From Ferroplasma acidiphilum (lineage in GTDB: Archaea > Thermoplasmatota > Thermoplasmata > Thermoplasmatales > Thermoplasmataceae): a stretch of 64,000 nucleotides of DNA. The stretch lies in NCBI RefSeq assembly GCF_002078355.1, contig NZ_CP015363.1, positions 806,001 to 870,000 on the forward strand, given 5' to 3'. Under the pieces are notes generated by a model. The model ran no database searches. It worked only from the letters and a program-made list of their open reading frames with translations, and was not told the origin of the DNA. This document shows positions 1 through 64,000 of the stretch, piece after piece. The stretch's first letter is position 1. Each line of letters opens with the position of its first letter. A program made the position numbers and the translations under genes.

Positions 1-1160
1 TATAAAGGGTACCTCCTATTGAACATTTCTTTTATTTCATCATTGCATTTATAATATCCGTTCATCTTCCTGAATGCATGCTTTGAATTGTATTCTATTG
101 ATTTATAGTAAAATACCTTCATTGCTGAATCCTCATCAGGGAATGATGATATTGTTTTTACCCTTCTCCTTACCTCTCCATTAAATCGTTCAATAGCATT
201 GGTAGATTTCAATGATCTCCATATACTGGAAGGATAATTATAGAATCTTAATAGCTTTCCCAGATTCTTTTCAGTATTGTATATTACCTTAGGATACTTG
301 TTCTCCCATTTGTATTTAAAATCATTGAATTTTATAATAGCTTCTTCTTTATTATCACATTTAAACATCTTATTCGCATCTATTGTTATTTCATCAATAT
401 CTTTCTCCCTTACATTTGATTTTAATCCTCTTGCATAGTGTATTGTACACAATTGAAACTCTGATCGGGGATATATTTCCATTACTTCCTCATCCAGATT
501 CTTTATTCCATCTGCTACAATTAACAATGGCTCTTTTAATCCTCTATTATACAGGTCTTCCAGTACATCCTTATATGTATTATGTGATTCTTTAACTGTT
601 AAATAGAATCCCAGTAACTCATATTCTCCTGTTTCTTTAATTCCTAATGCAAATATAACAGGCTCTTTATCCACATTTCCCCTTCTTAAATAGAAGAATA
701 ATCCATCTAAAAATACTGCTATATACCTTTTATCCAGTGGCCTGTTAATAAACTTATAAACCTCTTCTATGGTTAAATCTGTTATTCTTGATACTGTGGA
801 TTTAGAATATTTATTTCCTAATATATCCTCCATTATACCTGCTATTCTCCTTGTAGATATGCCATTGGAATACATTGATACTATTAGGTCCTCCATTCCT
901 ATTGATCTGTTATAGGGTTCTATTACCTGTGTATGGAAATTGCTTTCCCTGTCTCTTGGTATGTTTAACTGTTTTATTTCACCATACTTTGTCTTTAGAT
1001 CTCTCTTATATTTTCCATTCTTTATTCCTGGATTATTTTCTAAATATGCATTTAACTCTATTTCCATTAATTTCTCTATTCTTTCCTTTATTGCATTTCT
1101 CAATAATTTATCTATGTCTATGTTCTCAATATCCGATATGTTTATATCTGTATTTTCCAT
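1..1160 (-). CDS. IS256 (Mutator-type) transposase
   Basis: The minus-strand frame opens with ATG at 1158-1160 (MENTDINISDIENID) and stays open to the window edge. It ends in the codons for RRYPL, with the first two bases of a probable TAA at positions 2-1. Features of the Mutator-type family are visible: an N-terminal segment ending in PRDRESNF, an early acidic motif in AVFLDGLFF, a second in LLIVADGIKN, and a C-terminal STNAIERFNGEVRRR segment holding the catalytic glutamate. The predicted length is about 386 aa, normal for the family. C-terminal fragments of close relatives lie at 23070-23370. The gene looks intact. Confidence 0.85.
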   Translation of the reverse strand, partial: MENTDINISDIENIDIDKLLRNAIKERIEKLMEIELNAYLENNPGIKNGKYKRDLKTKYGEIKQLNIPRDRESNFHTQVIEPYNRSIGMEDLIVSMYSNGISTRRIAGIMEDILGNKYSKSTVSRITDLTIEEVYKFINRPLDKRYIAVFLDGLFFYLRRGNVDKEPVIFALGIKETGEYELLGFYLTVKESHNTYKDVLEDLYNRGLKEPLLIVADGIKNLDEEVMEIYPRSEFQLCTIHYARGLKSNVREKDIDEITIDANKMFKCDNKEEAIIKFNDFKYKWENKYPKVIYNTEKNLGKLLRFYNYPSSIWRSLKSTNAIERFNGEVRRRVKTISSFPDEDSAMKVFYYKSIEYNSKHAFRKMNGYYKCNDEIKEMFNRRYPL

Positions 1161-1266
1161 ATTTTATTACCTCCCTGAACAAAAGAGGTATCCTTCTCTG
1201 TTATTTAATGATTGAATTCATTGATAACAGAGGGGTTTATATTTACACATAATTACATACACAACC
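1..1266 (-). mobile_element. IS256-family insertion sequence, cut by the window edge
   Basis: The element spans the transposase at 1-1160 plus its outer end. The terminal inverted repeat at 1238-1266, read on the minus strand, begins GGTTGTGT. It matches the opposite-end repeat seen at 23259-23287 and 23366-23394, which begins GATTGTGT when read inward. The two ends share about 29 bp of imperfect inverted repeat with the same pattern of blocks. The element sits inside the 3' part of an antitoxin gene. The far end lies outside the window. Confidence 0.8.
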
Positions 1267-1698
1267 ATCAACTATTGCTTTCTCCGGATCTGAAATAGAA
1301 ATATATGTATTTTTATCTATATGGTAACCGTAGATTTTTGTATTCTTTAATGTTATAAATTTTATTTTATACCCTTCAATTTCTATATCCTTGTGCCTTT
1401 TTGATGAAATAACATATATTGTATCGTATATCTGAGTTACAAGGTTATAATAAGAAAAAGCAGACGATATCCCTATATAGGATGGTTCCAGAATATTAGA
1501 GGCTATTGCAAATATATCTGTTCCTGGCAGATAGAACTTATTCCTGCCTGCTCTTTTTGCATAGCCGTGTTCTACTAAACGGTTCGCCACCAGTGATGAA
1601 TACTTTATATTGCTATTTTCTATTATTTCTATATCATATGTTCTGAACACGCCTTTATAGTCATTTTTAATTGTATCAAGTAAGTTTATTGTATTCAT
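1243..1698 (-). pseudogene. AbiEi-like type IV antitoxin, 3' end replaced by an IS256 element
   Basis: The 151-aa product has an N-terminal winged-helix-like segment (residues about 1-60, with LVEHGYAKRAGRNKFYLPG). A middle domain follows, ending in ISDPEKAIVDG, the signature found in AbiEi-type antitoxin and regulator proteins. After that motif the reading frame enters the IS terminal repeat at 1266, and the last six codons (CVCNYV) are IS sequence, so the C-terminal domain is lost. A palindrome at 1733-1752 just upstream is a likely autoregulatory site. No intact partner toxin gene is adjacent. A similar C-terminal fragment lies at 3404-3736 and a decayed upstream copy at 54770-54980. Confidence 0.7.
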
Positions 1699-1732
1699 AT
1701 TTCAATATTTTAATTAAGTATATAGCACTATT

Positions 1733-1752
1733 GTTTATCATAATTGATAAAC
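1733..1752. promoter_or_regulatory. Palindromic operator candidate upstream of the AbiEi-like antitoxin
   Basis: Perfect 8-bp arms GTTTATCA and TGATAAAC are separated by 4 bp, 35 bp upstream of the ATG at 1698. AbiEi-type antitoxins are known to repress their own promoters by binding inverted repeats. The core of the palindrome is conserved at 54931-54948 in a decayed copy, which supports a real site. Confidence 0.5.
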
Positions 1753-1886
1753 TATATGTTATAATATTTTTTTAAAATATGTTGTCTATTGAATATAGAA
1801 ACACTGCAATTCAGGGTAAAAACATCCGGAAGTAATGTATATCCATGGTTTTCAAATTATGATTTGTTACAATAATAAAAATAAAT

Positions 1887-3311
1887 TTAACTTTTAACAG
1901 TGATATCACTGCTTCTCCTTTCCTCTTTCCCCCGCGAGAATGATAGAAAAGCACCTAACAGTAGTATTGCCATAGAAACATATAACGAATAATGTATTCC
2001 TGACATAAATGATGTAGATACACCACCCACAAGTTTGCCAACGCCTGCAAAAACTTCAAACGCAACGCTTCTGGGTACGCCCAGGCTGGCAATGGAGACC
2101 GAGATAACAAAACTTCCCAGCATGCCTATATTTGCCAGCGTGCGAAGGAAACCGGAAGACATCCCGTAAAGTTCTTTTGGGGAATTTGCCATAACCGCAC
2201 TGTTGTTAGCAGGGAAGAACATTGATGATCCAGTACCTGAAATCCCTGAGGCAATTAAAACTATGTAAAGCGTGGAATTCACAGTAATTAATGAATAAAC
2301 GATAATAGCACCAGCCATCATTAAAAGCCCCACAGTTGCCGGTATACGGGAACCTATCCTGTCTGCAAGCCTCCCAAAATATGGGCCAAGCATGCTGCCT
2401 ATTACATATCCTGGCAATAACAGCAATGCACTGTCGAATGGGGATAATCCCCTCACACCCTGCAAATACATTATAATAATAAACACAACTGCTAAAAATC
2501 CCAGGCTCTGAAAAAAGGATGCAAATAATGAATAAGACAATATCTTAATCCTGAACACTTTTAATGGCAATAACGGCTTTGCAACTTTTGTTTCTATGTA
2601 TATGAACAGTAAAATCAAAAGCGCTCCAAAACCCATTAATGCGAGGTTAAATGTTGTAATGCCGGAAGTTGAAATATTTACACCCGCATATGATATGGAT
2701 ATTAGAGCAGCTCCAAGTGTTGACATACCTGGCAAATCAAGTTTGTTCCTTACCGGTGTGCTCCTGTTAATGAATTTAATCGCGTAATAGATAGCAAATA
2801 TGCCTATGGGAACATTTATGTAAAATATATATCTCCACCCAATAAATGTGGTAATTACTCCGCCTAGAACTATTCCCAGCATCGCACCTGCATTGTAACC
2901 TACCGCTGTATACCCGTACACTCTTCCCCTTTTATTGGGAAGAAAATTATCAGCTATTATTGCGCCACTGTTTGACTGGACCATAGCTGTTCCGATACCC
3001 TGTATAACCCTGAAAGATATGAGTTCTATTATATCTGCTGATGCACCGCATAGTGCAGATCCAATCGTAAATATGGCAATGCCGGAAATAAAGATATTTT
3101 TTCTTGCCAGTATGTCACCAAGCCTCCCCAGCTGTGTTGTACCCACAGCTATAACCAGAAGATAAATCAGGATAATCCATATTGATAGGGAAAGCTGGGT
3201 TTTTAAACTATCTGTTATGGTGGGCAGTGCAAGCAGGACTATGGTGGAATCCACAGCACCCATTAAAACGGCAAGCAAAAGTGATATAATCAACTTGAAA
3301 GAAGCATCCAT
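1887..3311 (-). CDS. MFS drug exporter, DHA2-type (14-TM)
   Basis: A multispanning membrane protein of about 474 aa. The early motif MGAVDSTIVLLALPTI is typical of the EmrB/QacA group, and GRLGDILARKNIF is MFS motif A in the loop between helices 2 and 3. VIQGIGTAMVQ and GYNAGAMLGIVLGG resemble motifs B and C. The extra pair of central helices fits the 14-TM DHA2 family, which extrudes drugs or other amphiphiles using the proton gradient. A longer frame begins at a TTG at 3350. The ATG at 3311 is preferred because an AT-rich TATA-like stretch lies 22-33 bp upstream, as in leaderless archaeal genes. The substrate is unknown. Confidence 0.88.
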   Translation of the reverse strand: MDASFKLIISLLLAVLMGAVDSTIVLLALPTITDSLKTQLSLSIWIILIYLLVIAVGTTQLGRLGDILARKNIFISGIAIFTIGSALCGASADIIELISFRVIQGIGTAMVQSNSGAIIADNFLPNKRGRVYGYTAVGYNAGAMLGIVLGGVITTFIGWRYIFYINVPIGIFAIYYAIKFINRSTPVRNKLDLPGMSTLGAALISISYAGVNISTSGITTFNLALMGFGALLILLFIYIETKVAKPLLPLKVFRIKILSYSLFASFFQSLGFLAVVFIIIMYLQGVRGLSPFDSALLLLPGYVIGSMLGPYFGRLADRIGSRIPATVGLLMMAGAIIVYSLITVNSTLYIVLIASGISGTGSSMFFPANNSAVMANSPKELYGMSSGFLRTLANIGMLGSFVISVSIASLGVPRSVAFEVFAGVGKLVGGVSTSFMSGIHYSLYVSMAILLLGAFLSFSRGKEERRSSDITVKS

Positions 3312-3403
3312 TGAGATAAAATTATAATAAGGTATTAAAATATTTAGCAATAAACCGGATGAGGATGGATCGATAAGGTCTCAAGAACCGGGTTATAAAC
3401 CCC

Positions 3404-3736
3404 TCATGAAATTTTTATCATCCTTTTTTCGTATTCTAGAAGTTTTACTTTATCAATCTTTTTTCTGATCGACTCCAGTGTTTCTTCGCTCAGTTTTATA
3501 TGATAATAGTTAAAATCAATCAGTGTCTTTTCTACATCTGAAACAGGAACAAAAACTCCTCCGTAATTAACATACTCGAAACCAAAAAAACGGGCTCTAT
3601 CTATTCTGTGCAGGATTACCCTTGTACCCATGATTTCCCTGACTCCGCGATGGCTCTTCCTATTACCATAATGACAGGGACATATTCCCGCCCCAAGATT
3701 TTCCTCACAGTCAGTATGTATTGAACTTTGTACCAT
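3404..3736 (-). pseudogene. C-terminal fragment of an AbiEi-like antitoxin
   Basis: From about residue 37 the 110-aa frame reads like the second half of AbiEi-type proteins: TRVILHRIDRARFFGFEYV, then VPVSDVEKTLIDFNYY. It parallels the segment ending in SDPEKAIVDG of the gene at 1243-1698. The first about 35 residues look like out-of-frame sequence and no DNA-binding domain is present, so the gene is probably 5'-degraded. No toxin gene is next to it. It may once have belonged to the same kind of toxin-antitoxin locus as its neighbour. Confidence 0.55.
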
Positions 3737-3842
3737 CTATAAAATCAGACACACTTATATCGAGATTTATATAATTATTTTAAAATTTTGTTATTTTATC
3801 CGTTAGCTGAAACACTATATACTGTTTAACATATTTTTATCT

Positions 3843-4739
3843 ATGGCAATATGCCCTGTATGCAACTTAAAATTCGGCAATAATGATTTTCTGGCACTAT
3901 CGGAACATTTCACAGGGAAAGCTAAAGACAGCGACGCTCTTCATGTTATGTGGCTGAACCGGAATATTACAAAAACAAAGGCAGATAAAAACAGTTTAGA
4001 ACTATTATTTAGAAACCTTTACGATCTCAATGGCGAAGGAATAAAATCATGGATAGTTAATAGGTTCGTTTCAGAATACAGGGGAAATAATCCGCATCCA
4101 TTTATAATAAAAATGCAGGATTATAATAAATATATCATGGAGGGCTATGCTGTAGAACATTATTTTTTCCTGAAGCAATGGGTAAGGTCATGTTCCGCTG
4201 TAATATCCAAAACTGACTATAAGGATGTCCAGACATATGAAATGGAGAATATGACAACAGAATACTTTGGAAACGGCAAAAAGTCACACATTGAACTTTT
4301 GCTCGACATGGCTGAAGGCTTCGGAATCAGCAGAAAGAAGATAATGGAAACAAAACCACTAAAAAACACCGAAAAAGCAATTAGCAGATGGCGTGAAATA
4401 GCACAGAAGAATGAGTGGATAGAAATTATGGCTGCAATGCATTCCCTTGAACTTATAGCTAATAGTGCATTAAGGCCATACGGAGCTAGATATAATTACT
4501 TCAATCTTGATGCCTTTGACAACAATAATGTGCCGGAAACTGTAAAGGCATTCCTTATGGAAGGTTACCATAGTGATAATGCACATTCCATGGGGGCATT
4601 AAATATTATAGAAAAATACAGCAGGGATTACAATATTGAAAATATACAGGACGCCTATCTGGCTTCCACCTATGTGTTTTATAACTATCTGGAGGCAAGG
4701 ATTGAAAGGGGTGAGATGATTGAAAACAAACAATACTGA
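3843..4739 (+). CDS. TenA/PqqC-like (heme-oxygenase fold) protein with N-terminal zinc finger
   Basis: The 298-aa product starts with a possible zinc site CPVCNLKF, with HF and LH histidines near residues 21-34. A helical domain follows with spaced Glu/His motifs (EHYFFLKQW, HIELLLDMAEGFG, HSLELIA, YHSDNAHSMGAL), the pattern of the heme-oxygenase-like TenA/PqqC/CADD superfamily, many members of which bind metal. The last codons overlap the next gene, so the two are probably co-translated. The exact reaction is not evident. The family assignment rests on motif spacing only. Confidence 0.6.
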   Translation: MAICPVCNLKFGNNDFLALSEHFTGKAKDSDALHVMWLNRNITKTKADKNSLELLFRNLYDLNGEGIKSWIVNRFVSEYRGNNPHPFIIKMQDYNKYIMEGYAVEHYFFLKQWVRSCSAVISKTDYKDVQTYEMENMTTEYFGNGKKSHIELLLDMAEGFGISRKKIMETKPLKNTEKAISRWREIAQKNEWIEIMAAMHSLELIANSALRPYGARYNYFNLDAFDNNNVPETVKAFLMEGYHSDNAHSMGALNIIEKYSRDYNIENIQDAYLASTYVFYNYLEARIERGEMIENKQY

Positions 4740-5013
4740 GGGATGCGCATTATGCAATGCAACCTGGGGAGAATACTACAGGGAAATAGAAGGAGAAAAC
4801 ATGTTTTTCTGCTGCAATATATGTGCAGATATACTGGAAGGCATGGTAAACAAGGTTAAGGATGAAACAGGGTGGAACAAAATAGATTACCTGGAATTAC
4901 ATGGAAATTATAGCAGTGGAAGGACATGTACAGCGAAATCCGGAAATGAAGAATTCAAATATTATTACAGGACATATGGTGATGGAAGAGTAATGGAATA
5001 TAAAAAATTATGA
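4720..5013 (+). CDS. TA0938-family small zinc-binding protein
   Basis: The 97-aa protein has paired cysteines C-A-L-C near residue 9 and CCNICADIL near residue 31, which form a compact zinc site. It ends with a TYGDGRVMEYKK tail. It resembles the small Thermoplasma protein TA0938, whose cellular role is not established. The start is a TTG at 4720 preceded by GGTGAG at 4710-4715, inside the end of the upstream TenA-like gene (stop at 4739). This points to translational coupling and a joint function. Confidence 0.6.
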   Translation: MKTNNTEGCALCNATWGEYYREIEGENMFFCCNICADILEGMVNKVKDETGWNKIDYLELHGNYSSGRTCTAKSGNEEFKYYYRTYGDGRVMEYKKL

Positions 5014-5221
5014 ATCTATAAGGTTTAAGGATGAATTAAAATATCTACATTTAACAATATATCTTTATTTCTTTGCTTACAAAGGTATTGCTGATTTATG
5101 TTAGAAATGAATAGCACCAAATTAAAAGAATATGTATTGTGTGATAAGGTACATTATTTTTGTAAATTATGAATATCTTTGTTGCCTGTTCATAGAATTT
5201 AAATTATTATATACGTGATTC

Positions 5222-5246
5222 AATCAATGGCGCTATACCATTGATT
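5222..5246. promoter_or_regulatory. 9-bp inverted repeat upstream of the S9 peptidase promoter
   Basis: Perfect arms AATCAATGG and CCATTGATT flank a 7-bp spacer (cgctata). The repeat ends about 31 bp before the ATG at 5278, directly upstream of an AT-rich TATA-like stretch at about 5255-5268. This is a suitable place for a regulator to control the leaderless peptidase promoter. The regulator is unknown. Confidence 0.4.
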
Positions 5247-5277
5247 TAATAAAAAAATATTTAAATATAATCATTAT

Positions 5278-7062
5278 ATGAAAATTATGGATGCAGAAAA
5301 AGCCTACAGTATTAGACTTGCCGGAGAGATTGTAACAGAGGGTGATAAAACATTTTTCACTGAAAAATACATAAAGGGCACTAAATATTCATCGAATATT
5401 TATTCCATTGTTTCTAAAAATATAATGCAGGTTACAAATGGTGGCGCTGAAAAAATGCCATTTTATAAAGACGGCGTTCTATATTATATCAAATACAGTG
5501 AGGAAACTGAAACTTTAATGAAATTAAAATCCCTGTCAGAGCCTGAAATAATATGCACTTTTTACAAAATTAAAAAATATTTAATCTCAGAACATGGAAT
5601 TTTTGTTATAGCATTGGAAAAAACGGATGATAGTAAACCTTTTGCAACTACAAGAATTAAGTACAGGTTTAACGGGAGAGGGTTGCTCAGATCAAAGTAC
5701 AGCCTTTATGCTGTAGATAAAGCTCCCCATAAAATATATTCTGGAGATTTTGATGTTGAAGATATACAGTGCAATAATTCAAGATTTATTATTCAAACGA
5801 CTGAAGAAAGTGATGATGATGGGATGTCTAACCTGTATGAAATAAATAAAGATGGCAATAAAATCAAAAAAATTACCGGAAAGCCCGGTGTAATACATGG
5901 GTATTCAATTTCAGATAAGGGGCGTATAGCCGTTTCTATGCACGAAAATTTGAATCCGTGGGAAGTAAACAGGATAGCATACCCTGAAGAGGGAAAATAT
6001 CTACTGGTAGGAAAAGATAGCAATGATTCAATTTTGACTGACCTATTTTTTACGCCTTCTTATAAAATGAAATATAACGGTGATGTATTATATGCCATAG
6101 CTCAGGAAGGTTCTTCATCCAGCATATACGCTATAGAAGGAGAGAAGGTAACAAAGAGAACTGAGGTAAGGGGCAAACTGATAGATTTTGATGTTGCTGG
6201 CGTTTCAGGGAAGGAAAAGATATCATATATCTATTCAACCCCGGAGCATCCTTCAATGGTGGTTAATGGCGATAGCTACAACATAAATGAAGAAGTTGCA
6301 GGGATTGCACCGTATGTAGAGGGAATGGATAATGGAGAATACTTCTTTATGCTGAAAGACCCTGCTGCACCAACGCTGGTTTTCATTCACGGCGGTCCTC
6401 AAACTGCATATGGTTACCTGTATTATATAGAATTCCAATACTTTTACCAGAATGGGTATAATATACTTTATACAAATCCTCCTGGAAGTACCGGATACGG
6501 CCAGCCATATGAAGAAGAATGTGTGGGTGACTGGGGAAACAAAGATTTTGAATATATTAAAAAAGCCATGAAAAGCGTTATGGAAAAATATAAAGTTGTA
6601 GACAATTTCGCCGTTACAGGTGGTTCATATGGTGGATTCATGACTAACTGGATAGTGACACACAGCAATATATTCAAGTGCGGGATTTCTGAAAGGAGCA
6701 TTTCCAATATGTTAAGCATGGTAGGAACCAGTGACATAGGTTACTGGTTCAATACTTTGCAGTTAAAGATAACAGATCCTTACAGCGCTGAGGGAATTAA
6801 AAAGCTAATGGAATATTCTCCGATCAGCTATATTAAAAATGTAAAAACGCCAGTTATGCTAATAACCGGAGAAGAGGATTACAGGTGCCCGATTGAACAG
6901 GCAGAGCAGTTTTATGTTGCCCTGAAGCTTAACAATGTAGATGCAGAACTGGTAAGGTATCCTGGAGACAACCATGAACATGCCAGATCAGGAGTTCCAG
7001 AAAATATGAAGGACAGGCTTACAAGAAAACTTGCCTGGTTTGATAAATATTTAAAAAATTAA
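5278..7062 (+). CDS. S9 family serine peptidase (prolyl oligopeptidase / acylaminoacyl-peptidase type)
   Basis: The 594-aa protein has an N-terminal beta-propeller-like half and a C-terminal alpha/beta hydrolase domain. The hydrolase carries the oxyanion region FIHGGPQTAYG, the nucleophile motif GGSYGG with Ser450, Asp534 in GEEDYRC and His566 in GDNHEHA. Members cleave short peptides or remove acylated N-terminal residues, usually in the cytoplasm, and are common in peptide-using Thermoplasmatales. No signal peptide is seen. The ATG at 5278 follows a TATA-like element without a Shine-Dalgarno, so the mRNA is probably leaderless. The gene stands alone and converges with the MFS gene at 7080. 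Confidence 0.92.
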   Translation: MKIMDAEKAYSIRLAGEIVTEGDKTFFTEKYIKGTKYSSNIYSIVSKNIMQVTNGGAEKMPFYKDGVLYYIKYSEETETLMKLKSLSEPEIICTFYKIKKYLISEHGIFVIALEKTDDSKPFATTRIKYRFNGRGLLRSKYSLYAVDKAPHKIYSGDFDVEDIQCNNSRFIIQTTEESDDDGMSNLYEINKDGNKIKKITGKPGVIHGYSISDKGRIAVSMHENLNPWEVNRIAYPEEGKYLLVGKDSNDSILTDLFFTPSYKMKYNGDVLYAIAQEGSSSSIYAIEGEKVTKRTEVRGKLIDFDVAGVSGKEKISYIYSTPEHPSMVVNGDSYNINEEVAGIAPYVEGMDNGEYFFMLKDPAAPTLVFIHGGPQTAYGYLYYIEFQYFYQNGYNILYTNPPGSTGYGQPYEEECVGDWGNKDFEYIKKAMKSVMEKYKVVDNFAVTGGSYGGFMTNWIVTHSNIFKCGISERSISNMLSMVGTSDIGYWFNTLQLKITDPYSAEGIKKLMEYSPISYIKNVKTPVMLITGEEDYRCPIEQAEQFYVALKLNNVDAELVRYPGDNHEHARSGVPENMKDRLTRKLAWFDKYLKN

Positions 7063-7079
7063 TTTTAAAGTTATAAAAT

Positions 7080-8297
7080 TTATAAACCCTCTTTAATCTG
7101 TTCCTTTGCAACCTCTTTCGTTGATTTCGGGAATTTCATGAACAGGGTTATTATAAGTGCTATTGCTGCCGGTATGATCATAAAATAAAGCATTCCAGAT
7201 CTGAATGTGGTTACAGTAATGTATGAAGCAAGCAGCAGTGGGCCTATTATTCCGCCTATGTTGAAAAACATAAGGATTGCTCCACTTGCGCTCCCAACTG
7301 CCTCATCTTTTACCATATCCTGTCCGGAGGCTGGAGTTAGCACTGAAAATATTGACCATCCGGTTCCAAACATAATAGTAAGGAAAATAAATGCTATATA
7401 ATTCTTAGGGGCATAAGTTATGGTCACAATCGCAATAAATACAAGCAGAATTCCAATTACCAGTATTGGTTTTCTTCCTATCTTATCGCTTGCAAATCCA
7501 GCCGGAAGCCCGAAAATTATTCCACCAACACCCAGCATTGATATTAAAACTGCTCCCTCGGCACTGGAAAATTTGATAATAGTCAACAGGAATTCTGAAT
7601 AATAGCCGAGCATATTTAGAAGAGTAAAGCCGAAGAAAAACATAGCCAGTATGGGAAATATAGTATATTTATTAAGGGCAAGTTTCAATGGATTCTTCGC
7701 TTTTGTTTCTTTTTTGAAAACAGATGGTATAATCATGAAGAATATGATTGCTACTATAAAGCCAAGAACTCCAGATATCAGGAATGGTAGATGATAATCA
7801 GGCAGGAATGGCAGGAAAATATAGGGAGCCGCTGTAGTTCCTACTCCGGCAAGTACGCCCCATAGCATCGTTCCGCTTCCCCTAAATTCCGGATTTGCAT
7901 CGCCCAGGACACCAATTGAAGATGCTTGAAACATCCCGACACCAAAACCTACTATTAATCTGGATAGCAAGACTTCAATAGCCGTAGTAGAGTAACCGGT
8001 AGCTATAGTAAAGATAGAGAATATTAATATGGAAACTGTAACCGTGATTTTTGGTGAAAAACGATCGAACAGAAATCCCCCTATTAAACTAAATATGGCT
8101 ATTCCAGCAGCGTATCCACTTATTAATATTCCTAAAAAATACAGAGGCAGGTGTACATTACTAATTATATATGGTGCAGCATATGTGTAGGCTGACCCAT
8201 CAAAATCCACAATCAAAGCAGGCAACGCTCCTGCTACAAAAATAACAAACAGGCCTAATCTACTTTTAATTCCTATTTCTCTGGCTGTTAATGACAC
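7080..8297 (-). CDS. MFS transporter (12-TM)
   Basis: The 405-aa polytopic protein has FSLIGGFLFDRFSPK and the second-half counterpart FGLPAGFASDKIGRKPILV, the two MFS A-type motifs of a 12-helix permease. RLIVGFGVGMFQASS is also characteristic. The overall pattern resembles metabolite or aromatic-acid carriers, but no substrate can be assigned from sequence alone. The gene is convergent with the S9 peptidase, 18 bp away, and appears monocistronic. Confidence 0.88.
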   Translation of the reverse strand: MSLTAREIGIKSRLGLFVIFVAGALPALIVDFDGSAYTYAAPYIISNVHLPLYFLGILISGYAAGIAIFSLIGGFLFDRFSPKITVTVSILIFSIFTIATGYSTTAIEVLLSRLIVGFGVGMFQASSIGVLGDANPEFRGSGTMLWGVLAGVGTTAAPYIFLPFLPDYHLPFLISGVLGFIVAIIFFMIIPSVFKKETKAKNPLKLALNKYTIFPILAMFFFGFTLLNMLGYYSEFLLTIIKFSSAEGAVLISMLGVGGIIFGLPAGFASDKIGRKPILVIGILLVFIAIVTITYAPKNYIAFIFLTIMFGTGWSIFSVLTPASGQDMVKDEAVGSASGAILMFFNIGGIIGPLLLASYITVTTFRSGMLYFMIIPAAIALIITLFMKFPKSTKEVAKEQIKEGL

Positions 8298-8602
8298 TTT
8301 CTAGCATGGTTCTATACTATTTAAGTGTTTTTAAGGTTTTTATATTCCTATCTTTCCATAACTATTTCCTATATGCACTATTAAAAAATATATAATAGAG
8401 CGATTTCAAGATATTATATATTTATCTCAATATTAAGGTTATTTCGCTGCCTGAGGGTTAACTGTATAATGTAGTTATAACCTATCTTCTCTGATTTTTT
8501 AGGGTTTCATTAATTCCCTTAAGATATGGTTTAAACATCCTTGTCTAAAGATTTTCACCACAGTTCTATTATGGCATTATTCATGATCCCCTCGCAAGGA
8601 AG

Positions 8603-8622
8603 CCTATGACTTCAGTCATAGG
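8603..8622. repeat. IS200/IS605-type terminal hairpin
   Basis: A perfect stem-loop, CCTATGAC-ttca-GTCATAGG, lies 45 bp before the TnpB frame. Subterminal hairpins of this form mark the ends of IS200/IS605 elements, which are recognised as folded single strands. It could be the left end of this element or a relic of another copy. Confidence 0.5.
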
Positions 8623-8666
8623 AGGGATTGCGACAATTTCATATATTGAATTTATATTTGAATAAT

Positions 8667-9781
8667 GTGCTTAAAACCCTTCAAATTAAATTGCTTCCAG
8701 ACGATAATCAGAAAAACATACTCCTTAGCACATTCAAAAAATCCAATGAAGCATGTAATTTTGTCTCTAAAATAGCTGGGATAATAAAATATATAATAAA
8801 ATACCCCTCCAGAAATTAGTATATTATGATATTAGAAACAAATTCGGATTATCAGCACAGTTAACCATAAGAGTTATTGCAAAGGTTGTGGACACTTATT
8901 TAACTGATAGATCAGTATTCCATGAGTTCCGTGAATACGGTTCAATAGTATATGACCAGAGAGTTATGAGCTTTAAAGGCATGGATGAAGTAAGCCTTAA
9001 CACTATCAATGGAAGAATAAAAATACTCATAACCATTGGAAAATACGGTGAAATACCATTCAATAGAATGAGGGGCCAATGTGACCTTGTAAGGAGGCAT
9101 AAGCTCTTCTATCTAATGGTAAGTGTTGATGTACCCGAACAACCATCTATAAAACCTAAGAATATCATAGGGGTAGATATGGGTATAGTAAACATCTCCG
9201 TTGATTCCACCGGAAAATACTATTCCGGAGAAAAAGTAAAGGAAGTAAGGGGACACAATTTAGATCTACGCTCCAGATTGCAATCAGTAAATACCAGATC
9301 AGCGAAAAGGCATCTTAAGAAGCTTTCAGGAAAGGAGCATAGGTTTGCTACAAATACCAACCATATAATATCTAAAAATATTGTAAAGAAAGCTAAGGGC
9401 ACCTCTTCCGCTATTGCCATTGAAGATCTCAGTGGTATAAGAATGAGGGAAACTGTTAAGAAAGGAAATAGATATATCCATAATTCATGGGCTTTCTACC
9501 AGCTCAGGCTGTTTATTGAGTACAAAGCTATGGAAGCAGGCATTCCCGTTATTGTTAGAGATCCACACAACACAAGCAGGGAATGCCCCAACTGCCATAC
9601 TATTTCTAAAAAGAACCGGCCTGAGAGGTCTATATTTAAATGCATTTCCTGTGGAGTAAAGGGAGAAGCAGATTATATTGCTTCTCTTAATATCAGGAAC
9701 AGGGCTGTTGCCAACCAGCCTATTGTAGCGGGTGATTTTTTTGTCCATTGTGACAGCCCAGTTGCAAGCTCACTGCTTTAG
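8667..9781 (+). pseudogene. tnpB: Frameshifted IS605-type TnpB (RNA-guided nuclease family)
   Basis: The N-terminal part (GTG at 8667, LKTLQIKLLPDDNQ) is in one frame and stops at 8819. The rest continues in another frame from about 8804 to 9781, so a small indel near 8795-8805 breaks the gene. The C-terminal part retains RuvC-like residues (numbering from the ATG at 8888): D97 in GVDMGIVN, E179 in AIEDLSGIR and D262 in ADYIASLNI. It also has a zinc ribbon C233/C236/C252/C255. TnpB proteins are guided by an RNA from the element's right end. No TnpA transposase is present, so this copy is probably immobile and non-functional. Confidence 0.85.
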
Positions 9782-11690
9782 CTGTGGGTAGTTGACCGAA
9801 CACAAGTTTTTTTCTGGCGTCATTTCTTTCCTGGTGTGTGGAGTCGCTTGTTAATGCGATGGATTGTATTCCAGATTCCTGGAAATAGTGGGCCATAAAC
9901 TTTGCATGGGCTTTTGTAACGCAAAATCCTAGGGCTTTCATGCTGTCAATATCTGTGCTATATTCCCGTACAGCGTCTATGATTAATTTAGCTCTTTCTC
10001 TGGCTCCACTATTCTTAACGTATAAGTTCTCCAGTTCAGATACATCATATGAGCCCTTTTTCCATGCTATGTTTTCAAGGTCAACAGAGTCTGTTATTCC
10101 GAAATACTGGAATGGGCAGAGAAGATGCTGATCTATAGCCTCGGGAAGCCTTATTTCTGATGTAATATGATTATTGAAATATTTCAGGATATCCCTTCCA
10201 TCCATCCTTTCTGGAGTGGCAGTAAGTCCAAGCATAATTTCTGGATTGAAATGATTCAGGAGATTTGCATAGGATTTAGCTGCGGCATGGTGGAATTCAT
10301 CAATAATAATAAAATCATAATAATGCTTATCCAGTTGTAGATCTGGTCTTATAGATTCAAATGTCTGAATTGACATGAAGAGATGTTCATCTGATAATGG
10401 TTTGTAGTTCCCAACATATAAATTTCCAAATTCAGGATCTTTCAGCACATTTCTGAAGCAGGCAATGCTTTGCTTGAGGATTTCCTCCCGATGGGCTATG
10501 AAGAGAAGGCGATTGGAGCTATCAGGATGTTCTCTAACAAATTGTTTATAATCAAATGCTGAAATGATGGTTTTTCCAGTACCTGTAGCTGAAACAACAA
10601 GATTGTGGTAATTTCCCCGTAATTGCCTGTCTGCCCTCAATTCTTCCAGGATTTTTGATTGATATGGGTAGGGATGAAAATCAAAAGAATATTCATTGCC
10701 GCTATTGTTAATTGAAGATTCATTTTTCAGGGCTTTGTTTAATCGAGCCAGTTGATCCGGCGAGAAACTTTCAAACGCTTCAGAACTCCAGTATGAATCA
10801 AAAGTTGCATCTATTTTATCAAAAACATCCTGCATGTCAATCTTTGTTATCTTCAAGTTCCATTCAAGTCCACTGGATATCGCTGCACCTGAGAGATTCG
10901 AAGAGCCAACATAAGCTGTTGAATATCCTGTGTTTCTTAGGAATATATATGTTTTCGCATGCATCCTTGTATTTTTTGTATCGTATGATATCTTTATCTC
11001 TGTATTGGTCAATTTGGCTAATTCTTCAATAGCTTTAATATCCGTTACTCCCATGTAAGTGGTTGTTATGACCCTTAATTTCCCACCATTATCTGTAAAT
11101 TCCTTCAACTTTTTTATTATTAACCTTAATCCAGTCCACTTTATGAATGATACCAGCATATCTACCTGATCAGATGTTTGTATCTCTTTCTGCAACTCAT
11201 AATAAAATTGTGGCTCATTTGATGAACCGGTGAAAAGGGAACTGTATGCAACAGATGTGTCCGGCCTGATTGTTAAATCGATTTTTTTATTTTCATTATT
11301 TTTAGGATATGCGGAAAGCAAAATCTTTGGGGGTGATTCTATATTATCACAATTTTGTTCTGTCTTGCTGCTTATTTTGTCCAGAGGATTATTGATATGA
11401 ATTTTCTCTTTGGATGTACTTTCTCTCCCATCGCTGTTTATTTTATCTAAAAGATTATTGACGAAATCCAGACGGTCTGAAACAGGTAGACGTTTATCTT
11501 CCATAATGTCCAGCCTATGTTTCGTTCTTTCACCAACATATGCAGCTAATATCCGTGATAGTTGATCATTAACAAGTGCCTTTTCCAGTGATTCAATTTC
11601 TGTGTTATTGTTTAGCTCATTTCTCAGGCAAAAATTTATCAGTTTTTCATACAATCCCTTTTCAAGCATAACTTTATTGCATTTTTCCAA
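9720..11690 (-). CDS. PLD-nuclease/SF2-helicase fusion, C-terminus lost to TnpB insertion
   Basis: The 656-aa frame has three parts. An N-terminal helical region (1-135) comes first. A phospholipase D-like domain follows, with H244/K246 and GSSN at 262-265. The third part is an SF2 helicase with GTGKT (370-374), DEFH (464-467), TATP (490-493) and the start of the second RecA domain. This is the order of the SSL2-like helicases that usually continue into a DUF3427 region. After KKLVFGQ, near 9798, the frame enters the IS605 end and stops, so motif VI and the C-terminus are missing. Relatives are linked to DNA repair or defence. Loss of motif VI should abolish helicase activity. Confidence 0.75.
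   Translation of the reverse strand: MEKCNKVMLEKGLYEKLINFCLRNELNNNTEIESLEKALVNDQLSRILAAYVGERTKHRLDIMEDKRLPVSDRLDFVNNLLDKINSDGRESTSKEKIHINNPLDKISSKTEQNCDNIESPPKILLSAYPKNNENKKIDLTIRPDTSVAYSSLFTGSSNEPQFYYELQKEIQTSDQVDMLVSFIKWTGLRLIIKKLKEFTDNGGKLRVITTTYMGVTDIKAIEELAKLTNTEIKISYDTKNTRMHAKTYIFLRNTGYSTAYVGSSNLSGAAISSGLEWNLKITKIDMQDVFDKIDATFDSYWSSEAFESFSPDQLARLNKALKNESSINNSGNEYSFDFHPYPYQSKILEELRADRQLRGNYHNLVVSATGTGKTIISAFDYKQFVREHPDSSNRLLFIAHREEILKQSIACFRNVLKDPEFGNLYVGNYKPLSDEHLFMSIQTFESIRPDLQLDKHYYDFIIIDEFHHAAAKSYANLLNHFNPEIMLGLTATPERMDGRDILKYFNNHITSEIRLPEAIDQHLLCPFQYFGITDSVDLENIAWKKGSYDVSELENLYVKNSGARERAKLIIDAVREYSTDIDSMKALGFCVTKAHAKFMAHYFQESGIQSIALTSDSTHQERNDARKKLVFGQLPTAKAVSLQLGCHNGQKNHPLQ
9769..9788. 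repeat. Right-end hairpin of the IS605-type element
   Basis: Stem CTCAC/GTGGG with an inner GC/GC pair overlaps the tnpB stop codon and is followed by gtagttgac, a typical IS605 right end. In active relatives this region is also the 3' part of the guide RNA scaffold. The host helicase sequence resumes immediately afterwards. Confidence 0.55.
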
Positions 11691-11999
11691 TTGATAATAA
11701 TATTTCTATTTCCGAAGTTTTAATTTACCTTATAAGCAGTCTGAACAGACAAAATTGAATATTACCATGGAAATCGCATTATAATTCAACTTAACCGGTA
11801 TATTTTAAATTGCCTGATATGCGGAAAAGTGTAAATTAATAAGTTTATTGAATGCTCAAGATACTTTGCCTGGATTTGCTATATAATTCCATAGCTTTGA
11901 TAATGGCTATATTATATTGATAGGGAAAATACCATTTGATTTGCATGAAATTTATAATATCCAATAATTATTATATATAGATTCTGAATATATGCATAT
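11691..11999. other. Intergenic interval, nothing recognised
   Basis: 309 bp between the divergent helicase and the unknown gene at 12000. AT-rich; it must hold both promoters, but no specific element stands out. Confidence 0.4.
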
Positions 12000-12653
12000 A
12001 TGCAGCAATCCGGTAAAAAACCAAAAGTAACAAAAAGGGGAAACATTAAAAATGACGTAATTAACATTCTAAATGAAAATAAAGCCTTTAAATGGATGCT
12101 CAATACAGGTGTTGTTAATTATAATTCATTATCACGTATAATCCAGAATCAAATAAAAGAGAAATATAATTATACCCCCAAAATTAATACAATTTCAACA
12201 ATTTTAAGGAAAGATTATGATGCTACCAGGCAAAAAACTACAAACAACCCTTTTTCTGACATGAAAATTAATATTATTACAGGACTTTCACTTTTATACT
12301 GTGATTATGACGATGAGGCTATGAGAGCATATTATCCTTATTCACGTGCAATACGTATAACGCCAGAGAGCCATACTATGTGGGTTATGATTTCAGGGGA
12401 AACACCGGAAAATATAAAAAAAACATATCCTGAAAAGTTATATGGTGATTTTATAGAAATTAACATAACAATAGACAGGGAGAAAATAAATGAGGAATCA
12501 ATACAGACCTTTATGGAAACTTTGTCATTCAATTACATAAATGTTTCACAGCTTATGATATCAAATGACGGCTTTGAATTATTTATCAGCGCAAGGTATC
12601 TTCCCATGGTGCTGAGATTAATAGAAGCAATAAAATCAAACAGATACCTTTAA
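12000..12653 (+). CDS. Unknown conserved-looking protein with N-terminal helical domain
   Basis: The 217-aa product is not recognised. Residues about 15-75 (LNENKAFKWMLNTGVVNYNSLSRII and the segment after it) look like a helical, possibly winged-helix DNA-binding region. Residues 85-215 look like mixed alpha/beta with repeated hydrophobic strands, reminiscent of ACT-like regulatory domains (inference only). The start ATG at 12000 follows AT-rich DNA without a Shine-Dalgarno, as in leaderless genes. The upstream 310 bp to the helicase start contain nothing I can identify. It may be a regulator. Confidence 0.5.
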   Translation: MQQSGKKPKVTKRGNIKNDVINILNENKAFKWMLNTGVVNYNSLSRIIQNQIKEKYNYTPKINTISTILRKDYDATRQKTTNNPFSDMKINIITGLSLLYCDYDDEAMRAYYPYSRAIRITPESHTMWVMISGETPENIKKTYPEKLYGDFIEINITIDREKINEESIQTFMETLSFNYINVSQLMISNDGFELFISARYLPMVLRLIEAIKSNRYL

Positions 12654-12769
12654 CCTTATCCTGAAATTTTTATATTAGGGCGTTGCATCGGGGTTAATCT
12701 CATTTAAGATTATTATAAATAGTAAATCACAATTAAGAATTATTAAATAGTAAATTAAAATATATATTT

Positions 12770-13528
12770 ATGTTCTATCTCTTCTATTTAGAATTCATCA
12801 TACTGGGAATAATTGTGGGGGCATTAACCGGTGTACTTGGTTCCAGTGGAGTTGTTGCTGTTGTTCCTGCTTTGATAATTATAAATTCTGAATTACCCCA
12901 GGAGGCCATTGGCACAAGCCTGTTAATCGATGTAATTACATCAGTTATGGTTGCGTATGTATATTTTAAACGTGGCAGGGTAAATATCAAAAAGGGAATA
13001 CCTATGATCCTGGGAGCTATCATAGGTTCACAGATTGGTGTAAGAATAGCATTTCTTATTCCAGCTGAATCTGTAAAAATTGGTTTTGCCGTTTTTATAA
13101 TTGCTATGGGTATTTATTCACTCATAAGAAGAAAAGAAATGCAAAATACCAAAGATACTCAAAGATTATTAAATATCAAGCCCTGGGAAATTGTATTGAT
13201 TACAATACCGGTAGGGCTTGCAACCGGGATACTTGGAGCAAGTGGTGGAATAATGTTTTTGATAATATCAATTTTAATATTAAAACTTGATATAAAAACA
13301 GCTGTGGGAACATCTACCTTCTCTATGATTATATCTGCTTCTTCCGGAACTGTCGGGTATCTAATTGCCGGCCATATCATGATAATAGCGGCTCTCATTA
13401 TAGGCAGTATATCAATATTATCTGGACTTATCTTTTCCAGAATTGGAAATAACATAAATCCCTTATCAACATATAAAATCCTGGGAACTGTGTTTATAAT
13501 TATAGGAATTGTGCAGATAGTTTTATAG
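12770..13528 (+). CDS. TauE/SafE-family membrane transporter
   Basis: A 252-aa hydrophobic protein with about eight predicted helices in two similar halves. GALTGVLGSSGVVAVVPALI in the first half is mirrored by GLATGILGASGGIMFLIIS in the second, the repeated motif of the TauE/SafE family, which exports sulfite, sulfoacetate or related organic anions. The MFS gene follows after 10 bp on the same strand, so the two are probably one transcript. A TATA-like stretch lies just before the ATG. Confidence 0.88.
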   Translation: MFYLFYLEFIILGIIVGALTGVLGSSGVVAVVPALIIINSELPQEAIGTSLLIDVITSVMVAYVYFKRGRVNIKKGIPMILGAIIGSQIGVRIAFLIPAESVKIGFAVFIIAMGIYSLIRRKEMQNTKDTQRLLNIKPWEIVLITIPVGLATGILGASGGIMFLIISILILKLDIKTAVGTSTFSMIISASSGTVGYLIAGHIMIIAALIIGSISILSGLIFSRIGNNINPLSTYKILGTVFIIIGIVQIVL

Positions 13529-13538
13529 TGGTGGTTGT

Positions 13539-14762
13539 ATGGAGGCTAAAAAATATAAATGGTTTGTTCTCATAATAATGAGCGTTTCTGAATTGATGGT
13601 GATGAGTTTATGGTTTAGTGCATCCACCATAGCACCCGAACTGGAACCTGTATGGGGTATTTCCGGATTAGGTACCCTTATTGTAACTTTAATGGTACAG
13701 ATAGGCTTTGTTCTGGGTGCATTGATAAGTGCTACTCTGGGGCTGGCTGATAAAGTTAACCCAAGAAAATTATTCACCTTTTCTTCAATTATGAGTGCGA
13801 TATTTACGCTGTTATTTGTTCTATTATATCGCCATTTTTTAATTGAAATGGTTTTAATGCTATCAACCGGAATTATGATGGCAGGGGTTTACCCTGTGGC
13901 AGTTTTAATTGTATCAAGCTGGTTTCCCACGAGAAGAGGTTTAGCACTTGGTATAGTAATAGCCGGGCTAACGCTTGGAACTGCATTGCCACATATAATA
14001 CTGGATTTGCCATTTATTACGGAATGGAGGGCATTGATGGAATTTTCATCGTTGTTATCCATTCTGGGTGGGGCTATGGTTTTATTTGCTTTGCACGATG
14101 ATAAAAATCAGATAAAAGCACCTAAATTTAAATGGGATACAATAAAACAGATAATAAAAAATAAACCGGTGATGCTTGCAAATTTCGGTTATTTTGGACA
14201 CATGTGGGAACTGTATGCTATGTGGACGTGGATTCCAATATTTCTCCTATCAAGTTTTGCCTTTTATTATACGGGAAGCAGGTTATTGTTTATAACGGGA
14301 ATTGCTTCATTTTCAATTATAGGATTATCCGGTGTAACAGGGTCTGTCCTTGGTGGGGTTATATCTGACCGGATAGGGAGAACCTTATCTACGTCCATAT
14401 ACCTCAGTATAAGCGGAACAGCCGCCATATTAATAGGATTAACATATAGAGCTGTCCCGTATATTACAATAATTGTAGGTATTGTCTGGGGAATAACCGC
14501 CATAGCAGATTCAGCACAATTTTCTACCGCTGTCACAGAATTAAGTAACGATGCAATAAGGGGGAGTGCATTAACGTTTCAAATGGCTGTAGGTTTTTTA
14601 ATAACCGTTGGATCAATTTATGCTATAGATATATTGAGAAATATTGTAGGCTGGCACTGGGCATTTTCATTTCTTTCAATCGGCGCATTCGCCGGTATGA
14701 TTTCAATGATAAGACTAAGATATAAAAAAGAATCTTTATTAATGTGCCATGGAAAAAGGTAG
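13539..14762 (+). CDS. MFS transporter, CynX/NarK-like
   Basis: The 407-aa, 12-helix permease contains LGLADKVNPRK and LGGVISDRIGRTLS, the paired MFS A motifs, and SLWFSASTIAPEL in helix 1 as in several anion permeases. It follows the TauE-like gene by 10 bp with GTGGTGGT just before the ATG, which could serve as a weak ribosome site. Pairing with TauE/SafE suggests both handle small anions, but this is an inference from context. The protein looks full length. Confidence 0.85.
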   Translation: MEAKKYKWFVLIIMSVSELMVMSLWFSASTIAPELEPVWGISGLGTLIVTLMVQIGFVLGALISATLGLADKVNPRKLFTFSSIMSAIFTLLFVLLYRHFLIEMVLMLSTGIMMAGVYPVAVLIVSSWFPTRRGLALGIVIAGLTLGTALPHIILDLPFITEWRALMEFSSLLSILGGAMVLFALHDDKNQIKAPKFKWDTIKQIIKNKPVMLANFGYFGHMWELYAMWTWIPIFLLSSFAFYYTGSRLLFITGIASFSIIGLSGVTGSVLGGVISDRIGRTLSTSIYLSISGTAAILIGLTYRAVPYITIIVGIVWGITAIADSAQFSTAVTELSNDAIRGSALTFQMAVGFLITVGSIYAIDILRNIVGWHWAFSFLSIGAFAGMISMIRLRYKKESLLMCHGKR

Positions 14763-15010
14763 TGCATTACGGAAACAATGCAAGGACAGGAAGAATTTAA
14801 ACATAAATAGTCATATAAACAATAGAAGATAATTTAACATTGTTAACCGGAAATCCCCGGTCATTTTATCCAGAACAGCATTTAAAGAGCCTATCTATGT
14901 CTGGATTCATAGAGAGTCAGCTAACTATATTAATGAGCCTATTCAATTTCTATATTGTCTTATCCCCTGATATTAGTAAATAACTTTTTATATTAACCTG
15001 TAATCAAATT

Positions 15011-16387
15011 ATGATAATTATGATACAGCAATTTATAAACAGGAAATATGAATTAAATTTTCTTAATAAAAAATATGATGAGGATAAACCACAATTAATA
15101 ATAATATATGGCCGGAGAAGAATAGGAAAAACTGAACTTATCAAAGAGTTTATTTCCGGAAAAAAGACGGTATATCATTTATGCACAGCAGACAGTATAG
15201 AGGAGAATATAACATATTTAAAATCAGAATTTTCCAGTATTACAGGCAAGTCGTATTTTTTGAATCTTGAAGTGGACCTGTTTACCCTGTTTAAATACCT
15301 AATAGATGAAATTAAAGATGAAAAAATCATAATAGCATTAGATGAAATTACCTATCTAGTTTCATTAAATAAAGGTATTCTATCCATATTCCAGAAAATA
15401 TATGATGAATTAATGGTAAATTCCAGACTGTTTATTATCTTTTCAGGTTCAAGCATAAGCATGATGGAGGATGAGATTTTAAATTTCAAGTCGCCGGTAT
15501 ATGGCAGGAGAACCGGTAGTTTAGAAATATCTGGCTTCGATCCGAATTTAATAGAATATTTTTATCCTGGAGATTTCGAAGATATTGTGAAAATACATTC
15601 AATTTTTGGAAATGTCCCATTCTACCTTTCCCTGATAGATAAAAATCAGAATATTGAATGGAATATCAAAAATATAATACTCTCAAAGGGGGAGATATTA
15701 TATGAAGAACCAAAAATACTGTTGAAAGAAGAATTCCGGGAACCCAGGATATATGAAATGATTTTAAAAAGAATATCGGAGGGTAAAAATACATATGGAG
15801 AGCTGCAGAATGCACTCCATCTAGATTCCGGAAATATCTCCAGGTATCTGGAAACCCTTATTTCCAGTAGATTCATCAAATATATTATCCCTCTTAATCA
15901 AAAAAGGCGTGGAATCTATGAAATTAATGATTATTTTTTAAATTTTTATTATAAGTTTGTAGATCCAAATAGGTCTGACCTGGAGCTGGGGAATATTGAG
16001 AGCGTTTTTAAAAAAATCAATAATAATTTAAATACATTCTACGGGCATACCTTTGAAAGAATTGCACTTGAAATGGTTTCCAGGGGAATAATACCTATCC
16101 CGATTCACAATTTCCAGGTTAACAAATTCTGGCATAAAGATGTTGAAATAGATGGAGTTGCTACTAACGACAAAAATGATGTTGTCTTTATAGAAATTAA
16201 ATTTGTACCAGATGTTGACGGAATAAAAATATACAACGAATTAAAATATAAATCATTAAGTGTTAATATTAAAAGGAATAAAGAGTATTATATGATTATT
16301 GCAAAATCTTTTAAAACAAAGAGTAACGAAGCAATCAATGTGGATTTTGCCGATATAAATAAGATAATAAAAAAATTGAATAAATAG
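15011..16387 (+). CDS. Archaeal ATPase with C-terminal DUF234-type domain
   Basis: The 458-aa protein has the P-loop IIYGRRRIGKTELI at about residues 31-44, a Walker B-like IIALDEITYLV near 115 and a sensor-like LFIIFSGSSISMM. A winged-helix segment (TYGELQNALHLDSGNISRYL) follows. The C-terminal domain has EIDGVATND and VVFIEIKF, a nuclease-like E-x-K arrangement typical of DUF234. These proteins are abundant in archaea; their function is poorly defined. ATG codons at 15011 and 15020 are both possible. A TATA-like box lies at 14984-14995. A degraded relative begins at 62722. Confidence 0.87.
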   Translation: MIIMIQQFINRKYELNFLNKKYDEDKPQLIIIYGRRRIGKTELIKEFISGKKTVYHLCTADSIEENITYLKSEFSSITGKSYFLNLEVDLFTLFKYLIDEIKDEKIIIALDEITYLVSLNKGILSIFQKIYDELMVNSRLFIIFSGSSISMMEDEILNFKSPVYGRRTGSLEISGFDPNLIEYFYPGDFEDIVKIHSIFGNVPFYLSLIDKNQNIEWNIKNIILSKGEILYEEPKILLKEEFREPRIYEMILKRISEGKNTYGELQNALHLDSGNISRYLETLISSRFIKYIIPLNQKRRGIYEINDYFLNFYYKFVDPNRSDLELGNIESVFKKINNNLNTFYGHTFERIALEMVSRGIIPIPIHNFQVNKFWHKDVEIDGVATNDKNDVVFIEIKFVPDVDGIKIYNELKYKSLSVNIKRNKEYYMIIAKSFKTKSNEAINVDFADINKIIKKLNK

Positions 16388-16472
16388 AGATAATCCGGTC
16401 AAGCGTGCAGAACGAATATCATATTTAATTTTAAAATAAGAAATTATATATTCAATCAAATTATATATTTAC

Positions 16473-17171
16473 ATGTGTAGGATGTTTGCCTATAAAGGCA
16501 ATTCACAGGAAGAATTAAATAATTTATATAATGCCTTGAAAGAATCTGCAAGAAATGATACAATAGGAAGCAAATTCGGGTATGCAAATCATCCCGACGG
16601 TTTCGGGTACGTAATATACAACGGGCAAAATATTTACTATTATAGATCTGAAAACCCCATATATGAAGAAAATGTGAAATTGCCCGAGGTCACTGGAGAT
16701 ATGTATGCCATTTTCCTTGCAAGAAAGGCTTCGGGGAAAAAACACATGGGAGTTATGTATTCACACCCTTTTATGGATGACTATAGCAATAATCTGATCT
16801 ATCTTGCACATAATGGTTCTGTATCTGAAGATGAATTAAAAAAGGAATTAAATTACAGGTATGACGCTTCTGATTCAGAACTGGCATTAAAGTATATTTC
16901 GAAATATGGAATTAATTCAGATACAATAAATAATCTTATGAAAAATTACACAACATCATCCTTAAACCTTCTGATGTTATCTATTTCGAAAACTGATAAA
17001 AAAAGGTCATTATATTATTTAAATTACTATATAAATAAAGATAAACATGAATATAGTGATATGTATAAAGTGCACCTAACTCATGGTGATGCCGTAATTT
17101 CCTCAACATTGAGGTTGCATGGTATAAACACAGATGAAAAAGTTCCCTTTGGGAAACTTATGGAATTATAA
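16473..17171 (+). CDS. Class II glutamine amidotransferase domain protein
   Basis: The 232-aa protein begins MCRMFAYKG. After Met removal Cys2 would be the N-terminal nucleophile of Ntn-type (class II) amidotransferases, which release ammonia from glutamine. HPDGFGYVIY and YLAHNGSVSEDEL are characteristic glutaminase-domain motifs. There is no synthase domain, as in the YafJ-like group. The ATG directly follows a TATA-like region, suggesting a leaderless mRNA. A paralogue follows at 17373; the pair probably arose by tandem duplication. Confidence 0.87.
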   Translation: MCRMFAYKGNSQEELNNLYNALKESARNDTIGSKFGYANHPDGFGYVIYNGQNIYYYRSENPIYEENVKLPEVTGDMYAIFLARKASGKKHMGVMYSHPFMDDYSNNLIYLAHNGSVSEDELKKELNYRYDASDSELALKYISKYGINSDTINNLMKNYTTSSLNLLMLSISKTDKKRSLYYLNYYINKDKHEYSDMYKVHLTHGDAVISSTLRLHGINTDEKVPFGKLMEL

Positions 17172-17372
17172 TTTGTTCTTCTAATAATTTATATGATTGT
17201 TAAATGTTGCAAACCTGAGTTTTCTCTTATTTTTTTATAAAATACCATTTTTGCGGGCAATATTATGATATGGATTTCACTTAGTCTGAGTAAGATGAAT
17301 ACAGACTTCCTAAATTGGGCCTCTTTGACGGTAACTCATAATTATTATATTATGAAACCTTATATATTCTAT

Positions 17373-18074
17373 ATGTGCAGAATGTTTGGTTATGTGGGGT
17401 ATTCCAATGAGGAGCTGGATGAGCTTTACTCTGCCTTGATAGAAGCCTCACGTAAGGATAAAATAGGGGAGAAATATGGTTACTCGAGCCATGATGATGG
17501 ATTTGGAATTGCCGTTTATACGGAAGATAACCTATTTCATTTCAGGTCTACAAAGCCGATATATAAAGAAAAATTAAATTTGCCTGAATTTAATGGAAAG
17601 ATATATGCTATATTCCATGCATTGAATGCACATGACAAGGATTTAATCTCTCCAATTTTTGAACATCCATTCATAGCTTCCAATGGAAATCAGGTTATGT
17701 ATATGGCGCATAATGGAGTTGTAGATAAGCAACAATTAATGGAGAATCTGGGGATTAAGGGCGTATATAATGATACTGAGGCTGCACTTGAATACCTTAA
17801 TAAGAATGGCCTGAATAGCATATCTGATCTTGAGGATTATACTAAAAGCTCTCTAAATGTGATAATTCTTAATCTGGATAAGAAGAGTAGAAGCGGTACA
17901 ATATATTTTAAAAATTTTTACCATTATAAAAGCAAAAGTGATTACCTCGACATGTATACTGCAGTATTGCCCCATGGTAAGGCAGTCGTTTCATCAACAT
18001 TAACCCTGTACGGGATAGATAGATATGCCAGGGTTAACACACAATCTATGACGAATCTTGAAGAAATACATTAA
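17373..18074 (+). CDS. Class II glutamine amidotransferase domain protein (paralogue)
   Basis: The open frame extends upstream to 17265, but the real start must be the ATG at 17373, which gives MCRMFGYVG and places the catalytic Cys at position 2. The protein is then 233 aa, like its neighbour at 16473. It keeps SHDDGFGIAVY and MYMAHNGVVDKQQL. It differs clearly from the upstream copy, so the duplication is old. Separate upstream AT-rich sequence suggests its own promoter. The ammonia acceptor is unknown. Confidence 0.87.
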   Translation: MCRMFGYVGYSNEELDELYSALIEASRKDKIGEKYGYSSHDDGFGIAVYTEDNLFHFRSTKPIYKEKLNLPEFNGKIYAIFHALNAHDKDLISPIFEHPFIASNGNQVMYMAHNGVVDKQQLMENLGIKGVYNDTEAALEYLNKNGLNSISDLEDYTKSSLNVIILNLDKKSRSGTIYFKNFYHYKSKSDYLDMYTAVLPHGKAVVSSTLTLYGIDRYARVNTQSMTNLEEIH

Positions 18075-18378
18075 CTGTTACAATAATATCTACTTTTTTT
18101 TAAATAGATTTAACACTTGTATTAGTAGATCATTTATTTAATTGCGGGACATTATTGAAAGGTGGCAACGCATCTTATATCCAATGTAAAATACTGTTGC
18201 TGATACTGTATAAATAACGCATATAGAAGCAAAACCGTTCCGTGTGTGAGAATGTTACATAAATTATTAAAATGCTTGGACCTTTATATTCCACAAAAAG
18301 TTCAATTATCCGGATTAAGAATCAATTTATTCGTTAAATGTTTAGAAATATATTTATAGTATAAGAAGTTATATTTTT

Positions 18379-19557
18379 ATGGTCAAAAAAAATATTAAAA
18401 TAATAATTGCAGTGGTAATAGCTGTAATTATGGTAGGTGCAGCCTTTGCAGTTTTATACCATGCCCCTAAGGCACCGTTTACTGATGTCTCACAAACAGC
18501 AGCTACAGGTTCTTTAGATCCGGCAACCGCATTCTTCACAACGGATGGCCCATTGTTCACAGCATTATTTCAGGGATTAACAGAATTCAATGGCAGCAGT
18601 ACTACCCAGGTCGTTCCTGTTCTTGCCAGTTCCTATACGATCCACAATGACCAGAATTATACATTTAGTTTAAGGACTGATGCCAAATTTAGCAATAATC
18701 AATCAATAAACGCGACGTCTGTGTGGTTCTCGTTCTACCGTGGCCTTGTTATGGGCGGAGGCCCATACGTTTCGGATTATTCAGGTATATTATACAATGG
18801 AACAGCATACGCAAATACACAGATAGTACTTCCCTGGGGGATCATTGGTGCACTTAAATCTGCTGGCTACGGAGGAATGAACACAAATAATATGTCACAG
18901 AATTATAAAACGGCAGCCACAGACCTTGACAGTATTTTGTCGAACTTTAATTACAATTCTACGGAGATGAAAGTAATGTCTTTCGCTGACCAGGCAATTG
19001 TTGTTAATTCGAATTATAATGTATCTATTAATACACTGAATCCCTATTCATATCTGCTTCAGGACGTAGCAGGATGGTGGGGTGACATAGTAGAACCTTC
19101 ATATGTAGATGCGCACGGAGGAGTTACAAACAACACACAGAATTCATACATAAATTTAAACGGGGTTATAGGGTCAGGGCCATATGTGTTATCAAGTGTT
19201 GGAAAAGGCTTCTCTACAATAGTCCTTAAGGCAAATCCGAACTACTGGGTAACAAATGCAATGATTGCCAACGGCAGTGTGCCTTCAATTGCACAACCGG
19301 CACACATAAAAACTATTGTTATCAAGTATGGCCTGGATCATACAAGCCGTGTAGAAACATTCGATAAAAATCAATCTGCAATATCAACAGTATCACCGGG
19401 GTCCTTTAAAAGCATAATAAATGGGTTTTATGACAAATCAGAAGCCACCGGTTCACTCGTAAAAACATTTCCTGTTATTGGAACGTTCTATATCTCAATG
19501 AACGTTAAGAGATCATATACAAACAATACTTATTTCAGTAGTGTGTTGTATAATTAA
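18379..19557 (+). pseudogene. ABC transporter peptide-binding protein (SBP family 5), C-terminus lost to IS5
   Basis: The 392-aa frame starts with a basic N-terminus and a hydrophobic anchor (IIIAVVIAVIMVGAAFAVLY), then LDPATAFFTTDGPLFTALFQGL and YTFSLRTDAKFSNNQ. That is the pattern of family 5 oligopeptide-binding proteins, which are tethered outside the membrane. Relatives are usually much longer. Here the frame ends where the IS5-family element begins near 19550, so the C-terminal ligand lobe and any stalk are missing. No permease or ATPase gene follows. A TATA-like element precedes the ATG at 18379. Confidence 0.75.
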
Positions 19558-20475
19558 TAGGCATGTGTCATCCCTCTCATAATATTGTAATTGACTACCT
19601 TAAGAGCCAGTTCCTGTATAATATACTCTATTTTCTTAGCTTTTATTACCTCTGTCATTACTCTTTTTAATCCTGAAAAATATATTTCTACAATCCACCT
19701 TTTGCTATAGCTATTATTCTCTTTCCACTGTTCCATGGAGTTCTTTTTTATAAATCTCACAATCTTAGCCCTTGCATATGAACCTCTGGATTTGGTAGAA
19801 GCATTTTTCCTGGGTGGTATTACTGCATTATATCCAAACATATTGTAGATATATTTTGAATCATATCCCCTATCTCCAAATATTCTTAGAATATTATTTT
19901 TCATCTTACTCAATAGTTTTCTGGCAGCCTTAGAATCATGTGTATGCTCATCTGTAATTGTGAATGATAATACAGTAACATCTTTTAATGATATTATTAC
20001 ATGCAGTTTTATCCATCCCTTCCTTTTCCTATGCCATTTATGGCCTAAGTAATCTCCCCTTATTGTTATCTTATATCCAGTAGAATCTATAATGCAATCC
20101 AGCTTACTGTTAATATTATTCAATTCAGGCTTGATTCTCCTTATCCTCCTGAATATTTCACTGTATGATATTGATTTTATATTAGCTATAATTGCTAAGG
20201 ATCTTAACATGCCTTCAAGAGTTCTAAATGGTATATTGAATATAGATCGCAATCTGGCTAAATACATTATTAATGCATCAGGAACTTTGTATGGATGGCC
20301 TATTTTTCCACTATTCTTTTCCTCTAATAGAGTATCATAATCCTTTATAAATGATAAATCTGTAAGGTATTCTATTCTATCTACAAGTGATTCATTATAC
20401 TTTTCCCATCTCCTGTTTGAGCCAATCCAGTACCTTTTTATACTTCTATTTATTTTATTATCCTTAACTCGGCAC
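19554..20475 (-). CDS. IS5-family transposase, N-terminus fused to a neighbouring IS
   Basis: A DDE transposase of about 306-321 aa with D in CIIDSTGYK, D in FGDRGYDS and E in WIVEIYFSGLKR. The IS5/DDE_Tnp_1 layout is also seen in KWHRKRKGWIKLHV. The first residues of the open frame (MCRVK, and the upstream extension to 20519) come from the end of the IS1634-like element at 20462. The original start has therefore been displaced by that junction. The C-terminal side abuts the truncated solute-binding protein gene. Activity is uncertain. Confidence 0.8.
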
Positions 20476-21919
20476 ATTTTTAGGGAACAGCTCCGGTTTA
20501 AGTTCCAGGATTTCAGCAAGTTCCCTGACTTTCTTTGGTATCTCTGCCATTATTATTCTATCTCCAACATCAGTAAGGTATATCTTTGACAGCTGCAGAA
20601 GAGCATCCTTTACACTAATTTTATTATTGATTTTCTTTGCCTTTAACAACTTCAAGAGCCTGTAATATGCAATGAGGGATATGAAAGAAACAAATACATA
20701 CCCTTTTAATGTATCATCATCCCTCAGGTATGGTGTATCCACCTGCAAAAGATTCTTGAATACATCGAATGATTCCTCTATGTCATTCCTGAACTTGTAT
20801 AATTCAAATATTGATTGCGGCTTTTCCCTTACATTGGTGATAAGTGCAATCTTTCCTGCCTTTTCAGGTGAATATACAGGTTTCTTCCCGGAGTCAACAA
20901 GCGAATAGTACTCATTCTCCTCCATGGCTCTGAGCAATATATCCTCGAATACATGAATATCATAGTTTTTTATAGTAGTGGAAGAGTATCTTATAGCCCT
21001 TTTTCTGAACATGAAGAAATTATCTCCATTTATGGAATAGTCAGGGAGCTTTGAATCCCTTTTCAATGGTGTTATAAAGTACAATCCATTCGTATCCATT
21101 TTGCTAAAATTATTGTCATCTATGAATCCACGGTCCATAACAAATAGAGTTCCCGGTGAGAGCTCTTCCTCCGTCTTTCTTAATGTATCAATATCTGCAA
21201 TACTTCCAGGTACCAGGCGGATATAGCATGGCTCATTCCTCAACCTTGAAAATCCCATAATGATCCTTATCATTGGAAGATTGATGTCATTGTTGTTATG
21301 CCCGAACTCTGCCATCCTTATTCCAGGTGAATAGGAGAATAAGGCTGATGTATCATAGGCTATGACCTCATTCTTTTTCATCAGTTTCATATAGATACTC
21401 TTCTGCTTATCCTGATCCTGCCCTATGCGCTTTAACATAGATGACAATGATTTTGGTGATAGTTCATGTATTGTCCTGGAAAGCCATGTTTTCTCTATCC
21501 ATGATTTTATGGACTTCAACGGCAAAGGGAATATTAGCCTGTTGAGGGAGAAAGCAACAATTTTCGTATAATCATCAGGATATTCTTCCCTTAATAATGA
21601 CAATACATCCTTCATAAGGGAGAATATGAGCTCAAGGTGGCCAATCTCATATATTCCATGGATTGATACAACCTCCCTTACTTTTTTAGGATTCTCTATG
21701 TCACCATTAATTACCTTTCCAACATATTTGGAAACCTTGTGCCTTTTACTGTGTTCTGAATCCCATACCATGCTGCTCTCATAAACGTAATTATATTTTC
21801 CAACCTTTTTTATCTCCCTTGTCATGTTCTGTATATAGGGAACACATATAAGCAAATAAATCTTTCGCCAAATACTGGATAATAATTCAAATGTTCCCTA
21901 AATAAGCTCAGAGTTTAGG
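20462..21919 (-). mobile_element. IS1634-like element, copy 1
   Basis: The ends are CCTTAACTC at 20462 and GAGTTTAGG ending at 21919, giving imperfect terminal repeats of about 28 bp that share the block ATTTAGGGAACA on the inner side. Total length is 1458 bp, matching copy 2 at 31448-32904 (1457 bp). The two flanks belong to different mobile elements (IS5 on the left, IS3 orfA on the right) and no target duplication is visible. Confidence 0.8.
20464..21855 (-). CDS. IS1634-like (IS4 superfamily) transposase, copy 1
   Basis: The 463-aa DDE transposase has the first Asp in EVIAYDTSALFSY, the second in LFVMDRGFIDD and the Glu in KFRNDIEESFDVFKNLL. A start at MTREIKKVGKYNYVYES is the most natural, about 10 codons into the frame. 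The protein is nearly identical to copy 2 at 31450, with scattered substitutions only, so both were recently mobile. The stop lies within the left terminal repeat. Confidence 0.87.
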   Translation of the reverse strand: MLICVPYIQNMTREIKKVGKYNYVYESSMVWDSEHSKRHKVSKYVGKVINGDIENPKKVREVVSIHGIYEIGHLELIFSLMKDVLSLLREEYPDDYTKIVAFSLNRLIFPLPLKSIKSWIEKTWLSRTIHELSPKSLSSMLKRIGQDQDKQKSIYMKLMKKNEVIAYDTSALFSYSPGIRMAEFGHNNNDINLPMIRIIMGFSRLRNEPCYIRLVPGSIADIDTLRKTEEELSPGTLFVMDRGFIDDNNFSKMDTNGLYFITPLKRDSKLPDYSINGDNFFMFRKRAIRYSSTTIKNYDIHVFEDILLRAMEENEYYSLVDSGKKPVYSPEKAGKIALITNVREKPQSIFELYKFRNDIEESFDVFKNLLQVDTPYLRDDDTLKGYVFVSFISLIAYYRLLKLLKAKKINNKISVKDALLQLSKIYLTDVGDRIIMAEIPKKVRELAEILELKPELFPKNVPS

Positions 21920-21920
21920 A

Positions 21921-22097
21921 TGGAAGGATGCTTATAATACATTTGGATTGGATGGAATTAAACCACATAAAACAAGGATTGATTATGATATAAGGAAGTT
22001 AAAATCAGAGAATGAAAGATTAAAGAAACTGCTTGCAGAGAAAGAATTAGAAAATGCAATGTTAAGCGAATCTTTAAAAAAAAAGATGGGGAGATAA
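21921..22097 (+). pseudogene. IS3-family orfA, C-terminal fragment
   Basis: 58 codons remain (WKDAYNTFGLDGIKPHKTR, then a leucine-zipper-like KSENERLKKLLAEKE), ending in TAA that overlaps the orfB ATG as taATG at 22095-22099. The N-terminal helix-turn-helix was removed at the junction with the IS1634-like element at 21919. It was not picked up as a long frame because of its size. Confidence 0.65.
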
Positions 22098-23014
22098 TGG
22101 AAATGGCTTATGAATATATAAATAAAGGATTAAGAATAAGCAAAGTAGCTAATATGCTTAATATACCCAGATGCAGGTTCTACAGGAATAAAGTAACAGA
22201 TAAAAACAATAATAAATCCATTAAAAAAGGAAGGAAAAACTCTGAATTCACATTAAGAAAGGATGGAGATAGCACGGTAGTAATGGATAATTCTACTGTT
22301 GTAAATAACATTAAGGAGCTATTATCAGGTGAATTCGTATGCTATGGCTATAAAAAAACAGCAAAATACCTTAACAGGCATGGTTATATAATAAATAAAA
22401 AGAAAGTAAGAAGATTAATGTCTGAGAATAATCTATTGAATTATCCTTACAATAATAGAAAGCCAGCAACAAGGGTAATAAATACAATAGTTAAAGTAAA
22501 TAATACAAACCAGGTATGGGAATTTGATATAAAGTATGTATATATAAATGGAGAATCAAGAAATACCTACCTGCTTGCTATGATTGACTGCTATACCAGA
22601 GAAGTTGTAGGCCATTATTTGGGTTGCCACTGTACAGGAAATGATGTAAAAAATACCATGATAGAAGCATTTGATAAAAGAGGCATTAACAATATTTCCG
22701 GTATACGCATGAGAAGCGACAATGGAACACAGTTTATATCTAATATTGTAGAGGATTTTCTTTCAATGATGAACATATACCATGAGAGGATCCATCCTGC
22801 AACTCCAAAGGAGGATGGATACATTGAATCATTCAATTCAATTCTTGAAAGGGAAGTAATCAGGAGATTTGAATTCGATAATATTGAGGAAGCAAGATCT
22901 ACAATAAAAAGGTATATAGATTTCTATAACAATGAGAGATTGCATTCTGCAATAGGTTATATAACTCCAAAGGAGATGAATATAAAATGTATGGAAATGA
23001 AACAAAAAGATTAA
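22097..23014 (+). CDS. IS3-family transposase OrfB
   Basis: The 305-aa integrase-core protein has D in VWEFDIKYVY, D in MRSDNGTQF and E in KEDGYIESFNSILE, the DDE triad of the rve superfamily. The N-terminal helical part (ISKVANMLNIPRCRFYRNK) is typical of OrfB. The stop of the orfA fragment overlaps its start. Because orfA lost its DNA-binding half, the element cannot make the normal OrfAB fusion and is probably defective. Confidence 0.87.
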   Translation: MEMAYEYINKGLRISKVANMLNIPRCRFYRNKVTDKNNNKSIKKGRKNSEFTLRKDGDSTVVMDNSTVVNNIKELLSGEFVCYGYKKTAKYLNRHGYIINKKKVRRLMSENNLLNYPYNNRKPATRVINTIVKVNNTNQVWEFDIKYVYINGESRNTYLLAMIDCYTREVVGHYLGCHCTGNDVKNTMIEAFDKRGINNISGIRMRSDNGTQFISNIVEDFLSMMNIYHERIHPATPKEDGYIESFNSILEREVIRRFEFDNIEEARSTIKRYIDFYNNERLHSAIGYITPKEMNIKCMEMKQKD

Positions 23015-23069
23015 AATCTAATAAGAGGATATTGTTTATATTTAAGGGGTCTAACCAGTTAAAATCATT

Positions 23070-23263
23070 ATACAAGATTAAATGAAGAAATAAGAAGGAG
23101 GATAAAAACTATATCATCATTCCCAGATGAGTATTCAGCAATGAAGGTATTCTATTATAAATCAATAGAATTTAATTCAAAGCATACATTCAGGAAGATA
23201 AACGGATACTATAAATGCAAGGACGAAATAAGGGAAATGTTTCAGAAGAGGTATCCTTTATAA
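23070..23263 (+). pseudogene. IS256 transposase C-terminal fragment
   Basis: The translation RRRIKTISSFPDEYSAMKV, continuing to KRYPL and a stop at 23261-23263, matches the C-terminus of the transposase at 1-1160. The upstream part is missing at the junction with the IS3 element. The right terminal repeat follows at 23259-23287. Confidence 0.75.
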
Positions 23264-23394
23264 ATACACAAAATTCGGGACACAATCCATGCGGAGAGTC
23301 TGAGATAAACGGATACTATAAATGCAAAGACGAAATAAAGGAAATGTTCAATAAGAGATACCCTTTATAAATACACAAAATTCGGGACACAATC
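23196..23394. repeat. Tandem 92-bp repeat of an IS256 right end
   Basis: Segments 23196-23287 and 23303-23394 are near-identical. Each contains the last about 20 codons of the IS256 transposase plus the terminal repeat ending in gacacaatc. They are separated by 15 bp (catgcggagagtctg). This looks like two element ends brought together by successive insertion and deletion. Confidence 0.7.
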
Positions 23395-23408
23395 TGGGGT
23401 TATAAAAT

Positions 23409-23726
23409 ATGAAAGATAATAAAATGAAGCTCAATATTTATGATGTGGTTTTTGTTTTGCCAACAGTTAGTATTACTTATCCACCAGGTGGCTATGATAT
23501 TGTTTACAGGCTTGCTCAAGCACTCAATAAAGAGAGTATAAGACCCTCTATCATTTTTTTAAAGAAGCCAAAAATTTATATAGAGAATTATATTGTTAGT
23601 GAAAATGTAAAGAATAAGAATAGATTGACTAGATTGATGTTATCTTTATTTAACTTATTACCTAACATTTACCCTTATTTTATACACCATGTTATAAACA
23701 GTTATTATCATTCTATTATTCCGTAA
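23409..23726 (+). pseudogene. N-terminal fragment of a GT4-type glycosyltransferase split by an IS
   Basis: 105 codons begin like a GT-B fold glycosyltransferase: a strand-forming VVFVLPTVSITYPPGGYD, then YRLAQALNKE, where PGG/GG stands for the N-terminal sugar-acceptor loop. The frame runs out at the IS1634-like element beginning about 23730. The C-terminal part resumes at 25159. The ATG lies only 14 bp after an IS256 end, so the native promoter may also have been lost. Confidence 0.7.
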
Positions 23727-23760
23727 AGCTTATATTATACTGATGTATATATTATACATC

Positions 23761-25122
23761 ATGGTATTTGTAAGGAAGATTAAAAAGAAATCCGGTACAT
23801 ATTTGGCAGAGGTTGAATCTGTATGGGAGAATGGGAAAACAAGGCAGAAGGTAATAAAATACTTAGGAAAAGAGGTAGATGGAAAGCCTGTAAAAAGGGT
23901 AAAAACATCATCTATTAAAGTAACAGCAGCAAAGAAGCATTTGGATATAGAGATAATAAATCATATTGCATCTGAACTGGGAATAACAGATATTAGCAAG
24001 GAAATACTTATAATGGTGTATTCACAGCTCATTGAAAGGCCATCAATAAATAAAATGGAGGAGTGGCTAAGCTATACAGACATGCTTGATATATTAAAGA
24101 TTAAGAATATATCAACATCAAAGCTATATGATGCACTGGATGGATTGAACAATATGGATTTTTCTAAAATAGAGAATAAACTATCCAGCATATTCTCGAG
24201 TATATCAGATATAGATGGAAACAATGCAGTGATAATAGATATAACAGATACATACTTTGAGGGCAATAGCATTGATGGAGTACCGAGAAGGGGAAAGGAA
24301 GAGAAAGTAAAGAAGCTAATGCAGATAGCTCTGGCTGTAACATCGGGCAATGGATTCCCATTGTTCCATAGGATATACAAAGGCAATATATCAGGGAAAA
24401 GGATATTTTTAGAAATGGTTTCATTGTTGAAGGAGAATGGATACAGTTCAACAATAATGGATCGGGGTGCATATTCTGCTAAAAATATTGAAAGTATCAA
24501 TAAATTGAATATAAAAGCAATATGTGGTGTTGTAAAGGATAAATATTTCAGGAATATGCTTTTAAAAATAGATAAAAATAGAATATACAGGAAAGAGAAC
24601 AGGGTAGAATTGAAGAATACGCATGTATATTGCAGTTCAATGGAATTTATGGATGGGAAAATAATAATAGTATACAATCCATTTCTTGAATCATTAAGGC
24701 GTGAGTACTATTATGAACATTCTGAAGATGAAGATATTGCATCTTTGTTAGGCTATTCCCTGATATACCATAACACCAGTATTCCTGATGATGAGGTTGT
24801 AAGGAAGTATTACAATAAGGATACAGTAGAAAGGGCATTCAGGAAGATGAAGGGTGTAATATCATTAAGGCCTGTAAGGGTATGGCTAATGTCACATGTA
24901 TATGCACATATAAAAATATGCTATTTATCATATGCAATACTGTCAATGCTGGAATATAAAATAAAGAGTACAGGAATATCAGGAACAGATGCATTGAACA
25001 TATTAAGCACCGGGTATAATGTTTATTTAAAGGATACAGAATCCAATATTGAATGGAGTGAGAATATAGAATTGTCAAAGAAGCAGGAGGTTATCAGAAA
25101 CCTGGTGTATAAAAACAGGTGA
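23761..25122 (+). CDS. IS1634-family transposase
   Basis: The 453-aa protein (ATG at 23761; the frame also opens at 23743) shows DDE residues in VIIDITDTYFEG, TIMDRGAYSAKN and NKDTVERAFRKMKGV. The N-terminus VRKIKKKSGTYLAEVES is characteristic of IS1634 transposases. It is distinct from the other IS1634-like copies in this window. It lies inside a glycosyltransferase gene. The frame looks intact, so the element could still be active. Confidence 0.87.
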   Translation: MVFVRKIKKKSGTYLAEVESVWENGKTRQKVIKYLGKEVDGKPVKRVKTSSIKVTAAKKHLDIEIINHIASELGITDISKEILIMVYSQLIERPSINKMEEWLSYTDMLDILKIKNISTSKLYDALDGLNNMDFSKIENKLSSIFSSISDIDGNNAVIIDITDTYFEGNSIDGVPRRGKEEKVKKLMQIALAVTSGNGFPLFHRIYKGNISGKRIFLEMVSLLKENGYSSTIMDRGAYSAKNIESINKLNIKAICGVVKDKYFRNMLLKIDKNRIYRKENRVELKNTHVYCSSMEFMDGKIIIVYNPFLESLRREYYYEHSEDEDIASLLGYSLIYHNTSIPDDEVVRKYYNKDTVERAFRKMKGVISLRPVRVWLMSHVYAHIKICYLSYAILSMLEYKIKSTGISGTDALNILSTGYNVYLKDTESNIEWSENIELSKKQEVIRNLVYKNR

Positions 25123-25158
25123 AAAGTTAGGTTATTATTTAATGGTAAGAGAATTAAT

Positions 25159-26067
25159 TTGTTCTATAAATTACGTCTATATAAACTCCTAGGAGTTGAT
25201 TATAATTATTCTATTTTAGATAATATTGATTTATATTATTATGAAACTATTGAGGATGTTAAAATTAAAACAAATATCGTTATAGCCACTTCATGGGAAA
25301 CTGCATATTTCGTTAGGGAATATGTTAAAAAGCATAAAATCGAAACGTTATACCTTGTCCAGGGTAGCCCAGATGATGTCTCTGTTAGCGGAAAGAATTC
25401 CGACAATGCAAAACTTACATATACTTTTCCATTTAAAAAAATTGCCATAAACCAAAAAGTGTATAACAGATTTAAGGCAGAAAAACCACTATTTTTCCAT
25501 GTCGGTATTGCTACTCAATTCTTTAAAAAGTTAACAAAAACTAATGATAGAGAATGCATTATGTTTCCATTAAGAAAAAATGAATCAAAAGGTTCAAAAT
25601 ATGCTATTGAATGCATCAGAAAATTATTGCAGAATAATAAAAATACAAAAATTATGGCATTTGGAGATTATAAATTGGATGAAATACCAGTAGATATAAG
25701 GAACTCAATAATTTATCATTACTGGCCACCTAGAAAAGTTTTGCTTGGCCTGTATAACAAAAGTATGATTTTTGTCTTGCCTTCTATAGTCGAGGGAATG
25801 TCATTACCACCTTTGGAAGCAATGGCATGTGGTTGTGCTGTAGTTGTAACTGATAACGGAGGAGTAAATGAATATATTAAAGATGGTTTAAATGGCATTA
25901 TGTGTCCTATAAGAGATTCTAATTGTTTGTATCAAAAGGTTATATTATTAATCAATAACAAAGCTTTAAGGGAGCAAATAATTCAAAACGGATTGAAAAC
26001 AGCTAAAGAATTTAGCTATGATAACATGAATAAAAATTTTATTAGGTTAATTAAAGAAATTCGATAG
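25159..26067 (+). pseudogene. C-terminal part of the IS-split GT4 glycosyltransferase
   Basis: The 302 codons contain the GT4 C-terminal Rossmann half: SIVEGMSLPPLEAMACGCAV is the E-x7-E donor-binding motif, then VVTDNGGVNEYIKDGLNGI. This continues the protein begun at 23409-23726. The open frame starts at a TTG next to IS sequence, so it has no convincing start of its own. The complete enzyme would be about 410 aa and would transfer a sugar from a nucleotide-activated donor during surface-glycan synthesis. Confidence 0.75.
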
Positions 26068-26127
26068 TGTAGGTAATTGTCTGTAAATTATAAATGGCCT
26101 TGCACAATTTGGAATAAAGTGATAAAA

Positions 26128-26495
26128 ATGCAAGACCACTTGAAAGTAATAAAAGAATTGATAAAAACTTATGGATTGAACAGGGAGAATATGCGGGATT
26201 TAAAGAAGTGGATACTTAACGATGTTATGAATGAGGAAGCAGAAGGGCATCAATGCATCCAAGTATGAGAGGAATAGCAATAGAAAGGATTACAGGAATG
26301 AATATAAACTGAGGTCACTGTTAACAACAGATGGAAAGGTCCTATTAAATAAGCCACAGTTCAGGAATAAACCATTCCATACAGCTGTATTTGACAATTA
26401 TTCCAGGGTAGAGAATGCTGTGGAATCTGTAATACTGGAATCATATTTAACTGGAGTTTCCACAAGGAGTGTGAATAGGGTAGTACAATCCTTAG
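26128..26495 (+). pseudogene. Second type of IS256-family transposase, 5' fragment with frameshift
   Basis: The sequence starts MQDHLKVIKELIKTYGL and continues to VMNEEAEG. A frameshift near 26240 moves it to the next frame (NASKYERNSNRKDYRNEYK, later ESVILESYLTGVSTRSVNR). It then breaks at 26495 where the IS3-type element begins. It differs from the IS256 transposase at the left edge. Confidence 0.7.
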
Positions 26496-26526
26496 TGATC
26501 TGTTCCCCCAAAATTTGGACAGTTTT

Positions 26527-27463
26527 TTAGTGTAATATTGAGACACTTTCATTCCTCCTGCTTATATTAATTTTCCTGTTTTTCAATCCCCTTTCTTTCT
26601 TTTTCTTTCTCTCTTCCAGAAACTTATTCCTGAATTCCTCACTGCTGTTCCATTGCTTTTCAAATTCTACAGGTGTTAAATAGCCTATAGAAGAATGTGG
26701 CCTGTAATTATTGTAATCATTGAATGCGTATTCTATTAATTCCTTAGCATCTTCATAGCTTTCAAGGTCATTCAGCCATATATAATCAGTTTTCAATGAA
26801 TTGTGGAATGATTCTATATCCCCATTGTCCTCAGGTGTCTGTTTCTCTATATACTCATGTGGTATATTCAATAGCCTTGCAGTATCTTTAAAGCTTTTAG
26901 CTATATACTGGATCATTGTCTGTCCTAAGTACCAGATTGTTTAAGTTTGAATTAGTGTACCTTATGGCATATGCATCTTCTATAGGCTTTACACAGTCTT
27001 TAGCTGTGCATGCCCTTGAGAAATTATATGATAGCCACCTTTTAGAGAAACAATTCTTTACAGCCATTAAGTAATATATTCCATTATATGTCCTGACATA
27101 ATGGATATCGGTTTCCCATAGCTGGTTTATGTCTGAGGGCTTTGTCAGGTTTCTCTTATTTGTCCTGTTCTTATGCTTAGCATATGGGAGCTGTAAATTC
27201 CTTGATTTTATTATTCTCCGTACTGTTTTTATGTTTATTTTAACCCCCTCATTCCTTAATACAGCCCATATTCTCCTGTGCCCGTATGTTACCCTTTTTC
27301 CTGATATTTCCAGTACCTTATTTATTATATTTTCAGGTATCCTTGATTTCCTATGCCTTGCTGTACTTTTCCTGTTATAGTAGATGTATGATCTCTGTAT
27401 TCCTGTTATTTTAGAGAACCTTGATACAGGCAGTTTATCCCTGAGGTTATTCACTGTTTCCAT
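26527..27463 (-). pseudogene. IS3-family OrfB with internal frameshift
   Basis: Two overlapping frames make one integrase-type protein. The first (27463-26897, 188 aa) has NQLWETDIHYVRTYNG with the first Asp and LVLRTDN with the second. The second (26916-26527, 129 aa) continues IAKSFKDTARLL and PEDNGDIESFHNSLK with the Glu. An indel directly after RTDN shifts the frame (DPVYS instead of the expected continuation), so the enzyme is not made as one chain unless frameshifting occurs. The start overlaps the orfA stop as TAATG. Confidence 0.8.
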
Positions 27464-27735
27464 TATCTCCTCCCTCTGTAATTTTTTTTTAATTCATCTA
27501 TAACCAAAGCCTGGTCCCCTACTAATCTCTTCAGTTTTTCAATCTCCTTCTCATACCCATTGTTTACTCCAGAACCATAGAATCCCTGTTTTCCTGATTC
27601 TATAAACTTATCCCTCCATTTATAGAAGTTTGATACAGATACTCCACGCCTTCTGCATAGCTCTGCTATATTGTTTGCTGTAAATGATTCCATTACTATT
27701 GCTGCCTTTTCATCTGCTGTAAATTTCTCCATCAT
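27463..27735 (-). CDS. IS3-family OrfA (helix-turn-helix protein)
   Basis: The 90-aa protein has the HTH_Tnp_1 pattern KAAIVMESFTANNIAELCRRRGVSVSNFYKWRD-type spacing, followed by a leucine-zipper helix (IEKLKRLVGDQALVIDELKK). It would bind the element ends and be fused to OrfB by programmed frameshifting in active relatives. Its stop overlaps the orfB ATG. Confidence 0.8.
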   Translation of the reverse strand: MMEKFTADEKAAIVMESFTANNIAELCRRRGVSVSNFYKWRDKFIESGKQGFYGSGVNNGYEKEIEKLKRLVGDQALVIDELKKNYRGRR

Positions 27736-27874
27736 ATCACCCCATTATATTCTAATTTATATTTATCCATTTCTATATATTCCACTTTATAACTGTCTAA
27801 ATAATAAATGGTACGCACCAATGGCCATAGTTCTAATAACAAAATTTATGTATATACAATTTATAACTAATTTA

Positions 27875-28819
27875 ATGGAAAATGATAAATTACCATATAT
27901 TAGCGTTATCATTACTGCATATAATAGGAAGGAATTTTTATTGAATGCTATAAAAAGCGTATTAAATCAAACATTAAGCAAAAAATATTACGAAATAATA
28001 GTTATCAAAAATTTTCAGGATGATATGATAGATAATTATATATTAGAAAATAATATTAAGGGCATAATTAGCAAAGATCCGTCACTAGCTGGAAAACTGG
28101 TTGAGGCATTAAATGTTGCAACCGGAGACGTAATATCATTTTTAGAAGATGATGATTTATTTTTTGAAAATAAATTGGAGGTTGTTTATAAAGAATTTAG
28201 AAAAGACATAAATATTGTTTATTATCATAATTTATGCATACCTATAAACAAGCAAGGAAAAATTATAAATATTAAGAGGATGAAAACTCCATTAGACTTT
28301 AATATGTCATCTATCTCAATTAAAAAATCTATAATAAAAATCAGTAAAGTAGATACAATTAATATATCAACCGTATTGGATATAATAATGTATTTATATG
28401 CATTAGAATCCAATAAAAAAATAGTTAAAGGAAAAGAAAAATTAAGTTATTATATGGTTCATGACAGCGCCTCAAATATTCTATCCATGAATTTTGAAGA
28501 ATATAAAAATTTTGTCATTGCTCAAGTAGATTTAAATTTAAAAAACTACATACTTTTCAAGAACTTAGTACATTCGAGACAAGGCATTAAATATCTAAAT
28601 TGGCGAATAACACATAGTCAGATAGATAAATATATATTTGGTTCAGATGAATTCCCCAGCAAATTGTTAAATTATGTTATAAATAGTTTTGATAGTTTAA
28701 CACGTCGAGTTGTATTATTTTTGTCATGTATTTTAATTAAAGTATATTCAAATTCTCGTAAATATGTCAGTTATAAAATGTGGAATATCCATAATAAATG
28801 GACTAATGAGATAATTTAA
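27875..28819 (+). CDS. GT2-family glycosyltransferase
   Basis: The open frame extends to 27671 through IS sequence, but the gene should start at the ATG at 27875 (MENDKLPYISVIITAYNRK). A TATA-like stretch at about 27845-27862 precedes it. The 314-aa product has the GT-A N-terminal SVIITAYNRKEFLLNAIKSV, a nucleotide-binding region and the metal motif EDDD in VISFLEDDDLFF. GT2 enzymes add single sugars to lipid-linked or protein glycans. It lies in the glycan locus but is isolated by IS elements on both sides. Confidence 0.82.
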   Translation: MENDKLPYISVIITAYNRKEFLLNAIKSVLNQTLSKKYYEIIVIKNFQDDMIDNYILENNIKGIISKDPSLAGKLVEALNVATGDVISFLEDDDLFFENKLEVVYKEFRKDINIVYYHNLCIPINKQGKIINIKRMKTPLDFNMSSISIKKSIIKISKVDTINISTVLDIIMYLYALESNKKIVKGKEKLSYYMVHDSASNILSMNFEEYKNFVIAQVDLNLKNYILFKNLVHSRQGIKYLNWRITHSQIDKYIFGSDEFPSKLLNYVINSFDSLTRRVVLFLSCILIKVYSNSRKYVSYKMWNIHNKWTNEII

Positions 28820-28956
28820 AATCTTCATATTTCTTTCATCTGCATAAGCGGAAAAAGTTTCACCCCAAGTTTGGGTCTTATATAAATTTAGACAACATTT
28901 TTCCTATTATCAGATCGGTTCAAGATACTAACACAAAAGCACGGGTACTCTTTTAC

Positions 28957-28985
28957 GGTTGTGTATGTAATTATGTGTAAATATA
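28957..28985 (+). repeat. Solo IS256 terminal repeat
   Basis: This 29-bp sequence is identical to the left terminal repeat of the element at 1238-1266, but no transposase follows. It is a scar of a lost or deleted IS256 copy. Confidence 0.65.
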
Positions 28986-28989
28986 AATT

Positions 28990-29207
28990 GTCACTTTATA
29001 TATAAATGTAAGAGTTCGTAGTTTGAAGTTTATATAAAGCAATATTCCCAATTATATTTTCCCTTATGTCTATCTTCCTTTCCTGTTACCCATTCTCTAT
29101 ACCCCATCTCTTCCTGTACAGCTCTGCAAGTTCAATTACATTGTTTTCATTTACATCTATACTGGTATAGAATGAGAAATCATGCTTTTTAAGCGAATAG
29201 TATATAT
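28990..29207 (-). pseudogene. C-terminal piece of an IS4-type transposase interrupted several times
   Basis: Read on the minus strand the piece encodes SFYTSIDVNENNVIELAELY and RKRWGIENG, the region with the catalytic Glu of an IS4-type transposase. A stop codon follows. It is the continuation of the segment at 30541-31139, separated by the IS701-like element at 29208-30538. Confidence 0.6.
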
Positions 29208-30538
29208 CTAGAGTTTTGCGTTAATTATATAGCAATAACTTGATTTAATTTATCTCTGAATTCCAGGACATTCCTCGTTGATTTGTACGGTTTCAGCATG
29301 GACTGCTTCACAGCCACAACGAACTGATCACCGTACTTATTGTATCCATCAAACAGTGTTTCAAGGAATTCAAAGCCCGTCCATCTCTTCCGTTTCTCTA
29401 TCCTGTCAGGAATGCCGGGATATTTCTGCAGGGGCATTATGCTTGCAATTTCGAGGATCACCCTTCCTGTTACCATGAGACGGAGGTACAACTCTGTCTT
29501 GCACAGCTTCCTCAGGAAGATGTGGCCTAGCCCGCCCTGCTTAACATCCCTGTGCATAACCTCGATATCCCAGCGCCTGAGATATGCCTCCATGATTCGC
29601 TTCATGTTCCATTCTGTTCTGTTTGTTGCGTAGTAGCTTACCATTGACGCCTTCTGATATGACTACTTTCACTTCTCCCATGCCTTTTATCTTTCCCTGA
29701 ACCCCCCAGACAGAATAGGTATTGCCTGATAATCTTATGGCCTGAGATTCCCTGTATGGCAGGGGCAGGGAATCAAGGGCGGTCCATCTCCCCCTGATCC
29801 TAATGTTCCTGTTTCCCTTGCTCTGGAATACCCAGTTCAGTCTCTTTTCATTGAGGAACGGCATGAGGCCTTTTGTGAAGTACCATGCGTCACCGGTTAC
29901 TGTTGAGAAATGAAGCTTTGCCATGAGACATTTCCCAATGACTCCTTTCTGCATCCCAATCTTTGAACGGTATTTATCTCTCCTTTCATTATGGAGTCTC
30001 TCCTTTCTCCTGTATATTTCAGCAGATATGGGATATATGCCATATCTGCCTGACAGGACAGATGTTGCGAACTGTATGCCCCAGGCAGTCTTTCCAATGG
30101 AATGGTCAAATATCCATCCTGCAGCCTCAATGTTCTTTCCCGATTTCTCGGCAATGGTGTCGTCTATTGCAAGTATTCCATCATCTTCAACAGAATTGAT
30201 GGTTTCAACAGTTTTCATGAATATCAGACCAGTGTCAATATTTGAAGAGAGGAATCTGTTCATGCTTGACTGGTTCACATGGCCTATGATGGTGGAGTTA
30301 AGGTGTGCCACACTTCTCCTTTGAGATGCCTGGAAGGATGAGATAAGATCCCCAAAGTGCCTGAACTGTCTTATCTCACCGAAACATGATCGGAAGGGGT
30401 CAGCCAGTTCACTGAGAATGTCAGGATTGGAATATACAGGTATTTCCATATGACTGACAAATGTTTGACACATTCATAACCATTATGGTTGAAATAATTA
30501 TTTGTTAGTGTTAGAATAAAATTAATGCAAAACTCTAG
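29208..30538 (-). mobile_element. IS4/IS701-like element (degenerate copy)
   Basis: The terminal repeats are CTAGAGTTTTGCG at 29208-29220 and its inverse TGCAAAACTCTAG at 30526-30538. The element lies inside another transposase gene. It is related to the intact copy at 48472-49717. Confidence 0.75.
29225..30473 (-). pseudogene. IS4/IS701-like transposase, frameshifted
   Basis: The N-terminal frame (30473-29541) carries ILAIDDTIAEKSGKNIEAAG and VTGDAWYFTKGL with the two Asp residues. The C-terminal frame (29644-29225) carries YLRRWDIEVMHRDVKQGG with the Glu. A frameshift near 29640, just before ATNRTEWNMK, separates the two. The order of motifs matches the intact homologue at 48524-49702. The gene is inactive unless frameshifted. 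Confidence 0.82.
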
Positions 30539-30540
30539 TT

Positions 30541-31139
30541 CTATAATATGTACAAAATTGGCATTAGCTTTCTTTATAGAACCTATACTATCCCTTATAA
30601 CTATAAATGAGAATTCATTTCCATATTTATCTTTACAGTATTTCAAATCCATTTTCTTGAACTTTTTAACCTTTTCATTGTCCTTTGCAGGTATAATATA
30701 TTTCAACTTCATTGAATCCACTGCATTCATTACATCGGAATCTAAATATCCCCTGTCCATCAATACTGTATTTATCTTTATACCTGATGGCAATGCATGC
30801 CCTATAAGCATTCTAACTTCCTTAGCATTGCCAATCCCATCCAGCTGGTGTTTAACCATAGCTGCTAATGTAAATCTATTATTGCCAGCACAATCTAATG
30901 TAGCAAACCTGTATGCCATGTCTGTGCCCCTGAACTTATGGAATGGTGCATCTATTAAATATGGATTGCCCTTCCCTGTATATGGCTCATCATGCTCATC
31001 TATTGGAACATTTACTGGATTGTTGAATGCACCCAATCCTATCCCCATTTTAACAGTATTATCAATAAGCATTGTTAACATGGATATTCCATTGTTAATA
31101 GCAGCCTCATACAACCTTTTAAACATTATATCTGATCTG
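30541..31139 (-). pseudogene. Central piece of the multiply interrupted IS4-type transposase
   Basis: The translation begins MFKRLYEAAINNG and contains VPIDEHDEPYTGKGNPY and NTVLMDRGYLDSDVMNAV, with the Asp residues of an IS4-type DDE enzyme. It runs to NANFVHIIE, where the IS701-like element cuts in. The upstream piece is at 31416-31447 and 32905-33085, the downstream piece at 28990-29207. Confidence 0.65.
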
Positions 31140-31415
31140 TTCCACTTAATTTAGGACAGTTATGTTTGAGAATATATAAAAATATTACTATATGTCAAGA
31201 GAGCGCTATATTCGTGATTATGACTATATATAAGAACATGCAGGTTAACTATCCAGGAAACTTAACATATCTGGCAATCCAGTAAAAATCATGAGGGCAT
31301 ACTGCAAAAGTATGATAATAAGGTTTGTCCGTCGAGATATAGAAAAATAAAGGATTTTATTAATCTAACCATATCATCAAAAGTGTCCAAATTTAGAGGG
31401 GACACACCAGTATCC
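31140..31415. mobile_element. About 275-bp MITE-like element with IS3-type ends
   Basis: The left end (tgatctgttcc, then tttaggacagtt) and the right end, read inward (tggtgtgtcccc, then aaatttggacac), are imperfect inverted repeats. They resemble the end of the IS3 element at 26497. No long open frame lies between them. The element splits a transposase pseudogene, and the flanking GATAC/GATAT could be a short target duplication. It looks like a non-autonomous derivative. Confidence 0.45.
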
Positions 31416-31447
31416 ATTGATGGCGTATGTATTGTAATTCCTTACAT

Positions 31448-32904
31448 CCTTAACTCAGCACATTTTTAGGAAACAGTTCTGGTTTAAGTTCCAGGATTTC
31501 AGCAAGTTCCCTGACTTTCTTAGGTATTTCTGCCATTATTATTCTATCTCCAACATCAGTAAGGTATATCTTTGACAGCTGCAGCAGTGCATCCTTTACA
31601 CTAATTTTATTATTGATTTTCTTTTCCTTTAATAGCTTCAAGAGCCTGTAATATGCAATGAGCGATATGAAAGAAACAAATACATATCCTTTTAAAGTAT
31701 CATCATCCCTTATGTATGGTGTATCCACCTGTAAAAGATTCTTGAATACATCGAACGATTCCTCTATGTCATTCCTGAATTTATATAATTCAAATATTGA
31801 TTGCGGCTTTTCCCTTACATTGGTGATAAGTGCAATCTTTCCTGCCTTTTCAGGCGAATATAATGGTTTCTTTCCTGAGTCAATAAGGGAATAGTACTCA
31901 TTCTCCTCCATGGCCCTCAGCAATATATCCTCGAATACGTGTATGTCATAGTTTTTAACCGTCATGGATGTATATTTTATGGCTCTCTTACGGAACATGA
32001 AGAAATTATTGCTATTTATGGAATAATCAGGAAGCTTTGAATCCCTCTTCAATGGCGTTATAAAGTATAATCCATTAAGATCCATTTTTCCGAAATTATT
32101 GTCATCTATGAATCCACGGTCCATGACGAATAATGTTCCAGGGGAGAGTTCTTCCTCTGTCTTTCTTAATGTATCAATGTCTGCAACACTTCCCAGCACC
32201 AGGCGGATATAGCATGGCTCATTCCTTAACCTTGAAAATCCCATAATGGTCCTTATCATCGGGAGATTAAGATCGTTGTTGTTATGCCCGAACCCAGCCA
32301 TCCTTATTCCAGGTGAATAGGAGAATAAGGCTGATGTATCATAGGCTATGATTTCATTCCTTTTCATCAGTTTCATATAGATACTCTTCTGCTTATCCTG
32401 GTTCTGGCCTATACGCTTTAACATAGATGACAATGATTCTGGTGATAGTTCATGTATTGTCCTGGAAAGCCATGTTTTCTCTATCCATGATTTTATGTAC
32501 TTCAACGGCAAAGGGAATATTAGCCTGTTAAGGGAGAAAGCAACAATTTTCATATAATCATCAGGATATTCTTCCCTTAATAATGACAATACATCCTTCA
32601 TAAGGGAGAATATGAGCTCAAGGTGGCCAATCTCATATATTCCATGGATTGATACAACCTCCCTTACTTTTTTAGGATTCTCTATGTCACCATTAATTAC
32701 CTTTCCAACATATTTGGAAACCTTGTGCCTTTTACTGTGTTCTGAATCCCATACCATGCTGCTCTCATAAACGTAATTATATTTTCCAACCTTTTTTATC
32801 TCCCTTGTCATGTTCTGTATATAGGGGCACATATAAGCACATAAATATTTCGCTAAATACTGTATAATCATTCAAATGTTCCCTAAATAAGCTCAGAGTT
32901 TAGG
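31448..32904 (-). mobile_element. IS1634-like element, copy 2
   Basis: The 1457-bp element has ends CCTTAACTC and GAGTTTAGG as in copy 1. Flanks end ttacat and begin ctacat, compatible with a short (5-bp TACAT) target duplication. When the element is removed, the interrupted transposase reads through as GTYVRNYNTYAINGY. Confidence 0.82.
31450..32871 (-). CDS. IS1634-like transposase, copy 2
   Basis: The 473-aa frame is nearly identical to copy 1 at 20464. A start at MTREIKKVGKYNYVYES is likely, since the upstream codons lie in the IS end. The DDE residues are in YDTSALFSY, VMDRGFIDD and NDIEESFDVFK. Differences from copy 1 are mainly conservative substitutions, so both proteins are probably functional and may act on each other's ends. 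Confidence 0.87.
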   Translation of the reverse strand: MIIQYLAKYLCAYMCPYIQNMTREIKKVGKYNYVYESSMVWDSEHSKRHKVSKYVGKVINGDIENPKKVREVVSIHGIYEIGHLELIFSLMKDVLSLLREEYPDDYMKIVAFSLNRLIFPLPLKYIKSWIEKTWLSRTIHELSPESLSSMLKRIGQNQDKQKSIYMKLMKRNEIIAYDTSALFSYSPGIRMAGFGHNNNDLNLPMIRTIMGFSRLRNEPCYIRLVLGSVADIDTLRKTEEELSPGTLFVMDRGFIDDNNFGKMDLNGLYFITPLKRDSKLPDYSINSNNFFMFRKRAIKYTSMTVKNYDIHVFEDILLRAMEENEYYSLIDSGKKPLYSPEKAGKIALITNVREKPQSIFELYKFRNDIEESFDVFKNLLQVDTPYIRDDDTLKGYVFVSFISLIAYYRLLKLLKEKKINNKISVKDALLQLSKIYLTDVGDRIIMAEIPKKVRELAEILELKPELFPKNVLS

Positions 32905-33085
32905 CTACATATGTTCCAATATACATCTTAAGTGCTGTAGGATTCCATAAAGTATTTACAATATCCCCCGAACTGTATTTTGACTTTGTATGTATATTAT
33001 TTGAAAAGATATCACAGATCTGGCATGAGAAAAACTTTTTAACCATATTGCCATTTAAATCCGGAGGGACTGTTTGTATTATCAT
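32905..33085 (-). pseudogene. N-terminal piece of the multiply interrupted IS4-type transposase
   Basis: The translation MIIQTVPPDLNGNMVKKFF continues to LKMYIGTYV, where the IS1634-like copy 2 interrupts. Without that insertion the frame continues into 31447-31416 (RNYNTYAINGY). It is then interrupted again by the MITE-like element. Confidence 0.55.
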
Positions 33086-33251
33086 AATTCAAAATTGTCC
33101 CCTCCAATTTTAATTTTGTCATCCATTTAATTTGCCTTTTAACACATAAAACTACGTAGATTTACAAAGAAATTAAATTGTATGGCAAGACATGCGGAGA
33201 GTCTGAAGGATCTTCTTTTGCACAAAATTTTACGTATAACCTTAAGACCAT

Positions 33252-34454
33252 TCAAATATATTTCTCTATTATACTCTTATACTCCATCGCTACATTATTC
33301 CAATTATGTTCATTAATAAAATCATTCAGATTATTATCAAACAATCTATTTATATCCTTCATTTTTAATATTCTTACAGCTTCGTTTGCCATAGCCTTAT
33401 AATCAAATTCATTAACAAGTCTAACGGCTTTTAAATTTTCATAAATTTTTACACCAGCTATATTATATGCTATAACCGGCGTATGTAATGCAAGCGCTTG
33501 TGAAATAGCCAATGAAAACGAATCACTATGGCTAGGATAAATCATAAGTTTCGATTTTGATATTTCATCGTACAATTGTTCATTAGTTAAATATCCTTTT
33601 AATATAATATTATCTTCAAGTTTATACTTTTTTACTATTTGTATGAATTGATATTTTTCGGTTTCTCTTGTAAAGTTACCTACAATTACCAATTTTGTAT
33701 TACAACATTTTAGAATATTTTTTAATACTATAGGTATTTCGAATATTCCTTTAGTGTAATTCAACCTTGCAAAGTATATTATATAATTTTTTTTAACATT
33801 TTGTGTATACTTAATCAAATGTATATTTGAATTCCATATACCATTTCCAATTTTTAAAACATTAACATTATCAAATTGTATTGTAAAATTTTCCTGATAA
33901 TTTCTATTAATAATAACAACAGCAACTAGATTTTTTTGTTTGGCTATATTTCTTTTTAATGCTTGTCTATTAAAATACTGATAAATCCTAAACAATAATA
34001 TACGGTAATTCTTACTCAATTTAATCGTGTCATACACATACTTGCCAATATTACCAAAACTCAAATCGCCAAGTCCCTGCAAAACGTTTATGTATTTTAC
34101 CCCACTCCTTTCACTTAATATCTTGGTATAGTTTTTTGAAAATATAGCATTATACATGTAATCAAAATCAATTAAAATATCAAGCTTTTCTTTGGAATAA
34201 GCATCAATAATTTCATCATAATTGTATCTATTACCATTCACTTCATGAAAATACTTTGTAATTTTAATCCCTTGATTCTCCAATTCATGAGCCTTTCGAA
34301 TCAAAACTTCTTTTTTTGATTTATTATATATCTCGGGACTAGGCAAGTATACAATATTAAAATAATTATTTAATATTTTTATAATATTTATTGTATGAGT
34401 TTGTGCCCCTCCGTAACTTGAAAAAATGTCAGGACCGGTTACACCAATATTCAC
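33252..34454 (-). CDS. GT4-family glycosyltransferase
   Basis: The 400-aa GT-B enzyme has an N-terminal SSYGGAQTHTINIIK acceptor loop, YFARLNYTKGIFEIP at the domain junction, and a donor site SKLMIYPSHSDSFSLAISQALALHTPVIAYN with the conserved E-x7-E region partly replaced (S-x7-Q). It probably uses a nucleotide sugar to extend a lipid-linked glycan at the inner membrane face. It is divergent from the GT2 gene at 34719 across a 264-bp AT-rich spacer that holds promoters for both. Confidence 0.85.
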   Translation of the reverse strand: MNIGVTGPDIFSSYGGAQTHTINIIKILNNYFNIVYLPSPEIYNKSKKEVLIRKAHELENQGIKITKYFHEVNGNRYNYDEIIDAYSKEKLDILIDFDYMYNAIFSKNYTKILSERSGVKYINVLQGLGDLSFGNIGKYVYDTIKLSKNYRILLFRIYQYFNRQALKRNIAKQKNLVAVVIINRNYQENFTIQFDNVNVLKIGNGIWNSNIHLIKYTQNVKKNYIIYFARLNYTKGIFEIPIVLKNILKCCNTKLVIVGNFTRETEKYQFIQIVKKYKLEDNIILKGYLTNEQLYDEISKSKLMIYPSHSDSFSLAISQALALHTPVIAYNIAGVKIYENLKAVRLVNEFDYKAMANEAVRILKMKDINRLFDNNLNDFINEHNWNNVAMEYKSIIEKYI

Positions 34455-34718
34455 GATACTTGTATCAATTTCGTATTAATAATATTTCTCAAAATAATGT
34501 TTGAGATGATGTTTATAATCTAGACAATTTAAATGAACAGTAATTCAAAAATTTATTTGATAATCAAGAAAATAATAACGGTATAAAATACTTTTATCTG
34601 AGATTGCTAGAATCCATAATATAACACCATAATCAAATTATACAGATTAAGTCATTCAGGTAATGGAAAACTATGTTTTACTGAGAAGCTTTATATTATA
34701 ATATTATATGCTATTAAA

Positions 34719-35459
34719 ATGGAAATTCAGGATATCGATTTAACTATTGTTTTAGCAACTCTTAACGAAATAGATAATCTTCCACGGCTCTGTTCTGATA
34801 TCGATTCAATATTAAAAAATACGAAAATAAAGTATCAGTTATTATTTGTCGATGATAACAGTAGCGATGGAACCAGAGAGTTTATTATAGAGTATTGCAA
34901 TAAAAATAAATTATCAAAATATATTTTTAATGAATACAAGAAATCAACCCTTATAGCCAGATACCAGGGAATAAACAATGCAGATGGGAAATATATTATA
35001 CTTATGGATTCAGATTTGCAACATCCCCCAAAATATCTCTTAAATATATATAACAGTTTATTGAAACATAATGATATCGTAATTGCCAGCAGATACGTTA
35101 AAGGTGGCAGTACCGGAAATCGCAAACCTATACGTGGCATTATATCACGTGGGGCATCTTTGATGGCACAACTACTATTGAAAAGCAGCAGGCAGATAAA
35201 GGACCCCATATCGTGTTATATTGGCTTTAGAAAAGGGCTGAAATTGGATATAGACGAAGGCTGGAGAGGCTATGAGATAGGTATTTTCTTAAGGGCTAGC
35301 AATAATAATGTTAAGGTAAAGGAAATACCTTATCGATTTGCGGAAAGGGAAAATGGAAAATCAAAAGTAACGTCCAGTGTAAAATTTTTAAGAGTTTATA
35401 TAATAGAATTATTATTGGCAAAAAGAGTTGAGATAAGAAATTATAAACCAATTTTGTGA
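34719..35459 (+). CDS. GT2 glycosyltransferase, dolichyl-phosphate mannosyltransferase-like
   Basis: The 246-aa protein has TIVLATLNEIDNLPRL at the N-terminus, LLFVDDNSSDGTREFI and the D-x-D-type ILMDSDLQHPPKYL, followed by ASRYVKGGSTGNRK. These are the hallmarks of DPM1-type enzymes that transfer a sugar to polyprenyl phosphate. There is no C-terminal membrane domain. It would supply activated sugar for the glycan made by neighbouring enzymes. A TATA-like element precedes the ATG and no Shine-Dalgarno is seen. Confidence 0.87.
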   Translation: MEIQDIDLTIVLATLNEIDNLPRLCSDIDSILKNTKIKYQLLFVDDNSSDGTREFIIEYCNKNKLSKYIFNEYKKSTLIARYQGINNADGKYIILMDSDLQHPPKYLLNIYNSLLKHNDIVIASRYVKGGSTGNRKPIRGIISRGASLMAQLLLKSSRQIKDPISCYIGFRKGLKLDIDEGWRGYEIGIFLRASNNNVKVKEIPYRFAERENGKSKVTSSVKFLRVYIIELLLAKRVEIRNYKPIL

Positions 35460-35510
35460 TGTATATAATATAAAATTAAATTGTAGTAATGGCATTGTAT
35501 TCATTTGAGA

Positions 35511-38039
35511 TTATTGTTTGTTCTTATTGAACCTTAATATAAATAAAAAGAACGATATAGCAATGGCTATCCCTATTATTTTAAAGTATATTAAATCTAT
35601 ACTGATTAATCTATAATAATATAATGTAAATACTGAGTAGAACACAATAATAGATATTATTAAAGAGATCTCAATCAATTTTAGATTTAACCCATTTGTA
35701 TTTCTATTCACCAGGGAACTCACAGGATAAACAAAAACAGATACGATAAAAATAAATGCGAGAATTATGTAAGGGTGCTGTAAAAGGGGATTTACTACTT
35801 CTCTACCGTTACTGGCAGAAACTGTGTATGAAATTCCCAGTGTCCCGTTCAATACGGTGGAATTAACGTATATATCTTTTCCATCAGTAGAGAAATGGTA
35901 CACAGAATTACCTGTTACATTTAATTCAGTTGTCTTGCCGCCAATAGACACATATATGTTTGAAGCTTTATGAATCTTATCTGAGTTAAAAACAAAGGTT
36001 AATCTGGGTGCTAATTTTTTTTCTGTAGAGCTGTATATTTTACTGATAGAATATCCGTAGGAATCTGTGCCGGTTCCATTATATATTTTTGCTACATAGG
36101 AATGTGAATTTGTTGTATTTTCAACGGGAAATGTCAATCCTCCCGGGTCCCCTGAAGACCATAACCATAGATAGTAGGTTTTATTAGAATTTAGCTGTAC
36201 ATTTTTATAATTAAAATTCTCGTCAATCATATTATACTGGTTCTGGCCGTAACTATCTGTTGAAATTATTGATGATTTGTTTAATTGCGTTCCATGAAAT
36301 GATGTGGTAATCATGGACTGCAGGATATAGTAACCATACGTCATATGTGAATCTAGGACAATATTGCTCAGCTGTTCAGAATTGTTCAATTTAAATGGAT
36401 ATACCATTGCATAGCTGTCATTTAAGAACAATGATTTATTAGCATTTGAATTTATGGTATGGACATCATTGCCGGAATACCTCAGGTGTAAAGATATATT
36501 GTTATTTCCGGGCGGTACGTAGCTGTTTAATAAATTTATATTTAATCGCTCTTCTGGGTAATACGTCGCCTCTGCCTTAGTGTAATTCAAATTATTTAAT
36601 TCCGGCTTTCCTGTGTAACCTTTTTCATAAAGTGCATATGACCCTGAAGCTGCCAAAAATCCATAGTTATTCAGGTTCGGTGGATTTGTGATATTGAAAA
36701 GAACATAATTATTTTCAGGGCCATAAAACCATGTATTATATGCATGAGAACTAACTATAGGCAATTCATTTACTCCTGTGGTAACTTTCGCATTTGCCGG
36801 TATCAAGGAGGCAAGCTGGTCAACTCCATACTCGTTTGAGTTTACAGGTGAAACAGGATTGGTTACCATAGGTGCTATTACGTTTGATACCAATAATATC
36901 AAGGTCACTACAAGAGCAAGATAGGCGATCCTGTTTACTACTTTCTTCCTCTCGCCTTCTCCAAGCATACTGTGTATTTTATAAAGGCCTAATATGGCAG
37001 AAATAGCGGCGAATGGTATGATATATGAATCATAATAAACACCTATATTCCAGTATGGTGAAAATGTTGATATGGAGTATGTTAAAAACCAGGGCAATTC
37101 AAGGAATGCAAGTGGGCTGAGGAAGGACAGGAAGAGGAATGGGGCATTTAAATACATTAAATTATCTATTTTTGATGAAATATCTGTTTTAAAATCATTA
37201 AGTATAGCCGAAAAAGAAGAAATATTGGAACCAGCTATATTGCTTGTTATGGCATGTGAACCGTGTGAAAAGTATAGTATTAAATATTTATCTCCGTAAA
37301 AGAATGCTACAGAGATTATCAGCAATATTATTCCAATAGAAAAATAGGATTGTAAATTTTTAAGTTCTGACAAATGAGATTTTATTGTTTTAAACTGCTC
37401 TACAGGTTCTTTAATTAAATTTTTGATGCTGGAAATTTTGATTTTATCATATAAAAATAATAATATGAGATAAAGACCAAAAAATCCGCCTATTACGGGA
37501 TTAAACTCCATTGTAGATAGGGCAATTACAAATGTTATTGCAAATGCTATGTATCTCTTTGCATCGAAGAAATAATATGAATAGATTATAAACCCCATGA
37601 ATAAAGTCAATGTTTCAAACGGATTGTCATGTATGTATGGATTTAACAAGAGAACCATTGCCATTAAAAAAGAAGCTTTATCATTGTGCAATTTCTTCTG
37701 CGCCAACAAAAATAGGGGTATGCTGGAAGAATAAATCAATACACTCTGGATAATATATAAATTTATGAAACTATGCCAGACAGCAAAGAATGGTAACAAC
37801 AATATTAATATTTCGGAAGCATGGACACTGAAATATGATCCACCAGGAACAGTATTGACAAAAGGCTGATGATAAAACGCAGATAATAGTGATTGCAATG
37901 ACGTTGTTGTATCCACTATTCCTCCATTGTTTAAATTATATACATTGAAGATTATATACCATAAATTTATCAATATCCATAAAACCGTGAACGAAATTAA
38001 TAAATAAAAATAATTTATTCTGTATCTCACTATCTGCAT
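35511..38039 (-). CDS. DUF2079 membrane protein with large extracellular C-terminal region
   Basis: The 842-aa protein has about ten N-terminal helices (1-400) with NNGGIVDTTTSLQSLLSAFYHQPFVNT-type loop and SVHASEILILLLPFFAVW, as in the DUF2079 family of GT-C-like membrane proteins. A region of about 350 residues rich in Asn, Ser and Tyr with beta character follows, then three terminal helices. The many N-x-S/T sites fit an external, glycosylated domain. The catalytic function is not proven. It lies between two glycosyltransferases on the same strand as 38056-39126, with a 16-bp gap, so an operon is likely. Confidence 0.75.
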   Translation of the reverse strand: MQIVRYRINYFYLLISFTVLWILINLWYIIFNVYNLNNGGIVDTTTSLQSLLSAFYHQPFVNTVPGGSYFSVHASEILILLLPFFAVWHSFINLYIIQSVLIYSSSIPLFLLAQKKLHNDKASFLMAMVLLLNPYIHDNPFETLTLFMGFIIYSYYFFDAKRYIAFAITFVIALSTMEFNPVIGGFFGLYLILLFLYDKIKISSIKNLIKEPVEQFKTIKSHLSELKNLQSYFSIGIILLIISVAFFYGDKYLILYFSHGSHAITSNIAGSNISSFSAILNDFKTDISSKIDNLMYLNAPFLFLSFLSPLAFLELPWFLTYSISTFSPYWNIGVYYDSYIIPFAAISAILGLYKIHSMLGEGERKKVVNRIAYLALVVTLILLVSNVIAPMVTNPVSPVNSNEYGVDQLASLIPANAKVTTGVNELPIVSSHAYNTWFYGPENNYVLFNITNPPNLNNYGFLAASGSYALYEKGYTGKPELNNLNYTKAEATYYPEERLNINLLNSYVPPGNNNISLHLRYSGNDVHTINSNANKSLFLNDSYAMVYPFKLNNSEQLSNIVLDSHMTYGYYILQSMITTSFHGTQLNKSSIISTDSYGQNQYNMIDENFNYKNVQLNSNKTYYLWLWSSGDPGGLTFPVENTTNSHSYVAKIYNGTGTDSYGYSISKIYSSTEKKLAPRLTFVFNSDKIHKASNIYVSIGGKTTELNVTGNSVYHFSTDGKDIYVNSTVLNGTLGISYTVSASNGREVVNPLLQHPYIILAFIFIVSVFVYPVSSLVNRNTNGLNLKLIEISLIISIIVFYSVFTLYYYRLISIDLIYFKIIGIAIAISFFLFILRFNKNKQ

Positions 38040-38055
38040 TAATAATGATTACTAT

Positions 38056-39126
38056 TTAACTATTTTGAACTTCTTCTACAAAATTATCCATATTATAATA
38101 AAAATTTTTAAATGAAAACCTATACATCAAATCCATTATAGTTTTTACAATGTCAAAATCGATATTTTTTATCTGGTCCACCGCTTCATCAATGCTATTA
38201 AATCCATATCCATACTTTCCGTGTTCTATTATATCCTCCCATGGCCCGCCACTTTCAGGAACAACAGGAATTATTCCATATGACATCGCTTCCAATATTG
38301 ATATGCCGTAATGCTCTTTCCTGTTCAAATGTATATATATTGAGGCTTTTTTTAATAATTCAAGTTTATCATGTTCATTTATATTTACCTTGATTTCCAC
38401 ATTATCTGGTTTATTTTGTATCAGATTTTTGTAATATTCTTCGTCTCCCCTGTTAAGTGCACCTGCTATTATAAATCTATAATTTTTTAACTTAACAGCG
38501 ATTTTAAACAATTCTCCATAATTTTTGCGTATATCTATCCTGCCGATACTTATAACTAAATTTTTGACTTTAAAAGCTAAATCAGGTTTTTCTTTATAGC
38601 CAACGGGAATGTATATGACTTTCATAATGCCGGGTTTTATATTCAACAGAGGAAACAGTTTATTAGATATCTTCAGAGTGTAATTGCTATTAACGTAAAA
38701 ATTAGCATTGTTATATAAATTATACATTCCACTTTTTTTAATAAAATTAAAAATTATTTTATTCTTGATATTTCCATATTCATCAATTATCTGGTCAAGA
38801 AAAGAAAATCCATGCAAAGCATTAATATCTGCTTTATACAGGAACATATTAGGGTGGTTATTGAATACTAAATCGAACTGGTTATCTATATAGTGTTTTA
38901 AGAATTTTTTTGTTTTCGCTACATAATAATATAAAGAGGGTAATTTCATGTTTTCCCTGAAATAATAAGGAGTTTGTATTATATTTTCATATTCTATATG
39001 CGTATGCTCCCTGTCAACAGCCAGATATGTCTGTCCATAATTTTTATTAAAATAGTCCAGCAGGAGTTTGGATAAAATCTGGCCACCGCCAATTCTAGAA
39101 AATTCGTCTATCAATAAGACTTTCAT
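38056..39126 (-). CDS. GT4-family glycosyltransferase
   Basis: The 356-aa protein has FSRIGGGQILSKLLLDYF as acceptor loop and ISIGRIDIRKNYGELFKI before the C-terminal Rossmann fold. ASIYIHLNRKEHYGISILEAMSYGIIP, the E-x7-E donor motif of GT4 retaining enzymes, follows. It precedes the DUF2079 gene by 16 bp on the same strand, so both may be co-transcribed. The 280 bp upstream contain no gene. Confidence 0.85.
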   Translation of the reverse strand: MKVLLIDEFSRIGGGQILSKLLLDYFNKNYGQTYLAVDREHTHIEYENIIQTPYYFRENMKLPSLYYYVAKTKKFLKHYIDNQFDLVFNNHPNMFLYKADINALHGFSFLDQIIDEYGNIKNKIIFNFIKKSGMYNLYNNANFYVNSNYTLKISNKLFPLLNIKPGIMKVIYIPVGYKEKPDLAFKVKNLVISIGRIDIRKNYGELFKIAVKLKNYRFIIAGALNRGDEEYYKNLIQNKPDNVEIKVNINEHDKLELLKKASIYIHLNRKEHYGISILEAMSYGIIPVVPESGGPWEDIIEHGKYGYGFNSIDEAVDQIKNIDFDIVKTIMDLMYRFSFKNFYYNMDNFVEEVQNS

Positions 39127-39413
39127 TAAAAGTTAATGCCGTTTAGATATAAATCAATTTAGCTCTGTTTATTGATTAACAGGATAAGGCGAATGAATTG
39201 ATTTGATTCCTATAATATATATAATGTTGGAAGGATGTAAACATTTTCACAGCGAAGTTATAGTTGCATAATTTTCTGTGATACTCTTTTCTTCAGGATC
39301 AAATTAATAATGTTTTCATGTCGATTCATGTATTGTTATTTATATTTACATTAAACAGAAAAAAAGTTTTCTCTAAGCATCAATTATTTCTGTAAATAAA
39401 TTGAATTGTGTAT

Positions 39414-40445
39414 TTATTGGATGCTGTTGTAATATGAAACTAATTGTTTCTTTACAGCTGAAGAACTGTAATATTTTGCCCTTTCATAGCCTTTTTTTGT
39501 ATAATATTCATGATTATCCATTATACTGTATACACCTTCTACATTTTCCTTTAATTCCTCGGGATTTATAAGCAATGCAGCCCCGTTTGTCACCTCCTTA
39601 AGCACATCTATGTTTGATGAAAGTACAGGCAAACCGGTACTAAAAGCCTCAACTACTGGATATCCAAACCCTTCCTCTTTTGTTGGGAGGAATAGCATGT
39701 CTGAGGCGTTATATATTTTATTGAGTTTTACAATATCTACATTATTAAAAGTAATGCTATCCCCTATCGGAGTGCCTACACGTACAAGTTTGAACGAGTC
39801 ATCAAGATTAGCCATTACACGTTTAACCATTTGAAGATTCTTTCTCGGCTGGTCGGATGATATAGATAAGATAAGTCTTTTATCAAGTGGAAGTCCTAGC
39901 TCTTTCCGTAATTGCTCTTTGCCGGATAATGGAAAAAATGAGTCTGGAATGTAAGGTGGGATAACAGTAATATTTTTTTCGTTTACATTAAATTCCGATA
40001 TTATTTGATTTTTGATGTGCGATGTCAGTGTGACAATATTATCATATTTCATATATTCTCTAATATATTTTTTTATAAAATGTTGCTTTATATTTTCCAT
40101 CATGTTGTCATTTTCTACATTCCTGTGAAATGGAATGATATCATGGATTGTAATTACCATATTTTTATTTTTAAAAATAGGCTTTATAGTCTGGGATGTG
40201 ATATGTATTATATCACTGGAATAATCTATAAGGTTAATTCCTGATTTGAATGCCAGCCCCTATATGGCATAATTCAATAAGGGCGATTTAAACCCGGTAT
40301 ACGGTTGCTTATAAAAACTATCTAAAAATTTGTGGTTAAAAAGAAACTGGTATATTTTGCTTTCCGGGGCTAGCAAAAGATAAAGGTCCTGTGCATATTT
40401 GCCTACCCCGGTTAATGTTGAATCAGTTGTGACATATGTAACCAC
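39414..40445 (-). pseudogene. GT4-family glycosyltransferase with an in-frame amber codon
   Basis: The first 61 codons (40445-40263, MVTYVTTDSTLTGVGKYAQD) end at TAG (40260-40262). The same frame reopens immediately with GLAFKSGINLIDYSSDIIHI and continues to 39414. Without the stop the product would be 343 aa. The C-terminal half (TIHDIIPFHRN, LSISSDQPRKNLQMVKR, PTKEEGFGYPVVEAFSTGLP) is a standard GT4 domain. A single nonsense mutation is the simplest reading. The internal ATG at 40160 would give only a truncated protein. Confidence 0.8.
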
Positions 40446-40602
40446 TCTTCCTTATGAAAGAAATATATAAAAAACATTCCGATGATTATATGCGGTTGTT
40501 CCATTATATATGACATAATTTAGAATGATATAACCACACACATGTTAGCTTTTCTATTCGCAATTAAGGCTTTAAAGTATTGTCCTACATTTATTTTTTA
40601 AT

Positions 40603-42267
40603 TTAAGCTGGCATATTATGTGTGTTCTCAAGAATCATTATATTTGCGGGACTATACCTGTTTATTATTGTATAATTGCCATTCATTAAACCGTTGTTAA
40701 CAATAATTTGCAAAGAGTGGTTTTCTCCCTGGGTAGCCCAGAAAGAATTGTTCTGTATAACAACGTATCTAAATTCTGGGAGAATATTATAATATCCCGG
40801 AGACCAGGGAGTGGAATAGGCGTTTATGTCATTGCTAAAATATGGCATCAGTGAGTTTTGCGTTAGTATGTATGAATTGGGAGGAAGATTACTGGAAACA
40901 TTGATAAGAAAAGAAGCAGCCCCACCAGAATTTTGCTCAAATATATCATTCATTGTACTGTGATCTGTGTGTTGCATGCCAGGGGGTGATAATAACCCGA
41001 ATGGTATAGATATAACCAGCACCACGATTATCAATATACTTATAACAGGTATCCATATATTGTTATTATGTATTTTTGCAGATACTTTCTTAGCACGTAA
41101 CCTTATAGATTTATTGTGCCTATAAATATACTTTCCAAATGATATTACATTATATGTACCTATGATTGCAGATATATATATCGCCCCTGATACCATAGCA
41201 GAATACTGGTAACCGAGCTGGTAATATGCTGCGTATGAGGAGGGCACAGCATACATAATATATGGTAATAAAAGAATTAATGATAATGGTGAAAACAGTG
41301 GAAGGTAAATATTTGATTTGAATAAAAGATTAAGATAAAATATTTTTACACCAGCATTTGTTCCTATAATTGAAGAAAATTCTCCAGGATTATGGAATAG
41401 CAATAATAACAATGCAAATGGTGAACTCACAGGTGTTCCCACTTCACCGGTTGTTGGCAATGCTGAGAATGCTGATACTCCAGATATATCCGCTTTCATA
41501 AAATCTGCAAATATCAGATATACATACAAAATTGCAATGAAAATAATAAAGTAGCTAAAATTCTTTATCCCGGTTGGTTTGGATTTTGCTGATAGCCAGG
41601 TACCAATTTTCTTTCCCCTTGATGTGTGGAGGAATAGAAATTCGTACAATAATAATATGGCAACAATATAAATGAAATTGGCATGCAGGCTTATGATGAA
41701 CGCCAGGGAAATTATTTGAAGTACTCTCCTTTCTGTTAAAAAAGCGTAAAATGCAAGTAAAAAGAAGAACGGGAGAAATGCCATATTGTGGAATGAAAAT
41801 GATATGAGGCTTTCTGTAAATGGAGAAAATTCATAAGCTAATAAAAAGCCGATTGATACCAGATAAAGCAACTTCATGGACTTTATATGGTCTTTTAATA
41901 GTTCCATTGAAAGTAGATATACTATGTATCCCCCCATTACAATAAAGAAGTCTTCATATATCATTAGAGAAAGTGGAGATGGGAATATGTAATATATAGG
42001 CACCTGGGTAAATTTAAAAATTGTGAAATGCTGTGCCAGTGTATTTTCACCTAGCAATGGTGAGTAAAACATCCCTTCGTGAATAAAAGTATAGAGGCTC
42101 TGTGCATTAATTCCTAAATCAAGGGCTGATGTTCCCAGCGAATAATACTGAAGGATAGAAAATATGGAAAATACTATGAAGAACGCAAGGGCTATTGAAA
42201 AGGCCAGAAAATCTTTTTTATGATCACGAATGTATTGAGGTATTCTTTCTCGCAGGTTCGAAAACAT
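40603..42267 (-). CDS. DUF2079 membrane protein
   Basis: The 554-aa protein has about 11 predicted helices and a short C-terminal external domain. The family motif is near residues 45-75 (GTSALDLGINAQSLYTFIHEG, then AQHFTIFKFTQVPIYYI). DUF2079 proteins resemble lipid-linked sugar transferases of the GT-C type, which would fit this glycan locus (inference). A decayed fragment homologous to this N-terminal region lies at 46008-46115. The gene reads away from rmlC. Confidence 0.8.
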   Translation of the reverse strand: MFSNLRERIPQYIRDHKKDFLAFSIALAFFIVFSIFSILQYYSLGTSALDLGINAQSLYTFIHEGMFYSPLLGENTLAQHFTIFKFTQVPIYYIFPSPLSLMIYEDFFIVMGGYIVYLLSMELLKDHIKSMKLLYLVSIGFLLAYEFSPFTESLISFSFHNMAFLPFFFLLAFYAFLTERRVLQIISLAFIISLHANFIYIVAILLLYEFLFLHTSRGKKIGTWLSAKSKPTGIKNFSYFIIFIAILYVYLIFADFMKADISGVSAFSALPTTGEVGTPVSSPFALLLLLFHNPGEFSSIIGTNAGVKIFYLNLLFKSNIYLPLFSPLSLILLLPYIMYAVPSSYAAYYQLGYQYSAMVSGAIYISAIIGTYNVISFGKYIYRHNKSIRLRAKKVSAKIHNNNIWIPVISILIIVVLVISIPFGLLSPPGMQHTDHSTMNDIFEQNSGGAASFLINVSSNLPPNSYILTQNSLMPYFSNDINAYSTPWSPGYYNILPEFRYVVIQNNSFWATQGENHSLQIIVNNGLMNGNYTIINRYSPANIMILENTHNMPA

Positions 42268-42434
42268 CTAAATCTATAAGTAAATATTATTAATTAATAT
42301 ATTCTTTTACTGCCGGCAACTGCATCAGAATTCTTATAACTGAGTTTTATGTCATACTGAATGGAGAAATACATTGGGGAGAAGCACTGAATAATGCTTC
42401 AATAAATTTATTAAATACAGATTAATAACAACTA

Positions 42435-42974
42435 ATGCCATTTGAAATTACATCCGATCCTCTAATTAAAGATGTAAAAATAGTAAATAGTAAAAAGTTC
42501 GAAGATAACAGGGGATTCTTTGAAGAAGTATACAGGGAGAAAATTTTAAAAGATTTAAATATACAGAATAAGTTTGCACAGGTAAACCTATCGTTCTCCA
42601 AAAAGAATGTTTTTCGTGGATTCCACTTCCAGTTAAATCCTGCACCGCAGGGAAAGTTAATTACGGTAGTATCAGGCAAAATAATTGATTACGGAATAAA
42701 TTTAAGGAAAAGCTCAAAATCGTTTAAAAGCCATGTAGAATATGAAATAACCACTGGTAAAATGATATATATCCCTGAAGGCTTTGCACATGGCTTTCTG
42801 GCCCTGGAAGATTCGTATGTGCTGTATTTAACCACAAACGAGTTTAACCAGTCCCTTGATTCTGGAATAAGGTATGATGATAAAGAATTAAACATAAGCC
42901 TGCCTGATAACATAATAATATCAGAAAAGGATAAAAAATTAAAATATTTAAATGAGCTAGCCCTGGATTTTTAA
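42435..42974 (+). CDS. rmlC: dTDP-4-dehydrorhamnose 3,5-epimerase
   Basis: The 179-aa cupin enzyme epimerises dTDP-4-keto-6-deoxyglucose at C3 and C5, the third step of dTDP-L-rhamnose synthesis. DNRGFFEEVYRE, RGFHFQLNPAPQGKL with the catalytic His and IYIPEGFAHGFLAL are typical. The length is normal. Its stop at 42974 overlaps the convergent rmlB stop by 4 bp. Confidence 0.92.
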   Translation: MPFEITSDPLIKDVKIVNSKKFEDNRGFFEEVYREKILKDLNIQNKFAQVNLSFSKKNVFRGFHFQLNPAPQGKLITVVSGKIIDYGINLRKSSKSFKSHVEYEITTGKMIYIPEGFAHGFLALEDSYVLYLTTNEFNQSLDSGIRYDDKELNISLPDNIIISEKDKKLKYLNELALDF

Positions 42975-43954
42975 TCCCATTTTAATTTCCATGGCTCCTC
43001 AGACAATGTATTGTTGCCAATCAATGGTTTCCACCATTTTTCATTGTTGATGTACCATTCGACAGTTAATTTTAAGGCATCCATAAAACTATATTCCGGT
43101 TTCCATCCAAGATTTTTTAATTTATCTGATCTTATGGAATATCTCACATCATGCCCTGGCCTGTCGGAAACATACTTTATATTTCCTTTCTTCCCCATTA
43201 GATCAAATATTTTCTCCACTATATCGATATTTTCCAGCTCATTATTTGAAGAAATATTATAAATTTCACCATATTTTCCCTTGAATAGCACAGTCAGTAT
43301 AGCCCTGACATTATCTTCTGTATAAATCCAGTCCCTTATATTCCTGCCATTGCCATATAAAGGTATATCGAGGTTTAATAGATTTCTTATAATTGTTTTT
43401 GGAATTAATTTTTCAGGGAACTGGTATTTCCCGAAGTTATTAGATGTCCTTGTTACCATAGTTTTTATTCCATATGTCCTGAAATATGATAATGCAAGGA
43501 GCGAGGAAGCAGCCTTGGATGCAGAATAGGGCGATGAAGGCTTAAGCATATCCTGTTCCGTGAAAGATCCATTTATTGTATCGCCATATTCCTCGTCTGT
43601 GCCTATATTAATCAATACAGGGTCATTCTTTGATTTTCTTATGCATTCCAGCAAATTAAGAACGCCATTTATATTTTCTGAAACGAAGCTCTCCGGACTG
43701 GCTATGCTTCTATCCACATGTGATTCTGCTGCGAAATTTATTATGTAATCTGTATTATCAATTATTTCAGTTATATCATCACCTATGGATTTTTTAATAA
43801 ATTTATAGCGTGAATCAATTTTTATATTGTTTAAATTTGAACCATATGATAGTTTATCCAGATTTATTATATAATCTTCATAATTATTATGCAGATAGTT
43901 AATAAAATTAGATCCAATAAATCCAGCACCACCGGTTACCAGGAATGTTTTCAT
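42971..43954 (-). CDS. rmlB: dTDP-glucose 4,6-dehydratase
   Basis: The 327-aa extended SDR enzyme has the NAD-binding GGAGFIGSN (residues 8-16), NIGTDEEYGD with catalytic acids and SPYSASKAASSLLA with the Y-x3-K pair. It converts dTDP-glucose to dTDP-4-keto-6-deoxyglucose. It lies 20 bp downstream of rmlD on the same strand, so rmlD-rmlB form one transcript. Confidence 0.93.
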   Translation of the reverse strand: MKTFLVTGGAGFIGSNFINYLHNNYEDYIINLDKLSYGSNLNNIKIDSRYKFIKKSIGDDITEIIDNTDYIINFAAESHVDRSIASPESFVSENINGVLNLLECIRKSKNDPVLINIGTDEEYGDTINGSFTEQDMLKPSSPYSASKAASSLLALSYFRTYGIKTMVTRTSNNFGKYQFPEKLIPKTIIRNLLNLDIPLYGNGRNIRDWIYTEDNVRAILTVLFKGKYGEIYNISSNNELENIDIVEKIFDLMGKKGNIKYVSDRPGHDVRYSIRSDKLKNLGWKPEYSFMDALKLTVEWYINNEKWWKPLIGNNTLSEEPWKLKWD

Positions 43955-43973
43955 AAGGGTTAATCAATAGGTT

Positions 43974-44801
43974 TTAAATTAAATTATCCATATTTTTTTT
44001 AAACTCATTTAAATTATAATCAAGGTCATCAAAGTTGAATTTCAGTATACCCTTTGCCTTTTCATTATTTAATGATGAATCATATGGCCTCTTTGCAATA
44101 GATTTTACAGAATTATAATCTGTTTTATTTATTAGAGCTTCATTTAACCCGAATTTATCGGCTATTTTTAATGCAAATTCATACCTTGAGAATCTATCAC
44201 CGGAAATATTCAGAATTCCGGTTAACTTTAAATTTATTATTTTTAAGATTGAATATGCAAGCACGTTCGCATTTACCGGTGAATAATAATTGTCAAAGGC
44301 ATTTACTTTTTGATTATTTCTTAACCTGTCTATTACATACAATGGAAAATTATTTTTTGAACCATATACGCCTGAAGTCCTTATTATCAACGAATCCTTA
44401 TAAGAATTAACATAAGTATCGCCTATTAATTTTGACAAGCCGTAATAATTAACGGGATAGGGTATGTCATCCTCAGTATAATTTCCCTTATTACCGGTAA
44501 AAACATAATCCGTTGAAACGTGAATGAAGTATTTATTGTTCTCCCTGCAATAATTTGCAATATATTTCATAGACAAACCGTTTATGTAATATGCACTTTC
44601 AATATCAGTTTCACATTTATCCACACTGGTCATTGCTGCACAGTTAATTATTGTATCAAAGTCATATTTATCAAGAATATTTTCTATATTGTTTACATTC
44701 CTTAAATCTATGTCATCATGTGAAAGCGGTATGCTATTTTCCAAAATAGATGATAATGCCTTTCCCAGCTGGCCACCTGAACCAATTATTAAAGTTTTCA
44801 T
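43974..44801 (-). CDS. rmlD: dTDP-4-dehydrorhamnose reductase
   Basis: The 275-aa SDR (start at the ATG 44801; the frame also opens three codons earlier at 44810) has GSGGQLGKAL at the N-terminus, STDYVFTGNKG and NYYGLSKLIGD with the catalytic Y-x3-K. It makes dTDP-L-rhamnose in the last step. It precedes rmlB. Divergent transcription from rmlA leaves a spacer of about 100 bp that must hold both promoters. Confidence 0.9.
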   Translation of the reverse strand: MKTLIIGSGGQLGKALSSILENSIPLSHDDIDLRNVNNIENILDKYDFDTIINCAAMTSVDKCETDIESAYYINGLSMKYIANYCRENNKYFIHVSTDYVFTGNKGNYTEDDIPYPVNYYGLSKLIGDTYVNSYKDSLIIRTSGVYGSKNNFPLYVIDRLRNNQKVNAFDNYYSPVNANVLAYSILKIINLKLTGILNISGDRFSRYEFALKIADKFGLNEALINKTDYNSVKSIAKRPYDSSLNNEKAKGILKFNFDDLDYNLNEFKKNMDNLI

Positions 44802-44902
44802 TAATAACATTATAATATTATTTTATTTATGTTTATATTCCTGGTAACTTTAAGAACTTTATTGTAACAAATAGTTAAATATATCAGACATATAGCCAAT
44901 TT

Positions 44903-45958
44903 ATGAAAGGGATTATATTGCATGGCGGTGCTGGCACGAGATTGAGGCCATTAACACATACAGGACCAAAACAGTTGATACCCATAGCAAACAAGCCGAT
45001 GTCTCAGTATGTACTGGAGTATTTAACAGATGCTGGAATAAATGATATCTGTATGATACTCGGTGATATATCACCTGAAAAGGTAAAGGATTACTATGGG
45101 GATGGATCTGAATTTAACTGCAATATTCAATACATAGATCAGGGTGCGCCCCTCGGTATCGCCAACGCAATATCTTTAACCAGTAATTTTGTGGGGAATG
45201 ATAAATTTGTAGTTATTTTAGGGGATAATTTAATAGAGGGCAAAATTAAAACGTTTATGGATAAATTTGAAAAATATAATTATGATGCTTTTATTGTCCT
45301 GACAAAGTCAATGCACCCGAAGGATTTTGGCGTTGCCGAGTTCCGTAATAATAAGCTTGTAAATCTTGTAGAGAAGCCAGAAAACCCACCATCCAATTAC
45401 GTGCTTACAGGCATATACTTTTTCACCCCACTTATATTTGATTATATAAAAAAGTTGAAACCATCATGGAGGAATGAATACGAAATTACGGAAGCGATCC
45501 AGCTGCTCTTAAAGGATAATAAGAATATCGGATACGATATAATAGATGGATGGTGGAAAGATACAGGCACCGTTGATGATATACTTGCTGCTAATATGCT
45601 CATACTGGATAGAGGAAGAAACATTGAGGAAAGAGCCAATGTAAAAGGAAAAGTTGCAATTGGGAAAAACGTTGTACTGTCAGATGATTCACTTATCAGG
45701 GGTCCAGCTATCATTGGAGATAATACTGTTATACAGGATAAAACATTTATAGGCCCGTATACCAGCATAGGTGATAACTGCACAATAAAAAAAGCGTCTA
45801 TTGAGAACTCCATAATAATGGACAATTCAAATATAGATACGGAAAATACAATAGTGGATTCCATAATTGGAGAGAATTCTGTTATCATGAATGCAAATTT
45901 ATTAAAACCCGCTGGAAAACGCTTATTGCTTGGTGAGAATTCAAGGATATATATTTAA
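44903..45958 (+). CDS. rmlA: Glucose-1-phosphate thymidylyltransferase (long form with left-handed beta-helix)
   Basis: The 351-aa protein starts with ILHGGAGTRLRPLTHTGPKQ (residues 6-25), the nucleotidyltransferase signature, and has DNLIEGK and VEKPENPPSNYVLTG. The C-terminal 100 residues form hexapeptide repeats (IGKNVVLSDDSLIRGPAIIG), as in the archaeal long RmlA forms. It makes dTDP-glucose from glucose-1-phosphate and dTTP. A TATA-like box lies just upstream of the ATG. Confidence 0.9.
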   Translation: MKGIILHGGAGTRLRPLTHTGPKQLIPIANKPMSQYVLEYLTDAGINDICMILGDISPEKVKDYYGDGSEFNCNIQYIDQGAPLGIANAISLTSNFVGNDKFVVILGDNLIEGKIKTFMDKFEKYNYDAFIVLTKSMHPKDFGVAEFRNNKLVNLVEKPENPPSNYVLTGIYFFTPLIFDYIKKLKPSWRNEYEITEAIQLLLKDNKNIGYDIIDGWWKDTGTVDDILAANMLILDRGRNIEERANVKGKVAIGKNVVLSDDSLIRGPAIIGDNTVIQDKTFIGPYTSIGDNCTIKKASIENSIIMDNSNIDTENTIVDSIIGENSVIMNANLLKPAGKRLLLGENSRIYI

Positions 45959-46007
45959 AACAAATTTTTCATATTTATAATACAATACTTTCATTCAAGA
46001 GAGGAGT

Positions 46008-46115
46008 GTAAAATGTTGCAGTATGAATAAAAGGATAGGAGCTCTTTGCATTAATATCAAAGTCATAGACTGATATTCCAAGTGAACAATATTACAGGAT
46101 AGAAAAATATGTGAA
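46008..46115 (-). pseudogene. Decayed DUF2079 gene fragment
   Basis: About 108 bp match, with many substitutions, positions 42060-42165 of the DUF2079 gene (shared stretches include tgcattaat and attccaagtgaac/gttcccagcgaat-type blocks). That region codes for the LGTSALDLGINAQSLYTFI motif. No frame remains open. It marks a lost gene at the left border of the ubiquitin-like operon. Confidence 0.5.
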
Positions 46116-46226
46116 ATGCTATTATTAAGTTTCCTGTTTAACTGGCGCACACCATAAACAAACTTTGACACTTTCTGTTCATATATAGATAGAGTTTAGA
46201 ACTATAAATCCCAATATAAAAGAAAA

Positions 46227-46266
46227 CTTTTATATATAGTTAATATTACAATATAAAAATAGGAGG
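46227..46266 (+). promoter_or_regulatory. TATA box and strong Shine-Dalgarno of the ubiquitin-like operon
   Basis: CTTTTATATATAG at 46227-46239 is a good archaeal TATA box. AGGAGG at 46261-46266 lies 8 nt before the ATG at 46275. A canonical Shine-Dalgarno is unusual here, as most genes in the window appear leaderless, which suggests the operon was acquired from elsewhere. Confidence 0.55.
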
Positions 46267-46274
46267 ATAATAAT

Positions 46275-46523
46275 ATGGAGAGAGAAGAAAAGAAATTTGA
46301 AATTATAGTGAATGGGAAACCTAAACCCTGGCAAGAAATCACTATTAACTACGCACAGATAGTTAGTTTGGCATTTCCACAGACAACTAATCCTACTGAT
46401 GTATTTACAGTACAATACAGTCATGGTACAAAGGAGCAATCTCGGGGAACTATGGTTGAAGGTCAGTCAGTAACAATTAAAAGTGGTATGATTTTTGATG
46501 TCACCAGAACTTTTAAGTCATAG
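46275..46523 (+). CDS. Ubiquitin-like protein of the multiubiquitin family (single domain)
   Basis: The 82-aa protein begins with charged residues and then has VNGKPKPWQEITINYAQIV, LAFPQTTNPTDVFTVQYSHG and GQSVTIKSGMIFDVTRTFKS. This is the conserved beta-grasp pattern of the multiubiquitin family, which is related to ubiquitin. Many relatives carry several such domains in tandem; here there is one. No C-terminal Gly-Gly is present; the chain ends in FKS. It is followed by an E1-like gene that overlaps it by 26 nt and a DUF6527 gene, an arrangement known for prokaryotic ubiquitin-like conjugation. It is probably the modifier. Confidence 0.85.
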   Translation: MEREEKKFEIIVNGKPKPWQEITINYAQIVSLAFPQTTNPTDVFTVQYSHGTKEQSRGTMVEGQSVTIKSGMIFDVTRTFKS

Positions 46524-47682
46524 CGCTGACCTGAAGCAACTTAGAGACGAGGGCTATGAAATAAGTATTGTAAATGCTTATCTTTTAGTCAAGCACGTAC
46601 CGTATGTAGACAGTACGAAGAACATTGCATATGGAACACTTATTTCGACTCTTGATATAGCTGGCGATAAAACTGTAAAACCAAAAAGTCATGTTGCCCT
46701 CTGGGCAGGGTCTTATCCTTGCAATTCAGAGGGGATACAACTTTCAATGCTAGTAAACGACCCCAACAAGAATGAGAAGATATGTGACGGTCTTTATGCA
46801 ACTCTTTCATTCTCACAGAAACTGCGCCCTGAGGGCTATAATGACTACTATGAAAAAGTTACAACCTATATTAAAATACTTGAGGGTTATGCTCACGTTA
46901 TTGATCCAAAAGCGACAGCCAGGACTTTTCCAGTAATTCCATCTGATAAAGATACCTCAGTTTTCTGCTATATAGATACTGCAACTAGCCGTGCTGGTAT
47001 TTCTGCAGCAAATGAAAAGTTGAAAACTGGTAAAATAGCTATCGTAGGATTAGGTGGTACCGGTTCTTACGTTCTGGATTTTATAGCCAAAACCCCTGTA
47101 GAGGAGATTCACCTCTTCGATGGAGATGAGTTCCTTCAACATAACGCCTTCCGATCTCCGGGTGCGCCCGCTATTGATGACCTCAAACAAAGGCAACATA
47201 AAGTTGACCGGTTTGCTGAAGTATATTCTAAGATGCGTCGTAATATATTTCCACATCCACAATACCTCGATGAAAATAATGTAAGTGAGCTAAAAGATAT
47301 GAATTTTGTATTTCTTTGTATGGATGGACAAAATAAGAAAGCTATAATTGATTTTTTACTTGAAAATAAAATACCTTTCATAGACACGGGTATTGATATA
47401 TATAATACCGATGGCGTTCTGGGTGGTAATGCACGGGTTACAACGTGTACCCCTGATTTTAATGGGCACATAACAAAGCGAATCGACTTCAAGGGAGATG
47501 GAAACAATGAATATGAAAGCAACATACAAATAGCGGAGATTAATGCTCTGAACGCAGCCTTTGCAGTTATTAAATGGAAGAAATTGTCAGGATTTTATTT
47601 TGATAGGGAAAATGAGTACAACACAACATATGGTATTATTACGAATAGTATAGATAACGATGAGCATAATGAAAAAAATTAG
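46498..47682 (+). CDS. E1-like ThiF/UBA adenylyltransferase with N-terminal DUF6791 region
   Basis: The preferred start is the ATG at 46498 (MSPELLSHSADLKQLRDEGY), 394 aa; the frame also opens one codon earlier at a TTG. Residues 1-150 fit DUF6791, which precedes the E1 fold in these systems. The adenylation domain has IVGLGGTGSYVLDF (184-197), LFDGDEFLQHNAFR (207-220) with acidic, Asn and Arg residues, and FLCMDGQNKK (273-282). Cys318 in RVTTCTP is a candidate thioester cysteine (numbering from the TTG). It would adenylate the C-terminus of the ubiquitin-like protein. It overlaps both neighbours, so the three are translated together. Confidence 0.85.
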   Translation: MSPELLSHSADLKQLRDEGYEISIVNAYLLVKHVPYVDSTKNIAYGTLISTLDIAGDKTVKPKSHVALWAGSYPCNSEGIQLSMLVNDPNKNEKICDGLYATLSFSQKLRPEGYNDYYEKVTTYIKILEGYAHVIDPKATARTFPVIPSDKDTSVFCYIDTATSRAGISAANEKLKTGKIAIVGLGGTGSYVLDFIAKTPVEEIHLFDGDEFLQHNAFRSPGAPAIDDLKQRQHKVDRFAEVYSKMRRNIFPHPQYLDENNVSELKDMNFVFLCMDGQNKKAIIDFLLENKIPFIDTGIDIYNTDGVLGGNARVTTCTPDFNGHITKRIDFKGDGNNEYESNIQIAEINALNAAFAVIKWKKLSGFYFDRENEYNTTYGIITNSIDNDEHNEKN

Positions 47683-48058
47683 GATAATCAGGCCTGAATT
47701 TGTTGAATTTATTCCAGATGATATAAAAGAGGGTGTATTGTATATATCCATTCGCTATAACACCGCTACACATAGGTGCCCTTCTGGCTGCGGTGAAATT
47801 GTAGTAACTCCTATTACACCAACAGACTGGACTCTTATTTGGAATGGTGAATCTGTCTCGCTTTACCCATCGATAGGCAATTGGAGCCTACCGTGCGAAT
47901 CACATTACTGGATACGTGAGAACAGAATAGTATGGGCCAGGAAATGGAATATACAAGAAATCGAATTTGCAAAAGATATTGATGATAGCAACAAGGCGTA
48001 TTATTTTAAACATAAGAAGAAAAATTTAGATAAGGTTGATAAAAATAGATTAAAGTAA
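47669..48058 (+). CDS. DUF6527 zinc protein of the ubiquitin-like operon
   Basis: The likely start is the ATG at 47669 (MKKIRIIRPEFVEFIPDDI), 129 aa; a second ATG lies at 47660. It has HRCPSGCGEIVVTPITPTDW and SIGNWSLPCESHYWIRENR. C40, C44, C79 and H82 (counted from 47660) form a plausible zinc site, as in DUF6527. The family regularly accompanies multiubiquitin and DUF6791-ThiF genes. Proposed roles include processing or removal of the modifier, but that is inference here. It overlaps the end of the E1 gene by 14 nt. Confidence 0.82.
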   Translation: MKKIRIIRPEFVEFIPDDIKEGVLYISIRYNTATHRCPSGCGEIVVTPITPTDWTLIWNGESVSLYPSIGNWSLPCESHYWIRENRIVWARKWNIQEIEFAKDIDDSNKAYYFKHKKKNLDKVDKNRLK

Positions 48059-48464
48059 TGCTGAACCGTAGAAACATCCAGTAGAACTAAATTTCCAGTT
48101 TGTCACGCCAAGCTTACGGACTTGCTTTATGCCATAATCCTATAAAATATTGTTATACAGACTATAATCGTTGTGTAAATAATGGATTGACTTTTAGAAC
48201 ATCTCAGGGTTTTGTAAATAATCATTTAATGCGCAAATTTGGTAATTTATTTATTTTTTAATCGGCAGCTCCAAAGACTATACAAACAATAAGGCCAATA
48301 GTAATATACCGCAAGATATTATGCAATTCAAGTTGACAGACTGAAGCATATCATTTTACAGAGATATACAGTGTACTGAAGTATTACAGGAGGAAAGGGG
48401 AACTTAAAGGTATATTAAATACTGGTTAACTCAAATGGCTAAACTTTTAAAGAAATACATATAA
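48059..48464. other. Non-coding interval between ubiquitin-like operon and IS
   Basis: About 400 bp with no supported gene, no clear terminator and no recognisable IS end. Short frames only. Confidence 0.4.
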
Positions 48465-48471
48465 TTATTAA

Positions 48472-49717
48472 CTCGAGTTTTGCGTTTTGGTAAATTTTAT
48501 CTATATTTTCACTATTTAATATTATGATCGATATACCTGTTGTAGATTCACCTGATGTATTGAATAGACTCCTTTTAGAATTCAGGCCATTATTTGGCAG
48601 GAGGCAGTTCAGGCAATTCTGCAGGTACATAGTCTCTGGAATAGCATCTTCAACAAGGTCATCAGCACATTTAAATGGAATATTTGTAGAACATACAAAC
48701 CAGTCAAACCTTAACAGGTTTTTAAGGAATATACCTGCTGATGGCATATTCAATATATCATGTTCCTTAATCAACAGGAATTGTTCTGGTCCTGTTCTCT
48801 CCCTGGATGACACAATACTCCAGAGGAATGGAAAGCATATAGATGGAGCACAGTGGATCTACGACCATTCACAGGGAAAAACTGTATATGGTATGCAATA
48901 CACTACCTCTGTAATATCAGGCAATGAAGGGATATTCCCATTATCCATGGAACTTAAAACAGATGATTCGAAGATAGACCTGCAGATAAATACAATAAAA
49001 AAAGCTATGGGTGCAGGATTGAGGTTTAGTACAGTTGTATTTGATTCCTGGTACTTTTCATCAAAACTGGTAAAATTCCTTGAAAGTATGGGAAAAGATT
49101 ACGTAAGTGAAGCAAAGTCAAACAGGACAGTATGCATTGATGGGAAATGGATCAGGCTGAGGGATTATGCAAATACACTTGATCTGAAATCTATGAAATC
49201 ATACACAGTAAATGGAAAAACATATTTCATGAAGGCAATAACCACCAGAATGAAAAATGCAGGTATTGTAAAAGTAATAGTATCAAGGAGAATAAACTCT
49301 TTAAAGTTCTTTGTTACGAACAGGACAGACTGGAAAGTTAAAACAATAATAGGGAAATACCTGAGAAGATGGGACATAGAAGTATTCCATGAGGAATTAA
49401 AGCAGGACGGGCTAAAGCATCTCTATCAGAGGAAACATGCCACTTTGCTTGGTACGGCGAAGATGAGCCTTCTGGGTGAGCTGCTTCTCGAAATCTCTGC
49501 AATCAATTCCATGGGGAACCATTTAAAAATCAGGAAAGGAACACCTGAACCCAGGCATAAGCAAGTGGCTATAAGCATTTTAACAGATCTGTTCAAAGCA
49601 ATAGAGAATAAAGGGAGATCATTCCTGGATGCTATACTGAAGTCAATTGAAGAGCCATACAGGTCAACAAGAAATATTTATGGAGGTGCAATTAATAGTT
49701 AAATCGCAAAACTCGAG
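48472..49717 (+). mobile_element. Intact IS4/IS701-like element with 7-bp target duplication
   Basis: The ends are CTCGAGTTTTGCG at 48472-48484 and its inverse CGCAAAACTCGAG ending at 49717. The direct repeat TTATTAA lies at 48465-48471 and 49718-49724. Intact ends, duplication and transposase indicate a recent insertion. A degenerate relative lies at 29208-30538. Confidence 0.85.
48524..49702 (+). CDS. IS4/IS701-like DDE transposase
   Basis: The 392-aa protein has LSLDDTILQRNGKHIDGAQ and TVVFDSWYFSSKL with the two Asp residues, and YLRRWDIEVFHEELKQDG with the Glu. Spacing and motif order match the frameshifted copy at 29225-30473. The assignment to IS701 rather than ISH3 or IS4 is not certain from sequence inspection. 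It is full length and its element is flanked by perfect repeats, so it is probably active. Confidence 0.85.
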   Translation: MIDIPVVDSPDVLNRLLLEFRPLFGRRQFRQFCRYIVSGIASSTRSSAHLNGIFVEHTNQSNLNRFLRNIPADGIFNISCSLINRNCSGPVLSLDDTILQRNGKHIDGAQWIYDHSQGKTVYGMQYTTSVISGNEGIFPLSMELKTDDSKIDLQINTIKKAMGAGLRFSTVVFDSWYFSSKLVKFLESMGKDYVSEAKSNRTVCIDGKWIRLRDYANTLDLKSMKSYTVNGKTYFMKAITTRMKNAGIVKVIVSRRINSLKFFVTNRTDWKVKTIIGKYLRRWDIEVFHEELKQDGLKHLYQRKHATLLGTAKMSLLGELLLEISAINSMGNHLKIRKGTPEPRHKQVAISILTDLFKAIENKGRSFLDAILKSIEEPYRSTRNIYGGAINS

Positions 49718-49751
49718 TTATTAAGCTAAAATTCATGCTATACAGATTGTA

Positions 49752-50387
49752 GTGGCGCTTTTACCGTATGCATTTTTTTCTTCACTTGGATATATAGGCA
49801 TATTCGTTTTAAGCCTGTTATCCAGCCTTATAATTTTTATACCGGTACCTTATCTTTTTGTTATACTATTTGCTGCTTTAAGCGGAAGATTTGATCCAGG
49901 ACTATTGATATTATCAAGCACCGGTGGTGCAACAATTGGAAAAATGGCCCTTTTCCAGTCATTTTACAGTGGAGCTGCGATTACAAAGACTAAAACCAGG
50001 GAAAACCTTACTGCCTTTCAAACGCTTGTTTCCAGATACGCCTGGATTGCAGTGTTTATAGTGGCAAGTACTCCATCTCCAGACGATATTGTTTACGTTC
50101 CACTTGGAATTGCAAGATACAGTAGAATACATTTTTTCACTGCACTGCTTGCTGGAAAAACTGTAATTACTGCCCTAACAGTTCTTGGTGCAGGCATATT
50201 ATCTCATTCTGTGTTTGGCTCCCTGATCCTTGGAGAAGATAAATATAGCACAATAGAAATTATTATAATAGGAATAATATTTGCAATCCTGGCTGTGCTT
50301 ATAACCTATATTATAAATCGCATAGATTGGAAAAAATATATTGACAAACATGCTTCCGTGAAATCCAGAAAACAGAAATTGCAGTAA
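49752..50387 (+). CDS. VTT/DedA-like membrane protein
   Basis: The 211-aa protein has about five helices, with GGATIGKMALFQSFYSGAAI and ASTPSPDDIVYVPLGIARYS. The proline-rich re-entrant region is typical of VTT-domain (SNARE-associated/DedA) proteins, some of which flip lipids. The start is a GTG at 49752, 35 bp after the IS end. The native promoter may therefore lie inside the IS or have been lost. A hairpin with a T-run follows at 50481-50503. Confidence 0.65.
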   Translation: MALLPYAFFSSLGYIGIFVLSLLSSLIIFIPVPYLFVILFAALSGRFDPGLLILSSTGGATIGKMALFQSFYSGAAITKTKTRENLTAFQTLVSRYAWIAVFIVASTPSPDDIVYVPLGIARYSRIHFFTALLAGKTVITALTVLGAGILSHSVFGSLILGEDKYSTIEIIIIGIIFAILAVLITYIINRIDWKKYIDKHASVKSRKQKLQ

Positions 50388-50480
50388 GGAAAATGTAAAT
50401 TATAATTATTTGCCACTTTACATTATAATATCACGAATCGAGTTCCTGTATAAACACCACAATATAGAAAAAGAGTTATA

Positions 50481-50503
50481 TTGGTATAGAAATACCAATT
50501 TTT
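50481..50503 (+). terminator. Hairpin plus T-run
   Basis: Arms TTGGTAT and ATACCAA with a 4-bp loop (agaa) are followed by tttttctt. It is about 95 bp downstream of the VTT-domain gene. Archaeal terminators need mainly the T-run, so the hairpin could also be a regulatory palindrome. Confidence 0.35.
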
Positions 50504-50683
50504 CTTACAAAGGTTTAGATAAAAAAGAGAACATACGGAAAAATATCTAAAAGTATATCAATTTCCAATATCTATATACATAGTTTATATGCCATATTTT
50601 ATATATAACTATGCGATGTTTTGTTGCAGATGCATTATAAAGTATTGGAGTACGCATACTGTATAATTTTAAAAGGGGGGAAA

Positions 50684-50893
50684 ATGGGAATACTGAAGAA
50701 TATAAAGGAACATACCAAAAAAGAAGCTGTTAATAATTATTCTGTTTCCGATGTAAATAAGATTGTAACTTTATTGCTTAATGCTAATAGTGTTAAAATA
50801 AGAAATAAGCCTAAAATGGGTGAGCAGTGTGTGCCATCTGTAGATTTAATAACAGGCAAATTGGTATACCAGTGTACTGTAGATAAGAAATAA
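50684..50893 (+). CDS. Small unknown protein
   Basis: The 69-aa frame starts at the ATG at 50684 behind a strong purine run (GGGGGG at 50674-50679). The open frame extends upstream to 50621 but the ribosome site favours the later start. The sequence MGILKNIKEHTKKEAVNNYS is charged and without a recognisable domain; two Cys lie in the second half. It precedes the broken gene at 50913-51896 by 20 bp on the same strand, possibly one transcript. Confidence 0.45.
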   Translation: MGILKNIKEHTKKEAVNNYSVSDVNKIVTLLLNANSVKIRNKPKMGEQCVPSVDLITGKLVYQCTVDKK

Positions 50894-50912
50894 GTCTTTA
50901 TAGTGATAATAT

Positions 50913-51896
50913 TTGCTTTTTTATTCTCCGGGAAATTTACAAATACTAACTAGGAGGTTTTATTATGACCATCCTGCCCGAGAAGACAGAAAATATATAA
51001 CAGAAGAACTAACTTTTCAAAACACAGACAATAAAGAAATTAAGGAAATCATCCTGGAAATTGATGAGTTTAGAGATAATCTAAGAATCTCGGATAAACA
51101 CAATATAAACATCGGATATCTGCCGAAATATGAGGTAATAAAAAGATGAGAATCCAAAGGCGAGATTAGTCAAGATCTAATTAATAAGGTAAAAGATAAT
51201 AAAATTTACCTATTGTGGATTATTTTAAATGAACCCTTGTCGCCAGGCGACCAACAGATACTATCTATGAAATATGTTAAACAACAGGGAAGACAGGGTA
51301 AAGGAAGAAAATTGGGCATCTTTTTGAATGAAAACATAAAGGATAAAATCATTTTTTACGATATGGAAACTATAACTATTGGTGCAAACTGGGCGGAGGG
51401 ATTATCTGTTGAAAATTTTCCTATATTTGCTATAACCAAAAATAAAAAGATTTTGTTTTTTCTTCCACCACCTAAATCAAGTACCTATAAAAAGTCAGAT
51501 AACATTATATTATTGCCAGATTATACAATCCATTTCCGTATAAATAAGGAATCCCATTTTTTTCAATATTCTATATCTCAAAATTTAAAAATAAATTACG
51601 ATATCGATTATATTTATCATACTTATTTTATAGCGCCAGAGAAGGATGAGAAATATCTAATAATGTCATTACTGATGTTTATGTTATTATTCCCATTTAC
51701 AGAACTATTATTTCTAATATTACATTTAAATAGTTTCTCATATTTATTTGATATACTGGAAGTAGAGGTAGTTCTTATTTTAACAACTAGCTTTGCGCAG
51801 CTAAGAACAAAATTCATCAACTATAGAATATGGACTGCAATATCAATAATATTGATGGGTATCTTATTTGTAACTGGCTTAGTATATTTATTATAA
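50913..51896 (+). pseudogene. Membrane protein of unknown function with in-frame TGA
   Basis: Frame 50913-51149 (78 aa, ending YLPKYEVIKR) stops at TGA, then the same frame reopens with ESKGEISQDLINKVKDNK and continues to 51896 (MWIILNEPLSPGDQQ, with two C-terminal helices). A good ribosome site, AGGAGG at 50952-50957, precedes an ATG at 50965 that is out of frame and yields only 11 codons. So the gene also has a start-proximal frameshift. I do not recognise a family. The C-terminal LLMFMLLFPFTELLFLILHL suggests membrane anchoring. Confidence 0.5.
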
Positions 51897-51908
51897 TGTA
51901 TCCATAAT

Positions 51909-51995
51909 CCTTAACTCTGTAAATTTATAGGGATTATGGTTTAAGTTCCATGATTTAAGCAAATTCAACATCCTTTCCAGGTATTTTATCAAGTA
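51909..51995 (-). repeat. Degenerate IS1634-like end
   Basis: ccttaactc at 51909 is followed by tttaagttcca, gatttaagcaa and ccaggtatttt-type matches to the left end of the elements at 20462 and 31448. The matches are interrupted by many changes. It is an old scar of that IS type. Confidence 0.5.
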
Positions 51996-52172
51996 GATGG
52001 TAAGAAAATAAGGATTTAACACTTATCTATTTGCGTTTCAAATTCAGTTCCCCAGAGGTTTATATTTCATCCATATCTTTTTTATATCATTTCAGTGTAC
52101 ACTATCCTCATTTTTTAGGGTCTTGTCCAATGAAGGTTATTGTGCATGTGACAATGTCGTAATTGGTATACT

Positions 52173-52850
52173 TCAGGAAATTATTTTATAGAATTTTAAA
52201 TAATTATTCTGTAATGTTGTTATTATCTCAAAAGCCCGTAACAGGCTACTTTGATTATCTTTCTCTGTTGTAAATTGTCTAGGCAAATCTTCCGGTAATT
52301 CGTGTTTCGTTCCATATATTTTTATAATATCATTAAAATGTTCCTTATTAATCTTAAAATAATGAGCTGAAAAATTTCCTTCGTCTCTAATCTTAAAGAG
52401 TTCATCGGTTTCATTATTGGTTAAGAATCCTTTATCAATTATTTCTTTAATTCTTCTGTCCACTTTATTATATTTTTTATAACTAGTAATACCATCAATA
52501 GGATTTATTGAAATTAATCTGTTTAAATTATGATCATATACCGGTTCCATAGTTATAGAAGCATAAGTTGCTGCATCTATAGCACTTCTAACCATTACCA
52601 TAGAAGAATCAAATTGGCCATATCTATATGATTCTATGGCCTGAATTAACGTTGTGGTTGTATCCTCGAATACAGTTAAAATAATGTCCGATTCAATGCT
52701 GGCAAAGTCGCAATTGTTAAAATATTTTATTAGCAATTCATCAGCTTCGAAATCTCTTTCCTTTCTGCCTATTTCTCCGCGAGTATTATTCAGGTATATT
52801 CCACTTTTTATTTGTTCTAAACAATTATAATATTTTGGCTTATCTTTCAT
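52173..52850 (-). CDS. HEPN-like (DUF4145-type) protein
   Basis: The preferred start is the ATG at 52850 (MKDKPKYYNCLEQIKSG), giving 225 aa; the frame extends to 52904. The central region ESYRYGQFDSSMVMVRSAI, and IRDEGNFSAHYFKI near the end, resemble the helical DUF4145/HEPN pattern with R and H around a conserved GN. HEPN proteins are often RNases or toxins, but the R-to-H spacing here is longer than in catalytic HEPN motifs. A TATA-like AT stretch lies about 30 bp upstream. Its neighbours are other defence-like genes. Confidence 0.55.
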   Translation of the reverse strand: MKDKPKYYNCLEQIKSGIYLNNTRGEIGRKERDFEADELLIKYFNNCDFASIESDIILTVFEDTTTTLIQAIESYRYGQFDSSMVMVRSAIDAATYASITMEPVYDHNLNRLISINPIDGITSYKKYNKVDRRIKEIIDKGFLTNNETDELFKIRDEGNFSAHYFKINKEHFNDIIKIYGTKHELPEDLPRQFTTEKDNQSSLLRAFEIITTLQNNYLKFYKIIS

Positions 52851-53134
52851 ATATGTGTATCGAGCGTAGATATTTATTAATATTTTAAATAGCGTAGGTT
52901 GCAATACAGAGGACTAATATAGAACGCACCAATAATATAGCATATTTATCAAGTATGTCTTTTTTCAATTTCTCTCATTTAATTGTTGCTGTTTGGTATA
53001 TGTTCATTTCTCTGAATGTATTATAAAAGGTTATATCCTAACTCTTTTATCAATATCTCTGATTTCTATATTGTGTATGTTTGTATCCTCACATTACATA
53101 TATTGTTATCCCGGTACTCAGAAGAAGCACACGT

Positions 53135-53190
53135 TCTTGTTATTTAATGATTGGATTCATTGATAACGCTAGAGTGTATATTTAGACAAA
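53135..53190. repeat. Degenerate IS256 left end
   Basis: ttgttatttaatgattg is followed by attcattgataac, matching the subterminal region of the IS256 element at 1200-1230 and then a decayed terminal repeat. No transposase remains here. Confidence 0.5.
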
Positions 53191-53293
53191 ACGCTGTGGT
53201 GATTGTTAAAATAGAATATTATCGAATCAACAAGGGAAAGATTAAAAAAGGAAAAACATTTAATGTTTATAATAAGACAAGGGTGAATATGAA

Positions 53294-54115
53294 ATGACAG
53301 AAAATAAAATTGAATCCGATTATCTATTGTCCAGGATTAATGAAATGTTTAAGATAGTAGATATCTCCAATAAAATAGTTAGCGCCAAGAATGAGGAAAA
53401 AGCAAAGCAGGTTCATGTGCTATGGGATTTTGATAGAGTTCCAATTGAAGATAAAGATGGCAATATTAAAGAGTATTATGACTCAAATGAGGATAAAATA
53501 GTACAAATTATACCGGCTGACCTGGTCTCAGAGTCTACTGGAATATTGAAAACTTTGAGCAGTCTTTATCCGAATAAGTTCTATTTTGTTTTAACAGGCA
53601 ATAAAATAACACACATTGTTCATTATTCTGACCTTAATAACCCAATAGTTTTACCAGGAATTTATACTCTAATAGCTTACTGCGAAATAAAAATACGTGA
53701 GTATGCCAGAGAAAAGAATACATATGGCAATGCCGATAGCGATATTGAGAAACTCTTAACAGACATTAATACCAGAAGCTCTATTAAAATAAATATCAGC
53801 CGGGCGAAAAGCTATCTTATAAAGAAAATGCGCGCAAAAATTGAGACAAATTTACTCGATGAACTAGATTTTGATGATGAACTCATATTGTTTAGAGAAC
53901 TTAGTTTAATGCTTAATGATGAACGGTTCAAAGAATTCAAAAAATGTGTGGTTCTTAGTGATAATACAATAAAGTCATATTATGCCCTCAGGAATGATAT
54001 AATGCATTCCAACTATCAGATGATAGAAAAGCAAAGTCATGACATTGAAGAATTGGGTGCATTCATAAACGCTTGCCAGAAGCTCATATCTTACATAGAA
54101 AGTATATCTGACTGA
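53294..54115 (+). CDS. Unknown protein with HEPN-like C-terminal motif
   Basis: The 273-aa protein has an N-terminal helical start and a middle segment FYFVLTGNKITHIVHYSDLN that resembles CBS-like beta/alpha sequences. It ends with YYALRNDIMHSNYQMIEK, where R-x4-H (RNDIMH) matches the HEPN RNase motif. The segments YCEIKIREYA and ELSLMLNDERFKEF are helical. It is not recognisable as a named family. It lies alone between IS scars. The HEPN reading is suggested by one motif only. Confidence 0.45.
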   Translation: MTENKIESDYLLSRINEMFKIVDISNKIVSAKNEEKAKQVHVLWDFDRVPIEDKDGNIKEYYDSNEDKIVQIIPADLVSESTGILKTLSSLYPNKFYFVLTGNKITHIVHYSDLNNPIVLPGIYTLIAYCEIKIREYAREKNTYGNADSDIEKLLTDINTRSSIKINISRAKSYLIKKMRAKIETNLLDELDFDDELILFRELSLMLNDERFKEFKKCVVLSDNTIKSYYALRNDIMHSNYQMIEKQSHDIEELGAFINACQKLISYIESISD

Positions 54116-54496
54116 AACAATATATACTCACAAAAATTATGATATGCCAAATAATTTATGGCTGGACATGACAAGGGCAAATAATTTAAAAGTTCCTTGC
54201 TGTTATTTTTAAACCGACATAGTAGTAATTATTCTGCAAGTGCAGGGAAAAATGGTAGAATAAGTGGTATAATTACTTATTCAGTAGAAGCAGAATATTA
54301 AAATTTGTTTAAATCAAGATTTTGGCATAAGGTAATAAATAGACAAATCACGTGTACTCTTTCCCTTCTAAATTGTATATATATGAATAGATGAGTTTTG
54401 CTCAACAAAATAAAAATTACAGTACAGATTACATAATTTGTGAATACTATATACAATTTTTTTTCTCGCAGTAGATTGGGGTATCCATCTCCAATT

Positions 54497-54634
54497 TTAA
54501 ATAAAGGAGTCTATTAAATGGCCGACAACAAAGCCAGCAATCATGCCAGGTAGTACACCCTCTTCTTTGCCTATAGCATGACCAATGAGGCCACCAACGA
54601 ATATTCCAACTATCTTTAAATTACTGTTACTCAT
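54497..54634 (-). CDS. 45-aa glycine-rich small membrane protein
   Basis: The ATG at 54634 opens a 45-codon frame: IVGIFVGGLIGHAIG, then GVLPGMIAGFVVGHLI. Small-residue spacing resembles glycine-zipper membrane helices. A TATA-like stretch (about 54652-54667 on the minus strand) precedes the ATG. It is too short for usual gene finders. The function is unknown. Confidence 0.45.
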   Translation of the reverse strand: MSNSNLKIVGIFVGGLIGHAIGKEEGVLPGMIAGFVVGHLIDSFI

Positions 54635-54769
54635 AAAGTTGTATTTCATAGTAATATTTAAATATTTCTAATTATATAATTATTTTTTGAACAGATACAG
54701 ATATAATTTATCCTTTACCCTTCTTTTTTCTATTGGATTTCTTTACTCCAATCCAAATCCTAAAGCTTA

Positions 54770-54980
54770 TTAATTTGAGGATTGCTACTGGTGATGATAA
54801 TTTATCTTGCTATTTTTTATGGTTTCTCTATCGTATGTTCTGAATGCGACTTTATAGCCATTTTTAATTGTTTAAAGTAGGTTTATAGTATCCATGTTTT
54901 ATTGTTTTCATTAAGTATTTGTGATAGCTATTTATCATAATTGATAAACTATATGTTATAATATTTTTGGGCGTTTAACA
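54770..54980 (-). pseudogene. Decayed 5' end of an AbiEi-like antitoxin gene
   Basis: The sequence matches positions 1590-1775 (N-terminal coding and promoter region of the antitoxin at 1243) with stretches such as tttatagccatttttaattg and catgttttattgttttcat-type blocks. The operator palindrome is kept at 54931-54948 (tttatca/tgataaa). The frame is not open and the rest of the gene is absent. Confidence 0.6.
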
Positions 54981-55073
54981 TATGTTATTAATTGCTTTCT
55001 AGAAACTTAAACTGCCAAACTCTAATGAAACTTAAAAAAATATTAAATAGCTTACTGGTATGATTTTATGATT

Positions 55074-56303
55074 ATGATAAAGCGTGTGACGATAAAAAAC
55101 TTTTAAGGGATAAGTTCTCTGAAATTTACACCTAAAAAATTTAATGTTCTCGTCGGTAGAAATAACACTGGAAAAACTTCTATTCTTGAAGCTATTTCTA
55201 TCTGCATGAACCCATATTTAATATATAATTTATCCCGGAATAAATATCAAAATTCAATTATTAATTATTTAAGTGACAACTCTTCGATTAAGATTGATAT
55301 TGAAAATAATAAGGTAAAGAAACTTAGTTTTCGAAAAGCAACTCCTGATCAAATTCTTAATCTGCTTAAAAACGATTTGAGCGAGTTATTCAATAAAAAA
55401 GATGAAGTATACATGGGTATTAATAAATATATTGCTATTGAAAAAATTATTAGAAATATTGATAAAAATAAAATTTATCAGGCCTCTCTTGATTCGATAA
55501 TAGTTTTAGTTAACTATTCAGATCATCAAATAATTTTAGCCGGGGAATCATATGGGGATTTGCTTACATATTCCCTATCTAACTTATATGATAACTATAT
55601 TTCTCAAAATGCAAAAGACCCAACAACGCATACCTCAAATGGAGATATACCAGAAAACGAATATATGATGAAACATGAATATATGATAACTATGCTAAGT
55701 TATCATCATGAATTATCCAGGAAGAATTCACTTATAAAATACAAAAAAGATAATGTAACATTTATTAAAAACGCATTAAACTCCACGGAACATATTAACT
55801 CAAATCAAAAACTTGCACCACAACTTGAGAATACAATTAAACATGATAATATTATATCAAATCTGAAAAGATTTAATTTTGACTCGCTCGTATTAGATAC
55901 TGAAGATGGTGATAAGGAAATACCTATGGAATCTATGGGTGACGGATTTAAATCTCTTATCTATATTCTTGCAAAGTTATATGAAAATGAAAGTAACATA
56001 ATTTTAATTGAAGAACCTGAAAACTACATGCATCCCGGGTATATAAGAGAACTAATTCATTATATTATTTCTCTGGCAAATAACAGTGAAATTCAACTAT
56101 TTATTATCACACACAGCCAGGACTTTCTTTATATGTTAACATCCGATAGCGATTTATCTGAAAATGATATAGAATTTTTAAAAAAGGAGCTTTTAATTTT
56201 ACAACTTTCCAGGTTTAAAGATAACATAATATTATCCAATTTAGATTACAATGATGCTATTTCTGATATGGAAGACCTGTTACTGGATTTACGGGGAATA
56301 TAA
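55074..56303 (+). pseudogene. AAA (OLD/RecF-like) ATPase with an in-frame TAA at codon 11
   Basis: From the ATG at 55074 the frame reads MIKRVTIKNF, then TAA (55104-55106), then GISSLKFTPKKFNVL and the P-loop VGRNNTGKTSI in the same frame. The downstream ATG at 55206 would remove the P-loop. The later part has NIILIEEPENYMHPG (Walker B) and FIITHSQDFLYML (switch His), as in ABC-type ATPases of the AAA15/OLD group. A TOPRIM-like gene follows directly. Such ATPase-nuclease pairs are common in anti-phage systems. The in-frame stop implies inactivation unless bypassed. Confidence 0.75.
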
Positions 56304-56715
56304 TTGAAGAAGCTTATAATGCTAGAAGGTGGCCATGATTATCAATTTATAAAATTTATAGTGAAAAATAAATACGGTGAAGGAGATATATCAACTTATA
56401 ACCGTAAAGATGAAGATAAAAATCCAAATAAAACAGAGACTAATTTTTAAGAAACTTCATCCAAGATAATCAATATAATATTAGGAATCTTGCAATAAAA
56501 ATTGAAGGTGGAAAGCAAAATCTGAAAAACTAATGGCAAAATCCCTACCGCTAATTGTTCCGGGAATAGAGCAATTACAGTTAATTTATTTAACTGACTT
56601 AGATCATAAAGAAGCATTTGATACGATTAATAAAATTAATGATGATTTTAAGCGCTTACTTTTAGGTATTATACAATATTTTTCCGAGACTTCAGTTTAT
56701 GTTTTCATCAAATAA
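56304..56715 (+). pseudogene. Decayed TOPRIM-like (DUF3226-type) nuclease
   Basis: A TTG at 56304 follows the ATPase stop directly. The first 48 codons (KKLIMLEGGHDYQFIKFIV) end with TAA at 56448-56450. Other frames then carry LAIKIEGGKQNLK and, from 56533, LPLIVPGIEQLQLIYLTDLDHKE, which fit the second half of a TOPRIM domain (D-x-D-like DLDH). At least two frame changes are needed, so the gene is dead. The pairing with the ATPase resembles OLD-, Gabija- or PARIS-like defence modules. Confidence 0.5.
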
Positions 56716-57454
56716 GAGACAATAACTTTTTGATTGATGCTCTGCCTTCCTTATGAGAAATACGATCAAAGGTTGAATTGTCTGCTATAATTCCTTGCTC
56801 CAGAAAGACAAGTAAGAAAGCTAATCTAGATATAATTGAAGACAACCAGTCAAATCTGGCAAACCGGCATGCGTCACTCTTAAGTAGAGCAATGACATCT
56901 CCGCAATCCTTGCTGAATTACTCCATTAAGTGTTCTCTATTCGGAGTAGTGTCATATGATAGGTCATAGAGTCTGTCCCATGCCACTTTTAATTTTAACA
57001 GAAGGAGCATTGAAATCTCCGGGACTATAACTTGAAACTCTGATTCAAAGGTATAGGAAATATTTTTTGTAATAGTCTCGTATTTTATTTCAGACAAATT
57101 TAGTAATTTATCAGTTCCATGGAATTGATCTTTATTTGGTAAAAAGTCAAGATAAATATCTCCAGAATCTAAACTCTTTAGATATAAAGTATTGCCGGCA
57201 GAATCTTTTCCTTTACTGTAATTCCGCTTTGAGTAAAGATGTTCTTTTAAATGATACTTGAAACAACCAGTAGCAATAAAATCTATATCGAGTGAATATT
57301 TCCATGGATTAAATGAGTGAACCGCCCATCCACCTATAAGAATGATACCGCCCGGCCTAAAAGTTTCGTAAGCAGTGCTCCAGCTGAATATATGCCTGAG
57401 TTCTTCGAATGAATCCCGGGCAAGAGTCGTATCTACACCTTCTTTATTTTCCAT
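56708..57454 (-). pseudogene. AbiEii-like nucleotidyltransferase toxin with an in-frame TAA
   Basis: The first 178 codons (57454-56921) have LIGGWAVHSFNPWKYSLDIDFI with GG at 41-42 and D-x-D at 56-58, the nucleotidyltransferase signature. TAA follows at 56918-56920. The same frame then continues FSKDCGDVIALLKSD to IKKLLSLI and a TGA at 56708-56710, giving a full length of about 248 aa. AbiEii-type toxins transfer nucleotides to tRNA or other targets. The gene overlaps the end of the antitoxin-like gene by 11 bp. Confidence 0.7.
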
Positions 57455-58436
57455 TTTTATTCACCAAATCTTTTGCAGCAATCCGACCATCCGTACCCAA
57501 TCCTGCAAGATTCAGTGTGTTCTGACATACGTCAACACTTCTAATGCTTTTAAACGTAGTGGAAGATTTCATGATATGCCTATCTGGTACATACACATTC
57601 AAGTGACATCCATTAGCTTCCCTTTCTGAAAATGGTCTAATACCTTCTCTGTCCGATGGATTTCGCAGGTACATATATGCTGTATCCTTCCTCATTATGG
57701 ATGAACCGTATGAAAATGCAGATGAATGTGCAGTGAAAGCATAATTAATTCCAAGCCTGTTTAAATTGAGAGCAAGCTCATTTATACACCGCGATGCTGT
57801 ACTGAAATTAGTGGTTACAGTCTCCAGCAGCAGGCCTTCCATGGCCCTTTCCCACGAGACCAGATTGAAAAGCTTGTCCATGTCTTTAATTCTTAGACCG
57901 TGATCTGCAGTCACGATTCCAGAGTCTATAAGTTTATGAATTATATTATTTGTCCATCCATAGGAAACACCAGTTTTCTTAGAAACAGAAAGGATATTAT
58001 CTAGCTTGTCCAACAATACTGAACAGACAATTTTCCATGTATTTTTTGAAGTGAGTGTTGACGGGTTTGGTTTTGAGTGTATATAATGAGCATTTATGAC
58101 GTATTCGATTTTCACCGGAGAGAGGAATTCATACAGTTTTCGAGGAATAAGCAAAGTCTCTACACCAAGTCTGATGGCAAGTTCCTGGATGCTATACTTC
58201 AATGATTTCCCAGCGCAAACCAATCTTATTGTTTTCTTACCCACTAGTTGTTTATCTATTAAATGTGAAATGGCGTATATTTGGTAAATCGTGTTTTCAT
58301 CTATTCTAGGCTTGAATTCAATAAGGGTCATAGTATCTCTGGACTCAATTGCTAAATCTATCCGGAATTCCCTTTCTCCAACACGTATTTGGTATTCCAA
58401 TTCTATTTTTGCATCAGGCTGGATTCTAAGTTTCAC
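57444..58436 (-). CDS. AbiEi-like antitoxin/regulator with nuclease-like N-terminal domain
   Basis: The 330-aa protein starts with ELEYQIRVGEREFRIDLAIES and TLIEFKPR, the D-x(n)-E-x-K arrangement of PD-(D/E)XK nuclease folds. A winged-helix-like region follows (SKKTGVSYGWTNNIIHKLID), then a C-terminal domain (NRLGINYAFTAHSSAF). This order resembles archaeal AbiEi-related regulators. The nucleotidyltransferase gene starts before its stop. Operator-like repeats lie upstream at 58489-58560. The pair is most likely a type IV-like toxin-antitoxin locus, with the toxin now broken. Confidence 0.6.
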   Translation of the reverse strand: MKLRIQPDAKIELEYQIRVGEREFRIDLAIESRDTMTLIEFKPRIDENTIYQIYAISHLIDKQLVGKKTIRLVCAGKSLKYSIQELAIRLGVETLLIPRKLYEFLSPVKIEYVINAHYIHSKPNPSTLTSKNTWKIVCSVLLDKLDNILSVSKKTGVSYGWTNNIIHKLIDSGIVTADHGLRIKDMDKLFNLVSWERAMEGLLLETVTTNFSTASRCINELALNLNRLGINYAFTAHSSAFSYGSSIMRKDTAYMYLRNPSDREGIRPFSEREANGCHLNVYVPDRHIMKSSTTFKSIRSVDVCQNTLNLAGLGTDGRIAAKDLVNKNGK

Positions 58437-58488
58437 AAGTATAAATTTATTGATCAGTTCGATATTTTTTCCGTCCTATTATCTGGAT

Positions 58489-58560
58489 TTAGTGATAATT
58501 TATTAATGTCTCACTGATAACTATCAGTAAATAGTGATATCTTAAATAATTATCAGTGAT
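58489..58560. promoter_or_regulatory. Cluster of TATCAGTGA-type repeats upstream of the AbiEi-like gene
   Basis: ACTGATA/TATCAGT (58513-58528) is a palindrome with a 2-bp spacer. Further half sites are tagtgata near 58489 and 58532, and tatcagtga at 58551-58559. They lie 53-124 bp before the ATG at 58436. AbiEi-type proteins bind inverted repeats for autorepression, so these are good operator candidates. Confidence 0.45.
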
Positions 58561-58812
58561 AAAAATCCGGTGGCCCGCCTCATTAATTTAAGAAATTGTG
58601 AGTAAGAATATGTAAAGCTATTAAAATATTTCAAAAGTACACTATACTAGAGATTATTGTCAATTGAATTGACCTACAGATTAACCGTTTCGGGAATTTA
58701 ATTCGCCGGGTTATAGATGAAAAATGTAAGGCCACTTATAATTTATATTTATTAAATGTTGTATATATCATTATTATGTAAAATTATAAATATGCATTAT
58801 TATTAAGATATT

Positions 58813-59397
58813 ATGAATAATTATATGTTACTGGATTCAACTACATACATCTCAAATGAAATCATGTCAAACAATTACTACGATATTAAAATAAATAACA
58901 AAGGTAATTTACTTACATTTGATTTTAAAAAGGAGAGCAGTAAATGGTTATATGGCGAATCGGATGTAGAAATGGGTATAACTGATAATAATTCATTAGC
59001 ATATATATCAATTGAAATAAAGAACGGATTAACAACACAAGAATTAAAATTATTAAAAAAGGTAATAAAAAATGAAGATAATAAATATAATGTTCAGGAT
59101 AGCGGCAGTATAAATACGATAAATTCTTTTTTAACTGTAGCATATGATTACCCTAATTTTAATGATAAACGTGATTACTATGCTATTAAAATAAATAACA
59201 AAGGTAATTTACTTACATTTGATTTTAAAAAGGAGAGCAGTAAATGGTTATATGGCGAATCGGATGTAGAAATGGGTATAACTGATAATAATTCATTAGC
59301 ATATATATCAATTGAAATAAAGAACGGATTAACAACACAAGAATTAAAATTATTAAAAAAGGTAATAAAAAATGAAGAGATTAAATTTATCTATTAA
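58813..59397 (+). CDS. Unknown protein with two identical tandem segments
   Basis: The 194-aa frame (ATG at 58813, TATA-like box just upstream) contains a 65-residue segment twice (KINNKGNLLTFDFKKESSK to LKLLKKVIKNE). The repeats are identical at DNA level over 195 bp, at 58884-59078 and 59184-59378. The distance is exactly 300 bp, so the reading frame is kept. I do not recognise the family. It precedes two other unknown genes with overlapping ends, so the three probably form one operon. Confidence 0.55.
   Translation: MNNYMLLDSTTYISNEIMSNNYYDIKINNKGNLLTFDFKKESSKWLYGESDVEMGITDNNSLAYISIEIKNGLTTQELKLLKKVIKNEDNKYNVQDSGSINTINSFLTVAYDYPNFNDKRDYYAIKINNKGNLLTFDFKKESSKWLYGESDVEMGITDNNSLAYISIEIKNGLTTQELKLLKKVIKNEEIKFIY
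58884..59378 (+). repeat. Perfect 195-bp direct repeat, 300 bp apart
   Basis: Copies at 58884-59078 and 59184-59378 are identical, with 105 bp between. The end of each copy also holds the start region of the next gene (aaaaatgaag), so the first copy contains an abortive 13-codon start. Identity indicates a very recent duplication or conversion. Confidence 0.9.
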
Positions 59398-59779
59398 AAA
59401 ATATGAATCTTCTCTGTTAACTATTCCTGAAATAGATTTAGATGTGGAATATAAGATAGCTTCTGCGGATGTTGTATTGATCGGTGAAGGGTTAAATCTA
59501 TCAAAACTATTTCTAAGCATTATAAACACAAAATCAAAACGGGACAAGCCTTATAACGGTATTATTTCAAATTCTATTAAAAATGAAGATTACAAATCCT
59601 CAAAATTTACTTTTAATAAACCGGCGTTTGCATTATTTAAAGATGATACTAATCTGGAAATAGAAGTATACGCAGAACCTGTGTATGTAAGATTTTCGGA
59701 TAAACATTTAAATAGCTTTGGAGTCCCATTATTCAATATAACCGGTATTGGCGGTGTTAAATTTACTGAAATTAAGTGA
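59372..59779 (+). CDS. Unknown protein, second gene of the 58.8-60.2 kb operon
   Basis: The 135-aa protein begins MKRLNLSIKKYESSLL. It starts 26 nt before the end of the preceding gene, with a GG-containing purine stretch upstream as ribosome site. Strands such as FNKPAFALFKDDTNLEIEVYA and a glycine-rich end (FNITGIGGVKF) suggest a small beta-rich fold. No family is recognised. The next gene overlaps its 3' end. Confidence 0.5.
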   Translation: MKRLNLSIKKYESSLLTIPEIDLDVEYKIASADVVLIGEGLNLSKLFLSIINTKSKRDKPYNGIISNSIKNEDYKSSKFTFNKPAFALFKDDTNLEIEVYAEPVYVRFSDKHLNSFGVPLFNITGIGGVKFTEIK

Positions 59780-60152
59780 ACATGCAAAAAACCATAAAAA
59801 TGATATAAATAATTATATTAAGAGTAAAAAATTTGATAAAAGGATAGAAACGAAAATATTAGATATGGTAAATAATGAAAATTTCAACTTCCTTTTGCAA
59901 TATTTTAATGAAGACGAATTTATAAATCAATGTATAACAGAGAACCCGGACAATTATTATAATGAGATAAGCAGATACCATGCAATTTTAAAAATTAATG
60001 TAAACAATAAGACATTATACTTTAGCGTCGTTTTTGCCTTAATATCTGCAAAATCCGGATACTTTGAGATTATTACCATGTTTCCGGATAGAACTGGAGA
60101 TAATAAGAAATATATAGAAATAAATGGTAATGATATATGCAAGTTTTTATAA
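59748..60152 (+). CDS. Unknown protein, third gene of the operon
   Basis: The 134-aa frame opens at a TTG at 59748 and overlaps the previous gene by 32 nt; no better start is obvious (the next ATG codons are far inside). It has an N-terminal helical half and a C-terminal beta-rich half: ISRYHAILKINVNNKTLYF, then YFEIITMFPDRTGDNKKY. The latter somewhat resembles small secreted or intracellular RNase toxins in its TxFP ending, but this is weak. With the two genes before it, it may be part of a toxin-immunity-like or other accessory module. Confidence 0.4.
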   Translation: MAVLNLLKLSEHAKNHKNDINNYIKSKKFDKRIETKILDMVNNENFNFLLQYFNEDEFINQCITENPDNYYNEISRYHAILKINVNNKTLYFSVVFALISAKSGYFEIITMFPDRTGDNKKYIEINGNDICKFL

Positions 60153-60270
60153 CGCTTTAAGGGCTTATAACAGAGAGTCTATGGACTATAGTCCTTGTTA
60201 CGTTCAGGGATTTTTTAACATTTCCTTTAATTTATGTATAATGTTTATATATACTTATAATTAGTTTTCA

Positions 60271-60462
60271 ATGAAATCCTTTAAGGTAAAAGTTAATCCA
60301 GAGGTCTTAAAATGGTCAATACAAACAATGAATATACCTGAAGATAAAATTATAGAAAGCGTACACATAAACAAAAATACACTTAATGAATGGCTTTATA
60401 AGTATGGTAGACCAATATATGTCCAATTACAGAAATTTTCTAAACTTTATATGTGTTCATAG
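60271..60462 (+). pseudogene. N-terminal fragment of an XRE-type HTH (ImmA/IrrE-family) regulator
   Basis: 63 codons read FKVKVNPEVLKWSIQTMNI and INKNTLNEWLYKYGRPIYVQLQKFSKLY, the helix-turn-helix start of ImmA/IrrE-type regulators with peptidase domains. Then stops occur and no peptidase part (HExxH) follows in the next 250 bp. A TATA-like element precedes the ATG. It is a truncated remnant. Confidence 0.5.
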
Positions 60463-60718
60463 TAGTGGTATTTACAGGCCAATATATCAGGATAGAATTT
60501 ACAAATTTGCGTAGAAATTTATCGAAGAGAGTTCTAGATAAATTGATATAAAAGATCCAATGATATGGGGTGCATTTACGATGTTGTCTGTGAATTTTGA
60601 CATATTCTGTTCTTTCCAGAGACAAATCAAAATCTAAAAAATGTTGATTATATGAAAATATAGATCTCTAAACTGGAACGTACGCAAATTACACAATACT
60701 AGTTTATAAATATATAAA

Positions 60719-61972
60719 TCACTGTAACAGAAATACCCATAAGGGCATTACATTAATATCATCATGTTCTTCCTTATCGTATGTTACCATCAACGGTTCA
60801 ACATTCTCGTATTTTTTTGTAAATAATTTTAATTGTTTCATTTCTCTATCTGTTTTTTTAATCTCAATAGCTTTTATTTTTTCCTCATGAACTTCAATAA
60901 AATCAACTTCATAATTATTCCTGTAGAAATAATCTGTTTTTATTTTCATCAACACCAGATTTTCCATAATATATGGGTAAAGATCGTTGAATTTATCTGA
61001 TAATGCAAACACAATATTGGGTGTTATAGGATAGCATTTTTTTAATTTCCTCATAGTTATTGATATATTTTCCCTGTAATTGTAAATTATTCTTATTAAG
61101 AAACTGTACTCCAGATATTCAAAATAATTTGAAATTGTCCTCTGGTCCTTCCCAAGATTTTCTGAAATACTCCTGAAATTTAACATCATTCCCGGCTTAT
61201 TTGCTATAACATTTATTAATGACCTTAACAGAGTTAAATCATTTACTTTGAACTCCTCTACAATATCCTTGTAAATTATCCTCTCTACCACAGTTTCTTT
61301 AATATATTTCCTTGCGTAGTCATCATCCCTGTTTAAAGCAAGCTCTGGAAAGGAACCGTATTTTGAATATATATCGAGCATTGGCATGATTTCATTTTTA
61401 TACAGAATATAATTATGTTTTATTTCTTCTATATTGAAATTATTCATTTCCAGAAATTCTGGGAAACTTAACGGTTCTATATAGAAACTCATGATTCTCC
61501 CTGCCAGGCTTTCATTCGATCTTTTCCTGATTGAGATAGAAGCCGATCCTGATAATATAAATTTTATATCCGGGTATAGATCATAATATACTTTTATTTT
61601 ATTCTCAAAATCTTTTAACTTCTGTACCTCATCCAGGAAGATGTATATTTTCTCACCAGTATTATTAAACAATTTATTAATAATATTATTCTGGTACACT
61701 TCCATTATATCATCCAGGTCATAATTCGTATCATCAAATGAGAAATACAATATATTTTTAGAATCAGTTTTATTTAACAATTCATCAATTAACTGGTACA
61801 TTATTGTTGTTTTCCCCATACGCCTTAATCCGTACAGTAAAATCATTAATCTGTTTTCCATATATTTATTAATTTCATTATATATTTCTCTTTTAAAGTT
61901 TTTTAACAGTGCGGGCCTTACCCTGCCCGTTATCCACCAGTCATTGAATTTTTCAATATCTGATACATCCAT
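60719..61972 (-). CDS. AAA ATPase with DUF4143-type C-terminal domain
   Basis: The 417-aa protein has the P-loop ILLYGLRRMGKTTIMY at about 44-59, Walker B IYIFLDEVQKLKDF near 108 and the sensor FILSGSASIS. LAGRIMSFYIEPLSFPEFL is typical of this ATPase group. A wHTH part (LNFRSISENLGKDQRTISNY) and a C-terminal EVDFIEVHEEKIKAIEIKK with nuclease-like E-x-K (DUF4143) follow. Members are frequent in archaea and anaerobes and of unclear function. The gene is intact and monocistronic. Confidence 0.87.
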   Translation of the reverse strand: MDVSDIEKFNDWWITGRVRPALLKNFKREIYNEINKYMENRLMILLYGLRRMGKTTIMYQLIDELLNKTDSKNILYFSFDDTNYDLDDIMEVYQNNIINKLFNNTGEKIYIFLDEVQKLKDFENKIKVYYDLYPDIKFILSGSASISIRKRSNESLAGRIMSFYIEPLSFPEFLEMNNFNIEEIKHNYILYKNEIMPMLDIYSKYGSFPELALNRDDDYARKYIKETVVERIIYKDIVEEFKVNDLTLLRSLINVIANKPGMMLNFRSISENLGKDQRTISNYFEYLEYSFLIRIIYNYRENISITMRKLKKCYPITPNIVFALSDKFNDLYPYIMENLVLMKIKTDYFYRNNYEVDFIEVHEEKIKAIEIKKTDREMKQLKLFTKKYENVEPLMVTYDKEEHDDINVMPLWVFLLQ

Positions 61973-62290
61973 ATTTACATATTTTAATATGTTATATAAA
62001 TTTATTACATCATAATGTCATTAAATCATCAAAATAATAACATTATTAAGTAATAAATAATGTACTAAAATGCCTTAATATTTTCGATCTATTGCAATAT
62101 ATAGAGACTGGAGTTGCCAAATATAACAGCTTGTGTGCAATAGCGAAAAACGCGATAATTTATTTATATGCATTCAGAGTCTACAAAAAATGGTTAATAA
62201 GACCTGAAGACATACAATAACTATTGAGATGGGGCGCTCGAATAATTTTATACGGACTATTCAATATACTTCACCGCGGAGGGTATAGAG
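61973..62290. other. Intergenic interval without supported gene
   Basis: AT-rich DNA between the DUF4143 ATPase and the DUF3800 fragment. Short frames only; no IS end or RNA gene is visible. Confidence 0.4.
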
Positions 62291-62464
62291 GTGACAAAAA
62301 AATATATTTACATTGGCGAAAGCAGTGACTTAGGGTTATCAGAGGGGAGTCCCAGAGTTGTAATAATATCATTACTTATTACTGATAAATTCAATAATAG
62401 TGATACACATTATATAGAATTAATCGACAATAATAAATTCCCACAATACTGTATAGATTTATGA
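62291..62464 (+). pseudogene. DUF3800 N-terminal fragment
   Basis: The GTG at 62291, preceded by GAGGTG, opens a 57-codon frame: KYIYIGESSDLGLSEGSPRVV, close to the start of DUF3800 proteins (IYIDESGDLG-type). The key Asp is replaced by Gly (YIGESSD). The remaining about 150 residues are absent, so it is a relic. DUF3800 proteins are RNase H-like and often found next to mobile or defence genes. Confidence 0.5.
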
Positions 62465-62721
62465 AAGAAAAAAGAATGGACCAGTGCAGGCTGGTACTTT
62501 CTCTGTGCACCTCAAGGTACACTTGACCAGTCTGTCTTACCTGTTAATAAACATTAATGAACCTGATATAAACTTAGCTGCAATTTTTAAGGTAATTTTT
62601 CAATTCATTATCTAACATATATCTATCACTATTGTCTAAACAATAAACCTCAATTTATATTTTAGAGTGCCTAAGTTCATAAACATTTTAGTATACTTTC
62701 AAGTAATATACTTTCAAGTAT

Positions 62722-63150
62722 ATGATATTCATTGATAGAATAAATGAATTAAAAGCGTTAAATGACAGGTATGACAGCGGCAAAGCAGAATTTATAGTAA
62801 TTTATGGTAGGCGACGTGTTGGCAAAACTGAACTATTGAAACAATTTATGAACAATCATGATTGGATAATATTAACCATGTGGAATAATCGACAAAGATA
62901 TAATTTAATAGGTTCTTTAAACTATTAAGTAATTTTGACGACTACGTTTTAAGCAAAAATTCACTGAATAATTTGTTCCTCTATTTAAATATTTATGTAA
63001 TAAATCACTAAAAGAATAATTAGTATTTGTAATTGATGAATTTCAATATCTGGTAAAAACTGATAGTTCATTATTATCAAAATTGCAGGGTTACTGAAAA
63101 AATGCAAAAGTATTACCATTATTTTCTGGCACTGATTGTTTCAATAAAAA
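62722..63150 (+). pseudogene. Degraded archaeal ATPase (relative of the gene at 15011)
   Basis: The first 68 codons have FIDRINELKALNDRY and the P-loop IVIYGRRRVGKTELL, then stop at 62926-62928. Other frames continue with SNFDDYVLSKNSLNNLFLYL, the Walker B region VFVIDEFQYLVKTDSSLL and LFSGTD. Several frameshifts separate the pieces and the C-terminal half is missing. A 15-bp tandem repeat (tatactttcaagta) lies at 62692-62720 just before the ATG. Confidence 0.65.
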
Positions 63151-63183
63151 TTAATACAATCAATCGATAACAATAGGAAAGCC

Positions 63184-64000
63184 ATGGCAAAACACATTAT
63201 GAAGGGATTTGACAGTTTATTACCCTATAAGTCCGCGCTTTCCATATTCAAGGGAGAAAAGTGGACCTACCCTGATTCTATCCAGCTCACTCTTGATAGT
63301 GCAGGTGGAAAAATTTCATCCGGGGAAATAATATCCACTGTAAATATCCCTGATAAAAATAAATCCGCAATGGATGGATATGCATTAAAATCAATAGATA
63401 CTTTAAATGCTACACCGGCAAATCCTGTTAAACTGGCACTGAAAGGAACTATTGCAGCGGGGGATACTCCAGAAGAAATCGTAAAAGATGGGACATGCAT
63501 GGAAATCTATACCGGTTCAATAATGCCTGAAGGCAGTGATGCTGTAGCAAGGGCAGAAAATTGTGAAGTAATTGGAAATTGTATCTATGTTTATTCTTCA
63601 GTAAATAAAGGAGAAAATGTTGCACCTGCTGGTGAGGATTTAAAAACAGGTGATACAATACTGGGTAAAAATAGTTTGATATATCCGCAGAACCTTGCGG
63701 CCCTGAAATCTATCGGAATTTCTAAGGTAAATGTCTATGGCAATATCTCAATTGGCGTTATAAATACAGGAAAGGAACTTATAAATAAACAGATAGAAAA
63801 CTCAACCGGCATGCTTCTAAGGACATTTTATACCAGCAGCTTTACAGAAACAATAGATGGGGGCATAGTGGATGATGATGAAAAATCCATAGCTTTAGCT
63901 GTGCGTTCCATGATAGAAAAATGCAATATACTCATAGTCACAGGAGGGAGTAGCCTGGGAAGGAGGGATATGACCACCGATGCACTCTCTGGCGAAGGAA
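63184..64000 (+). CDS. moeA: Molybdopterin molybdenumtransferase, 5' part
   Basis: The frame opens at the ATG 63184 (a second ATG at 63199 is possible) and runs off the window after 272 codons. KSAMDGYAL at 60-68, TGSIMPEGSDAVARAE, GVINTGKELI and ILIVTGGSSLGRRDMT are MoeA signatures. Of these, TGG is in the MPT-binding domain. MoeA inserts molybdenum or tungsten into molybdopterin. It lies downstream of gene debris and is the first ordinary chromosomal gene on the right. Confidence 0.88.
   Translation, partial: MAKHIMKGFDSLLPYKSALSIFKGEKWTYPDSIQLTLDSAGGKISSGEIISTVNIPDKNKSAMDGYALKSIDTLNATPANPVKLALKGTIAAGDTPEEIVKDGTCMEIYTGSIMPEGSDAVARAENCEVIGNCIYVYSSVNKGENVAPAGEDLKTGDTILGKNSLIYPQNLAALKSIGISKVNVYGNISIGVINTGKELINKQIENSTGMLLRTFYTSSFTETIDGGIVDDDEKSIALAVRSMIEKCNILIVTGGSSLGRRDMTTDALSGEG

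Follow-up and report, generated by a model that had tools for sequence, protein, structure and literature searches.

Archaea are known to carry Gly-Gly based systems, SAMP/Urm1, in which a ubiquitin-like protein (Ubl) is associated with an E1-like enzyme of the UbaA type. In proteobacteria, cyanobacteria and actinobacteria, a different type of Ubl operon, type 6e, was described in 2006 by Iyer, Burroughs and Aravind (PMC1779556). These operons encode a Ubl made of one to three repeats, a zinc-finger-like protein, sometimes an RWD-like inactive E2, and an E1 that carries either a JAB domain or, in a subset, an uncharacterised N-terminal domain (PMC1779556).

The Bub operons are related to this type. 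In Citrobacter, according to Pfam, the Bub operon encodes a Multi_ubiq domain fused to a Prok-E2_E domain, then a protein combining Prok-JAB and ThiF, then a DUF6527 protein. As far as the PDB entries 9ea4, 9ea5, 9ea8, 9eae and 9eav describe them, BubA, BubB and BubCD are the products of the first two of these genes. Another solved member of the multiubiquitin family, the ZDHYS365 multi-ubiquitin domain protein (PDB 9cd2), is a multi-domain protein of 222 residues, and Ubls from DUF6791-type operons are among its best matches on plasmids.

The Ferroplasma operon and its closest described systems

The window analysed here, a stretch of 64,000 nucleotides, corresponds to positions 806001-870000 of the single 1.83-Mb contig that constitutes the genome of the acidophilic archaeon Ferroplasma acidiphilum. 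Between 46275 and 48058, it carries three intact ORFs located on the same strand (+) and whose frames overlap. The first one (46275-46523) encodes an 82-aa Ubl of the multiubiquitin family (Pfam PF14452, 1.4e-15) that consists of one domain and ends with RTFKS, i.e. with a Ser and without Gly-Gly. It matches the last domain of 9cd2 (1.2e-10), which also ends with Lys-Ser. The second gene (46498-47682), which overlaps the first by 26 nt, encodes an E1-like enzyme of 394 aa from its ATG (NCBIfam PRK06153.1-4, 1.3e-155). This enzyme includes a DUF6791 domain (aa 10-161, 46525-46980; 6e-52) and a ThiF adenylation domain match that carries a GLGGTGS motif (aa 171-303, 47008-47406; 1.6e-13). The third gene (47669-48058) encodes a DUF6527 protein of 129 aa (PF20137, 2e-23) with zinc-binding-like residues C37, C41, C76 and H79. 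All these Pfam scores exceed the curated cut-offs, and the profile searches therefore bear out the three family assignments that had been proposed by a sequence-only reading of this DNA. That reading was also right in reporting that the Ubl has only one domain and no Gly-Gly, and that an E2 gene is missing: among the ORFs of the operon, Pfam identifies neither a separate nor a fused E2 or Prok-E2_E (BubB). The strong Shine-Dalgarno that it had pointed out is also real (AGGAGG, 46261-46266, + strand, 8 nt 5' of the Ubl ATG), and such a motif is found at the first start of only 4 of the 47 long ORFs of the window according to a crude count. Multi_ubiq and DUF6791 each occur only once in the genome, which also encodes a second ThiF enzyme and one JAB protein, both distant from the operon.

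The three-gene order, the short overlap between the Ubl and E1 genes and the C-terminal Ser of the Ubl are those of the DUF6791 (PRK06153) branch of type 6e. Like the non-JAB subset of this type, the operon combines a Ubl from a family with one to three repeats, an E1 with an uncharacterised N-terminal domain, a small protein with a zinc motif and a sporadic distribution. It differs by its archaeal host and by its zinc signature, C-x3-C-x34-C-x2-H, whereas the signature printed for type 6e is C-x3-C-x(35-38)-H-x2-C (PMC1779556).

The operon also shares with Bub the order Ubl, E1, DUF6527, the Ubl tail devoid of Gly-Gly and the E1 fold. Indeed, the E1 fold expected for the ThiF protein is recovered in the model (pLDDT 89), whose best solved fold match is BubCD, and the profile of the DUF6791-ThiF E1 family likewise ranks BubCD first among solved structures. 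However, DUF6791 replaces the JAB domain of BubCD and BubB is absent. As it thus lacks two of the components that define Bub, the Ferroplasma operon is considered here as a cousin of Bub that belongs to the DUF6791 branch of type 6e rather than to Bub proper, and it probably works like Bub.

The resemblance to the SAMP/Urm1 systems is limited to the presence of an archaeal Ubl and an E1-like enzyme, the Ferroplasma E1 giving only a marginal match to the UbaA model (0.012, NCBIfam). A sulfur carrier and its activating enzyme, involved in a ThiS/MoaD-like metabolism, would fit the ThiF fold. This is nevertheless a very improbable explanation, as the Ubl lacks a C-terminal Gly, the distant second ThiF enzyme can serve metabolism and the distribution is sporadic and plasmid-borne.

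Relatives, archaeal distribution and acquisition

A pattern-based scan of genome contigs, whose counts are therefore lower bounds, identified relatives of the E1 (41–59% identity) at at least 41 other loci from many phyla; all but one of the 41 are bacterial. Wherever the contig extends far enough, the order Ubl, E1, DUF6527 is conserved, and most loci also display the 26-nt overlap between the Ubl and E1 genes. The operon is thus, as proposed initially, of a kind known from bacteria. The C-terminal residue is a Ser in 40 out of 40 Ubls, none of which ends with Gly-Gly, and about a third of them (approximately 15 of 40) have a single domain. As the final codons of the Ubl gene lie within the E1 gene, the conservation of the Ser may partly reflect the overlap.

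Relatives of the E1 are also carried by plasmids (116 of 72,556 records, 108 of them with a match spanning at least 80% of the protein), including plasmids from Acidithiobacillus ferrooxidans and Acidiphilium, and many are annotated as multiubiquitin, ThiF or DUF6527. No match was found in phage records, and a pattern-based scan of IMG/VR gave three hits. The features that looked special in Ferroplasma are therefore family-wide: members of this family normally lack both a Gly-Gly and an E2 gene, and a Ubl with only one domain is nothing unusual among them. The same operon is found in bacterial genomes and plasmids, and its type has been described since 2006 (PMC1779556). The proposal of an undescribed minimal variant was consequently abandoned.

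What is new is the occurrence of the family in archaea, as a small and sparse branch that forms one clade and spans two phyla. DUF6791 was found in 1 of 390 Thermoplasmatota genomes, being absent from the 389 others, including one from the same species, and in 3 of 349 genomes belonging to the same phylum as a Nitrososphaerota MAG (L032), with all three operon genes there. In the tree, the four archaeal E1s group into a single clade (100/100) amid bacterial sequences; two of them had first been reassembled from frameshifted pieces. This nesting and the absence of the operon from the other Thermoplasmatota genomes give good support to its acquisition by transfer, as the sequence-only reading had suggested. 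The base composition carries no sign of transfer, the GC3 (0.29–0.33) being host-like (window median 0.32). A bacterial family of Ubl operons therefore now extends to archaea of two phyla.

The insertion site could be delimited by comparison with another genome of the same species (G062), in which the flanks match those of the window and the slot is filled by other genes. The gene debris reported at the left border is real: a scrap at 46072-46122 (81% identity over 52 bp to the G062 locus) resembles the terminal part of a membrane-protein gene located at the same place in G062. The module therefore extends at most from 46123 to 48234, and the slot is a variable cargo site. The content of the G062 slot (L056 = G062 C1:1910000-1926500, reverse-complement 7022-9837) consists of two ORFs of 411 and 460 aa without any Pfam or PADLOC match.

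An intact-looking IS encoding a DDE transposase is also present near the operon (48472-49717), with perfect 13-bp ends (CTCGAGTTTTGCG) and a 7-bp target duplication, TTATTAA. However, it lies in native DNA, 413 bp past the operon, and the TTATTAA is single in G062, which thus shows the empty site. It is therefore a separate insertion, unrelated to the operon; its role as border mark, evidence of transfer or transfer vehicle is rejected.

The location of the operon in a variable slot with debris would also fit the idea that, in this strain, it is only the remnant of a transfer and has lost its function. In addition, the DUF6527 protein carries Ser39 (codon 47783-47785) where the 41 relatives first aligned all have a Cys, and a frameshift, due to decay or sequencing error, interrupts the E1 gene of two archaeal relatives (L060 3995-5208 and L032 5974-7187). 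Such a loss of function is rather unlikely, considering the three open frames, the strong start signal and the retention of the invariant E1 residues.

Proposed chemistry of the E1 and DUF6791

The explanation that we favour, with about an even chance of being right, is that the operon is a mobile Ubl conjugation module from the DUF6791 branch of type 6e/Bub-related operons involved in a stress or antiviral response. The ThiF domain would adenylate the C-terminus of the Ubl, a Ser instead of a Gly. Within the same polypeptide, the Ubl would then be handed to an E2-like DUF6791 domain and attached to a target selected with the possible help of the DUF6527 zinc protein. Candidate acceptors are Tyr339 in the E1 part and Ser106 or Cys75 in DUF6791. 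This proposal relies on the profiles, on the gene order shared with bacteria, on the best match to BubCD, and on the nucleotide-site residues, which the alignment shows to be conserved across E1 relatives. It also relies on the invariant Tyr339 (codon 47512-47514), which hhalign aligns with Tyr370 of BubCD, a residue mutated in 9eav according to the entry title and which we infer to be catalytic. Further arguments come from the E2-like matches of DUF6791 and from the fact that no Prok-E2_E was found in two genomes carrying a DUF6791 operon.

Canonical E1-E2 features are absent: the Ubl has no terminal Gly, and the alignment of relatives reveals that the ThiF part contains no conserved Cys that could be catalytic. 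These traits would also be compatible with an E1 that does no more than modify the tail of the Ubl (nucleotidylation, as performed by MccB on the microcin C peptide, is one possibility) or with a Ubl that acts non-covalently. MccB and PaaA are indeed among the E1 fold matches; the E1 is however nearer to BubCD than to MccB, making this alternative quite unlikely.

Various data suggest that DUF6791 might be a built-in E2. Modelled alone (pLDDT 86), the domain is predicted to consist of a helix, four strands, a hairpin and a helix. In the fold search, E2 enzymes such as UBE2G2, Cdc34, UBE2S, UBE2H and Atg10 account for most of the full-length matches within the top 50, every match having E > 0.1. 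The DUF6791 profile is colinear with 15 Prok-E2_E sequences, with a score of 19.6 (12.4 when reversed) that is reached in 2 of 300 column shuffles, for an hhalign probability of only 2.5%. Two residues of the domain, His65 and Ser106, are invariant, and in this weak alignment Ser106 faces the invariant Ser of the WSRH motif of Prok-E2_E. Cys75, located after strand 4, is near-invariant, 3 of 39 relatives having a Tyr or an Arg instead, which counts, with the E-values and the hhalign probability, against the conjugation module. Furthermore, the comparison of the profile with PDB chains gave no credible match, and hhalign detected no signal with a single BubB or with an approximate human UBE2D2 sequence. 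DUF6791 therefore resembles E2s weakly yet consistently, and the earlier suggestion that it substitutes for an E2 is plausible, the profile link being weak and no fold match significant.

DUF6791 could instead be a processing or deconjugating domain that replaces JAB, the E1 part alone transferring the Ubl. The domain does occupy the JAB position on the E1, and Iyer et al. ventured such a role, as a guess, for the N-terminal domain (PMC1779556). This is unlikely, since DUF6791 has no JAB similarity by profile, and its top 50 fold matches include many E2s and no JAB.

A tentative proposal, possible but on balance doubtful, is that DUF6791 is a diverged E2 embedded in the E1, that an ester relay leads from Tyr339 to Ser106 or Cys75 with a Ubl devoid of Gly-Gly, and that the whole is a transferable antiviral or stress system of archaea. 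In any case, these three proteins offer a compact system to ask whether one protein can combine E1 and E2 chemistry without a Gly-Gly tail.

Neighbouring genes and possible purpose

The neighbours of the relatives favour a role in stress response or defence, which for the Ferroplasma operon would be the most likely purpose. Among 146 genes flanking relatives, counted without a matched background, 16 match IrrE-like M78 peptidases and 17 HTH_3, and PADLOC identifies 10 CapP and 6 CapH at E <= 1e-10. CapH and CapP respond to DNA damage and control adjacent operons, including Bub (PMC13373217). Single parts of Hachiman and Gabija are also found among the flanking genes, and one archaeal relative (L061) is bordered by HsdR on one side, with HamB nearby on the other. 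The archaeal clade and the sparse distribution also count in favour of the proposed mobile conjugation module. Against it, no regulator gene adjoins the Ferroplasma operon, and phage protection by Bub operons has not been demonstrated (PMC13373217).

Other genes overlap the start of the Ubl gene in some relatives. In L032 (5447-5782) and L060 (3471-3803), a gene encoding 110–111 aa, winged-helix-like by eye and without any Pfam match for the L060 copy, is a possible regulator. In two Sphingomonas relatives (L028 and L029, 1775-5179), the product of the overlapping gene is 1134 aa long and contains an HExxH motif. An operon from the Synechocystis plasmid pSYSX is adjoined by IrrE and HTH genes.
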